A DNA stretch of 36,196 nucleotides from a virus, in the IMG/VR virus record IMGVR_UViG_3300034061_004035, positions 1 through 36,196 of that record. The stretch is one strand, 5' to 3'. This document shows positions 1 to 36,196 of this stretch, piece by piece; position 1 is the stretch's first letter; the number at the start of each line of letters is the position of its first letter. Made by a program: the position numbers and the translations under genes. The notes below the pieces were generated by a model that had not been told where the DNA came from, ran no database searches, and was given only the letters and a program-made list of their open reading frames with translations.

Positions 1-794
1 TTAACTCCCGATGATCGGGTAGCAGAGGCAACCGTTTGCACGGGCCGGCTGGCTCTGGTTGTTTGTTGCGCAGACCCAGAAAACTTCTTTGGAAAGAGTT
101 CCTGCATTCTGCGATCTATCTCATCATAGTACTCATCTGACGTTGGGTCAAATCCTTCGTTTTTGATCAACTCTACGTGGATGCCACGAACCGTGTTCGT
201 CATCACCACGTCGGAGCCAAACCATGTGTTTTTCTCAGCCCAATCCTCCGCGCGGGCGTCCGGGCGTGGAGCCTGTTGCTGCGGCGCCTGTTGCTGCGGC
301 GCAGCCTGCTGTCTTGCAGGTTCCTGCTGGATACGTCGCACCTGCTGCTCTTGGCTCGCCAGTTGCTGCTGCTCCCAGATGGTAGCCGTCAAGCGCTGGT
401 TAGCCTCGGTCTCGGTGTCAATGTCACCCTCTTCCCGAGCGCGGCGAATCACGTTCTTGAGCGCGGTAATCTGCGTCTCAACCCGCCCTTTGGCCTCACC
501 TACCCGCTCCACTGCGGTCTGCGCATACCGCTGCTGCAACTCTTCGTTGCGCGACTGTACGCTCTTAGCGTACTCCAAGGCCGACTGCTCACGGCGCTCG
601 GTCTCACGCAGGCGCGCTGTCAGCTTATCAATGCGCTTCTTTACCTTGTCGGAGTACTGCTCAAGCTCCTCGGCATCCGGCCCAGCCTGCACCGTTGCGG
701 TCGCCTTACCGCCTTCATCTTGATCAATGGTGACGGTTGCCGGCTGCTCATCGTCCCCAAGACTAAACTCTAACTTCTCGTTTGAATCAATCAT
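1..794 (-). CDS. Probable capsid scaffolding protein (3' end cut by window edge)
   Basis: The minus-strand frame opens with ATG at 794 and stays open for 264 codons to the window edge without a stop, so the C-terminus lies outside. The protein is very acidic at the N-terminus. It then has a long charged coiled coil (about residues 40-140, rich in Glu, Arg, Lys and Gln), a Gln/Ala/Pro linker with QQQAPQQQAP, and a more ordered tail with DPTSDEYYDEIDRRM. That order of acidic head, coiled coil and linker is usual for phage head-assembly scaffolds. Its place last in the terminase-portal operon, where the scaffold normally precedes the major capsid gene, fits. The start has GAGGA about 8 nt upstream and lies 10 nt from the GroES stop. 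The coil also covers a long Ala/Leu-rich plus-strand frame that I regard as a shadow. Confidence 0.75.
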   Translation of the reverse strand, partial: MIDSNEKLEFSLGDDEQPATVTIDQDEGGKATATVQAGPDAEELEQYSDKVKKRIDKLTARLRETERREQSALEYAKSVQSRNEELQQRYAQTAVERVGEAKGRVETQITALKNVIRRAREEGDIDTETEANQRLTATIWEQQQLASQEQQVRRIQQEPARQQAAPQQQAPQQQAPRPDARAEDWAEKNTWFGSDVVMTNTVRGIHVELIKNEGFDPTSDEYYDEIDRRMQELFPKKFSGSAQQTTRASRPVQTVASATRSSGV

Positions 795-804
795 CGATAC
801 ATCC

Positions 805-1260
805 TCACTTGTGTAAAATGCTTGCAGGGTCAGACACAATCCCCAAGATCTCGTCATCGTTTAGCAGACGGATTTCTCCGCCCTCTATCTGAATGCGAGC
901 GCCAGCGTAACGACCAAACACCACCCAATCGCCTGCCTTGCACCACGGTCCGTTCGGATACTTGCTTTCATCCGCGTAGGCCAATGGGCCAAGCTTAAGC
1001 ACGTAGCCCACGTTAGTGGCTAGTTGAGTGCGTTCAGTTGTTTCTTTGGTCAGCATAATGCCCCCCTTTGATGTACCGGCGCCACGGTAGGGCAGCAGCG
1101 CTATGCGCCACCCTGTCGGCTGCGGAATCAAATCTAAGACACTTTGCGGGAGCCCTTCACTGCTGACCTTACCCTCTTCGGTGTAAGCGTCATTGAGCGA
1201 GGGCTTTTGATTGGCCTTATCGTCTGCCCATTTCTGTTCTAAAGCGGTCAGCTTTTGCAT
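805..1260 (-). CDS. Phage co-chaperonin GroES-like protein (Cpn10)
   Basis: A 151-aa protein whose C-terminal ~95 residues follow the Cpn10 pattern. They have an N-terminal strand GWRIALLPYRG, a mobile-loop region TSKGGIMLTKE, the segment GYVLKLGPLAY, the turn KAGDWVVFGRYAG, and the ending LLNDDEILGIV. Cellular GroES is about 97 aa; here there is an extra ~50-residue charged N-terminal arm with no obvious motif. GroES caps the GroEL chamber, and phage versions (such as T4 gp31) adapt the host chaperonin to fold the phage capsid protein. No GroEL gene is in the window, so it would have to use host GroEL. It sits between portal and scaffold genes, which supports a head-folding role. GAGGA precedes the ATG with good spacing. 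Confidence 0.82.
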   Translation of the reverse strand: MQKLTALEQKWADDKANQKPSLNDAYTEEGKVSSEGLPQSVLDLIPQPTGWRIALLPYRGAGTSKGGIMLTKETTERTQLATNVGYVLKLGPLAYADESKYPNGPWCKAGDWVVFGRYAGARIQIEGGEIRLLNDDEILGIVSDPASILHK

Positions 1261-1273
1261 ATGTTGTCCTCGG

Positions 1274-1471
1274 TTAGTCTTCTGAATGTTTGTTGAGTCT
1301 GTCTTTCACAATTTCTTCTGTAAGACGAATACCTTCCAAACGACCCATGAGATACCGATAACGCTCCATATCGCCGATTCCGCCGCTCAACACAAGTTGC
1401 TGTGTATCGTGCTCAATCTTTCTAATATCTTTTAAAACATGTTCAGCAAAAGTAAGCATGGTCATTTCCAT
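1274..1471 (-). CDS. Small conserved-type phage protein, function unknown
   Basis: 65 aa, strongly helical by eye, with charged and leucine residues alternating over residues 8-60. It contains a GGIGDMERYRYLMGRLEG stretch that looks like two helices joined by a glycine turn. Two starts are possible, ATG at 1471 or ATG at 1465 (giving MTMLTF); neither has a strong Shine-Dalgarno, so the N-terminus is uncertain by two residues. Small two-helix proteins in this place, between portal and scaffold, are common in tailed phages and may act in head assembly, but nothing here proves that. Confidence 0.6.
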   Translation of the reverse strand: MEMTMLTFAEHVLKDIRKIEHDTQQLVLSGGIGDMERYRYLMGRLEGIRLTEEIVKDRLNKHSED

Positions 1472-1510
1472 GTAAGCAGAAGGTCTTCGCCACCGTCTGA
1501 AAGGCGTAAA

Positions 1511-1726
1511 TCAATAGATTTTTACGTCTCTATTGCCATCTTTTTTCTTAACGATCCTCGGTTTAATTATCTTTGGTTTTACGATACCCCCCTCCTTCAT
1601 TTTGCGGGTTTTCCCCGCTTGGCTCAAAGCAATGGCAATGGCTTGCTTTTGTGGCTTGCCCGCTTTAATTTCAGTTTTTATGTTGTCACTAATAACTTTT
1701 TGGCTTTTTCCCTGTCTTAAAGGCAT
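1511..1726 (-). CDS. Small basic phage protein, DUF6496-like
   Basis: About 71 aa and very basic. The N-terminal half has the recognisable pattern [19 protein letters not shown] followed by [18 protein letters not shown], seen in many marine and freshwater phages and named DUF6496. The C-terminal half is a lysine/proline tail ([18 protein letters not shown]) likely to touch nucleic acid. I chose ATG at 1726, which overlaps the portal stop as TGATG; a GTG one codon upstream is also possible. The gene is translationally coupled to portal and so probably virion-related. It carries the (K/R/E)GG(I/L/E)V motif seen in the large virion proteins of this window. Confidence 0.65.
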
Positions 1727-4089
1727 CACGCACCCCCCGGGCCTTGTTTTGGTGTGTTAATGCGCTCTCTGGCAACTTCAAAGCGCCCCTGAGCAATCTT
1801 CTCCTGCGACGCAATGCGCTCGTCGTTGGCCTGAGAGTTCTCCTGTATGCGCATCTGCTCGTTCTGCAGCCCCTGCTGCTTCACTTGTATGTCCGCCTGA
1901 TCCTTCGCGGCTCGCATTTGAAGCTCCTGCTCCTTGAGCGCGACAATCGGGTCGGGGCCTGCACCCTCGCCAGACAACTGGCCCTGCATTGCCTTCACAT
2001 CCATCATGTACTGGGCAACATTCAGGGAGATCATCGCCTCACGCTGCATGTCGGAGACCATGCGGTCCGGGTCACTGCCGTACTGACGGAACAGTTCCGC
2101 CTCGGCGTCTTCCTCAGCCTTCAGCCTGACGTGCTCCATGACGTGTTTCTGCAACTCAACAGCGGCCAGCGGATTACCCTGCACCAGCGGCGACATGCCC
2201 ATGATCAGGTGCGATGCGATGTGCGAATCGTGCTGCTGACCCGCAAACGCCTTGAGCTGCTTGCCGTCAATCGCATCGATGTTCTCGCTTGCCGGGTCCT
2301 TGGGCATCTGGTTGGTCTGGGTCTTCAGAATGCCGTCAATATCCCGCACGTTCATCGCTTGGTAGACCCGGTAGTACGCCTCGTACAGGTTGTGCATGTG
2401 CGGGGCGCTCTGCGCCAGCTGCAGCTGGGTCTGCGCTAGGGTAATGCGCTGCGCAGCGGAGAAGATATTGGGGTCCGCGACCGGCAGAACCGATACCTTG
2501 TTGTCAAAGTCGCTCTGTTTAATAAGACGAGATGCGCCGGGGACATCATAGGGGTACTCGGGGGGTAAGTACTTCCCAAACCCACGGAACAGCATCTCGA
2601 ACTCTTGTGTCTGCGCGTAGTAGAGCCGCTTGTGGATCGCTGACATGACCATCGACCCACGCTCAAGCAGCGCAAGCGTGGTGCCCACGGCTGCCTGCTG
2701 GTTGGCGTCGCCTACCTGCATGTCTGCAATGCTCGCCAGTCGCTTACCGGCGTCCACAGTGAAGCTCAACAGCGCAAACAGTGTCTGGCTGGGCTCTTTA
2801 TAGGGCAAAGGCAGCAGTGATGAGGCCAGTTCAGCGCCACCCGCGTCAATATCGCGCCATTCACCCGGTTGAATTGGCTTGTCGTCGTCCGCGATCCGCG
2901 CGCCCTTGGCTTTAAAGCCGGCAGGCAGGTTAGACAGCGTTCCAGCGTCCAATAACTGACGAAGTGCAGCGGTTGCTGTCTTCGCAAGGTTACCAATTAG
3001 GTGAACAAAGCCCAAACCGTAGGCGCCGAGGCCAGAAACCAGCATGTAATGCACAAAATACTCAATTCGTATCTTCAACGGGTCGTCTTCTGCCCAGTTT
3101 CGACGCACACTGACCACTTTCGCGCTTATTTCGTCTACTGTTACCACGTAGGGCAGCTTGATGCCGGTCGGTTCGCCGTCCTCGTCCACATCTTCGTAGC
3201 CGGGGATGTCCAAATCGACGTGAAATTCCAGCAATGTGATCTCTTCCGGCTCGCCAGTGGCCTGCACACCCGTAATTCGGTCAATCGTCGCGCCAATCTG
3301 GTCCTGCCCGCTGTTGGAACCGTCGGGCGAGAGCTCTACATCAAGGTATTCACCTGCAAAAACACGCTTTTTAAACTCGTTAGAGTCCATCGCAATTCGG
3401 TGCGTGATGCGCCGGCACTCAGAAATCACACTTGAGCCGTGGTAGGGGATGTAAAGATCGTCCGGAAGCACCAACCGGCTCACCATCCGGCCAAGCTGCG
3501 CGTCAAAGTACACCTTTTTGAAGGTAGATCCACCGTATCCGGTGTAAAACAGCAGCTGGTCGAACTCCGGCGTGTACTCTTTCATCACGGAGGTGATCTG
3601 GTAGTTCATAAAGTCCTGAACCCGGGCTGCCTGCTGGACCTTATCCAGCGTTTCCTTGCCCAGAGTCTGGGTGCGCACGGGTCCGCTGGCGGGCATCAGC
3701 TCCTTAAACGACTGCGCTTGGAACTGGATGATGGCCTCTGTCAGCATTGGATGCACCACGCCGGCTGCGCCACGGAAGGGCTGTGTGCGCTCGTCCATCC
3801 GCAGACCCAACAGGTCCAAACCCTTGGCGTACAGCTCCTCCCACTGACCGCGTGAGCTCTTGTCCGCATCAAACAAGGTCTGCAGAGAGATGGCTATGTG
3901 CCCAAGGTCCTGCTGGTCAATGTCCTCGGCAAGGTTAGCGTAGAAATCCTCGTCGTCATCGCTGCCACCGATCTCAATAACAGCGCTGCCGTCATCCTCA
4001 AGAATGATCTCAATCTCTTGGCCTTCGTCAACATCAAGCTCGATGAGGTCGGTGCTCGGGGCTAGATTTACTACCTTGTCTATGGGCAT
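1726..4089 (-). CDS. Portal protein (head-tail connector)
   Basis: 787 aa, the size of podovirus-type portals such as that of P22 (725 aa). After an extremely acidic N-terminus (about residues 10-60, many Asp/Glu) comes the portal-like stretch [19 protein letters not shown], followed by [18 protein letters not shown] long mixed alpha/beta body follows, then a Gln/Glu/Ala-rich coiled coil in the last ~90 residues, as in the portal barrel. The portal forms the dodecameric ring at one capsid vertex through which terminase pumps DNA. It lies downstream of terminase and a giant virion gene and upstream of GroES and scaffold, a standard order. The start has AGGA at 7 nt. Identification is by overall pattern and position; the exact portal family is uncertain. 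Confidence 0.85.
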
Positions 4090-4111
4090 TGTCTTTCCTA
4101 CTGTGTTTTGT

Positions 4112-7100
4112 TTATCGGGCGGATGTTAACCGATCCAGCATGTCTTTGGCAGAGGAGACTTCACCGCCTTTGGCATACCCTAGATTTGCAGAGTCCAGCT
4201 TATCTGGGTCAAAATCTGCGTTGACTGAGCGAATGTTTTTAGGGTCAAACACTAAATAATGAGTAGCAGAGGGCGCATTCATAGGGTCGCGAAAATTAGT
4301 TATTTTAAGGCCATCGTATCCCGCATCTCTCGCTTCTTTCCCTAACTTTGTAAGACCTTTTTTATCCTGCAGTTCTCTTATACTAGTATCCCCAGCGTCA
4401 TATTCCATGAAATTGCCACGCGCTCTTACGGGCATTATGTTTGCTCCACCGCCCCCACCAATTCGGGTAGGAAGAGGAAAAAACTTCCTTGCTTCAGCGG
4501 GATCTGGGACGCCTGCCTCTAGTGCATCCGTCGCCTGTTTAATTTTATCAGCTAGTGGAGCAAGCTTTAATTTGCCTTCTTCTCTAGCAACTATACGTTC
4601 TTCTCTTTGAAGATTACTGGTTGTGCGCCAAAGTTTCTCAACAGCGTTATCATATTTGTCTTGTAGTTTTTGAAGAGAACTAAAAGGAGCAAAAGACGCG
4701 TATATGTTGGCTGTTTTTGGATCATCTGTTAACCATGTGCCCAGTTTGGCGCTTGGAGAATTTGTAACCGACCCGAAAAACTTTTTATTAAATTCGTCAA
4801 ACGCTGCGTTGTCTAGACTTGCTGTTCCATGATAAAGCGTTGGGGTATACCCTTGCTCCGCTGCCCTTGCCTCCCTTGCCTCTTGAGACCTATCAAGCGG
4901 AGCCCGTCTTGTTAAACGGATTGGGCTAGCCCGATCCGTTAACTCAGCAAGGTCGTCGGCGGCGGTTGGTGTGTTAGAGCCAGCCATCCTCATCATGGCT
5001 TCATCTGGCGCGCCTGCTATTCGCCTGCTAAGTCGCCCAGCTGTCCCTATCAGGGGTGTTGCTCCTGCCGCTGCTAGCGTAGACATCTGCTCGTACATGG
5101 CGGCTGCGTCAAGGTCATTGGCCGCACGGGCCTCGTTGGCAAGGTCTGAGTACTTTACCGCGTCCCTACCGGAGCGGATCTCACCAACCACAGGCAACAT
5201 ATCCAGTATAAAGCCTGCTGGATCTTGCTTTAGACCCTCAACAGCACCGCTGCCCAGCGCGCTAACGTCTGCACCAACCTTAGCTAACGGCGCTTCGCTT
5301 TGCAAAACATCCCTACCGTAACCCATCACCGTCTGAGGTATCTGAGCAAACCCAGAGCGCAAATTTTCCAGCATGGCGCGGCTTTCAGTCTGCTCGGGTG
5401 TCGGCTCCCTTTCAGGGGTTCGAGTACTAGGGGTGTTGTCAATGTTCTCTAACTGCCGACGCAGTAGCTCCGCGTCCGCCTCTCCACCATTAGCAAAGCG
5501 GGCCAGCTCATCCTTGGCTGACCCATCAGGCTTTTTTACAAGGCCGCCTTTGGCTTGCTGCAGGATGTCGTAACCGCCGTAGGTAATTTTGTCGCCGCCG
5601 TCTATTGCAGCCGCGTAGCCGCCGGGTTGGGTGCTGCTGCCGCTGCCGCGTATGACGCTGCTATCTGTTTGGTCAACGTCTGTTGCACCTGTTCCTACTG
5701 TGGCGTCTGTCTTGACGGCCTGACCTGTAGGGGCGCCTGCCTCAAGGCTTGCTATGAACGCTTGTAATTGCTGACCCTCGGGGGTCTTTGGGTCAAACAC
5801 ACGCTGCGGATCGCCAAACTCCTGCGCCATTATTCGGTTACGAAGCAGGGCATAGTTGCTCGCATTGCGAAGTGCAGGCGACCTTGCTTGCAGTGTACGC
5901 AAGTTGCGGTCAATCGCCGCACGGTTCTGCGCAAACTGCTGCGACTTGGACGGGCCAAGTCCGCCATAAGCCTGAACCTCTCTCGGGCTCAGTAACGAGC
6001 GCGGACGAGTGGTCACGCTTGGCGGCGTGAAGGTAAAGCCAGCGCCGGTTGCTGGCCTAAGCTTCGCAGCAGGGCTGTAGTCGAACTGACCCGGTAACCC
6101 CGGGATCGCGGTTCGCGGAGAGCTCTCCCTGAACGCTGTGTCCAGCGCAGCCTGCCCAGCAGCGTAGATGTCCGGCTGCGTTGGAAGCTGGCCGTACACG
6201 GTCGGCGCAGTGTAGGTCGGTGCGACAAAGGGTTTTGGAGCCTCATAGGTATCCAAGAACTTTGACACACCGCTCTGGCTACCTGTCGCTGCGCTGCCAC
6301 GGGTGTCCATCGGGTTGGTTACCGTGCCGAGTGCTGCCGGCTGTTTTTCCGCTGCTGCAATAATGTCCCGCAGTTGTTGGGCGTTGTACGTTGGCGTAAC
6401 GGCTGCGACTAAGTCTTTCGGCGTGACGCCGCCTGTTAATACAACGGGCGGTGGTACAACGGGCGGTGGTACAACGGGCGGTGGTACAACGGGCGGTGGT
6501 ACAACGGGCGGCGGTACAACAGGCGGTGGTACAACAGGAGGAACTGCCGCCCGCTGAGTAAACAACACATTCGGGTCCACACCCGCCTTAATCAAGTCAT
6601 CAAACGAGTACCCACGCTCAGTGGCGTACTCCAGCATCTGAGCTCTTTCAGCAGCATCAATGCCGCCCTGCTGCAGGTTGGCGACATAGTCACGCCCCTG
6701 CTTGTCCAGTATCGCCCTGCCATCCTGCCCCCGCGCAGTTAAGCGCTGCGACTCAAACGCCAAGTCGGGGCTGCGCTCGTAGGCCGAGGTCATGCCGGTA
6801 GGCGTCACAAACTGCTCTTGCTTAATCGGAGCCTGAACCGTAAAGATCTTGTTCAACACCGCATCGGCAACGCCTGCAGCGCGAAGGTCTGAGGTGCTGA
6901 TGCCAGACTGGATCAGCTGGTTGTACGCATCAACGCCAGTCGGCGCGTTGGCATTGGCAAGGTACGCCTCGGCGTCCTTTCTAAGATTGGCGTAGTAGTC
7001 ACCAACCGTCTGCTGACCGCCCTTCTCCATCGCCGCGCGATACGCCGCCGATACGCCCGCTGCCGTGCCCGGCTGCTCAGTTGCTTGCGCCTGAACGGGA

Positions 7101-7630
7101 GGTAAAGATGGAGGCGGAGGCGGGGACGAAGATGCCTTAACCGGCGCCATCGCTTGTTCTTGCGCCATTAGCATATCAAGGCGCTGCGCCGTGGCGGGAG
7201 GGGTTGTCATTACACCCTGCGTTTTCCCCGCAATGCTTGATGGACTTGCTGGACTAAATTGGTCACCAGAAGGTATTCCAATAAGAAAACTTGGCATATC
7301 GACAGGGCCCGAAGGGCCACGAGAATCCGGCAACACGGGAACTTGAGGCCTTTCAGGGCGAGGGGCAGCCGCCCGCTGTCCCATAAGCTCGGCCTGAACC
7401 TCTTGCGGTGAATAGCCGCTTGCCCGTGCAACTTGATCGACCCCAACACCGTACTGGGCCATTGCATCCCCAATCGCCCTGTGCGCCTCGACTCCCGGTC
7501 CACCGAACTGCGCGTAGGTGTTCTGAATAAACTGCTTCACCTCGTCGTCGCTGAAGGCTTTTGCCGCTCCGCCCTTCGCCATCCGCACAGGAAGCCGTGC
7601 CAGCATTTGTCGCGCAGTTAAATTGGGCAT
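4112..7630 (-). CDS. Giant virion protein with C-terminal ADP-ribosyltransferase-like (ART-PolyVal) domain
   Basis: 1172 aa. The first ~700 residues are Ala/Gln/Pro-rich and low in complexity, with a pentapeptide VPPPV repeat near residues 365-397. A middle part (about 770-900) has helical and glycine/alanine-rich segments (DILPVVGEI-like turns, STLAAAGATPLIGTAGR). The last ~230 residues resemble ADP-ribosyltransferases of the polyvalent-protein group: LYHGT (the ART His), then GTWLTDDPKTANIYA, a long insert, and the closing GYDGLKITN and HYLVFDPKNIRSV. Its size, position between terminase and portal, and lysine-glycine motifs (AKGGLVKK, AKGGEVSS) suggest an injected virion protein. The ART could modify a host target after ejection, but activity is only inferred. 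Start ATG at 7630 with GAGG upstream. Confidence 0.7.
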   Translation of the reverse strand: MPNLTARQMLARLPVRMAKGGAAKAFSDDEVKQFIQNTYAQFGGPGVEAHRAIGDAMAQYGVGVDQVARASGYSPQEVQAELMGQRAAAPRPERPQVPVLPDSRGPSGPVDMPSFLIGIPSGDQFSPASPSSIAGKTQGVMTTPPATAQRLDMLMAQEQAMAPVKASSSPPPPPSLPPVQAQATEQPGTAAGVSAAYRAAMEKGGQQTVGDYYANLRKDAEAYLANANAPTGVDAYNQLIQSGISTSDLRAAGVADAVLNKIFTVQAPIKQEQFVTPTGMTSAYERSPDLAFESQRLTARGQDGRAILDKQGRDYVANLQQGGIDAAERAQMLEYATERGYSFDDLIKAGVDPNVLFTQRAAVPPVVPPPVVPPPVVPPPVVPPPVVPPPVVPPPVVLTGGVTPKDLVAAVTPTYNAQQLRDIIAAAEKQPAALGTVTNPMDTRGSAATGSQSGVSKFLDTYEAPKPFVAPTYTAPTVYGQLPTQPDIYAAGQAALDTAFRESSPRTAIPGLPGQFDYSPAAKLRPATGAGFTFTPPSVTTRPRSLLSPREVQAYGGLGPSKSQQFAQNRAAIDRNLRTLQARSPALRNASNYALLRNRIMAQEFGDPQRVFDPKTPEGQQLQAFIASLEAGAPTGQAVKTDATVGTGATDVDQTDSSVIRGSGSSTQPGGYAAAIDGGDKITYGGYDILQQAKGGLVKKPDGSAKDELARFANGGEADAELLRRQLENIDNTPSTRTPEREPTPEQTESRAMLENLRSGFAQIPQTVMGYGRDVLQSEAPLAKVGADVSALGSGAVEGLKQDPAGFILDMLPVVGEIRSGRDAVKYSDLANEARAANDLDAAAMYEQMSTLAAAGATPLIGTAGRLSRRIAGAPDEAMMRMAGSNTPTAADDLAELTDRASPIRLTRRAPLDRSQEAREARAAEQGYTPTLYHGTASLDNAAFDEFNKKFFGSVTNSPSAKLGTWLTDDPKTANIYASFAPFSSLQKLQDKYDNAVEKLWRTTSNLQREERIVAREEGKLKLAPLADKIKQATDALEAGVPDPAEARKFFPLPTRIGGGGGANIMPVRARGNFMEYDAGDTSIRELQDKKGLTKLGKEARDAGYDGLKITNFRDPMNAPSATHYLVFDPKNIRSVNADFDPDKLDSANLGYAKGGEVSSAKDMLDRLTSAR
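6441..6537 (-). repeat. In-frame 15-bp tandem repeat coding VPPPV
   Basis: Six full copies of a 15-bp unit (plus strand ACAACGGGCGGTGGT and close variants) plus a partial seventh. They lie in frame within the giant virion gene and code repeated VPPPV pentapeptides. Copies differ by one or two third-position changes; the right-most copies carry ACAACAGG. A proline-rich rod or spacer is likely, and slippage could change its length between relatives. Confidence 0.95.
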
Positions 7631-7667
7631 CAGTTCACCGCCTCAGCAAAATTTACGATATTCTAGC

Positions 7668-9143
7668 CTAATAATACTCCGGCACAAGCGCTTCGTCACT
7701 GCTCTCGTCATCTTCATCCGTGTGCAGCTTAACAAAGTTGCCTGAGCGGAACCGTAACATCGCCTGCGTCGTGCTGTCCACCATGTCATCATGGTCCCCG
7801 TTCGGGAAGGCAGCACACTCCTCAATCAACTCATTTGCCCACTGCGTGTGCGGCGCCCAGACCATGCCCGACTCAAACATCGGCGCCACGGCATTGGCCC
7901 GCGATACCTTGTCCTGACCCGCACGGCGACCGCCCGGGTTGTACATCGTTACCGGAATACCCGTCCTGCGCATCTCCTGCTGCAGCACCGTACCAGTGGC
8001 CTTTGCTTCAATCAACACGTTGTCTGGGTGCCAGTGCTTGTAATGCTCAAACGCCTTTCGCTTTAATTCAGGAAAGTCCCACCGCCCACGCTCCACGTCC
8101 ATCAGGATAATATTCGGTCCCGCATCGGCGTCCGGGTAAAACACGCCCCATGTCGTGATCACAGAGTAGTCCGCCGTCTCCTTCTTAGAATACGCCGTGT
8201 CGTATGACTGGATAATGTACTCAACCGGAGGCAGGTCGTCATTAGGCCAACGACGCCACCAGTCCCGCTTCAAGATCGCCCCGTCCTCTGCCGTGGGCGT
8301 CTGCTGCCACTGCGCGTTCCACTTGCGCTGGCCGATGGCCGTGCGCACCTTTTCAAGCTCCAACAAGCTCCAGTACTTTGGCCACAACGGTTTGCCAGAA
8401 GGTAAGATTGCCGGAAACTCCAACACCTCCCAATGGTCAGACCTCGGCTGGCCCTGCATGCGCAGTAACCGACCAGTCAGGTCATCCGTGCGCCAGCGGG
8501 TGTTGATCACAATAATAGACCCGTTTGGCTGCAGACGCTGACGCGGGCCAGAGGTGTACCACTCAAACGTGTTGTCCATCGCCGTGTCCGACTGCGCATC
8601 CTGCTCATCCAAGATGTCATCCAGAATCACAATGTCGCCGCCGCGACCCGTCATCGCACCGCCCTTACCAATGAAAAACGCTTCACCGCCCTGACTCGTG
8701 TCCCAACGGCCCGCCGCCTTGGAGTCCGCAGACAAGGTCATGTCCGGAAACACATCCCTATACCGGTCCTCCGAAACCAAGTTACGGATCATACGGCCAA
8801 AGCGCTGCGATAACTCCGCTGTGTGGGAACCCACAATGAGCTTGGACTTCGGTACACGGCCCATTAAATACGCCGGAAACAGATAACTGCCCATCTGCGA
8901 CTTGCCGTGACGAGGCGGCATCGCAATCATCAACCGCTTACATTCCCCAGAAACAACCCGGTCAAGCTTCTCCGCAATCAACCGGTGGTGCTCCCCCACA
9001 ATCATCTCCGGCCATACGTACTGACAGAACGCCAAGAAATTCTTCTTCGCCTTCTGCTGGCCCTCCAGCTGCAACATCCGAAGCTCAAGCTTCTTACGGT
9101 GCGCCTCTACATCAAACTGAGATTTATAAACAGACATGGTCAA
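7668..9143 (-). CDS. terL: Terminase large subunit (packaging ATPase/nuclease)
   Basis: 491 aa. The ATPase domain has Walker A MPPRHGKSQ (about residues 75-83) and Walker B IVILDDILDE (171-180), with a coupling segment IVINTRWRTDD. The RNase H-like nuclease has its acidic residues in SYDTAYSK (Asp314), LIEAKATGT (Glu379) and DHDDMVDSTTQA (Asp452-456). It cuts concatemeric DNA and drives it into the prohead through the portal. The frame opens with TTG at 9143, seven nt after AGGAG; the next ATG, at 9137, is 13 nt from that site, so TTG is the more likely start. It heads the packaging/head operon, with a TATAAT at 9174..9179 upstream. The small subunit is about 4.6 kb away. Confidence 0.95.
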   Translation of the reverse strand: MTMSVYKSQFDVEAHRKKLELRMLQLEGQQKAKKNFLAFCQYVWPEMIVGEHHRLIAEKLDRVVSGECKRLMIAMPPRHGKSQMGSYLFPAYLMGRVPKSKLIVGSHTAELSQRFGRMIRNLVSEDRYRDVFPDMTLSADSKAAGRWDTSQGGEAFFIGKGGAMTGRGGDIVILDDILDEQDAQSDTAMDNTFEWYTSGPRQRLQPNGSIIVINTRWRTDDLTGRLLRMQGQPRSDHWEVLEFPAILPSGKPLWPKYWSLLELEKVRTAIGQRKWNAQWQQTPTAEDGAILKRDWWRRWPNDDLPPVEYIIQSYDTAYSKKETADYSVITTWGVFYPDADAGPNIILMDVERGRWDFPELKRKAFEHYKHWHPDNVLIEAKATGTVLQQEMRRTGIPVTMYNPGGRRAGQDKVSRANAVAPMFESGMVWAPHTQWANELIEECAAFPNGDHDDMVDSTTQAMLRFRSGNFVKLHTDEDDESSDEALVPEYY

Positions 9144-9173
9144 GATGCCGCTCCTGTGACATGGGTCTGCCGC

Positions 9174-9179
9174 ATTATA
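9174..9179 (-). promoter_or_regulatory. Candidate -10 box for the packaging/head operon
   Basis: The minus strand reads GGGTATAATGC here, a perfect TATAAT about 30 nt before the terminase start. The -35 region is AT-rich (TTAAAA at a 19-nt spacing) and poor, so this may be an activated late promoter. It is the only good -10 seen between the terminase gene and the repeats to its right. Confidence 0.5.
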
Positions 9180-9296
9180 CCCGTTTTCGTTTTGAAATTT
9201 TTAATATACCCCCACCCGTCGATTTTACAAAACAAGGGGGGCCTTTTCAGGGGCCCGTGGTTCACGGTTCACGGCTACAGACAAAAAGGGCAGGAA

Positions 9297-9312
9297 TGTT
9301 CCACGTGGAACC
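9297..9312. promoter_or_regulatory. parS-like: parS-like site (TGTTCCACGTGGAACC)
   Basis: The 14-bp core GTTCCACGTGGAAC is a perfect palindrome and equals the perfectly palindromic parS of Pseudomonas chromosomes, the site at which ParB loads as a CTP-dependent clamp. The general bacterial consensus TGTTTCACGTGAAACA differs at only two positions of the core. It sits in non-coding DNA with TTCACGG half-site-like repeats at about 9260-9275 and GTTTCACG at 9461-9468. No parA or parB gene is in the window, so any ParB would be the host's or be encoded outside. The sequence match is direct; function is inference. Confidence 0.55.
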
Positions 9313-9313
9313 C

Positions 9314-9419
9314 TTATTCGTTTTATGAATAATACTGCCGTCCGTTATCACTTAAATGAATAACTCTCTTATACGTTTTATGTATAACACCCCCACCTGT
9401 TATAACTCAAATGAATAAC
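9314..9419. repeat. Two copies of a 55-bp repeat, each with two dyads
   Basis: Dyad A is TTATTC/GAATAA at 9314..9332 and TTATAC/GTATAA at 9369..9387, both around the same 7-nt centre GTTTTAT. The change in one arm is matched in the other. Dyad B is GTTAT/ATAAC around 11 nt at 9344..9364 and 9399..9419. Both dyads recur exactly 55 bp apart. A weaker third GTTCTAT lies at 9424..9430, followed by the dyad GTGAT/ATCAC at 9431..9446 and GTGAAA/TTTCAC at 9455..9467. This looks like an array of protein-binding sites, an origin or structured RNA. Confidence 0.75.
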
Positions 9420-9631
9420 CCTCGTTCTATGTGATACATGCATCACTTTTAACTGTGAAAGTTTCACGCTTCACGGCGCACGGACCGGGGGCTTTTCAAA
9501 AGTGTTTCGCTACCCGTTGTATGTATGAAATCGGGCTTCTGCCCCGCCCTGTCGCGAGGGGTGGGCGAGGCGGCGGGTCGGTTTTCGCGGGTCGGCTCGG
9601 GGCTTTGGAATCGGCGTTAGGGTACCTGCTA

Positions 9632-9657
9632 TTTCCGGTAATGTTATTTACCGGAAA
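9632..9657. repeat. Perfect 10-bp inverted repeat in the non-coding gap
   Basis: TTTCCGGTAA and TTACCGGAAA face each other across a 6-nt loop. There is no T-run on either side, so it is not a typical intrinsic terminator. An operator or an RNA hairpin is possible. The stretch before it (about 9530-9605) is very GC-rich and holds no convincing gene. Confidence 0.7.
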
Positions 9658-9692
9658 CAGTGATCCGTTACAAATCAATGACTTACGTTAAC

Positions 9693-9831
9693 CGGCGCGC
9701 GGCGCATGGCCAACGATACAGAAAAACTATCACCTCGGCGCGTGATCCACGGCGCGCGGCGCAAGATCCGCGATTCACGGCGGCGGCGTATCAGGCGGCG
9801 GCGAAAGAGCGGCGGAAAACGGCGCGCGGCT
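9693..9831. repeat. GC-rich direct repeats (CGGCGCGCGG)
   Basis: The string CGGCGCGCGGC(G/T)C occurs at about 9693-9705, 9750-9762 and 9820-9832, with related CGGCG(C/G) runs and GATCC/GATTCACGG words between them. It contrasts sharply with the AT-rich repeats just to the left. Plus-strand reading frames across it translate to arginine runs, which I take as composition and not as a gene. Confidence 0.6.
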
Positions 9832-9845
9832 CGCGATCCAAGTAT

Positions 9846-9870
9846 AAAAAAAGCCCGCACAAGGCGGGCT
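9846..9870 (-). terminator. Intrinsic terminator (copy 1 of 4)
   Basis: On the minus strand AGCCCGC and GCGGGCT form a 7-bp stem with a 5-nt loop, followed by seven T. It lies 21 bp after the stop of the 30-aa membrane gene and ends that two-gene unit. The same stem recurs at 10264, 10545 and 11511. Confidence 0.88.
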
Positions 9871-9891
9871 CTTCGTCGGGCTGGCTGGCGA

Positions 9892-9984
9892 TCAGAGTGC
9901 CATCAGGATCACCATCATGGCGTACCACGTCGGGACGCCGATGAGAATGCCGATCACGGTTTTGATTATGTCGGATCTGCTCAT
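9892..9984 (-). CDS. Tiny single-span membrane protein (30 aa)
   Basis: It reads MSRSDIIKTVIGILIGVP and continues TWYAMMVILMAL. After a short charged head, nearly all of it is one hydrophobic helix long enough to cross the inner membrane. ATG at 9984 overlaps the upstream gene stop as ATGA and has GGAGGTGG 6-7 nt before it, within that gene; a terminator follows directly. The coupled start, good ribosome site and clear membrane pattern support a real gene in spite of its size. Function is unknown; tiny phage membrane proteins often act in lysis timing, superinfection exclusion or host interference. Confidence 0.7.
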   Translation of the reverse strand: MSRSDIIKTVIGILIGVPTWYAMMVILMAL

Positions 9985-10190
9985 GCTGCCACCTCCGCGA
10001 ACGTCTGACGCACGATACGCCAGTAGGCCTCGGTAGTGTCTACAGTGCGCACTACGCGGATCTTCCTGTGTGTGTGCTTATGGCATGCGGCCTCTTCCAC
10101 CGCATCGGCGCGCGAGTAAAAACCATTGATTACCTCGGGCTCGCCTGTCTCGCGCCAGATCCCGATCACTACGTAGTAGGCCTTTTCCAT
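9981..10190 (-). CDS. Small hypothetical phage protein (69 aa)
   Basis: It begins MEKAYYVVIGIWRETGEPEV. A hydrophobic strand comes first, then a segment with ADAVEEAACHKHTHRK, then strands and a short helix, suggesting a compact alpha/beta fold. The frame is open further upstream into the leader, but ATG at 10190 follows the repeated leader (AGAGAGACAGCAAAC), which also precedes a second gene at 10471; this fixes the start. It is the first gene of a two-gene unit ended by the terminator at 9846. The N-terminal YYVVIGI resembles that of the 87-aa protein at 13088..13351 (YYIVIEI), which also follows such a leader, so the two may be related. Confidence 0.7.
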   Translation of the reverse strand: MEKAYYVVIGIWRETGEPEVINGFYSRADAVEEAACHKHTHRKIRVVRTVDTTEAYWRIVRQTFAEVAA

Positions 10191-10260
10191 GTTTGCTGTC
10201 TCTCTGTATGTGCCCGTCCGGCGGCGGGCAAGGAATGCCGGAAGCCCGAGAATAACACAA
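10191..10260 (-). promoter_or_regulatory. Repeated promoter-leader module, copy A
   Basis: The minus strand runs from the terminator at 10264 through TGTGTTATTCTCGGGCTTCC (candidate -10 TATTCT, weak -35 TTGTGC inside the terminator stem). A GC-rich hairpin GCCCG/CGGGC with an 8-nt loop follows, then ACATACAGAGAGACAGCAAAC directly before ATG. The last ~39 nt (10191..10229) are identical to copy B. Conservation of non-coding DNA before two different genes argues for a shared leader that carries the ribosome site (AGAGAG). Confidence 0.65.
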
Positions 10261-10263
10261 ACG

Positions 10264-10286
10264 AAAAAGCCCGCACAAGGCGGGCT
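10264..10286 (-). terminator. Intrinsic terminator (copy 2 of 4)
   Basis: Same 7-bp stem and 5-nt loop as at 9846, with five T on the minus strand. It lies 5 bp after the stop of the gene at 10292..10471 and just upstream of promoter-leader copy A. Confidence 0.85.
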
Positions 10287-10291
10287 CTTCG

Positions 10292-10471
10292 TTAGTCTGG
10301 CCGGCATACTTGTGGACGCCAATCCCCCTCGCTCAAGTCGCCGTGCGACTCTATATAGAACCTCTCTGCACCGGTGTCAACCGTGCAGAATGTGGTGTTG
10401 ACCACTGGCGAATATGTGGCGTTGACCACACGCCCTTCGTACGAAACGCCTTCAAAGCTAAACTTTACCAT
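10292..10471 (-). CDS. Small hypothetical phage protein (59 aa)
   Basis: It begins MVKFSFEGVSYEGRVVNATY and is dominated by short beta strands with few helices, suggesting a small beta-barrel or sheet. It contains CTVDTGAERFYIESHGDL and ends RPQVCRPD. The start at ATG 10471 is set by the conserved leader; the upstream in-frame extension is leader sequence and not coding. This is a single-gene unit between terminators 10264 and 10545. No family is recognised. Confidence 0.68.
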   Translation of the reverse strand: MVKFSFEGVSYEGRVVNATYSPVVNTTFCTVDTGAERFYIESHGDLSEGDWRPQVCRPD

Positions 10472-10541
10472 GTTTGCTGTCTCTCTGTATGTGCCCGTCC
10501 GGCGGCGGGCGAGTAGTTGCCGGAAGCCCGAGAATAACACA
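10472..10541 (-). promoter_or_regulatory. Repeated promoter-leader module, copy B
   Basis: Almost identical to copy A. It has TGTGTTATTCTCGGGCTTCC, then a hairpin GCCCG/CGGGC, then ACATACAGAGAGACAGCAAAC before ATG at 10471. The only notable divergence from copy A is the ~10 nt just before the hairpin. Two such copies 281 bp apart mark a recent duplication or selection to keep the leader. Confidence 0.65.
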
Positions 10542-10544
10542 AAA

Positions 10545-10568
10545 GAAAAAGCCCGCACAAGGCGGGCT
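10545..10568 (-). terminator. Intrinsic terminator (copy 3 of 4)
   Basis: Same stem as at 9846, with a run of five T then more T-rich DNA on the minus strand. It lies 29 bp past the DUF932-like gene stop and so ends that unit. Confidence 0.85.
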
Positions 10569-10597
10569 CTTCGTCGGGCTGGCGAGGATCTGGCGGG

Positions 10598-11428
10598 CTA
10601 TGCTGCTGCAAGCTTTATTTGTGCCATGCGCTCCGTAAGCTCCCACAGTGATCGGTTGAGTTTCACATTCTCGTTAACTCCGCCGACGGCGCGCGTCGTT
10701 GTGCGGCGACCGGTAGTCGCATGTCCGCGAAGCCCGCCTTGAATCAGGTTTTCCTGCACACGGTTATACACTGTGAACAAATCACTACCGTAATCGGATG
10801 AGCGGCGTGGCCTCAATAATTGGATCGGCGACACTGGTGCCTTATCCTCCCACTTTAACTGGCTGGCGGCCTCCGCCAGTACCAACTGCTCACTTGGTGC
10901 CAGTGTGATTGCCTTGTACTGCTCTTTTCTGGCGTCTAAGGCCTCAAGGTTACTGACTACCTCATAACTACCTTCGATCACACTATCCACCACGTCGCCA
11001 GAGTGCCTGACCTTAACGTCGGTCGATACACTGCCGGCGATCAAACCATTACTGCACACAAAACGAAAATAGCCCGCCAGTAACTGATAACTACTAGTTC
11101 CATCGTGCGAATTCAGGAGAATGATTTCAGGTACCTCCGACAGTGTGCCGATCAGATCACGATGGCGCATGCGCACCATGTGGCGCGTATGCTCACGCTT
11201 GCCCACGTCGCGCGTTTTCGTCTGACGTACCTCATAAGGCTCAAAGCCCTCTTTTCTCAAGCCCTCAATCACCTTGATTGTCGGAATAAACGTATAACGC
11301 TCGCCTCTGCTTTCATGCGCCTGATCGGCGATAACGCTCGGCGCATAATGTGCCATGGCCTCGTTTGATAGCGGGCTATCTGATCTGAATGTGAATTCTT
11401 TTTTTGCGGATGCGTAGCGGTAGTTCAT
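10598..11428 (-). CDS. DUF932-like phage/plasmid protein
   Basis: 276 aa. The order of conserved-looking blocks matches the DUF932 (YfjQ/DUF945-like) family of phages and plasmids: an N-terminal APSVIADQAHESRGERYTFI, a central REHTRHMVRMRH with an acidic loop, EIILLNSHDGTSSYQL, then the signature FRFVCSNGLIAG, and a helical C-terminus with DLFTVYNRVQENLIQGG. The family is widespread on mobile DNA; its biochemical role is not established, though it often lies among DNA-metabolism or host-takeover genes. Start ATG at 11428 follows leader copy C; the longer frame upstream is leader sequence. It is a single-gene unit between terminators at 10545 and 11511. Confidence 0.8.
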   Translation of the reverse strand: MNYRYASAKKEFTFRSDSPLSNEAMAHYAPSVIADQAHESRGERYTFIPTIKVIEGLRKEGFEPYEVRQTKTRDVGKREHTRHMVRMRHRDLIGTLSEVPEIILLNSHDGTSSYQLLAGYFRFVCSNGLIAGSVSTDVKVRHSGDVVDSVIEGSYEVVSNLEALDARKEQYKAITLAPSEQLVLAEAASQLKWEDKAPVSPIQLLRPRRSSDYGSDLFTVYNRVQENLIQGGLRGHATTGRRTTTRAVGGVNENVKLNRSLWELTERMAQIKLAAA

Positions 11429-11500
11429 GGTTAGGCTCTCTCTGTATGGTGCCCTCCGGCGGGCGTATGGTTGCCGGATGCGCGAATAGTAACGCGATTG
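11429..11500 (-). promoter_or_regulatory. Repeated promoter-leader module, copy C
   Basis: A diverged copy: candidate -10 TACTAT, then TCCGGCA, then a shortened hairpin GCCC/GGGC and ACCATACAGAGAGAGCC before ATG. Hairpin loop and stem differ from copies A and B, but the order and the ATACAGAGAGA word are kept, which favours selection on the leader over a recent copy event. Confidence 0.55.
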
Positions 11501-11503
11501 ATT

Positions 11504-11532
11504 AAAAAAGAAAAGCCCGCTTAAGGCGGGCT
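11504..11532 (-). terminator. Intrinsic terminator (copy 4 of 4)
   Basis: AGCCCGC/GCGGGCT stem with a different loop (minus strand CTTAA), followed by a T-rich tail on the minus strand. It is just downstream of the GP88-like gene. Confidence 0.85.
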
Positions 11533-11546
11533 CTTCGTCGGGCGGG

Positions 11547-12155
11547 CTAGTGTCTGATCTTGGTGTGTTCGACAATGACGTCAATCCCGCCATGCGTATA
11601 GCATGCCAGACACGCTGCACATTTTTGGCCTGTGCAGTTCGCGTCGCCGTCGTACTCTTTCGGTACATTGTTAAACACTTTATCAAAGGCCTTTGGTGCC
11701 CTTGTCATGATCCGATCCAGTCTCGGGTTGCTGTAGATCAGGATCATATTAGCCGGCCTCTGGCGCGCCATGCGGACTAACGCCTGTCGCTTTGTCCACA
11801 GGGTAAACGTGGTTTGCGGGTTAGCCTCTGCAATCAAATAAAAATTCTCTAAATGCTGCTTGTTGATCAGTTCGCCGTGACCATGAAAACGAAAATAACG
11901 CGCATTAATAACCGGTATCTGGCGCGCGGTAATTGGTGCCGACAATACTTGGGAATTATGCTCAAAAGCCGGAACACAATTTTTTCGGCTTCCGGATAAC
12001 ATCGCCGCACTATAGCATTTTGCACAAATGCTGTCGGTGGTGCGCATGGCACCACAAAAATCGTTAGAGAGTGTATTAGTATTAATCGCCTGTAAGCCCT
12101 CAAGCTTACCGCTCATGGTACTGATTTTCACCGGCCTGTCGGTCGCTATGATCAT
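11547..12155 (-). CDS. GP88-like cysteine-rich phage protein
   Basis: 202 aa. Near the N-terminus is a Cys cluster CGAMRTTDSICAKCYSAAM (C-x9-C-x2-C), and near the C-terminus CTGQKCAACLACYTHGG (C-x4-C-x2-C-x2-C). Between them are FRFHGHGELINKQHLENF and TFTLWTKR. This arrangement matches the 'gene product 88' family known from actinobacteriophages and other phages. The clusters could hold an Fe-S centre or zinc; a link to radical-SAM-like folds is possible but not shown. The start has AGGAGA 7 nt upstream. The leader holds CATACAGGAGAAAG, reminiscent of the other leaders but without the GC hairpin. Confidence 0.7.
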   Translation of the reverse strand: MIIATDRPVKISTMSGKLEGLQAINTNTLSNDFCGAMRTTDSICAKCYSAAMLSGSRKNCVPAFEHNSQVLSAPITARQIPVINARYFRFHGHGELINKQHLENFYLIAEANPQTTFTLWTKRQALVRMARQRPANMILIYSNPRLDRIMTRAPKAFDKVFNNVPKEYDGDANCTGQKCAACLACYTHGGIDVIVEHTKIRH

Positions 12156-12186
12156 GTTTACTTTCTCCTGTATGGTTAAACCTAAA

Positions 12187-12212
12187 CGAACAAGCCCGAT
12201 ATTAATCGGGCT
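12187..12212 (-). terminator. Probable terminator or attenuating hairpin
   Basis: A perfect 8-bp stem AGCCCGAT/ATCGGGCT around 4 nt. The minus-strand tail (TGTTCGTTT) is only moderately T-rich. It lies between the 12360 gene and the GP88-like gene, so it may end the upstream operon. The rest of 12156..12359 holds a small dyad (TCGGTA/TACCGA near 12340) and no gene. Confidence 0.6.
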
Positions 12213-12359
12213 CGGCGTTAACTGTCAACTATCTATCTGAAAAGAAAACCGAAGAAAATAAACCTCAGTAACCGGCGTAATTCACGCCGCCGCTCTTCCT
12301 TGTCGTGATCTGGCGGGCGCGCCGGTAATGGCCTGATCGGTATTATCGGTACCGATTTT

Positions 12360-12635
12360 CTACGGCCTTTCTTCATACAAATCACGCTCCACCACCTCAC
12401 AACTACTCAGAATTTTAATCTTGCCCTCTTCACGCTTGGCAATTCCTCCGACGTGGTAGGCCTGTCGCTTGGCTCCTGTACGGGAACCATAGCCGGTTAC
12501 ACCATTGCCACCAATATCCAGCACTTCAACCACACGGGCGCGCTTTTCGCTAATCAACTCGGCAACGGCGGTAATCACTTCAGGTCGCCAGCCAGCTGGC
12601 GTAAATACCGACGCGTTATATTTAATCGTTACCAT
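12360..12635 (-). CDS. Hypothetical phage protein (91 aa)
   Basis: It begins MVTIKYNASVFTPAGWRPEV and has helices around ELISEKRARVVEVLD, then GGNGVTGYGSRTGAKRQAYH and a C-terminal strand pair. The glycine/basic loop could bind nucleic acid. I chose ATG at 12635 because AGGAGG lies 9 nt upstream, inside the preceding gene, although the frame is open further. The start overlaps the upstream gene by 14 nt. No family is recognised. Confidence 0.7.
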   Translation of the reverse strand: MVTIKYNASVFTPAGWRPEVITAVAELISEKRARVVEVLDIGGNGVTGYGSRTGAKRQAYHVGGIAKREEGKIKILSSCEVVERDLYEERP

Positions 12636-12948
12636 GCTGCACACCCTCCTTTTTTTCCAACGTCCTAATTGTCTCAAGGATGAGCCACATCGGATGATCT
12701 AAACTCAGCGGGTTATCTCTCTGCAACTCGTCGAGCTGCTCCCAAGCCAGCTCAAGCATGGCAACCAGTATTTGCGTATCGGTCTTGCGGCGGTACCTAT
12801 GGTCATCAGCCCAAGCCGGATGACCTTTTAAATCGTACCAGCTGCCGTATGGGGCACTGGCCTCCCATCTCTGATATGGCTCATCCGTCTGCATTGCATC
12901 CGCAGCGTAGGCAGTCATCGCACGTGCGTGTTTATGTTCGCTTCTCAT
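12622..12948 (-). CDS. Hypothetical phage protein (108 aa)
   Basis: It begins MRSEHKHARAMTAYAADAMQ and is rich in Trp and Tyr (YQRWEASAPYGSWYDLKG). A helix follows with TQILVAMLELAWEQLDELQR and a tail LILETIRTLEKKEG. It overlaps the 48-aa gene as ATGA and the next gene by 14 nt, so it is part of one translationally coupled operon. Function unknown. Confidence 0.7.
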   Translation of the reverse strand: MRSEHKHARAMTAYAADAMQTDEPYQRWEASAPYGSWYDLKGHPAWADDHRYRRKTDTQILVAMLELAWEQLDELQRDNPLSLDHPMWLILETIRTLEKKEGVQHGND

Positions 12949-13091
12949 TCGCCCTTCTCCAGTAGGTCTATCGCATCAAGAATCGCATCGCGCACTGCTT
13001 CAAAGTACTCAGGCTCGTATGCGTCGGGGTTGTCCAGATACCGGTCGGTATCCAATGCCGCTGCGTTAAGCAGCTCAAGTGCCCGTTTCAT
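12945..13091 (-). CDS. Small acidic hypothetical protein (48 aa)
   Basis: It reads MKRALELLNAAALDTDRYLD, then a short loop and EAVRDAILDAIDLLEKGE. It is two amphipathic helices joined by an Asp/Pro turn. ATG at 13091 overlaps the preceding stop as ATGA, and its own stop overlaps the next ATG the same way; the coupling at both ends supports it as real. Function unknown. Confidence 0.68.
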   Translation of the reverse strand: MKRALELLNAAALDTDRYLDNPDAYEPEYFEAVRDAILDAIDLLEKGE

Positions 13092-13351
13092 GCTGCACCC
13101 CACATGTACTTTTGCAGTACAGCAACTTCTTCGGTCGCCACCAACTGGCAGGAATGCACCGCGTAGTGGAATTCACCGCCGCAGTCGTATACTCCTCGAT
13201 TAGACCACTCGAGGTCTTCTTCATCATCGTGGCACTCGCCCAGCAGGGCGTTGCGCTTGGCTTCGTCTTCGTTCTCAGCAATGACCAGTGATGTTGTGTC
13301 TTTGGCGTATTCGCCAGACAAAATCTCAATGACTATGTAATACGTGTTCAT
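13088..13351 (-). CDS. Hypothetical phage protein (87 aa)
   Basis: It begins MNTYYIVIEILSGEYAKDTT; acidic throughout, with ENEDEAKRNALLGECHDDEE and a C-terminal helix. ATG at 13351 follows a GGAGAAAGTGAG site at the end of leader copy D; upstream codons in frame are leader. It heads a four-gene operon (13351 to 12360). The N-terminal strand and following segment resemble the 69-aa protein at 9981..10190. Confidence 0.68.
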   Translation of the reverse strand: MNTYYIVIEILSGEYAKDTTSLVIAENEDEAKRNALLGECHDDEEDLEWSNRGVYDCGGEFHYAVHSCQLVATEEVAVLQKYMWGAA

Positions 13352-13438
13352 CTCACTTTCTCCACTGTATGTGCCCTCAGGCGGCGGGCAGTTTTTGCCT
13401 GTTTTTCTAAAATGCCACCGCCCGACACCCGTTGTCAA
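13352..13438 (-). promoter_or_regulatory. Promoter and leader, copy D
   Basis: A perfect -35 TTGACA at 13433..13438 overlaps the stop codon of the nuclease gene. About 18 nt on is a weak -10 (CATTTT). The leader ends with GCCCGCCGCCTGAGGGC and ACATACAG(T)GGAGA, a diverged copy of modules A-C. It starts the 13351..12360 operon. Confidence 0.5.
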
Positions 13439-13854
13439 CAGGTCAATGCGTATTGCAGTAAATGCCACCGCACGTTATCAGCTGGCCATTGCTGATAAGC
13501 CGGCACGTCTACTCCCCGCTCCATCAGATCCTGCACCTGCTTGCCCTTGTACAGCAGCCACTGCGCCCCATGTATCGTCGGCGCCTTCGGTGGATGGTAT
13601 TGCACGAGGATATACGTCGGCACCTTTATCGCAGCATGCGCGGTATGAAACGCAATCTGGTGCGGGCTGAACTTGATCTTGCGCCCACGCTTAACGACTT
13701 TCAACTCCAGCATGGCAAAACCACAATCCTTTATCGCCAGCAGGCAATCCGGAATGCCAAGCCCGACGCGACTCTCAATCCTCGTCAGTCTCGACTCTGG
13801 TGGCAGGTTCTCCTTCAGTCTCTGGTACAACAATGTCTCCGGTTTCGTCGCCAT
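13435..13854 (-). CDS. VRR-NUC-like nuclease (PD-(D/E)XK fold)
   Basis: 139 aa. It has SRVGLGIPDCLL (Asp36), then FAMLELKVVKRG (Glu50 and Lys52), then FSPHQIAFH (Gln66). Together these form the PD...ELK...Q pattern of VRR-NUC or Holliday-junction-resolvase-like phage nucleases, which cut branched DNA during replication or packaging. I chose ATG at 13854, 10 nt after GAGGAG; the resulting start lies 80 nt inside the small terminase gene. An upstream in-frame ATG is possible but lacks a site. Catalytic metal binding is inferred from the motif only. Confidence 0.8.
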   Translation of the reverse strand: MATKPETLLYQRLKENLPPESRLTRIESRVGLGIPDCLLAIKDCGFAMLELKVVKRGRKIKFSPHQIAFHTAHAAIKVPTYILVQYHPPKAPTIHGAQWLLYKGKQVQDLMERGVDVPAYQQWPADNVRWHLLQYALTC

Positions 13855-14500
13855 AACGCATATTCTCCTCATTGATAGAATGTTCAATGTCTTCCGGCAC
13901 AAGGTCGATGATCTCACTCGGCGTACCATAGACGTCCTTCAACCGCTCCAGCTCCTTCATGACATCTTCAGCAGTCATGCTGTCAATGGCACCATAGCGC
14001 ACCTCTTTGCGCTCAACGTAAATCGTGCCCAGTGCCTGCCCTCGGCGGAACTCGGCCTGCACCGCTGCACCAAAGTTACCTGCCTGCATGGCAGCGTCCC
14101 GAATACGCTGTAGGTCGCGCATATGCCGCTCGTAGGTCGTACCATAGACCTCTGCAATCTCCTGCCTATGCTCCTGTATAGCAGAGACAATGTGCGGGGA
14201 TAGTCTAGGGTTGGTCATCTCCGTTGCTTTGCCCTTCGCCTTCGCAGGGTCATACCCTGCCCGTACTGCGGCCTCCTTCAGAGTTATCTCACCAAAGTTG
14301 TTCACCACCTCGCTTACAAACCTCCACTCCTGCGCGGTCAACGGCATGTTCAGGGGTTTACTTACGGGCGTCATCAGCCTTTCTTTGGTCTTACGCCATG
14401 TTGATACCCGCTTGGTCGCTGGCGCACTCTTCAGCACCTCAGGTATCTGCTTACGCGCCAGTCTTCGTCTTGGCTGCAATAGTTCTTCATCGTCACTCAT
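13775..14500 (-). CDS. terS: Terminase small subunit
   Basis: 241 aa. Residues of about 60-105 have LTAQEWRFVSEVVNNFGEIT and KEAAVRAGYDPAKAKGKATE, then NPRLSPHIVSAIQEH, which is the helix-turn-helix pattern of Terminase_2-like small subunits. A helical oligomerisation region and an acidic C-terminus follow. The small subunit recognises the packaging site and delivers DNA to the large subunit. ATG at 14500 has AGGAGA 5 nt before it and overlaps the upstream stop as ATGA. Its C-terminus overlaps the nuclease gene by 80 nt in another frame. It lies far from terL, which is less common. Confidence 0.78.
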   Translation of the reverse strand: MSDDEELLQPRRRLARKQIPEVLKSAPATKRVSTWRKTKERLMTPVSKPLNMPLTAQEWRFVSEVVNNFGEITLKEAAVRAGYDPAKAKGKATEMTNPRLSPHIVSAIQEHRQEIAEVYGTTYERHMRDLQRIRDAAMQAGNFGAAVQAEFRRGQALGTIYVERKEVRYGAIDSMTAEDVMKELERLKDVYGTPSEIIDLVPEDIEHSINEENMRYGDETGDIVVPETEGEPATRVETDED

Positions 14501-14766
14501 TCTATTCTCCTGCATATGTAAGTATCGTCACTGGCTTTATCCAGTCTTATGGCAAAGTGGCTATCCTGCACACGGTTCCAGTAGGATACCGCCTGCCGAC
14601 ACGCCCTAAGTTCATCCTCATCCGTTAATTCAATGTAGTCGCCCACCTCCATGTCCTTCAACGGAAACCACATGCCTGACTTGGTCGCAGGGGTCTCAAC
14701 CAGAAAATGCATCCGGCAGTTCGGCCAGCAGATCTGGTGGTTCTCTGTATCGTCATAGCTTGGCAC
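14497..14766 (-). CDS. Hypothetical phage protein, tandem paralogue 1 (89 aa)
   Basis: It has the pattern MWFPLKDMEVGDYIELTD, then a helix with Ala-rich centre, then HFAIRLDKASDDTYICRRIE. It resembles the neighbouring protein at 14766 in the order [FY]P...M.V.D, TD, a basic helix, F.[IV]R and D.YICRR. Similar small proteins with MevGDS...FxvR patterns are frequent in phages; their role is unknown, though DNA or RNA binding is plausible. The start is GTG at 14766, with AGGAGG 8 nt upstream, sharing one base with the preceding stop (TAGTG). Confidence 0.72.
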   Translation of the reverse strand: MPSYDDTENHQICWPNCRMHFLVETPATKSGMWFPLKDMEVGDYIELTDEDELRACRQAVSYWNRVQDSHFAIRLDKASDDTYICRRIE

Positions 14767-15050
14767 TACTCAACCCTCCTACAGATATAAACATCCGGTG
14801 CATCTTGCACCGGCCTGACAGAGAACCGGAAAGGCTCTGACAGGGCTCTGCGCTGCCGCTGGACGCGGTACAGGGCATTGTGAACCATCTTCAGTTGCAC
14901 CTTGTCTGTGATTGTAAAAAAATCGGACACCCGCATTTTCCGAAAGGGATACTTCGTCCTCCCCTGAGGACTGGCATGCCACTTAACCAAAAACTCCCGT
15001 GGTCGATGAGTCCAACGGTACTCATCACACCTGTCGTACATTCGCGGCAT
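14766..15050 (-). CDS. Hypothetical phage protein, tandem paralogue 2 (94 aa)
   Basis: It begins MPRMYDRCDEYRWTHRPREF and continues with YPFRKMRVSDFFTITD, a basic helix with QRQRR and FRFSVRPVQDAPDVYICRRVE. The final ~60 residues match the next gene (14497). I chose ATG at 15050, with GGGGG as a modest ribosome site; ATG at 15041 is also possible. The frame is open further into the inverted-repeat element but that part is probably not coding. It is the first gene of the small-terminase operon. Confidence 0.7.
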   Translation of the reverse strand: MPRMYDRCDEYRWTHRPREFLVKWHASPQGRTKYPFRKMRVSDFFTITDKVQLKMVHNALYRVQRQRRALSEPFRFSVRPVQDAPDVYICRRVE

Positions 15051-15403
15051 CAAGAACCCCCGACGTAATGATTCAAGAAAAAATATACCTATACAGGGTT
15101 CTAAGTGCGTTATTGGTAAATTACCAATTATAGATTTTAACGCCGTATCTAGAAACACACTGTATATCCCCTATATACCCCAAATACCCTATTACACCCC
15201 TACACTGCCCTACACTACTCTAAATACAGTAACGTAATAGATAACCTATTGATTACACTATATAAAACACCAATCATTACACCTATTACACCAAAACCCA
15301 CTTGTTATTGGTAATTTACTAACAACGCACTTAGACCCCTTATAGCTTACAGAAGTGTAATCCGTTGTCCGTGAGCCGTGGAACGTGAGCCCTTCCCCGT
15401 GAA
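15051..15403. other. Non-coding AT-rich stretch between operons
   Basis: There is no convincing gene in this ~350-bp stretch. It contains a long inverted repeat, short direct repeats with ATTACACC, and TTCACGG-like words (CGTGAGCC, CGTGGAACGTGAG at about 15370-15386). It separates the small-gene operon from the small-terminase operon and probably ends the former and starts the latter, but I cannot place a standard promoter or terminator with confidence. Confidence 0.6.
15095..15340. repeat. 246-bp element with 36-bp terminal inverted repeats
   Basis: The left arm (15095..15130) and the reverse of the right arm (15340..15305) match at 32 of 36 positions and share TCTAAGTGCGTT and GTAAATTACCAAT. 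CTATA just outside each arm extends the symmetry. Each arm has an internal near-palindrome (ATTGGTAAATTACCAAT on the left). The 174-bp centre is AT-rich, almost free of G on the plus strand, with direct repeats (CCTACACTGCC, CATTACACCTATTACACC). It could be a replication origin, a large operator pair, or a small non-autonomous mobile element. Confidence 0.75.
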
Positions 15404-15565
15404 TCATGCGCCCTTCCCCTTCCTGCTTTGCTTGCGCACAGGTGTCGCGCCCTCCTCCTGCCTGTGTTTTACTTTGTTCCACCCCATGACATAGCTTGGG
15501 CTCTTGTTTTTGAGGATAGCCTTGTCTTGCTTGTCTGGAACTGGGCTAGGCGGCGTGTTCATCAT
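15404..15565 (-). CDS. Small basic hypothetical protein (53 aa)
   Basis: It begins MMNTPPSPVPDKQDKAILKN and ends with a lysine/arginine-rich tail (KQSRKGKGA). The start overlaps the upstream gene by 20 nt, with only a weak GAGAT ribosome site. It is last, or nearly last, in the small-gene operon. Basic charge suggests nucleic-acid contact, but nothing more is visible. Confidence 0.5.
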   Translation of the reverse strand: MMNTPPSPVPDKQDKAILKNKSPSYVMGWNKVKHRQEEGATPVRKQSRKGKGA

Positions 15566-15776
15566 GCACCGTGATCTCTGCATCGGTTTCCACCCAGACC
15601 TTGGCACCGCAGGACAGGGGCTTGTCTGGGGAGTAGACCACGGTGCTTGGACCATGAATCGTGACCCGATTGCACTTGGTGTTGCCCTGACTGCTCTTGA
15701 TGGTCAGCACTGGCAGGTCGGCGCCCTTGGTATTGGCGCGGATGTTGTGCTGGTTAACGTGTATGCGGCGTTTCAT
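15546..15776 (-). CDS. Hypothetical beta-rich phage protein (76 aa)
   Basis: It begins MKRRIHVNQHNIRANTKGAD, followed by LPVLTIKSSQGNTKC and a run of beta strands (RVTIHGPSTVVYS, KVWVETDAEITVH). The regular alternation of hydrophobic residues suggests a small beta fold. ATG at 15776 overlaps the upstream stop as TGATG. Function unknown. Confidence 0.72.
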   Translation of the reverse strand: MKRRIHVNQHNIRANTKGADLPVLTIKSSQGNTKCNRVTIHGPSTVVYSPDKPLSCGAKVWVETDAEITVHDEHAA

Positions 15777-15982
15777 CAGCGTTCTCCGAACTTGCGTTTA
15801 CGGGATTCCTCAATCCAGCTGCGCATGGGCTGTTCGCTGAATTTTGAGTAACCTGTGGGTATTTCTTGTATCTGTTTGCCGCTGGCAAGGTACTTCTTGA
15901 TGTCGTCGGCCAGCTTCTTGCGCTGGTCAGCCAGCTCGGGTGGAGTCTCCTCGACCAGCCTGTAATACTTCTGTGATTTCAT
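15776..15982 (-). CDS. Small hypothetical protein (68 aa), possible DNA binder
   Basis: It begins MKSQKYYRLVEETPPELADQ, then RKKLADDIKKYLASG, IQEIPTGYSKF and WIEESRKRKFGER. The two helices and basic C-terminus could bind DNA, but no clear helix-turn-helix is present. ATG overlaps the 45-aa gene stop as ATGA. Its ribosome site is the shared GGCAAGGGAGGTGAG cassette. Confidence 0.7.
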   Translation of the reverse strand: MKSQKYYRLVEETPPELADQRKKLADDIKKYLASGKQIQEIPTGYSKFSEQPMRSWIEESRKRKFGER

Positions 15983-16116
15983 TCCTCACCTCCCTTGCCT
16001 ACTGACTCAACTGCCTGCGCTTGCGCTTCTCTGATTTGCTTTTTGGGATCAGTTTCGTGACCGATTATGTAAACCCACGTATCGCATAGGAAAATCCAAA
16101 AGCCAGTTTGTTCCAT
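15979..16116 (-). CDS. Tiny hypothetical protein (45 aa)
   Basis: It begins MEQTGFWIFLCDTWVYIIGH, then a basic/Ala/Gln helix, and ends SVGKGGEE. The N-terminal aromatic stretch is hydrophobic but short for a membrane span. The C-terminal GKGGE is coded by the GGCAAGGGAGGTGAG ribosome-binding cassette of the next gene. Both ends overlap neighbours (TGATG and ATGA). Confidence 0.65.
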   Translation of the reverse strand: MEQTGFWIFLCDTWVYIIGHETDPKKQIREAQAQAVESVGKGGEE

Positions 16117-16505
16117 CACTCACCTCCCTTGCCTGCTTCCACCGGCTCATAGGTCATCGCAAAAATGTCAGGTTTGCATGGATAGTGCTCGCCCTTTACG
16201 CCTGTGATAATCCAGTCTCCGGGGCATACAATGTGACCGCCCTCCAGCGTGTCGATCCAGCCGTGCAGGTGCATGATCGTGCCGCACTTTTCACACTTAC
16301 GCTCACCGGCAAATGCTTCTGCAGGATGCCTAAAATACCGAACAACCGCGCCTTCCCAGTTATGCGCTTTCCTATGATCGGCGGATATGTTTGACAATCT
16401 TCCGTTCTGGTACGCTGTCTGTTCGCCTGCATAATCCAGCGGATGATCGCCATTTTTAAACCACTGCGTTGCTTCAATCTCTACTGGCTTTTTTCTGTAT
16501 CTCAT
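16116..16505 (-). CDS. Conserved phage protein with PGDWII...YPCKPDIF signature (129 aa)
   Basis: It begins MRYRKKPVEIEATQWFKNGD and ends with CPGDWIITGVKGEHYPCKPD and IFAMTYEPVEAGKGGE. This N-terminal and C-terminal signature belongs to a widespread small phage protein family of unknown function. In the middle, CEKCG...HLHGW could bind zinc. ATG at 16505 is preceded by the full ribosome cassette and overlaps the upstream stop; a GTG one codon earlier is less likely. Confidence 0.8.
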   Translation of the reverse strand: MRYRKKPVEIEATQWFKNGDHPLDYAGEQTAYQNGRLSNISADHRKAHNWEGAVVRYFRHPAEAFAGERKCEKCGTIMHLHGWIDTLEGGHIVCPGDWIITGVKGEHYPCKPDIFAMTYEPVEAGKGGE

Positions 16506-16735
16506 CACTCACCTCCCTTGCCTGCTGGAACGGCATTTAACACGCACTCTTGATCTCTCGAAACGCCGCTAAGAACGGCCTCAGCTTGCGTGATCTCATC
16601 ATTAGTAAAAAAACCGCCCATAAGATTCCTGATCTCGCTGTACTTTAACTGCTGTGTTTTCTCACATGTCCAAGTTGCATAAAAAAGCAAGTCGACACAT
16701 ATCCGTAAAGGATATTTAATCTTGCCCAGATTCAT
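16505..16735 (-). CDS. Hypothetical phage protein (76 aa)
   Basis: It begins MNLGKIKYPLRICVDLLFYA; a hydrophobic N-terminal helix is followed by KYSEIRNLMGGFFTNDEITQ and a C-terminal VPAGKGGE tail coded by the cassette. The N-terminal stretch is too short and charged for a sure membrane span. Coupled at both ends. Confidence 0.68.
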   Translation of the reverse strand: MNLGKIKYPLRICVDLLFYATWTCEKTQQLKYSEIRNLMGGFFTNDEITQAEAVLSGVSRDQECVLNAVPAGKGGE

Positions 16736-16968
16736 TCCCCACCTCCCTTGCCTGTTTTCTCTTTAATCAAATCCGGCCATACAAGCACAACGTAATCAAA
16801 AAACGCTCTTGCGCTGCCGTCAAGATCACCCTCAAAAGTTGCTGGGGTGTTGTTCAAATCCAGCTTTCCGATTACGCAATTATCTCTATTAAAATTAATC
16901 ACGTAATTTGGTTTAAGATCGTACAATTTACCCTCTAGTGCGGGTACGGAACTTGCTTCATGTGTCAT
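16732..16968 (-). CDS. Hypothetical phage protein (78 aa)
   Basis: It begins MTHEASSVPALEGKLYDLKP, then NYVINFNRDNCVIGKLDLN and ends VWPDLIKEKTGKGGGE. Strand-rich at the start and helical at the end. ATG at 16968 overlaps the 32-aa gene as ATGA, with AAGGAG about 9 nt before it. The in-frame extension upstream overlaps the mini-gene and I do not use it. Confidence 0.68.
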   Translation of the reverse strand: MTHEASSVPALEGKLYDLKPNYVINFNRDNCVIGKLDLNNTPATFEGDLDGSARAFFDYVVLVWPDLIKEKTGKGGGE

Positions 16969-17063
16969 TCTGTTTTCTCCTTGCCTGCTGATAGCAGGGC
17001 TTCCAGACTCCTGCACTCAATGCGGTGCAGCAAATAAGTTATGTAATGGTTGTTGTGTTTCAT
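16965..17063 (-). CDS. LHRIECR mini-gene, intact copy (32 aa)
   Basis: It begins MKHNNHYITYLLHRIECRSL and ends with EALLSAGKEKTE. ATG at 17063 overlaps the zinc-finger gene stop and its own stop overlaps the next ATG, both as ATGA. The segment HYITYLLHRIECR recurs, with small changes, in the disrupted copy at 17452..17521. Its DNA forms a small hairpin (17011..17030). Function unknown; it may work as much through RNA as through the peptide. Confidence 0.6.
   Translation of the reverse strand: MKHNNHYITYLLHRIECRSLEALLSAGKEKTE
17011..17030 (-). promoter_or_regulatory. Small repeated hairpin within mini-gene
   Basis: CTGCAC/GTGCAG stem with an 8-nt loop, identical over all 20 nt to 17468..17487. 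On the minus strand it is followed by GAGTCTG here and by GAGGGG in the second copy. See the finding on the three hairpins. Confidence 0.5.
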
Positions 17064-17455
17064 GGCGTACATTTCCTGCCAAGGTACACCTGCTCCGCCG
17101 CAGCCAAACATTGTTCAGCGTATTCGATGCTGTCTATCTGCGCTGTGTGGTACGGCTTGCCCACTGCTTGGGTCATCCTTGCGTAAACTGCGTTGCGTGT
17201 CATCACCCCCTCTTGCCATATAGGATCGAGCAACGTGTGGATTTGTTTGCGAATCTGCGTTATCGCTTTTGTTGGTATGACTCCTAGAGGTCGAGTCCTG
17301 TCCTTGGTCTTGTGGTGGCAACCCACAAAGTTACCGCATGAATCGCATTTCCAAAACGGTAGCGCATATAGGTCTTGTCGATGCGGATACCCCTCTTTCC
17401 CGTTAGTAAGTCTAGCGAACACCTCTTTCTCGCACCCGCAGCAATACAGCATCAT
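17060..17455 (-). CDS. Zinc-finger DUF3268-like protein (131 aa)
   Basis: It begins MMLYCCGCEKEVFARLTNGK and has YPHRQDLYALPFWKCDSCGN followed by FVGCHHKTKDRTRPLG, then PTKAITQIRKQIHTLLDPIW and RNAVYARMTQAVG. The two Cys pairs, the VGCH motif, the PLG step and the helix with DPIW match the DUF3268 zinc-ribbon family of phages. A nucleic-acid-binding role is likely. ATG at 17455 is preceded by GGAGGGGTGGGG, part of the disrupted mini-gene. The stop overlaps the next ATG. Confidence 0.82.
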   Translation of the reverse strand: MMLYCCGCEKEVFARLTNGKEGYPHRQDLYALPFWKCDSCGNFVGCHHKTKDRTRPLGVIPTKAITQIRKQIHTLLDPIWQEGVMTRNAVYARMTQAVGKPYHTAQIDSIEYAEQCLAAAEQVYLGRKCTP

Positions 17456-17521
17456 TCCCCACCCCTCCTGCACTCAATGCGGTGCAGTATCCAAGTTAAA
17501 TAGTGCGCCTTGTTTGTTCAT
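17452..17521 (-). pseudogene. LHRIECR mini-gene, frameshifted copy
   Basis: From ATG at 17521 (behind the full cassette GGCAAGGGAGGTGAG) the frame ends after 15 codons. If one G near codon 6 is ignored, the reading becomes MNKQG, HYLTWILHRIECRRGGE, then TGA overlapping the next ATG as ATGA. That aligns without gaps with MKHNN, HYITYLLHRIECR of the gene at 16965..17063. A single-base insertion, true or a sequencing error, explains it. The 3' part still gives the next gene its strong ribosome site. Confidence 0.65.
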
Positions 17522-17522
17522 T

Positions 17523-17801
17523 CTACTCACCTCCCTTGCCTGCTGATAGCATTGCGTCCCGACAAGAATTCCAACCGTCTACGTACATCTTTCCGTCCCT
17601 GCCCTCTGCCTGATTCCAGACTTTTGCTTCAGGAACCACCGGCTCCCCGCTTTGCAGGGCTGCTTGCCATGCTTGCCAAGCCCGCCATGCCGACTGCATA
17701 GCATTCGACTGGTAGCGCCCTGTGCTGTCGCAGTATTTATAAATATGCGCGTCTCCGGTGTAGTCGGCATACCACTTCTCAAACGCTTCTCTGTCACTCA
17801 T
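17523..17801 (-). CDS. Phage protein with FEKWY...AWQAA pattern (92 aa)
   Basis: It begins MSDREAFEKWYADYTGDAHI, then SAWRAWQAWQAALQSGEPVV and ends DGWNSCRDAMLSAGKGGE. The Trp-rich helix is typical of a broad family of small phage proteins, often seen as a domain of Ea22-like proteins. Function unknown. ATG at 17801 overlaps the next upstream gene as ATGA. The terminal AGKGGE is cassette-coded. Confidence 0.75.
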   Translation of the reverse strand: MSDREAFEKWYADYTGDAHIYKYCDSTGRYQSNAMQSAWRAWQAWQAALQSGEPVVPEAKVWNQAEGRDGKMYVDGWNSCRDAMLSAGKGGE

Positions 17802-18364
17802 TTCTCCACCTTCCTGTAACCCGCGTCAAACAACGCCGTGGCTATGATTTGTATGCGGTGTTCAGTTAGCCCACATGATTTGGTAATCAAGGATTTAATG
17901 TCATCAATCGCTTTCTCGCGCTCGGTTTTGATGGGACGGAAAGTTACTCGGTCTTTGCTCCTGACCCACGGTGTGCGGTCGATCTGCATTAGCATCACGT
18001 AGTAGTCCATAGTCTGTGCGATAAACATACCAATGCCTTCGTACTCATCTGTACCAAGGATAGTTCTAGTTGTTATCTTACAATCAACACCGAAAGGCGG
18101 CAGACCTTCGCCGTTCCACTCAGGGGGCTGTGGGCCACCGTCCTTTACCGTGCCGCCAACTTCCTGCGCCATCAGGTGTTCCACGGGGATGAGGTCAGAG
18201 AGGTTCACGCCTATTGACAAGACCCATTGGCCGTTGTCCCAGTCACCTTCTTCCGCGTCAAAGTACATCCACTGTCCCGCCAGTGACTTCGCGTACCAGT
18301 CAGGCCCCGCGTTCGGGTTCCAGAGCGTTGCACCGGGTTGTATCTTGGTTGGTCTTGTTTTCAT
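17798..18364 (-). CDS. Phage protein with LPP.G..C and TEREKAIDD motifs (188 aa)
   Basis: It begins MKTRPTKIQPGATLWNPNAG; then PEWNGEGLPPFGVDCKI, a variable strand region and FRPIKTEREKAIDDIKSLI, with a C-terminal helix AGYRKVEK. The EWNGEGLPPxGxxC and RPIxTExEKAI elements recur in many small-gene clusters of phages, mostly with unknown role. It overlaps both neighbours by 4 nt. No catalytic residues are evident. Confidence 0.7.
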   Translation of the reverse strand: MKTRPTKIQPGATLWNPNAGPDWYAKSLAGQWMYFDAEEGDWDNGQWVLSIGVNLSDLIPVEHLMAQEVGGTVKDGGPQPPEWNGEGLPPFGVDCKITTRTILGTDEYEGIGMFIAQTMDYYVMLMQIDRTPWVRSKDRVTFRPIKTEREKAIDDIKSLITKSCGLTEHRIQIIATALFDAGYRKVEK

Positions 18365-18654
18365 TCTTCATCTCCCTCGGTTACCCATTCGCCCCTGAGT
18401 ACACAGACTCGCATAGGCATCATTGTTTTTGTGGCTGCGTTGTATGTAAGCCTTGACTCGTACTCCACGCAGGGGTGTTCTCGTTCGTACTCAGCCAATC
18501 CATTTATAACCAAAGCCAACATCACAACGGCAACACCCCCGTACACCCATGCGCGTAAGTCACCCGACCCGTTCTCCGCAAACCAAATCACGCTTTTACC
18601 AGCCGCAATAAACCACAAAATTACAAAAAGTATTCCTCCTATGATTTCGATCAT
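18361..18654 (-). CDS. Two-span small membrane protein (97 aa)
   Basis: Residues 3-25 (IIGGILFVILWFIAAGKSVI) and about 35-55 (WVYGGVAVVMLALVING) are two clear membrane spans. The loop between has Asp/Arg, and a charged C-terminal tail ends TEGDEE. Holins have this size and layout, but there is no lysis neighbour here, so a host-membrane role is equally possible. ATG at 18654 lies 5-6 nt after GGAGGGCG, which follows a small hairpin. The preferred start excludes an upstream frame. Confidence 0.72.
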   Translation of the reverse strand: MIEIIGGILFVILWFIAAGKSVIWFAENGSGDLRAWVYGGVAVVMLALVINGLAEYEREHPCVEYESRLTYNAATKTMMPMRVCVLRGEWVTEGDEE

Positions 18655-18683
18655 TTCGCCCTCCTGCACCGAATCAGGTGCAT
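18651..18683 (-). CDS. Possible 10-aa mini-gene or leader (MHLIRCRRAK)
   Basis: It starts at ATG 18683 and its stop overlaps the next ATG as ATGA. The peptide resembles LHRIECRR of the other copies. The same DNA makes a 6-bp hairpin TGCACC/GGTGCA (18665..18682) just before GGAGG. It may be a remnant that remains for its ribosome site. I am not confident it is translated. Confidence 0.35.
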   Translation of the reverse strand: MHLIRCRRAK

Positions 18684-18690
18684 TGCGTAT

Positions 18691-19206
18691 TTATTTTACT
18701 GTATTCCAACTGTGTCTTTTGTCCCGCGCTCTAACATCTATAACCACTAGATTAGCGTTCCCCATCATCTTTTCAGCACGTTTTCTTTCTTCGGCAATGG
18801 TCTTCAACACTGCTTTAACTTGCCCTCGCCACTTAAACTGCGGAAGTGCGGCTAGGACTTGTTCGCTGGTGTACTTTTCCGACCACAATATGTTGTTGAT
18901 TTTATCGCACCTAGCAGCGATAAACGCTCGGACTGGTCCGCGACAGTTGAAATACAAAGAATCCCCGTTTGCGTCAAGACACCTATGCAATCCGGTAGAT
19001 GTCATGTATTCACACACGGCGGAAAGCCCTCCGTCCGTAATAAACCCGTTAGGATTCAACAGAGAGGGCTCTACTTTTCTCAAAAACAGGGTTGTAGCAA
19101 TTATCATCGACCCATCTTTTTGCCACTGATCAATAAGTATTTCGTCCCATATTTTTTGCTTTTGCTTTTTTGTCAGCTTATCTTCCGACACTTCGTCATT
19201 TCTCAT
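18691..19206 (-). CDS. Hypothetical phage protein (171 aa)
   Basis: It begins MRNDEVSEDKLTKKQKQKIW and is helical, with LIDQWQKDGSMIIATTLF, CRGPVRAFIAARCDKINNIL and a long basic C-terminal helix (AEERKRAEKMMG). ATG at 19206 overlaps the zinc-finger gene stop as ATGA, with GGGGGG upstream. Frame extension upstream overlaps that gene and is not used. No family is recognised. Confidence 0.68.
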   Translation of the reverse strand: MRNDEVSEDKLTKKQKQKIWDEILIDQWQKDGSMIIATTLFLRKVEPSLLNPNGFITDGGLSAVCEYMTSTGLHRCLDANGDSLYFNCRGPVRAFIAARCDKINNILWSEKYTSEQVLAALPQFKWRGQVKAVLKTIAEERKRAEKMMGNANLVVIDVRARDKRHSWNTVK

Positions 19207-19427
19207 GTTGCCCCCCATACAACGCCCGCAGGCATCGGTGTTGTCCAATAGGTATTGTTGCCCCGTGTACTGATCTGCATGCCCACTGACGCGGGGTCCA
19301 CGCACCGTCGGTCGTGGCCCTGTATCCCTTTGCGGTGCTTGTCGAACCCTGTAGCCGAGCTGAACACCTCTTTGCAGGTCGGGCACATGCACCGTTTACC
19401 CTTAAGCACTGCGCTGGTCTGTGGCAT
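19203..19427 (-). CDS. Small zinc-finger phage protein (74 aa)
   Basis: It begins MPQTSAVLKGKRCMCPTCKE, then VFSSATGFDKHRKGIQGHDR, RRCVDPASVGM and a C-terminal W region. The C-x2-C...H...C arrangement with FDKHR is a recognised small phage zinc-finger family. It likely binds DNA or RNA. ATG at 19427 overlaps the DUF3310 stop as TGATG. Confidence 0.78.
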   Translation of the reverse strand: MPQTSAVLKGKRCMCPTCKEVFSSATGFDKHRKGIQGHDRRCVDPASVGMQISTRGNNTYWTTPMPAGVVWGAT

Positions 19428-19840
19428 CACGGCTCCATCTCAATCAGCAGGTCAATGTAGTGCTTAACCTTCTTAAGGTCTTCGATGCCACCCTTCTCAC
19501 GCCAGCGGCACAGATACTTGATCGCGCAGCCCTCGATGTAGGGAATCTTGTTCTTGTGGATAAACTCCACAGGCTGTATGGCGTAGCTCTTGTAGTGCTG
19601 CCCACCGATCTGCACGTCGAGTGCGCTGTTCCTCGGGTCAAGCCCGCCGTCTGAAACCACGTCTGTGTATTTCTCGGGAAACGGCACGTAACTCCCGCCT
19701 GATACTTTGAGCGGCGCCGATCCGAATTTATCCCACAGCTCCTGATCAACACCTCGGTTCTGAGCCTCTGTGTACACGCGCCCTGCGTTTTCCAAAGCCT
19801 CTATCCTTGGGTCCAAGTCACTCATCGTCTTCTTCTTCAT
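19427..19840 (-). CDS. DUF3310 protein
   Basis: 137 aa. The C-terminal 60 residues have QIGGQHYKSYAIQPVEFIHK, NKIPYIEGCAIKYLCRW and GIEDLKKVKHYIDLLIEM, the signature of DUF3310 (often labelled nucleotide kinase-like). The role is not established; phage versions lie among replication and takeover genes. The N-terminal part is variable. Start ATG at 19840 has GGGG about 8 nt upstream; ATG at 19825 is an alternative that gives an 8-nt overlap with the preceding stop. Confidence 0.85.
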   Translation of the reverse strand: MKKKTMSDLDPRIEALENAGRVYTEAQNRGVDQELWDKFGSAPLKVSGGSYVPFPEKYTDVVSDGGLDPRNSALDVQIGGQHYKSYAIQPVEFIHKNKIPYIEGCAIKYLCRWREKGGIEDLKKVKHYIDLLIEMEP

Positions 19841-19961
19841 CTTCGTCCCCTACGTAGTCTGGGTCTTGTGGGTGCCAGTGCTCTATCCGCTGGCGGGTTA
19901 TGCGCCGCATCAAGCTGCGCTCAAGCCTTAAATTGGCCTCGTCGTAATCGTAGTCATCCAC
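19818..19961 (-). CDS. Very acidic small protein (47 aa)
   Basis: It reads from GTG at 19961 as MDDYDYDEANLRLERSLMRR, then ITRQRIEHWHPQDP and ends with GDEDEEEDDE. The ends are acidic and the centre basic. GGAG lies 8 nt before GTG, supporting that start. The gene overlaps the HTH gene by 8 nt and DUF3310 by up to 23 nt. Acidic tails of this type can mimic DNA, but this is only a guess. Confidence 0.6.
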   Translation of the reverse strand: MDDYDYDEANLRLERSLMRRITRQRIEHWHPQDPDYVGDEDEEEDDE

Positions 19962-20142
19962 GCTGTGCTCTCCTCGTCACTGCCGCCTGTGCCAGCGCGG
20001 TATCAAATTGTTGTGGGTTGTTCCGGTGCCACAGGTTTATCAAACTCACTGACACGCCGGCAAGGCGGGCAAACTCCTTACAGCTTCGCAGTCCCACGCG
20101 CTTGCAGTGTACTGCTGCGCCAAGGCGCTCAGTGCAGGTCAT
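19954..20142 (-). CDS. Small HTH phage protein (62 aa)
   Basis: It begins MTCTERLGAAVHCKRVGLRS and has CKEFARLAGVSVSLINLWHR, followed by NNPQQFDTALAQAAV. The middle is a clear helix-turn-helix: the turn lies at AGVS and the recognition helix at SLINLWHR. Similar short phage proteins pair an HTH with a P..F/FD segment. A transcription factor or DNA-targeting role is likely. ATG at 20142 has GAGGAGAG about 5-7 nt upstream. Confidence 0.75.
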   Translation of the reverse strand: MTCTERLGAAVHCKRVGLRSCKEFARLAGVSVSLINLWHRNNPQQFDTALAQAAVTRRAQRG

Positions 20143-20389
20143 GGTCGCTCTCCTCATCGATAAAGGGTGCGCCCTCAACCATGAGCCGTGCGATGTCTTC
20201 TATCGGCACTCGGTACAGTGCACAGACAGCGGCCAGAGCCGAGGACAGCGCACCGATGATAACGATGCCGTTGTAGCCGAACTCCTTCTTGTTCGCTTCG
20301 GACCACGCGTCGAGCGTGGTCCCTATAAGGTGCAGCAGCTTGCGCTGATCTGACTGATGCTCATCCATTGACCGGTGTTTCTTGCTCAT
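20129..20389 (-). CDS. Hypothetical phage protein (86 aa)
   Basis: It begins MSKKHRSMDEHQSDQRKLLH; then a helical IGTTLDAWSEANKKEF and a hydrophobic NGIVIIGALSSALAAVCALY, and an acidic C-terminus. The hydrophobic stretch might be a membrane span or a buried helix. ATG at 20389 has GGAGAGG upstream in the previous gene. Function unknown. Confidence 0.65.
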   Translation of the reverse strand: MSKKHRSMDEHQSDQRKLLHLIGTTLDAWSEANKKEFGYNGIVIIGALSSALAAVCALYRVPIEDIARLMVEGAPFIDEESDHDLH

Positions 20390-20772
20390 TGCACCTCTCC
20401 ATTGCACAGTGGAAGTAGCTTGGGGCAGTACTTAGCGCATTCAAGCGCATAGTCTTGTAGGTTAACCCCCTCACATTCGTGCGCCAGTATCTCAAGTACG
20501 CGCCGAGCAAACGCTACGCGCTGTGCTGCGTAAAGAGCCTCTTCCAGCTCTTGGCGTTGCTGTGAGGTTATAAACGTCCTTGAGCGCGATCCATCAAACG
20601 CTATTTCAAGAACGCTGTCCCACTTGGTAGAAGTCTGCCCCAACAGCGGGTGCAAAGACCGCAAGAACGGGGTGTTGGTGTATTCATCCATATCTTCGTC
20701 CCTCCACATAAAATCAAACTCCTCGGGATGCGACACAATTCGTTCACGCAACATTTCGTAGCCGCTTCTCAT
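20386..20772 (-). CDS. Hypothetical phage protein (128 aa)
   Basis: It begins MRSGYEMLRERIVSHPEEFD and is helical through QQRQELEEALYAAQRVAFAR, with a Cys-rich tail (CEGVNLQDYALECAKYC). Coupled at both ends by ATGA. No family is recognised; the Cys spacing does not fit a known finger. Confidence 0.65.
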   Translation of the reverse strand: MRSGYEMLRERIVSHPEEFDFMWRDEDMDEYTNTPFLRSLHPLLGQTSTKWDSVLEIAFDGSRSRTFITSQQRQELEEALYAAQRVAFARRVLEILAHECEGVNLQDYALECAKYCPKLLPLCNGEVQ

Positions 20773-20996
20773 TGCGCCTCTCCCGTGGGCAGCTCCAGCG
20801 CAGGGCAGTACTGCGCCGTGCTGTTGTAATCCGGCCAGCCAAACTCCCCGTTGGACTTAAGATAGATACCCACCATCTCGCAGTGGATGAGCTGTGCGTC
20901 ATCCAGCCGCTGCGCAGTCTTGTCCTGTAGGACAAAGATGGCGCCCAGAGCCGTGCAGAACACCACCAAAAAGATCCAGTCTTCGCGCTTCACCAT
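20769..20996 (-). CDS. Small membrane-anchored protein (75 aa)
   Basis: It begins MVKREDWIFLVVFCTALGAI, so residues 7-23 form one membrane span or uncleaved signal, followed by a soluble part with CEMVGIYLKSNGEFGWPDY. The charged start suggests the C-terminal part faces the periplasm. Function unknown. Confidence 0.68.
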   Translation of the reverse strand: MVKREDWIFLVVFCTALGAIFVLQDKTAQRLDDAQLIHCEMVGIYLKSNGEFGWPDYNSTAQYCPALELPTGEAQ

Positions 20997-21214
20997 TGCA
21001 CCCCCTGATAAAATCCTGATTTGGGCAGATACCGATACGGTCTGCCGAGTTGCTTTTCCACACGGCGAATCTCATCCGCAAGACACCGTGTGGTGAACCC
21101 TAAGTAGCGCATCGTGTCGCCGATGTACTCGTGCTCCTTATGCTTATTGCGTTGCCTAAGCATGTGCAGGGCAAACTGTCGGGCACCTATCCAGAACTGC
21201 AGTCGATTATGCAT
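20990..21214 (-). CDS. Hypothetical basic phage protein (74 aa)
   Basis: It begins MHNRLQFWIGARQFALHMLR, then QRNKHKEHEYIGDTMRYLG and DEIRRVEKQLGRPYRYLP. Helical and basic, probably nucleic-acid- or protein-binding. Overlaps both neighbours. Family not recognised. Confidence 0.65.
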   Translation of the reverse strand: MHNRLQFWIGARQFALHMLRQRNKHKEHEYIGDTMRYLGFTTRCLADEIRRVEKQLGRPYRYLPKSGFYQGVQW

Positions 21215-21434
21215 TGTCGGTCTCCTGTGCTTCTAGCACTTCATCCTCTAGTGCATGGATGTCGCTTTCGCTCAGGATGCCCAGCAGCTCCACAGGCCTG
21301 CCTTTGTTCTCCCGATCCAACACCACACGTTTAATGTCGATTTGTTCAGGGAATCCATGAGCCGTGGGCAGCGATTCGTAAACGATGTTTACTGCCACAT
21401 GTATATACGTTTTGTACACGCTGAGGGTGCTCAT
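21207..21434 (-). CDS. Hypothetical phage protein (75 aa)
   Basis: It begins MSTLSVYKTYIHVAVNIVYE and ends with SESDIHALEDEVLEAQETDN. Strand-rich at the start and helical and acidic at the end. ATG at 21434 overlaps the RHH gene stop as ATGA. The frame extends upstream into that gene and I do not use the extension. Confidence 0.65.
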   Translation of the reverse strand: MSTLSVYKTYIHVAVNIVYESLPTAHGFPEQIDIKRVVLDRENKGRPVELLGILSESDIHALEDEVLEAQETDNA

Positions 21435-21700
21435 GGATTGGCTCCGCGTTGCGCCTTGAGTTCTTCCTGTTGCACTTTCCACAGGGTCTTCTGGAACTCC
21501 AGTTCTGTCATCACGCGAACGACTTCGCCCAGACTCTTGCCGTTGTACTCAGCTAACTCTCTGAGCATGGCGTAGGTTGGGGCTTTGACCACAATAGTGA
21601 TCCACGGCTCTTTGCGCCGTGAGGGGGACGTGGGTACTCGCCACTTCGAGTTCTTCTTTCGTTTCTCTGCTGCGGACGTTCTTTTCTTACCGTATGGCAT
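21431..21700 (-). CDS. Ribbon-helix-helix-like regulator (89 aa)
   Basis: It begins with a basic arm MPYGKKRTSAAEKRKKNSKW, then the strand-like EPWITIVVKAPTYAMLREL followed by AEYNGKSLGEVVRVMTELEF. A strand followed by two helices with a G.S turn is the MetJ/Arc ribbon-helix-helix pattern. It is first in the small-gene operon, 41 bp after a promoter whose -10 lies in a 16-bp palindrome. Autoregulation is the obvious model. AAGGAG lies 7 nt before ATG. Confidence 0.72.
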   Translation of the reverse strand: MPYGKKRTSAAEKRKKNSKWRVPTSPSRRKEPWITIVVKAPTYAMLRELAEYNGKSLGEVVRVMTELEFQKTLWKVQQEELKAQRGANP

Positions 21701-21740
21701 ATAAGCTCTCCTTTCTGGTCGTGCAAATCTAAGCACTGCC

Positions 21741-21773
21741 CGTATCATATGATACGCACAAAAAAGAAGTCAA
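21741..21773 (-). promoter_or_regulatory. Strong sigma70-like promoter with palindromic operator
   Basis: The minus strand has TTGACT (21768..21773), an 18-nt spacer and TATGAT (21744..21749). A 16-bp perfect palindrome CGTATCATATGATACG (21741..21756) covers the -10. This is the best promoter in the window. It drives the RHH gene and presumably the small-gene operon. A dimeric repressor would block RNA polymerase by binding here; the RHH product is the leading candidate. Confidence 0.82.
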
Positions 21774-21785
21774 CAGTTTTTGAAA

Positions 21786-21805
21786 CTCTGCATTATTTCG
21801 CAGAG
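21786..21805 (-). terminator. Weak terminator hairpin at end of DNA polymerase gene
   Basis: CTCTGC/GCAGAG stem around an 8-nt loop that includes the polymerase stop. The minus-strand tail TTTCAAAAAC has only three T, so termination would be partial. The polymerase operon may partly read into the small-gene operon. Confidence 0.4.
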
Positions 21806-23658
21806 CCCCAGCTCTTTCCAACCTCAACATCCACCACCGAAGGCACTCCCAGCTCAACCGCCGTGCGCATAATGCGCCCCACTTCCTCGGCCTCTTCCTG
21901 ATTGTTGACGCTGACCACGATCTCATCATGCAACTGCAGCAGGATCGTGAAGCCCGCTTCGTGCAGCTTGACCATCGCCATCTTGGTCTGGTCGGCAGCA
22001 GAGCCTTGGATCAAGCGGTTTAAACCCTTGTACGTCATCGCCCGTTTAATACGCGGGCCGTACTCGATCACTGCCTGCTCATACGGCAGCGCTTTGTTCA
22101 CGCCCCACGCCACCGGTTCAAACAGTGGGAAGCGGCATTTGCGCCCGAGCAGTGTGCGGATGGCGCCACCGGAGGAAGGGCTCTCTATCCGGCGCATCAC
22201 TGCGTCCACTGTGCTACGCAGAAATGGCACGTTCTCATGAAACAGGGAGATCAGTGCGTCGGCCTCCTCAGAGCCCATGTCCAGCGACACCGCCAGCTTC
22301 TTCTTGCCCATGCCGTACATCAGCCCTAAGCCGATGGTCTTGGCCGCCTTACGCTTGATCCCTGCCATGTCCGCAACCATCTGGTGGAAGTCGGTTCGCG
22401 GGTCTTTAATGTACGCATCCTGCATCTTCTCACTGCCCGGCAAGTTCAACAGCGCCGCGTAATGAATCAGTAGCCGTGGTTCTTGGCTCGAGAAGTCACA
22501 GCTTGCCCACAGCTGACCCTCTTCCGGCAGGAAGAGGTTGCGCACCAAGGGTCCGATGATTTCGTGCCGTGCAGGCACTTGCTGCAGGTTTGGGTTGGCC
22601 ATACTCAGCCTGCCGGTAACCGTGCCGCCGTCATCCGAGCGCAGTTGGTTGATGTGCGGGTGTATCCTGCCGTCCCCTGCGGACAGGTCAATGTAGGGCT
22701 GCAGGAAGGTGCCGTAGGTCTTGTTCAGCTCCCGCGCCTCGATGATGTCCTTGGCAATGGGGTGCTCACAGCTTTCCAGAAAGGTCTTGGTAAAGCTCGG
22801 AGCGCCGGCCTCTGTCTTCGGGTAGGCAATCCCGAGGTTATCAAAGCCGCGCGCAATACTGGCCGCTGCCCAAATGTCCACGGGGGTCTTTGCAGCGTCG
22901 CGGATCTTTTTCAGAAGCTCCTTCTCTCGCTTGTTCATATCATTGCGAAGGTCAACGGCCTTGCTGCGATCAAAGCGTACCCCACGCAAGGTAATGTCCA
23001 CCAACACCGGCAGCAGCCTTGTCTCCAGATCAAAGATAGACTCCACCTCCTCACGTCGCAGCAGACCTTTAAAGCACTGCCACAGCTTCAGCGTAAGCTC
23101 TGCGTCGCCCTCGGCATACTCTCCGACGAACATCGCCGGCAGTTTCCACAGCTCCTTCTTCGGATGCAACCCAAAGTCGCGCGCGGCGTCCTTCAAGCCC
23201 TGCTCACTCTTGACCTGCTTCAGGTAATCAAACCCCAGTGCGTTGAGACTGAAGGACATACGGTTCTCATCCAGACACGCAGCGGCGAGCATGGTGTCGT
23301 AGATAGTCCCGTTGACCGTGAACCCCGAAGCGCGCAGCCATCCCAAGTCATAGGCACCGTTGTGCATGACCTTGGGCGCAGGTAGCGCCAGCACCTTCTG
23401 TATCCACCTTTCCACCACCGCCTTGTCCAAGTTGCCACCGCCCTCATGCGCCACGGGGTAGTAGCCTTCCCAGCCCTCCACCGCCACGGCGTAGCCGACA
23501 ATGTAACCGTCCTTGGTAGGCCATCCCGGACCTTTTGTTTCCATGTTCTCGTCACGGGTTTCAAGGTCGATGGCGATTTCCGTTGCTGTGGACAGGTTAG
23601 GAAACGAGTCGGGGGGTATCCACTCGGAGGTGGGCGTAAAGAGTGGGGACTGCCTCAT
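21793..23658 (-). CDS. polA: DNA polymerase, family A with 3'-5' exonuclease domain
   Basis: 621 aa. Exonuclease motifs are IAIDLET (Asp31, Glu33), HNGAYDLGWL (Asp104) and YAEGDAELT (Asp185). Polymerase motif A is CDFSSQEPR (388-395), motif B is R436-x3-K440-TIGLGLMYG, and motif C is LLQLHDEI (577-579). No 5' nuclease domain is present, like T7 polymerase in size. Alignment with E. coli Pol I puts Leu444 at position 762, where Phe or Tyr are alternatives. This enzyme copies the phage genome. ATG at 23658 has GGAG upstream and overlaps the helicase stop as ATGA. Confidence 0.95.
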   Translation of the reverse strand: MRQSPLFTPTSEWIPPDSFPNLSTATEIAIDLETRDENMETKGPGWPTKDGYIVGYAVAVEGWEGYYPVAHEGGGNLDKAVVERWIQKVLALPAPKVMHNGAYDLGWLRASGFTVNGTIYDTMLAAACLDENRMSFSLNALGFDYLKQVKSEQGLKDAARDFGLHPKKELWKLPAMFVGEYAEGDAELTLKLWQCFKGLLRREEVESIFDLETRLLPVLVDITLRGVRFDRSKAVDLRNDMNKREKELLKKIRDAAKTPVDIWAAASIARGFDNLGIAYPKTEAGAPSFTKTFLESCEHPIAKDIIEARELNKTYGTFLQPYIDLSAGDGRIHPHINQLRSDDGGTVTGRLSMANPNLQQVPARHEIIGPLVRNLFLPEEGQLWASCDFSSQEPRLLIHYAALLNLPGSEKMQDAYIKDPRTDFHQMVADMAGIKRKAAKTIGLGLMYGMGKKKLAVSLDMGSEEADALISLFHENVPFLRSTVDAVMRRIESPSSGGAIRTLLGRKCRFPLFEPVAWGVNKALPYEQAVIEYGPRIKRAMTYKGLNRLIQGSAADQTKMAMVKLHEAGFTILLQLHDEIVVSVNNQEEAEEVGRIMRTAVELGVPSVVDVEVGKSWGSAK

Positions 23659-25160
23659 AGGCGAAAGCTCCGAAGTATGTTCTGCGGACGGACGATGTGA
23701 AGCCCTTGTCGGGCACGGGTGATACCCACGTACAGGATGCGGTTTATGTTGTCCGGGTTGTACGCGTACTCATCTGCGAACTTACTGGACAGGTCTGTCA
23801 GCAGTAGGACGTTATCGGCCTCACCGCCCTTGGCACCGTGGATCGTGGACAGTCGAATGGGGGGCTTTTGTCCGATGCGGATGCCCCTGCGCAGCATGGC
23901 GATGATGTATTCGCGCTTGTCTGCCCCGACTTTAACGAGCGCCCTGTGCCAGATGTCATCTGTCAGCAGCCCATACTGCTGCTTCAGGGTATCCATGTTG
24001 TACATCCCGTCCTCCGGCATCACGGACAGGTGCTTGGTGGCTTTGTTGACGTTGTGCCCGAGGTACTTGTACAAGTTATGCACCTGATCATAGGAGATGA
24101 TGCCATCACGTCGCAGGCTCTCCCACGATGTCACGGCCTGCAAGATACTGTCGGTCACGGACCGCGTCCCGTAGCGCTCGAACAACAGGCCTTGTGAGAC
24201 GAGCCACGCGTGTACGCCGTTGAGCATGTAGTTGGCCGCTGCCAGCACCAGCCACTCGCCCTTGGACAGATCCACATGCTCGTAGCTGATGTAGAACTGC
24301 ACCTCGCCCTGCTCCTGCCGTGGGTTCCACGTCTTCGGCTGGCGGTGCTTTATCCGGTTAACAATCTCGTTGGCCAACGCGTGGATCTTGGCAGGTACGC
24401 GGTAGGATTGATCGAGGACAATGACCTCGCCGCCGTGGTTCAGGAAAGCGTCCACGTCAGCGCCTGCCCAAGCGTACAAGGCTTGGTCGTCATCCCCTGC
24501 TATGAAAAGACGGGAGGACCGTTTAGCGAGTTCCGCCACGATGCGCCACTGTAACCGGGACAGGTCTTGTGCCTCGTCGATGATAAGCACGTCCAACGAT
24601 GGCAGTCTGTCGGGCTGCTCCAAAAGCCGATCCAGCAGGTCGGTGAAGTCCATCAGCCCATTGCGCTGTTTATATTCCCTGTATGCGCGCTCCACGTACT
24701 CAAAGTGATACCACTCAATGGCGATCTTACTGTTGTTGTAGTGCGTGTGCAGGTCTTGTCCGCGTATGCGGGCGATGTTGATCTGATTAAGGATGGGGTT
24801 GTCGGCGTTGACGGTGAAGTCCTCGCCCTCGCTGACCTTAATATCCAGCCCGGTCTCTTTAGAGAACTCCCGAAAGTTGCTGGTCTGCATCATGTCCTTT
24901 CGGGTGACGGCGAGGCAGTGGTAAGCAAGGCTGTGCAGAGTCTTAAACCACGGGAAGTCGTGAAGCCCGTTGAGGTCGGGGAACTTTTCAATGGCGCGGT
25001 CACGGGCCTCGGTCGCCGCCTTACGGGTGAAGGCAAAGTAACCGATCTGTGTGGGGTGGGTACCGCTTTGCAGTTCGATGTCCACCACGTTCAGCAAAAA
25101 GGTGGTCTTGCCGCTGCCGGGGGGCCCGAATACTTTAGTCTTCTGTGAGGGTAGCGACAT
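23655..25160 (-). CDS. UvrD/Rep-like superfamily 1 helicase
   Basis: 501 aa. It has motif I GPPGSGKT (12-19), Ia AFTRKAA (43-49), II IIDEAQDL (DEAQ at 195-198), III GDDDQALYAWAGAD, V STIHGAKGGEADNV and VI YVGITRARQGL. These give ATP binding and hydrolysis and 3'-5' unwinding of DNA. It is between the primase module and polymerase and so likely opens the fork or acts in repair. Shorter than E. coli UvrD (720 aa), so 1B/2B subdomains are small. I chose ATG at 25160 with AAGGAG 9 nt upstream; the frame extends into the previous gene, which is not used. Confidence 0.9.
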   Translation of the reverse strand: MSLPSQKTKVFGPPGSGKTTFLLNVVDIELQSGTHPTQIGYFAFTRKAATEARDRAIEKFPDLNGLHDFPWFKTLHSLAYHCLAVTRKDMMQTSNFREFSKETGLDIKVSEGEDFTVNADNPILNQINIARIRGQDLHTHYNNSKIAIEWYHFEYVERAYREYKQRNGLMDFTDLLDRLLEQPDRLPSLDVLIIDEAQDLSRLQWRIVAELAKRSSRLFIAGDDDQALYAWAGADVDAFLNHGGEVIVLDQSYRVPAKIHALANEIVNRIKHRQPKTWNPRQEQGEVQFYISYEHVDLSKGEWLVLAAANYMLNGVHAWLVSQGLLFERYGTRSVTDSILQAVTSWESLRRDGIISYDQVHNLYKYLGHNVNKATKHLSVMPEDGMYNMDTLKQQYGLLTDDIWHRALVKVGADKREYIIAMLRRGIRIGQKPPIRLSTIHGAKGGEADNVLLLTDLSSKFADEYAYNPDNINRILYVGITRARQGLHIVRPQNILRSFRL

Positions 25161-25386
25161 ATGCCAGCACTCCTTCCGGATCGCCTGACCATACAATGAC
25201 GGGGGTGTACTCACCTGCGTACAGTCCGATTATGTTGTACTCCATAAACTCCAAAGCTTCTTCTGCGGGCCAGTCGTTTTGCTCAGATAGCATCTGCAGT
25301 ATGCGATTGCCGTTATAAACAATCCTATCGTCCTTCGCAGTCATTCCGATAATGGCCTCATCAAACCCATCAAATTTTATAGTCAT
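25135..25386 (-). CDS. Conserved small phage protein (83 aa)
   Basis: It begins MTIKFDGFDEAIIGMTAKDD, then RIVYNGNRILQMLSEQNDW and EALEFMEYNIIGLYAGEYTP with IVWSGD. This layout (a regulatory-type strand, EA helix, MEYNI and PVIV strand) recurs in tailed phages between replication genes; function unknown. ATG at 25386 overlaps the primase stop as TGATG. Overlaps the helicase gene by 26 nt. Confidence 0.75.
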   Translation of the reverse strand: MTIKFDGFDEAIIGMTAKDDRIVYNGNRILQMLSEQNDWPAEEALEFMEYNIIGLYAGEYTPVIVWSGDPEGVLAYVATLTED

Positions 25387-26915
25387 CAAAAAGGTGCTCC
25401 CATTGTCTGCCGTGTAGGTGTTTCAAAAGGCGAGTCCTGTCGGGTGAAGATCGGTATACGCCAGAGCCGTGTAGCGCGGCCCTTTAGCGATGTACTGGTC
25501 GGCTCTCCGCCCAAGTCCCGCAGTCTTTGTGCCATGCGTGGCGCAGTAAATCCCAAGAACCCATTGCGTTTTAAGTGTGCCTCAAGATCTTTTATCCGGA
25601 AGTAAACCTTCGCCTCTTCCTCATTGACCCACGGGCGCCCAAGCAGTATCTCTTCCTTGTCCAGCGCCTGTTGCAGGTGCGTGGTGAACTCTTCCAGTAG
25701 GTCGGTGAACCGTCCGGTGATGCTGGTGTCATCCGGCGCATCGACGATCTGCTCCATTTCCACCATCTCGCGCAGCAGTTGGTTAAGCATTTGCTCCCAG
25801 TCCTGCCGGCGCAGTGTAGGCGGCAACAGGTTCAGGCGCTCCATGCACACGCGTTGGAACTGTGGCTGGTTAAAGAGCTGGTCGGTATCAAGCTCCACGC
25901 GCCGCGCGTCAACGTCCAAGAACCACAGGGGCGGTTCACTGTTGTACTTGGACAGCGCTGCCATGCGCGGAGCATCAGGTGCCTCCGATCCGATGCCATG
26001 CTTACGTGTGCGGCACACCGACGCGTTGCAGAAGCTGTTGATCGGCGCATCCTTGCACTTGTACCGGTAGTCCTTCTTCTTCAGCTGCTTTATCACCGTC
26101 TGCACTTCGGACAGGGAGAGCGGGGGCTGCATGAAGTTCTGGTTGTACTCAAGGATTCGCTCTTCCCAACGCTCTCCATACGCCTTGCGCAGGTAGATGC
26201 CTAGATTAAAGAGCCCGTTGTTGCGGCTGCCCTCAGGAAAGCCCTGTTGGCACAGTGTCTGTAGGCACGGCGGCGCATCCTTAAGCGTGGGGGCGGCGGC
26301 CTTGTTGGTGTCAGGAGCCGTGAGCGGCGCATCCTGCACATGTGTATCATAAAGAGCGAAGAATTGGTCTAGGGTTGCCGCACTGCCGTCATCGTTAATG
26401 GCGTAGCGGGTGGTGTCCTCTCCTGCAAAGTAAGGCAGGTTCAGGAAGTTTCCTGTATCACCGCGTTCAACAAGTATCTCAGTCTGTTTGGGGAATATCT
26501 CCCGCCCTGCCTCGCCCAGCAGTGCCGCAGAGGCCTTCAGGAAATCCTGCATATCGGCAGCAGGCACTGGGTCTTTTACAAACAGGAAGCAGTGTGCCCC
26601 GCCGCTTTTACTGCGGCAGACAACCAGCGGCAGCTTAAGCCGGCGTACCTTTTGCACCAACGCAGTGTGGTCGATGGGGTACTGGTCGATGTCAATGGTG
26701 CCCCACGTACAGCTATTGTCTGCCCGTATGGGAATGATGCCCAGTGCAGGCTCGACGCCGTCTAAATGCGCCTGCCACACGGCCTCGGTAGGCGGGGTGC
26801 GCACAACCAGTGCCTTCCCGACGCGCTTACCGTTGTCTTTGTCTTTTTCAATTCGATAGGTGCCGTATGCAATATCAAGCCCCTGAAAGATATCCTTAAA
26901 TCGCTGTAGTTGCAT
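25386..26915 (-). CDS. AEP-type primase-like protein
   Basis: 509 aa. The N-terminal domain has WGTIDIDQYP (Asp75, Asp77) followed by CRSKSGGAHCFLF (His108), the DxD and SGG-H motifs of archaeo-eukaryotic primases, as in TOTE-type primases. A helical PriCT-like part follows with EGSRNNGLFNLGIYLRKAYG, and a Cys cluster (YKCKDAPINSFCNASVC) fits a zinc site. It would lay primers for the polymerase. The C-terminal ~150 residues are helical with no identified domain. The start ATG at 26915 has AGAGA upstream. A terminator at 26938 lies upstream, so separate transcription is possible. Confidence 0.82.
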   Translation of the reverse strand: MQLQRFKDIFQGLDIAYGTYRIEKDKDNGKRVGKALVVRTPPTEAVWQAHLDGVEPALGIIPIRADNSCTWGTIDIDQYPIDHTALVQKVRRLKLPLVVCRSKSGGAHCFLFVKDPVPAADMQDFLKASAALLGEAGREIFPKQTEILVERGDTGNFLNLPYFAGEDTTRYAINDDGSAATLDQFFALYDTHVQDAPLTAPDTNKAAAPTLKDAPPCLQTLCQQGFPEGSRNNGLFNLGIYLRKAYGERWEERILEYNQNFMQPPLSLSEVQTVIKQLKKKDYRYKCKDAPINSFCNASVCRTRKHGIGSEAPDAPRMAALSKYNSEPPLWFLDVDARRVELDTDQLFNQPQFQRVCMERLNLLPPTLRRQDWEQMLNQLLREMVEMEQIVDAPDDTSITGRFTDLLEEFTTHLQQALDKEEILLGRPWVNEEEAKVYFRIKDLEAHLKRNGFLGFTAPRMAQRLRDLGGEPTSTSLKGRATRLWRIPIFTRQDSPFETPTRQTMGAPF

Positions 26916-26937
26916 TTCAGTATCTCTGTCTATGTAT

Positions 26938-26970
26938 AAAAAAATAGGGGGAAGGCGCGCGCCAACCCCC
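26938..26970 (-). terminator. Intrinsic terminator upstream of primase gene
   Basis: On the minus strand GGGGG and CCCCC flank a TT/TT mismatch and an inner GGCGC/GCGCC stem; seven T follow directly. Strong by sequence. It stands between the ssDNA-binding-like gene and the primase gene within one orientation, so it would reduce or separate expression unless bypassed. Confidence 0.82.
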
Positions 26971-26979
26971 CACCTTTAT

Positions 26980-27750
26980 TTAAAACGCATGCGAGTCTAA
27001 GGACGATTCCTCACTTGAATGCTTGACGCTGACAGCGCCGGCAGCAATGCTTTGCGAGAACTTCCGAGCGGCTTCATACACCTCTTTGCTGGCCACAGCG
27101 CCAATGTGCGCAACATCCCAACCGTACCACTTACCTTTGTCATTGCTCTCTGCCGAGGTCGTCAGCACGTAGCGCTGCGAGTACATCGGCGGGGTGTAGA
27201 ACTGTCCGGAAGAGGTCTGCGCCTTAACAGACATCATCATGGAGTTCCACTTGCGGCTCTTTTTAAGCTGCGTGGCCTTCATGGATATCAGAGCAGGCTC
27301 TGGGACTCCGTCGTTTAACACCATGACGTAGTGGTTTGCGGTGTTTTCGATATAGTTACCGTTTTCCAAATAGTCCTTGTTCGTGGTCTTGTCCCGGATG
27401 GTGCGGCTCAGGATATCACTGGTCGCAGGGTACACGGCCACGGGTGCTCCGCTGCCTTGCCCACGTGGGGTCCACTCAATGTACTGACGGACGTAGGCGC
27501 ACGGGATCACCGTGATACCACTCTTGCCGTCATGTAGCTCACCGGTCACGGTGTTGTAGATCATGCCCGGGAGGGCACCTTCAAGCTCCCCGATCTCAGG
27601 GGAGTTTGCAGCCAGCAGCCGCAGGAAGGGTAACGCAAGGTCGTCCTGACCCATGCCTTCAAATCCACCGCTGGCGTCTTGTTCAAAGATGTTTGCGATG
27701 GCAATGTCTGTTGTTCCGCGTTCCAGTACTTCGTTTTCGTGCTTCTTCAT
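26980..27750 (-). CDS. Putative ssDNA-binding or recombination accessory protein
   Basis: 256 aa. It begins MKKHENEVLERGTTDIAIAN and includes GKSGITVIPCAYVRQYIEWT, TANHYVMVLNDGVPEPALIS and ATQLKKSRKWNSMM, with a polar C-terminus ending SSLDSHAF. Related proteins in phages are annotated as single-stranded DNA-binding or of unknown function. The position right before primase agrees with ssDNA work. The acidic/polar C-terminal end is mild compared with bacterial SSB. ATG at 27750 has AGGAA 10 nt upstream. Confidence 0.55.
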   Translation of the reverse strand: MKKHENEVLERGTTDIAIANIFEQDASGGFEGMGQDDLALPFLRLLAANSPEIGELEGALPGMIYNTVTGELHDGKSGITVIPCAYVRQYIEWTPRGQGSGAPVAVYPATSDILSRTIRDKTTNKDYLENGNYIENTANHYVMVLNDGVPEPALISMKATQLKKSRKWNSMMMSVKAQTSSGQFYTPPMYSQRYVLTTSAESNDKGKWYGWDVAHIGAVASKEVYEAARKFSQSIAAGAVSVKHSSEESSLDSHAF

Positions 27751-27765
27751 GCTCGTGATTCCTGT

Positions 27766-28326
27766 TTAAGATTTAATGATAGCTTTCTTGCCGATATAGG
27801 CACCAAACAACTCTAGTGGGAAGTCTTTGCCCCTTTCCACTTGTTCCTTCACCCATGCTTTTAAGGTCATGGGTTCTACCTTCTGGGCCTGCTCCGGCAT
27901 AAAGCCAGTGCCCTTCAGGTTAGAGAGAAGACTATTGCAAAGCTCGTCTTCCCCTTTGCCGAACCGAACGGACACGGTGTTCTTGATCAGATCATCAAAC
28001 CCGTGTTCGCGCAGCCATGCAAATGCTTCAGCCTGCCTTTCTGCTTTGATCGATGCGCCGTAGAACGGCTTAATCTCGATACTACTACCGTCAGCCATCC
28101 GAAAGCTACTCATGCCCAGTGTCGCGAGGGCCTCGGGCAGCGACTCTTCTGCCAGCTTGCGGTAGTTCTCCTTCCTCTCAGACAGAGTCTTTTCCAGATC
28201 ATCAATCTCCTTGGAAAGACTCTTGGCCCGCGAGGCAAGCGCCGCCACACCTTGGATGTCGTCATCCTTTATCTGGAGGGCTTCGGCATCCTTTTGGAAG
28301 AGGTCATTTAAATTATTCGTACTCAT
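27766..28326 (-). CDS. Conserved coiled-coil phage protein (186 aa)
   Basis: It begins MSTNNLNDLFQKDAEALQIK, with a long coil (ASRAKSLSKEIDDLEKTLS, ERKENYRKLAEESLPEAL), then a strand pair around IEIKPFYGASIKAERQ and a helical tail. This coil-plus-strand layout is common next to phage SSB and primase genes; the role is unknown, and a replication accessory is plausible. ATG at 28326 has GGAGAAAG upstream and overlaps the previous gene by 14 nt. I do not use the upstream extension in the frame. Confidence 0.65.
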   Translation of the reverse strand: MSTNNLNDLFQKDAEALQIKDDDIQGVAALASRAKSLSKEIDDLEKTLSERKENYRKLAEESLPEALATLGMSSFRMADGSSIEIKPFYGASIKAERQAEAFAWLREHGFDDLIKNTVSVRFGKGEDELCNSLLSNLKGTGFMPEQAQKVEPMTLKAWVKEQVERGKDFPLELFGAYIGKKAIIKS

Positions 28327-28648
28327 CACTTTCTCCTTTCTTGAATAGATCCACTTGGATCGGAATGTAACGGCGTTCAATCTTGTCCCACTTCAGACAC
28401 TTGTAACGTCCGTTATTCTTTGCAGCAGCCAAGGCGGCCACGATGCTAATTGCGGTAGGGTCACCTATAAACAGCAGGTAATCCTCATCACAGAAGGTTT
28501 CCAAACGGCGCTTGATCCGCTGCACGGTCGGGGCAACGGAAAAACTGATTTGAGCGTTTGGCGGCAAAATAGTTACAACAGTACCGAAGTCCATTGCAGA
28601 GGTAATATTGTGCTGTCCCGTTTCAGAAACGGCATAGACGTTTGGCAT
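28313..28648 (-). CDS. Conserved phage protein with LFIGDP and KWDK motifs (111 aa)
   Basis: It begins MPNVYAVSETGQHNITSAMD, then YLLFIGDPTAISIVAALAAA, KCLKWDKIERRYIPIQVDLF and an acidic end. The SETG...GDP.AI...KWD pattern is a small phage family without known function. It is the first gene of the replication operon; ATG at 28648 has AAAGGAGAAAG in front. Takeover or DNA metabolism could be its role but is not shown. Confidence 0.72.
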   Translation of the reverse strand: MPNVYAVSETGQHNITSAMDFGTVVTILPPNAQISFSVAPTVQRIKRRLETFCDEDYLLFIGDPTAISIVAALAAAKNNGRYKCLKWDKIERRYIPIQVDLFKKGESDEYE

Positions 28649-28678
28649 TTCTTTCTCCTTTCTTTTTTCGAGGGGTCT

Positions 28679-28707
28679 GAGTATACTCGTTCGGAAATAT
28701 GACGCAA
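28679..28707 (-). promoter_or_regulatory. Divergent promoter region with GAGTATACTC palindrome
   Basis: On the minus strand TTGCGT (28702..28707), a 16-nt spacer and TATACT (28680..28685) drive the replication operon. The -10 lies inside the perfect 10-bp palindrome GAGTATACTC (28679..28688), which also supplies TATACT on the plus strand for the helicase operon, with a weak -35. One regulator bound here could affect both directions. Confidence 0.72.
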
Positions 28708-28729
28708 CCCCTAGAAAGAGATATTTTAA

Positions 28730-30181
28730 ATGAACGAATTCCTATCGCGATATCCTTATCGTAATAAGCCTTTTCAACACCAAGAGGCGTTCCTTTCCCG
28801 TTTCTGGAACCGGGTAGATGTTGGGCTGTTTGCCGACATGGGGACAGGCAAGAGCTTTATGATCATCAACAATTTCAGTATGTTGTATGACCGTGGAGCG
28901 ATAAACGCCGTGATGATTGTCGCTCCCAAGGGCGTGTATCGCAACTGGAGCAACTTGGAAATCCCCAAGCACATCCCGGCGCACTTGGTCTACCGCATCG
29001 CTACGTGGGACCCAACTCCCCGTAAAGCTGATGCAAAAGCATTGGACGAACTGTACGACATCACCGAGGATCTTAAGATCTTTGTCATGAACGTAGAGGC
29101 TTTGTCCACGGAAAAAGGCTTTAAGTTTGCCAAAAACTTCTGCATGTTCCACAAGACCTTTATCGCCATCGATGAGTCCACCACCATCAAAACCCCGAGC
29201 GCGAAACGGGCGAAGAATGCGGTCAAGCTAGGCAGGGTGTCTAAGTTCCGACGCATCCTGACGGGCTCTCCGGTGACCAAGAACCCTCTGGATTTGTTTC
29301 AACAGTGCCTCTTCCTGTCCGAAGACTGCCTTGGGCATGACAGCTTCTATACCTTCCAAGCGCGGTACGCGGTGCTTGTTGAACGAAGGATGCCCTCCCA
29401 TACCTTTAAACAGGTGGTGGCCTACCGTCATCTGGATGAGCTGAAGGAGAAGCTGGACACGTTCAGCTACCGGGTCACAAAAGCGCAGTGCCTTGACCTA
29501 CCCGATAAGGTGTACGTGCGCCGAGAGGTGGAACTGACTGACGAGCAGGCAAAAGCCTACAACGAGATGAAGCGGATGGCGCTCTCCATGTTTGACGAAG
29601 GCATGATGACCACCACCAACGCCCTTACACAGATCATGCGCTTGCACCAGATCGTGTGTGGCCACGTGAAGTTTGATGACGGCACCCAGAAGCGCCTGCC
29701 CAGCAACCGGATAAAGGAGCTCTCGAGCATCTTGGAAGAGGTTGATGGCAAGGCAATCATCTGGGCCACGTACCGTGCAGATATCGAAACGATCCGCCTG
29801 ACACTGCAGAAAGAGTACGGCATGGACAGTGTGGGCACTTACTACGGAGATACCTCTGACGAGGATCGAAGCAGGATCGTGACGGACTTCCAAGACCCGG
29901 ACAGCCCTCTGCGTTTCTTTGTCGGCAACCCCAGCACCGGAGGCTATGGCCTGACCCTGACGGCGGCACATGTGGTCATCTACTACAGCAACAGCTTTGA
30001 CTTGGAAAAGCGACTGCAGTCCGAGGACCGCGCGCACCGCATCGGGCAGACCAACAAGGTAACTTACATCGATCTCATTGCGCCCAACACGGTGGACGAA
30101 CACATCGTCAAAGCCTTGCGCAACAAGATAGACATCGCAAACCAAGTCTTAGGGGAGACGATCAAACAATGGCTCTTATAA
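28730..30181 (+). CDS. SNF2-like superfamily 2 DNA helicase/translocase
   Basis: 483 aa. It has FADMGTGKS (motif I, 36-42), DEST (motif II, 148-151, instead of DEAH), ILTGSPVTKNP (III), then C-terminal GGYGLTLTAAHVV and QSEDRAHRIGQ (430-440; motif VI). This is a compact SNF2-type core, with no accessory domain. In phages such proteins remodel or unwind DNA in replication and recombination. Start ATG has AGAGA about 10 nt before. It overlaps the exonuclease start by 13 nt and both are on the plus strand, opposite the rest of the window. Confidence 0.92.
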   Translation: MNEFLSRYPYRNKPFQHQEAFLSRFWNRVDVGLFADMGTGKSFMIINNFSMLYDRGAINAVMIVAPKGVYRNWSNLEIPKHIPAHLVYRIATWDPTPRKADAKALDELYDITEDLKIFVMNVEALSTEKGFKFAKNFCMFHKTFIAIDESTTIKTPSAKRAKNAVKLGRVSKFRRILTGSPVTKNPLDLFQQCLFLSEDCLGHDSFYTFQARYAVLVERRMPSHTFKQVVAYRHLDELKEKLDTFSYRVTKAQCLDLPDKVYVRREVELTDEQAKAYNEMKRMALSMFDEGMMTTTNALTQIMRLHQIVCGHVKFDDGTQKRLPSNRIKELSSILEEVDGKAIIWATYRADIETIRLTLQKEYGMDSVGTYYGDTSDEDRSRIVTDFQDPDSPLRFFVGNPSTGGYGLTLTAAHVVIYYSNSFDLEKRLQSEDRAHRIGQTNKVTYIDLIAPNTVDEHIVKALRNKIDIANQVLGETIKQWLL

Positions 30182-30876
30182 CGTACAATCCGCGCTACGA
30201 ATACCGTCCTATGGGGAGAGTTGACGGCCCCGATGGACGCCAGTACAAGGTTTCTGCCACCCAGAGCCTGCCCAGTGTGACTACCATCCTGTCCGCCACC
30301 AAGGACATGTCCAAGTTGGATGAGTGGAAAAAGCAAGTAGGCGAAGCAGAGGCCGAGCGCATCAAGACGGAAGCCGCTTACGTGGGCACAGCCATGCACA
30401 GGGTCATGGAGTATCTGGTGGGCGCAGATGACCGCTTATTACAGCCTGCAGACAGACTCGAAATGCGGGGGTACGAGATGGCCTTTCGATTGGCCAACGC
30501 CTATCTGCACAATATCGATGAGCATTGGGGAGCGGAAGTTGCGCTATGCTATCCAGATCGATACGCCGGCACCAGTGACTTGGTCGGACTGTGGCAGGGA
30601 AAGCCGGCCATTATCGACTTCAAGCAGAGCCTAAAGCCCAAGCGCAAGGAGTGGATCACGGACTATTTCCACCAGTTGGCTGCGTATGCCTGCGCCCATG
30701 ATAAGGAGCATGGGACCAATATCAACTTTGGGGTCATCTTGGTGGCCACGCAGACGGGGGATGTGCAGCTCTTCACCACCACCGGCTCTGAGTTCGAGAA
30801 CTACAAGAGCCAGTGGCTGGAGCGAGTGGAGCGCTACTACCGATCAAGCGCCGAGCATGGCGTCGAAGGGGAATAA
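30169..30876 (+). CDS. PD-(D/E)XK exonuclease (RecB/Cas4-like)
   Basis: 235 aa. Motifs are GTAMHRVMEY (His77), RYAGTSDLVG (Asp137), AIIDFKQS (Asp150, Lys152) and HQLAAYACA (169-173). They form the RecB-family nuclease core H...D...DxK...QxxxY, without an Fe-S cluster. The enzyme would trim DNA ends for recombination and replication, together with the adjoining SNF2 helicase. The start overlaps the helicase end. The 3' end overlaps the opposite-strand virion gene by 33 bp. Confidence 0.88.
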   Translation: MALITYNPRYEYRPMGRVDGPDGRQYKVSATQSLPSVTTILSATKDMSKLDEWKKQVGEAEAERIKTEAAYVGTAMHRVMEYLVGADDRLLQPADRLEMRGYEMAFRLANAYLHNIDEHWGAEVALCYPDRYAGTSDLVGLWQGKPAIIDFKQSLKPKRKEWITDYFHQLAAYACAHDKEHGTNINFGVILVATQTGDVQLFTTTGSEFENYKSQWLERVERYYRSSAEHGVEGE

Positions 30877-33800
30877 CTGCTGAAGCATTTCCCTGCTGCT
30901 GGGGTTGACGGAGCCTTGCGGCGCCGCCGACTGCGGCGGAGGAGCTGGCGAGACCGGAGATCCGCGAGTGCTCGGAGCAGGGGGCTGGGGTCGTGGCTGT
31001 GGACCGGAAGAAAACGCGCCCACGGGCTCTCCCTCGGGCGGAGGCTCATATTGTATCGGGTTGATCACGGCAGGCAGGCCTGCACTTAGCCCGTTGAGTC
31101 CCATCTGCGCCGCGAGCTTTCTTCGCAACTCGGCGGTTGTCTGGGAATTAGGGTCTGATCGTTGCAATAGCGTTGCAAGCATTTGGGGGTCTTGAGTAGC
31201 CCTTTCCAGTATGTTTTTGATCAACAGCGACGGTTGGTTTTCAAAGTAGTCACGCGCGATCCGTGACCCCGCCCCCGCCAAGACCAAGGAATCCCCTGAC
31301 CCTCCACCAAGGGAGCCGCCCACCTTGGCGCCTATTACACGAAGGGTAAGGTCTTGAACAGCACTGGGCTGGTCTTGCCCCAAAAGGTTTTCCAGTTGTT
31401 GTCTGTTGCCCATTGCCGATTCAATCTGCACCATTGGCAAAAGAAGGCGTCGGATGTCATTCTTCTCTCTTTGGGTCATCACGCCGGACTGCGTCATAAG
31501 CTGTATCAGTGACGGCTGGTTACGGGAGATTGGGTTAAAGAGCGTATCGTAATAAGCCGTAGGGCTGAAGTTGTTTGACATCCCCCCAGCTGACGTAAAA
31601 GCGTAGTCGTAAAGCGTGGACTTTAGCCCGTCCACAGCATTCCTTCCGTTGTTTCTCGCCAACGCGGTGATTCGCTGCATACTGCGCGCAGGAGTGCGGC
31701 CATTAAGTGCTTCGGTCACAACACGGACAGGGTCCTCATACCCAAGGGCAAGTGCAAATGCTGCCTGTTTTTCAATGCCTTTGTTAAAGGCACTGTTCTG
31801 GTCTGTTACCATCCGCAGGGTGTTTTCCGCTGTGTTAACATTTTTCAAGTCCTCAAGAATACCTGCATCACTAAGGTATCTTTCGTTCTCAACAATGAAC
31901 CGATTAAGCATGCCTTGGTTAAGCTTTACGCCCGTAGGACTGCTGGCATCAGGCTCTAACGCCTTGTTTGCGCCAAGCAGTAACCACTGTCGCTGGGCAT
32001 CGGCAACCGAAACCGTCCGCTGTGCAGCATCCCGAGCAAAGGGGGCAAGTTCCAAAACCTGAGGATGATCTGGGCCCAGCTCGTTAAGCAAACGTTGGTA
32101 ACGCGTGTTGAGCCCTCCCGCTGCGTTCATTGCCTGAACCATGCGCTGGGAGGTAATGTCGTTGTTGCTATTAAAAGCACGGGCCACGATTATCTCAGGA
32201 GGAAGTTTTCTCGCCCCAGTGCGCATTGACGCGGTTAATTCCCGCGCATAGGTGCGCGTGAAGAAATCATTCAACTCATTTGAGTATTCACGGGCGCGGT
32301 CATACGCCGGCAGCTGCAGTTTATCCATGTCGGACATCATTGCTTCTGCCATCTCACCGTAAATACGCGCAGTGTTAGCGTCCCCAGAGGAGGCCGCTGC
32401 TCTGGAAAGTGATAAGAGATCACTGCGAGCCTTCACCATGTAGGAAACGGGGATTTCCTTGACGTTGGTTACGTACTCAGCGGGGACTTCGCGGGTTTGT
32501 ATGTACTGCGTAGTCAGCTTTCCTTGCTCATACGCTTCCATCGCGTTCTGGTTCACTCCGAACCTAGACATGATGCCTCGGACCGTGGAGTATCCGGGCA
32601 TGCTACGCAGGTACTCCGGGGTTACGCTGGTGACTACATCAAGAATACCGGCGCTGCTCCCACGGGCGCTTAACAATCGGGGGGTGATCACAGCATCATC
32701 TAGGCCTTGGGCTCCCGGGGAAACGTCAACAGCCTCTAGTTCTGCCTGTCTCCAAAGCGCGGTCTCATACTCACGGGCGTCGGCTAAAGCGTTTTCAACC
32801 TCTTCCTGCACAATTCGGCCAACATTAGCGCGGGTCTGGGGACTGTCTACCCGAATTCTCGAAATACGAGAGGCGGCGTCTTGCTCCGCTGTGGTAAGAC
32901 GTTCAGTTAAGCGATCATTAAAAAAGCTACGCTCCATGCGGGCAGCTTGTTGAAGAGCCTCTGGGTCTCCAATACGGCGCAGGTTATCCACAAGGGCCTG
33001 ATAGGCTTGGAACGCCGAGCGGCCTTGCGGGTCAAGGCGGGAACGGAAGACAGGGTTTTCCTTGCCCAGCGTAGTCTCCAGCACCTGAAGTGCAAGACTC
33101 CCCGTTTTTTGACCACCTGTCGGCGTGGGCACCCCTGCGGGCAGCGGCTCAAGAAGTCGTTGAATAAGCTTGTTCGGGTCTTCTCCCGCTTGGCGAAGCA
33201 CTGTATTAAGGTAGTTAGCCGCCATCTGCTCTCGCGAGCCTTCACTAAAGCGAGCCATTATCCCGCCAGAGATGCTTTGCGCGTTTTGCGCAGCGCTCAT
33301 CAGCATTTTAGGGGGAGAAAACAGTCCACCGACAGTTTCTGCCGCGAACCTAGATACCTCTGACTCAGGGTTATATGCCAAGGAAGCCCCACCAAGGGTT
33401 CCTGCCCCGGCGGCTGAGAAAAACTCTTGTGCGCCTGTGCCCTTGGGAGTGGCACGTGCCTGCACCCCCACGTTAGATATGAAGTTGGCTACACGGTTAC
33501 CCTGCATAAGGGGTAATCCGAACACCATCGGGGCTCCCCCAATCACCTCGCCAAACGTCCTTCCCCCCTGATAGTAGGGGACGAGGCTTGGATCGTTAAG
33601 ATAACGCGGGGGTATCTGACTTTCGAGAAGACTGTTTAAGTAGGACGAGCCTGTCATGCCTGCCCCAAACCCTAAAACTCCGCCCGCTGCGATGGCAGGG
33701 AGTCGGGCTTGTGGCGGAAGCGGAAGCGCAGCGCCGGCTCGCATTCCGGCCACGGTGGAACCTGCCACTGTAGCCCCCGCCACTGCTCCAGTCCCCATTC

Positions 33801-34008
33801 CAGTGAGCACGGCCTGCCCCTTGTCCGCCTCAGTGGCGCGCGAGTAGGCAGAGCCTGACGCCTCGCGTAACACCGCTTCAAGCTGTTCAGGAGTAGGCTC
33901 CCCAGAGGCTGCAGCAGGAACCGAGGTCCCCGTGCCTACAGCCATAGGCGAGGGAGCAGGCGTTCTGCGTAATACCTCGTCAATCTGTTGCGGAGTCGGT
34001 TCTGCCAT
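30844..34008 (-). CDS. Large virion protein, probable DNA-ejection protein
   Basis: 1054 aa. The N-terminus has a short internal repeat EPTPQQIDEVLRR (3-15) and EPTPEQLEAVLRE (37-49). Residues of about 68-125 are a glycine/alanine zipper-like span (GTGAVAGATVAGSTVAGMRA, GGVLGFGAGMTGS) likely to enter a membrane. A long alpha-helical body follows, then a Pro-rich tail (PPAPSTRGSPVSPAPPP) and ENDING FPFDAMLGA. Long helical proteins with glycine zippers are typical of podovirus ejection proteins that form a channel across the host envelope. AAGGG lies 7 nt before ATG. No enzyme motif is evident. Confidence 0.62.
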   Translation of the reverse strand: MAEPTPQQIDEVLRRTPAPSPMAVGTGTSVPAAASGEPTPEQLEAVLREASGSAYSRATEADKGQAVLTGMGTGAVAGATVAGSTVAGMRAGAALPLPPQARLPAIAAGGVLGFGAGMTGSSYLNSLLESQIPPRYLNDPSLVPYYQGGRTFGEVIGGAPMVFGLPLMQGNRVANFISNVGVQARATPKGTGAQEFFSAAGAGTLGGASLAYNPESEVSRFAAETVGGLFSPPKMLMSAAQNAQSISGGIMARFSEGSREQMAANYLNTVLRQAGEDPNKLIQRLLEPLPAGVPTPTGGQKTGSLALQVLETTLGKENPVFRSRLDPQGRSAFQAYQALVDNLRRIGDPEALQQAARMERSFFNDRLTERLTTAEQDAASRISRIRVDSPQTRANVGRIVQEEVENALADAREYETALWRQAELEAVDVSPGAQGLDDAVITPRLLSARGSSAGILDVVTSVTPEYLRSMPGYSTVRGIMSRFGVNQNAMEAYEQGKLTTQYIQTREVPAEYVTNVKEIPVSYMVKARSDLLSLSRAAASSGDANTARIYGEMAEAMMSDMDKLQLPAYDRAREYSNELNDFFTRTYARELTASMRTGARKLPPEIIVARAFNSNNDITSQRMVQAMNAAGGLNTRYQRLLNELGPDHPQVLELAPFARDAAQRTVSVADAQRQWLLLGANKALEPDASSPTGVKLNQGMLNRFIVENERYLSDAGILEDLKNVNTAENTLRMVTDQNSAFNKGIEKQAAFALALGYEDPVRVVTEALNGRTPARSMQRITALARNNGRNAVDGLKSTLYDYAFTSAGGMSNNFSPTAYYDTLFNPISRNQPSLIQLMTQSGVMTQREKNDIRRLLLPMVQIESAMGNRQQLENLLGQDQPSAVQDLTLRVIGAKVGGSLGGGSGDSLVLAGAGSRIARDYFENQPSLLIKNILERATQDPQMLATLLQRSDPNSQTTAELRRKLAAQMGLNGLSAGLPAVINPIQYEPPPEGEPVGAFSSGPQPRPQPPAPSTRGSPVSPAPPPQSAAPQGSVNPSSREMLQQLFPFDAMLGA

Positions 34009-34009
34009 T

Positions 34010-36079
34010 TTAGAGCCCTTCTTGCGTGTAAAGGTTTTTAAGTTCTTGTGAAACTACGCTGGGGAGCATGCCTCTGTTGTCTATCACATAAAGAGGGGTG
34101 CCGACAGGGTTGTTTAAGACTATCCCACGAAGGCGTGGATCACTGGTCCCGTTTACATGCAAGGGTACCCCAATCAACGCACGTATTTCATGGATATCCG
34201 CAAGTTTATTTGCAGCATTGACTTGGTCTGCGGCATTTAACTCTTGGTTGTTATACCGAGCAAGTGCAGCTAACTGGAAGCTCTGCAGGGCATTATCCAT
34301 AGCAAAGAGGCGAGCCTGAAAGGCTTCAGGAGTATCAATCACCGTTGCCGCCACATCTAAGTCCGCTAACAGCTGCTCACGTTCCGTGTTAGAAAAGCGG
34401 TCCGTCCCTGCCTGAAATCCTGACGTAAGCGCGTTCTTAACACCCTGTATAAACTGACGACCCTGCGTGATACTGCCGGCGTCGGAGGTTGAGACCATGT
34501 TTAATAGTGGCGTACGGAAAGTAAACGCCTTTAGGGCGGGTACGGGGCCCTGCGCATTGGCGGCATTAAACAAAGAAGGCATATTGGCCTCGTAGTACGA
34601 ATCCTCACGCGGGGAGGCCTTTAGCGGGTTGCGCTGCAGTATTAAAGGAGCGGCTTGATCTGTTTCTGCTGTCGCAGGAGCCCCTAGTGCCCCGGGCATT
34701 CCGGGTATTTCAACTCCCCCTGCAGTGGCAGGTGCCGCAGCCGTCGGAACAGAACGGCCCCGTGCTCCCAAGGCGTCTCTTACAAACTCCGGAAGACTTG
34801 GGGGGATACTGATTGTTTTCCCGGTAAGTGGATCCGTCTCATACCGAGGCTGCTGTAGAATCGCCGCTGCCATTTCAAACTGCTGGTCCTCTTCCGGGTT
34901 GAGTAGTCCCGACCCATAAAGCGACGCGTTCTCGGTAACAAACGCTCGGGCTCTTCCTTCCATCCCGCTTCCAAACATAGATGACGTGGAGGCGGAATCC
35001 GCAGGGGTGCGCGCAAGCGAACTCATTAAAGAACGCTGTTCTTTCGTAAGATCCAAGTTGGCATCACGGATGGCCTGTATGTCCTTCTCCGCAGCCTGAA
35101 GCGCTGCCATGCGTACCCCTTGATCGCCTTGCTGCTGGGCCGCGACCCGCGCACCGATCTGCCCGGGCAGTGCTTGTGTGGCCCCTGCCAGACGCGCAGC
35201 CTGTGATCCGCGAAGCGGTTGACCCTGTGGGCCTACGTTGGCCGCATAGCCAAGCGCAGCCTGTGCAATATCAAACAGCATCTGCGACTGTGTAGCACTC
35301 TTATCGCCCGTTCCAAGGAGTTGCTCGTACATCGGCACACGGGATTGCATGGCACTTTGCAAGGAAGGCACTGCTGAAGGTTGCTGTCGCATAAGTCTTA
35401 TCATTTCATCTTCAGCCTCGCCCCGCAGGCGTTGGCTAACACTTGATCGGGAAGACGGGAAAGACTCGTAAGCAGGGGTCACGCCGTCTTCATCGGACCC
35501 TTCCTGAAAATATTGCACAATCCCACCGCGCGCCATCTGCATCGGGGGCATTGCGCCTTGGTCCATGGGCAGCGAAGCGATGCCCTCTGGTGGCATCTGC
35601 GCCATCATGGCAGGGTCCATAGGGGGCATGCCTGCGGGAGGCGCGCCCATCATGGCTGGATCCATTGGCATTGCCGCAGGCGGCATACCCGTCATGGCAT
35701 CCATCGGCAGAGGTCCCATATCCGCTCCACCCATCGGCAGTGCGGCAACACCCTGTTGGGCCAGAATCGGCTGCAGCATCGCCAGCACTTCGTCCGGGGT
35801 CTGCTGGGCAGCGTTGTAGCCAACCCTGTCAGCCAGCTCTTCGCGCCGTGCATCGATGGAGCGGTAGTCACCGCGAAGATTGTTCATCAGCACTTCGGGG
35901 GAGTCTGGTGATCGGCCAAGGATTCGCGCCATGTCAGCGTCGTCACCTTCGCCTGCCATCTCTTGCTGAGTGATCTCCTCCATCAGCTCTTCGATGTCGT
36001 CCATAAAGCCGGACATGATCCCGACGTTTTCAACCTCGTCGTCATCGACCATCTGCATTTTTGCTTGATTCTTAGCCAT
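34010..36079 (-). CDS. Large Met/Pro-rich virion protein
   Basis: 689 aa. The N-terminus is acidic (VDDDEVENVG, DDIEELMEEITQQ). Residues of about 115-175 are repeats of MDPAMM and PP(A/E)G, then MARGGIVQYFQEGSDE, and a mostly helical remainder. The ARGG-V motif resembles motifs in the other virion proteins. Its position between other virion genes and its length suggest an internal or ejection protein. I chose ATG at 36079, about 6 nt after AGGTG; GTG at 36088 is an alternative. Confidence 0.62.
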   Translation of the reverse strand: MAKNQAKMQMVDDDEVENVGIMSGFMDDIEELMEEITQQEMAGEGDDADMARILGRSPDSPEVLMNNLRGDYRSIDARREELADRVGYNAAQQTPDEVLAMLQPILAQQGVAALPMGGADMGPLPMDAMTGMPPAAMPMDPAMMGAPPAGMPPMDPAMMAQMPPEGIASLPMDQGAMPPMQMARGGIVQYFQEGSDEDGVTPAYESFPSSRSSVSQRLRGEAEDEMIRLMRQQPSAVPSLQSAMQSRVPMYEQLLGTGDKSATQSQMLFDIAQAALGYAANVGPQGQPLRGSQAARLAGATQALPGQIGARVAAQQQGDQGVRMAALQAAEKDIQAIRDANLDLTKEQRSLMSSLARTPADSASTSSMFGSGMEGRARAFVTENASLYGSGLLNPEEDQQFEMAAAILQQPRYETDPLTGKTISIPPSLPEFVRDALGARGRSVPTAAAPATAGGVEIPGMPGALGAPATAETDQAAPLILQRNPLKASPREDSYYEANMPSLFNAANAQGPVPALKAFTFRTPLLNMVSTSDAGSITQGRQFIQGVKNALTSGFQAGTDRFSNTEREQLLADLDVAATVIDTPEAFQARLFAMDNALQSFQLAALARYNNQELNAADQVNAANKLADIHEIRALIGVPLHVNGTSDPRLRGIVLNNPVGTPLYVIDNRGMLPSVVSQELKNLYTQEGL

Positions 36080-36088
36080 GTTTTTCAC

Positions 36089-36196
36089 CTAAAAGAGTCC
36101 TGCTGTTTTGCCGGCGGCAGCGGTAGACAAGCCCGCAATGCCTAAGCCTGCTGCGGTCTGCAGTGGGCTGGCAGAGGGAGCCGTCTGAGCCGTCAT
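36089..36196 (-). CDS. C-terminal end of a virion gene (cut by window edge)
   Basis: The last 35 codons read MTAQTAPSASPLQTAAGLGI, then AGLSTAAAGKTAGLF and a stop. The Met at the window edge is probably internal, since the alanine/glycine-rich ending is typical of a longer virion protein. It ends 9 bp before the next start, which fits one operon with the genes to its left. It cannot be identified from this piece. Confidence 0.55.
   Translation of the reverse strand: MTAQTAPSASPLQTAAGLGIAGLSTAAAGKTAGLF

Follow-up and report, generated by a model that had tools for sequence, protein, structure and literature searches.

Candidate orphan parS sites near the large terminase gene of a podophage and its relatives

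Introduction

What does a bacterial centromere site do in a phage genome that seems to encode no partition protein to act on it? The question arises from a single palindrome in the stretch of DNA analyzed here (the window), whose 36,196 bases make up a whole virus record. An earlier note on this DNA had recognized an exact parS palindrome of the Pseudomonas type in non-coding DNA, with no parA or parB, and had suggested that the phage may recruit the ParB of its host. For phi29, entrapment of the genome in spores via the host ParB, Spo0J, was reportedly described by Meijer et al. in 2005. Among the titles and abstracts listed as matches in our literature search (subscription papers and preprints lay outside its scope), none dealt with parS in the phages studied here.

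The window is very likely part of a podophage genome of about 60 kb; the complete relatives DSL-LC04, HTVC027P, HTVC023P and 023Pt_psg01 measure 57.6-61.5 kb. Its genes include those for the large and small terminase subunits (terL and TerS), portal, DNA polymerase, helicase, primase and a GroES-like protein. When 20 window proteins were scanned (a subset of the genes, some of them matchless), no family named as phi29-type was among the matches. The host of HTVC027P is Candidatus Pelagibacter. Pelagibacter is a non-spore-former. Published work describes HTVC027P as an obligately lytic phage whose latent period lasts about 18 h (PMC12753301).

Results

The window carries a chromosomal-type parS word outside genes

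As the earlier note had it, the 16-mer TGTTCCACGTGGAACC occupies 9297-9312 of the window, and the 14 bp at its core (GTTCCACGTGGAAC, 9298-9311) form a perfect palindrome (Table 1). Read on either strand, this is the single place in the window that matches the 16-mer at three or fewer mismatches. The 16-mer is letter for letter that of P. aeruginosa parS1 and parS4 (Table 1 of PMC4368675), both of which are reported there to be bound by ParB. The host need not be Pseudomonas on this account. Compared with the 16-bp parS palindrome consensus TGTTYCACGTGRAACA, the window site agrees at 15 of 16 positions. By its letters, it is a candidate chromosomal-type parS. A chance occurrence had been put at about once per 10^4 windows, which is about right: 36196/4^14 corresponds to once per ~7,400 windows.

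The placement in non-coding DNA was also confirmed. The site lies outside genes, the nearest being terL at a distance of 153 bp (listed TTG start), and its sole overlap is with a mechanical antisense ORF (8907-9332). It stands between TerS and terL, the same arrangement as in HTVC027P, and just upstream of the promoter-like and terminator-like matches at 9203-9256.

The earlier note had also pointed to half-site-like words on both sides of the palindrome, and this claim survives for one word only. Taking a half-parS to be GTTCCAC/GTTTCAC, as we assume, GTTTCACG at 9461 is the single true half-site, and TTCACGG (9261, 9268, 9470, 9774) does not qualify. We therefore rejected the flanking words as accessory sites. 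An RNA element or a tRNA was likewise rejected as the identity of the site, since an Rfam search of 8500-10800 gave no match and a tRNA search of the window found none. GC skew, used to look for a replication origin near parS, was uninformative as a marker and gave no origin.

Table 1. Features of the window around the candidate parS
Feature	Coordinates	Strand	Remarks
parS 16-mer TGTTCCACGTGGAACC	9297..9312	+	Same as P. aeruginosa parS1/parS4
terL, terminase large subunit	7668..9143	-	phrog_38, E 3.3e-117; parS sites of relatives cluster round its start
Terminase small subunit (TerS)	13775..14515	-	phrog_51, E 1.2e-10
Two 55-bp direct repeats (80% identical), AT-rich inverted elements adjoining parS	9313..9422		
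Two overlapping promoter-like matches, parS-terL interval	9203..9250	-	Consensus match only
Terminator-like hairpin, parS-terL interval	9239..9256	-	Consensus match only
Gene downstream of terL	4112..7630	-	In many relatives, parS in coding sequence here (V[SP]R[EG]T); not in the window

The parS word is strongly enriched and selected over 16 bp

From at least 600 terL relatives among viral contigs, we kept the best 80 and added the window, giving 81 loci and 1,099,528 bases. The word GTTYCACGTGRAAC occurs 48 times in this set, in 39 of 81 loci and in 24 distinct flanking contexts. Under a first-order Markov model of the 81 loci, 0.016 occurrences are expected, and the reversed control occurs 0 times. 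Of the 167 exact palindromic 14-mers in these loci, none recurs as often as GTTTCACGTGAAAC, which is found in 23 records and 15 contexts; the next by number of records is found in 10 records and a single context. The window form GTTCCACGTGGAAC, with 5 records and 4 contexts, is second (tied) by contexts.

Exact sites predominate, with 48 of them compared to 2 with one mismatch and 8 with two. Across the 24 contexts, both strands included, information stays close to its maximum for exactly 16 bases and drops on either side, where the largest value is 0.37 bits. Within the 16 bp, position 5 may be T or C, with matching freedom at its mirror, and the outermost base is rarely changed. For 50 of the 80 loci, the full records were searched as well, and the word is present in 26 of 50 and the reversed control in 0 of 50; 18 of these 26 records carry one site and 8 carry two. 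These data show that selection acts on the 16-bp DNA word, wherever it is placed. The conservation among relatives that the earlier note had proposed as a check is thus found as a word in 39 of 81 loci with a 16-bp footprint, but not always at the same position.

Sites cluster near terL but change position among relatives

Most sites in the 80 loci stand close to where the terL match starts: 44 of 47 are no more than 3 kb away, in 403 kb of DNA. Beyond 3 kb, there are 0 sites in 265 kb further upstream and 3 in 394 kb further downstream. In the 14 loci that have at least 9.5 kb on both sides, 7 of 9 sites fall within 3 kb of the terL match start. When loci were picked by the word alone, 46 sites were found in 32 terL loci, 36 of them within the same distance.

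Such clustering is what would be expected if ParB loaded at parS acted locally, either by timing terL transcription as a roadblock, silencer or insulator or by organizing DNA for packaging. One clade with sites 51-86 bp before the terL match start, and the window itself, where parS is just upstream of promoter-like matches, also favor a local effect. However, other sites lie about 2 kb upstream of terL or about 1.9 kb past the terL match start, in the next gene, and those of the HTVC027P group lie 3.5-5.3 kb upstream. These scattered placements indicate that there is no fixed promoter geometry. Furthermore, L178, a record of 62.7 kb, has its sole site far from terL, at a distance of about 22 kb if the record is circular and 40 kb otherwise. 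A local effect on terL is one of the two main rivals to a host-directed centromere, and we consider it unlikely.

When the sites were mapped on a tree of the 81 terL proteins, we counted no fewer than 17 changes in the class of site position and no fewer than 16 between presence and absence. These counts come from a quick tree with 28 of 76 inner branches well supported, in which 21 of 81 rows could not be judged for site class, and they are rough because classes were set by hand, two-site loci were given one class and truncated contigs hide sites. Site position turns over among relatives.

Sites within coding sequence read V-S/P-R-E/G-T. We asked how the V[SP]R[EG]T peptide is encoded in the open frames of the 81 loci and found 39 of 42 occurrences in parS letters, whereas codon usage predicts 0.0015; the count takes both strands, so that one site may count twice. 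Two of the three exceptions come from the same one-mismatch site, counted once per strand. Because the peptides are nearly always written in parS letters, it is the DNA and not the peptide that is constrained, and conservation of VSRET was rejected as the cause of the coding sites. In the window, the gene at 4112-7630 is large and has a weak ADP-ribosyltransferase (ART-PolyVal) match. The gene of DSL-LC04 at the equivalent position is annotated as PcfJ-like.

Several loci carry many exact copies in unrelated flanks: L223 has five upstream of terL, L250 has four upstream of terL and one at its start, and L259 has three at ~3-3.7 kb upstream. L223 and L250 are distant relatives of the window. 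The groups of GTTTCACGTGAAAC at L250 10536-11461, L223 2658-3443 and L259 241-960 resemble bacterial centromere clusters.

Copy number bears on the other main rival, in which phage parS is a sink or decoy that would draw ParB and SMC off the host origin, stalling segregation or division and freeing nucleotides or the septum. A sink draws on the same sequence evidence as a host-directed centromere, and the loci with three to five parS copies are consistent with it. One parS can load many ParB clamps, which also counts in its favor. In addition, parS-like copies on SGI1 are reported to destabilize the resident plasmid (PMC10954446). However, the 26 site-bearing full records carry just one or two copies, and a sink would need no clustering near terL. 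We regard this role as rather improbable.

No ParB domain was found in the window or its relatives

ParB_N (PF02195) was absent from all 27 group records searched, which comprise the window and 26 relatives, four of them 61.5-62.9 kb long; relatives of 58-63 kb had no ParB_N either. HTH_ParB (PF17762) was found in 0 of 20 records, with the window and HTVC027P among them, and no ParB is present among the annotated features listed for HTVC027P. As far as these two domains show, the absence of parB remarked on in the earlier note holds for the 36 kb record and the relatives searched. We term the window site orphan because neither domain was found in this probably incomplete record or in its relatives.

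The suggestion of a prophage or phage-plasmid gained no support. A tyrosine integrase (PF00589) was found in 0 of 20 records, which led us to reject an integrated prophage, and HTVC027P is obligately lytic according to PMC12753301. A phage-plasmid with its own partition system is likewise unsupported, as no ParB domain was found in the window or the relatives searched.

Among viral records that bear the word, 2 of 50 and 2 of 50, together 4 of 100 (for 118 loci), have a ParB_N match, many of the 100 records being short fragments. Three of the four matches are over the family cut-off. In these four records, the site could serve the phage's own ParB.

On the host side, a metagenome bin titled Rhodoferax holds a terL relative. 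The word set is present in 21 of 25 genomes of that bin's genus (after the Rhodoferax title), with 1-4 copies each and 0 of the reversed control. Other bins that hold terL relatives are of mixed taxa, and binning is no proof of host.

The word recurs in other phage groups and in a cultured relative

Scanning viral contigs for TGTTTCACGTGAAACA yielded at least 120 stretches, vs 10, 33 and 2 for control palindromes. Of 118 loci picked by the word, 32 match the terL of the window and 29 its portal, and 53 fall in one shared-protein cluster (single linkage). In the 14-mer scan (120 of at least 120 loci), 15 match terL, two of them weakly. Contamination by host chromosome is unlikely for the terL group, given the 32 terL matches among the 118 loci and ParB_N in just 4 of 100 word-bearing records.

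Six loci form a cluster of their own, in which phi29-like contigs were recognized by Pfam (L216) or tblastn (L215 and L257). These metagenome contigs have one to four GTTTCACGTGAAAC sites, some as close pairs. Another cluster of 13 loci has no link to the terL group (L209, L211, L234, L241, L247, L260, L280, L283, L297, L303, L313, L316 and L320). In one of them, L247, the head-tail connector protein is nearest to that of Pelagibacter phage Hodr and the site lies between predicted ORFs.

A single exact site is present in the cultured phage HTVC027P, at 16413-16426, in the interval that separates annotated genes gp31 and gp32. Among 80 loci found with the HTVC027P terL, 5 have an exact site, always 3.5-5.3 kb upstream; 14 of the loci reach 5.3 kb upstream, so the proportion is 5 of 14. 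Of the nine that reach this far but have no exact site, five carry a one-mismatch form in the record. The one-mismatch forms GTTTCATGTGAAAC and GTTCCATGTGAAAC recur in L388, L390, L386, L405 and L409, which are of the HTVC027P type. They are possibly a parS variant tolerated by SAR11 or a decaying site.

The site is frequent but not obligatory. Four relatives deposited as complete (DSL-LC04, HTVC023P, 023Pt_psg01 and MinM2) have no site at one or fewer mismatches, and 21 of the 81 terL loci (L122 included) lack an exact site although their flanks extend 3 kb or more upstream and 2.3 kb or more downstream. There is no exact site in the SAR11 phages HTVC010P, HTVC019P and Hodr.

Close relatives keep the palindrome while the adjoining DNA is exchanged

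L077, which came from the 14-mer scan, is 98.6% identical to window 8598-9311 (the terL start region) and its site is exact; in full, towards terL, it reads TGTTCCACGTGGAACA. Similarity to the window ends at 9311, in the site itself, and returns at 9417, the array between being different. L122, whose terL is 99% identical to that of the window, shares this other array with L077, and its similarity to the window also breaks at 9311 and is back at 9417. Its site has one mismatch, TGTTCCACGTAGAACA. Of the two closest relatives found, one keeps the site exactly and the other differs by one base. At almost the position seen in the window, L124 and L125 retain the exact core and L123 has a mixed form. 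Together, these comparisons indicate that the palindrome was kept while the adjoining DNA was swapped.

The AT-rich inverted-repeat array occupies 9313-9422 in the window, and the different array lies at 9360-9950 in L122 and 4960-5160 in L077. Upstream of terL, L123-L125 have a third kind of array. The array beside parS may serve as an operator, origin or accessory element that changes quickly.

An adjoining variable array, together with the many DNA-binding proteins of unknown role that phages encode, might suggest that the site is itself the operator of a phage regulator that shares the parS word by coincidence. Several observations argue against this. The 16-bp profile with its Y/R freedom at position 5 is parS-like, the word is also present in the unrelated phages phi29 and B103 and in other clusters without protein links to the group, and sites in coding sequence are unlike operators. 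HTH_ParB, the one regulator family covered, was found in 0 of 20 records. We consider an operator very unlikely. A chance palindrome that has no function in the window phage, to which the one-base mismatch of close relative L122 might point, is hardly credible and was rejected on the strength of the 48 occurrences vs 0.016 expected in 24 contexts, the 16-bp profile, and the exact core of L077, L124 and L125 and mixed form of L123 at nearly the same place.

Discussion

We propose that the phage uses the window site as a functional orphan parS, which would serve as a centromere for the ParB of the host rather than for one of the phage's own, and we consider this likely. The idea that the phage uses parS via host ParB is supported by the strong conservation of the site, a footprint that is that of parS, and the lack of ParB domains in the records searched. 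Because the site is identical in sequence to parS, host ParB very probably loads there.

After DNA entry, ParB-CTP clamps of the host would load at the phage 16-mer and slide across the neighboring terminase and packaging region. ParB would then bring ParA and/or SMC to the phage genome, which might be positioned, condensed or segregated like the host origin region. In slow-growing aquatic hosts with long infections, phage genomes could in this way be kept in place and, if division precedes lysis, inherited. Such inheritance would be a vegetative counterpart of the trapping of phi29 in spores.

The purpose of the site is speculative. Segregation or positioning is a plausible purpose, although we hold to it with less than even confidence. 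Inheritance or positioning in long infections is the purpose we prefer because HTVC027P is obligately lytic, with a latency of ~18 h as given in PMC12753301; it is doubtful that segregation is useful to a lytic phage. A broader proposal is that lytic podophages of non-sporulating aquatic bacteria, some of them SAR11 (HTVC023P type), carry host centromeres as a large group, at times in several copies, and that, via host ParB, their genomes ride with the host chromosome to daughter cells in the course of long or arrested infections. On this view, lytic phages would possess an inherited state while neither integrating nor encoding a partition gene. We advance it tentatively.

One of the two closest precedents is phi29, whose genome is trapped in spores through host Spo0J, so that it relies on a host segregation protein (PMC9437464). 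This virulent phage resembles the phages described here in having exact parS sites and no ParB. We found four exact TGTTTCACGTGGAACA sites in phi29, of which three fall within annotated genes and the fourth just beyond gene 16, and no ParB among its 35 annotated features. B103 carries the parS word, as phi29 does. HTVC027P has the same combination of an exact parS, an obligately lytic lifestyle (as stated in PMC12753301) and no ParB found. In contrast, phi29 belongs to an unrelated phage group with a Gram-positive, spore-forming host, and in our group the sites cluster at terL. Since Pelagibacter does not sporulate, spore entrapment cannot be the purpose in HTVC027P.

Other systems share parts of this logic. 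The SGI1 family, the second close precedent, is reported to use parS mimics to ride on the ParABS system of IncC plasmids, so that here too a mobile element with parS mimics uses the ParB of another replicon (PMC10954446). SGI1 differs in that its ParB comes from a helper plasmid and the element is an integrative mobilizable island, and also in that binding and stabilization are reported as shown for it (PMC10954446). The window 16-mer equals chromosomal parS1 and parS4 of P. aeruginosa, but it sits on a phage with no parB found, away from a bacterial oriC/parAB (PMC4368675). Staphylococcus phage Lacachita also uses ParB/parS logic; as PMC10286716 describes it, this phage encodes its own ParB, unlike the window group, in which none was found.

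If host ParB does load at these sites, chromosome segregation would be a widely exploited host function. Orphan parS would then be a simple sequence marker of that exploitation, one that can be matched to hosts. The phi29/Spo0J case would also be extended beyond spore formers. The cultured pair of HTVC027P and Candidatus Pelagibacter HTCC1062 permits direct tests. The proposed use of host ParB would offer a testable mechanism for the persistence of lytic phages in slowly dividing bacteria.

Follow-up and report, generated by a model that had tools for sequence, protein, structure and literature searches.

Comparative evidence favours a replication origin as the function of a 246-bp intergenic element (positions 15095 to 15340) in a bacterial virus, a podophage, whose 36,196-nt virus record was analyzed at its full length and is referred to here as the window. 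This is a computed prediction: the element is probably the origin of a PrimPol replicon, and it probably works like an iteron/stem-loop origin. The prediction draws on the retention of the element at one locus in relatives, with NYGTAAT repeats enriched only there; on the same layout directly upstream of PrimPol in phages that share the replication module; on phage CRP-902, which has homologous packaging genes, unrelated replication genes and no element upstream of the terminase small subunit gene (terS); and on arms that pair better than mispaired controls. It is also consistent with the modeled architecture of the PrimPol (AEP domain, helix bundle and C-terminal winged helix) and, by analogy, with the precedents pRN1 and RSF1010. 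Coordinates of the features are collected in Table 1.

Table 1. Features of the element and of the surrounding genes in the window.
Feature	Position	Strand	Remarks
Left arm	15095–15130		Plus-strand coordinates; carries palindrome ATTGGTAAATTACCAAT
Right arm	15305–15340		Inverted copy of left arm, 32/36 positions
Iteron GTGTAAT, direct 1	15285–15291	−	
Iteron GTGTAAT, direct 2	15276–15282	−	9 bp from direct 1
Iteron GTGTAAT, direct 3	15252–15258	−	24 bp from direct 2; 8–9 bp in most relatives
IHF consensus WATCAANNNNTTR (AATCAATAGGTTA), exact	15242–15254	−	Sequence match
Inverted iteron, ACGTAAT on plus strand	15232–15238	+	
Distal direct iteron GTGTAAT	15191–15197	−	
Small gene adjoining element, YPFxxMxVGDSF...RxWR family	14766–15050	−	
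Second member of the YPFxxMxVGDSF...RxWR small-protein family	14497–14766	−	
Terminase small subunit (terS)	13775–14515	−	Downstream of element
PrimPol: AEP-TOTE domain, PriCT_1 helix bundle, predicted C-terminal winged helix	25386–26915	−	
Family A DNA polymerase and UvrD-like helicase	21793–25214	−	Replication module

The inverted repeat is real and beyond chance. Arm-to-arm alignment bore out the two 36-nt arms in opposite orientation, with 32 matching positions, that had been described in a first-pass annotation of this DNA, and a repeat finder returned the same inverted repeat as 34 nt at 91%. With spans of up to 1 kb considered, no other inverted repeat in the whole window scores as high (25; runner-up, 14), and the maximum score reached in 40 dinucleotide shuffles, used as a chance control, was 15. 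Three further features from that annotation were confirmed: the near-palindrome within each arm (ATTGGTAAATTACCAAT, 8+1+8, on the left and a copy with one broken pair on the right), the G-poor centre (11 G in 178 bases of the plus strand) and the short direct repeats of the centre, which are GTGTAAT units. Folded as single-stranded DNA, the element forms a terminal stem of 4+15+13 pairs at −32 kcal/mol (z = −6.4). No matches were obtained when the exact pattern of the arms was searched in IMG/VR or when the element region was compared with phage records by blastn. Degenerate CACGGACC-type repeats lie just beyond the terS-distal arm (15362 to 15417), and in relatives they are found on the same side.

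The closest annotated relative of the window phage is DSL-LC04 (61.5 kb, circular), with which gene order is shared; pelagiphages HTVC023P, HTVC027P and 023Pt_psg01 (psg01) are more distant. The element had been taken to mark a boundary between two operons. It does separate two gene blocks, but all genes flanking it are on the minus strand, and the blocks are therefore co-directional. In the minus-strand reading, two small paralogues come after the element, and terS comes next. In most relatives, too, the gene after the element belongs to this small-protein family, and one homologue of the protein gave a weak DUF7303 match. The small neighbour protein was modeled (pLDDT 84) as strand-helix-strand-strand, and a PDB fold search with this model gave no match at E < 0.3. 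The UvrD-like helicase of the replication module (23655 to 25214) was called by synteny with an annotated DSL-LC04 gene.

Relatives were collected as 80 contigs encoding a related polymerase, 22 of which hold terS. A cluster of at least two NYGTAAT repeats was found ∼0.4 to 1 kb upstream of terS in every one of these 22. Over the set, repeat density is 3.6 per 500 bp at this locus versus ∼0.2 elsewhere, an enrichment of ∼20-fold that is seen only there. The typical core, with YGTAAT as the unit, has three direct repeats 8 to 9 bp apart, a ∼50-bp gap, often with the IHF consensus AAATCAATNGGTTA, one inverted repeat and one direct repeat. It continues with a GC-rich box (GCGCGCGCGG or GGGATGTCCC, present beside the core in most relatives) and then with A/T tracts adjoining the arms. 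A pattern scan yielded 106 stretches, 37 of them non-redundant; the IHF consensus is exact in 20 of the 37 versus 0.6 expected from base shuffles, a comparison in which the relatives are not independent. The core profile matches once per contig, with one exception in which a second match lies at the contig start. CACGG occurs on the terS-distal side in 19/37 relatives and in an equal stretch on the opposite side in 5/37.

Tandem direct iterons are specific to the locus across the group. In the window, two are in tandem and the third is 24 bp off, and two degenerate GTGTAG units lie within 15200 to 15215, beside the distal direct iteron. The window's member thus departs from the typical core by its displaced third iteron, and also by its missing GC box and long A/T tracts. 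Its repeats are more degenerate, and the core profile misses it. Other members vary as well. The DSL-LC04 stretch upstream of terS has one strict copy of the motif, its layout and 20-bp arms being seen by eye. An element lies within ∼1 kb of terS in HTVC023P, HTVC027P and psg01; the iterons of HTVC027P run opposite to the orientation read from the GC box, and the psg01 repeat word, TGGCACA, is outside GNAAY, which fits most repeats across groups.

Pairing of the arms was compared across phages. For 15 elements chosen for clear arms, mean identity between the arms is 0.96 within an element and 0.42 between elements, compared with 0.34 for shuffled sequences. After masking of poly-A/T in 45 elements, the true arm pairs matched better than mispaired controls assembled from unlike phages (p = 6e-10). 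Individually, 20 of the 45 are clear, lying above the 95th percentile of the mispaired control; in about half of the relatives, masking of the A/T tracts leaves arms that pair no better than the controls. The arms of HTVC023P and psg01 are short (9 to 10 bp) and were judged by eye, and no arms were firmly identified in HTVC027P. These alignments suggest that a good part of the group has retained pairing between arms whose sequence is otherwise free to change. In a transposon family the ends should be conserved, and the pattern therefore argues against one. Pieces of arm words (GGATACT, GGTACTT, GAACTTCT) recur slightly above expectation in three related contigs. Many arms hold CTATAGG, and a T7-type promoter was considered. 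This reading was dropped: the words of the arms do not recur throughout the genomes, and a gene for a phage RNA polymerase was not noticed; the related CRP-901/902 are without one.

When PrimPol was used in a tblastn search, siphophages were found at ∼30% identity that carry PrimPol, an SF2 helicase, a UvrD helicase and PolA, with their terminase genes far from PrimPol. Five of them (Kokobel2, PMBT28, VLCpiS6a, DMU1 and Barton; hosts Providencia, Salmonella, Klebsiella and Acinetobacter) have an element directly upstream of PrimPol (copy A), with direct repeats 8 to 9 bp apart, ∼40 to 50 bp, an inverted repeat, ∼20 to 30 bp and a direct repeat. The repeat word is TGGAACG in PMBT28 and VLCpiS6a, TGGAACC in Kokobel2 and GCAACCG in DMU1; Barton has a sparser version with GGTAAC, one copy per position. 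In a triple-iteron search, the site upstream of PrimPol ranked first or second in four of five genomes or stretches examined; the same search gave no match in the more distant PrimPol phages ct3Et533, R5C and Pan1. Each siphophage has a second copy (copy B) elsewhere, which in DMU1 and Barton is near the start of the packaging genes. The Kokobel2 arms (18 bp, perfect) and those of Barton copy B (scoring 17/20) are the top inverted repeats of their genomes. PMBT28 and SH-Ab 15497 have been discussed among 2-aminoadenine (Z-cluster) phages (PMC8342488).

Roseobacter phage CRP-902 has packaging and capsid genes in common with HTVC023P and replication genes that are not (PMC10149686). The 547 bp upstream of its terS are without the element, and no intergenic repeat cluster of this kind was seen elsewhere in CRP-902. 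Co-segregation of the element with the replication module was thus found in a small sample, with five phages having it beside PrimPol and CRP-902 lacking it. In Synechococcus phage MinM2, nine GTCATAC repeats (10043 to 10389) separate a small gene from the terL operon, and only four other GTCATAC were seen in that genome.

The window PrimPol was modeled with a mean pLDDT of 72 from an alignment shallow in diversity. Its AEP domain matches CAPP PrimPol at Z 16.5, and in the structure model its helix bundle resembles PriX. A C-terminal winged helix is predicted at residues 399 to 492 (Z 7.8); among the structures it matches are oriT-bound TcpK and the SCCmec Cch C-terminus, at Z 7 to 8, a range in which unrelated folds can also score. 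Cch2 is described in the literature as binding iterons in a proposed origin, and P4 alpha and pRN1 ORF904 also carry a winged-helix domain (PMC4234260). From the model we infer that PrimPol may be the reader of the iterons.

If the element is an origin, which was one of three options raised in the first-pass annotation, the PrimPol winged helix, or another protein of the replication module, would bind the GNAAY-type iterons, IHF would bend the DNA between them, and AT-rich DNA near the arms would open. The paired arms could then fold, either as one long stem or as opposed hairpins, one per separated strand, so that the primase would have a defined start on both strands, from which the phage helicases and PolA would extend. 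It is possible, though we put it forward tentatively, that this is an undescribed class of origin with GNAAY iterons in a fixed pattern and a loop closed by arms that are obliged to pair and free in sequence, for which PrimPol serves as both initiator and primase. Such a class would be common to podophages of the HTVC023P and DSL-LC04 types and to PrimPol/PolA siphophages, including some 2-aminoadenine (Z) phages. No paper turned up in a literature search for origins of PrimPol phages that combine iterons with inverted repeats. With a compact candidate and a predicted reader protein, origin mapping in cultured HTVC027P becomes a direct experiment, and the same kind of candidate is available for PrimPol siphophages, Z-genome phages included. 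An origin of this kind would connect replication by phage PrimPols with the stem-loop origins found in archaeal plasmids.

Known systems resemble the element in part. The pRN1-family plasmid of Sulfolobus, with the AEP primase-polymerase ORF904, and a proposed BIP-1/BPP-1 phage origin have been described (PMC4234260). pRN1 has a like protein (AEP PrimPol, helix bundle and winged helix) and paired arms kept in structure and not in sequence, as was found here, clearly in about half of the relatives. However, the pRN1 stem-loop is iteron-free, measures ∼100 nt and is found 3' of rep, whereas elements of the window type have a loop of 170 to 180 bp with iterons and an IHF site; the pRN1 protein also has an SF3 helicase, and none was seen in the window PrimPol. 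RSF1010 oriV with ssiA/ssiB uses RepC iterons and the AEP primase RepB' (PMC4234260, PMC4434180). It is like the element, as read here, in that iterons go together with hairpins from which primase starts on either strand, and in having an AEP primase and a separate helicase protein, but ssi are fixed 40-nt sequences, whereas the arms of the element are mutually paired and variable, and RepC/RepA homologues were not identified in the window phage. Phage P4 has two sites per genome, ori plus crr, as the siphophages here have two. Its winged-helix primase-initiator binds origin repeats (PMC4234260), but the alpha primase is of the TOPRIM type, and the repeat word and layout are unlike those of the element.

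Several observations count against an origin. No clear GC or AT skew shift was seen at the site, whether in the window, in DSL-LC04 or in the siphophages; the window PrimPol is 10 kb away, while all relatives holding terS have it close to the element; siphophages have a second copy; and arms are clear and the IHF consensus exact in only about half. The proximity to terS fits a packaging initiation site of the cosB/pac type, in which TerS would bind the iterons, IHF would bend the DNA and terminase would cut nearby. This idea was first suggested by the presence of repeats and an IHF site near terS. Lambda cosB has R sites and an IHF site upstream of terS, and the element resembles it in that an IHF site close to terS is flanked by repeats. 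The part of IHF in cosB has been described (PMC9611059). The GC-rich box beside the core and the number of contig ends within 600 bp of the element (19 versus 10 expected) would also suit packaging. However, these are ends of contigs and not of virion DNA, they are at no fixed position and mark no genome end, and with only this mild enrichment they do not make a clear cos signal. Lambda cosB is also without paired arms of 15 to 38 nt, and the element goes with the replication module and not with terminase: CRP-902 showed none beside terS, and terS is its constant neighbour in the window's own group but not overall, since siphophage copy A is beside PrimPol and far from the terminase genes. We therefore consider a packaging site rather unlikely.

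The copy B sites near the packaging genes of DMU1 and Barton keep both packaging and regulation alive. Control of transcription would have a phage regulator bind iterons and arms and, with IHF, loop the DNA to control the downstream operon, whose gene block begins directly after the right arm in the minus-strand reading. The first-pass annotation had offered a paired operator that loops, and two observations would suit it: the repeats have an IHF-like bend site between them, and PMBT28 and VLCpiS6a have a TTGACA/TATAAT promoter after copy B, which would make copies A and B precede two operons. Near the window element itself there is no consensus promoter, and a search of positions 14950 to 15500 found neither a sigma-70 promoter nor a terminator. 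An operator would not need near-perfectly paired arms as long as 38 nt, and no regulator gene was seen in consistent linkage, leaving this reading improbable. Paired arms of free sequence and the low z score of the single-strand fold are what a structured non-coding RNA with a long terminal stem would show, but the conserved core consists of repeats of the DNA-binding type and an IHF consensus, no promoter precedes the window element, and no Rfam match was found for the window region and four relatives; such an RNA is very improbable. The small mobile element of the earlier description is contradicted. Terminal inverted repeats around a short non-coding centre do recall a MITE-like, transposon-derived element, but family-conserved ends in several copies at different sites were not found; conservation lies in the core and variation in the arms, opposite to what a transposon family shows, and there is one copy per contig, at the same locus and with a constant internal layout. 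This origin for the element is scarcely credible.

A 50- to 66-nt leader, composed of a terminator-like stem and a start region, is present in three copies in the window (10182 to 10301, 10463 to 10583 and 11420 to 11547), each preceding small genes between terL and terS. Several genes of the window thus seem to carry one common leader.
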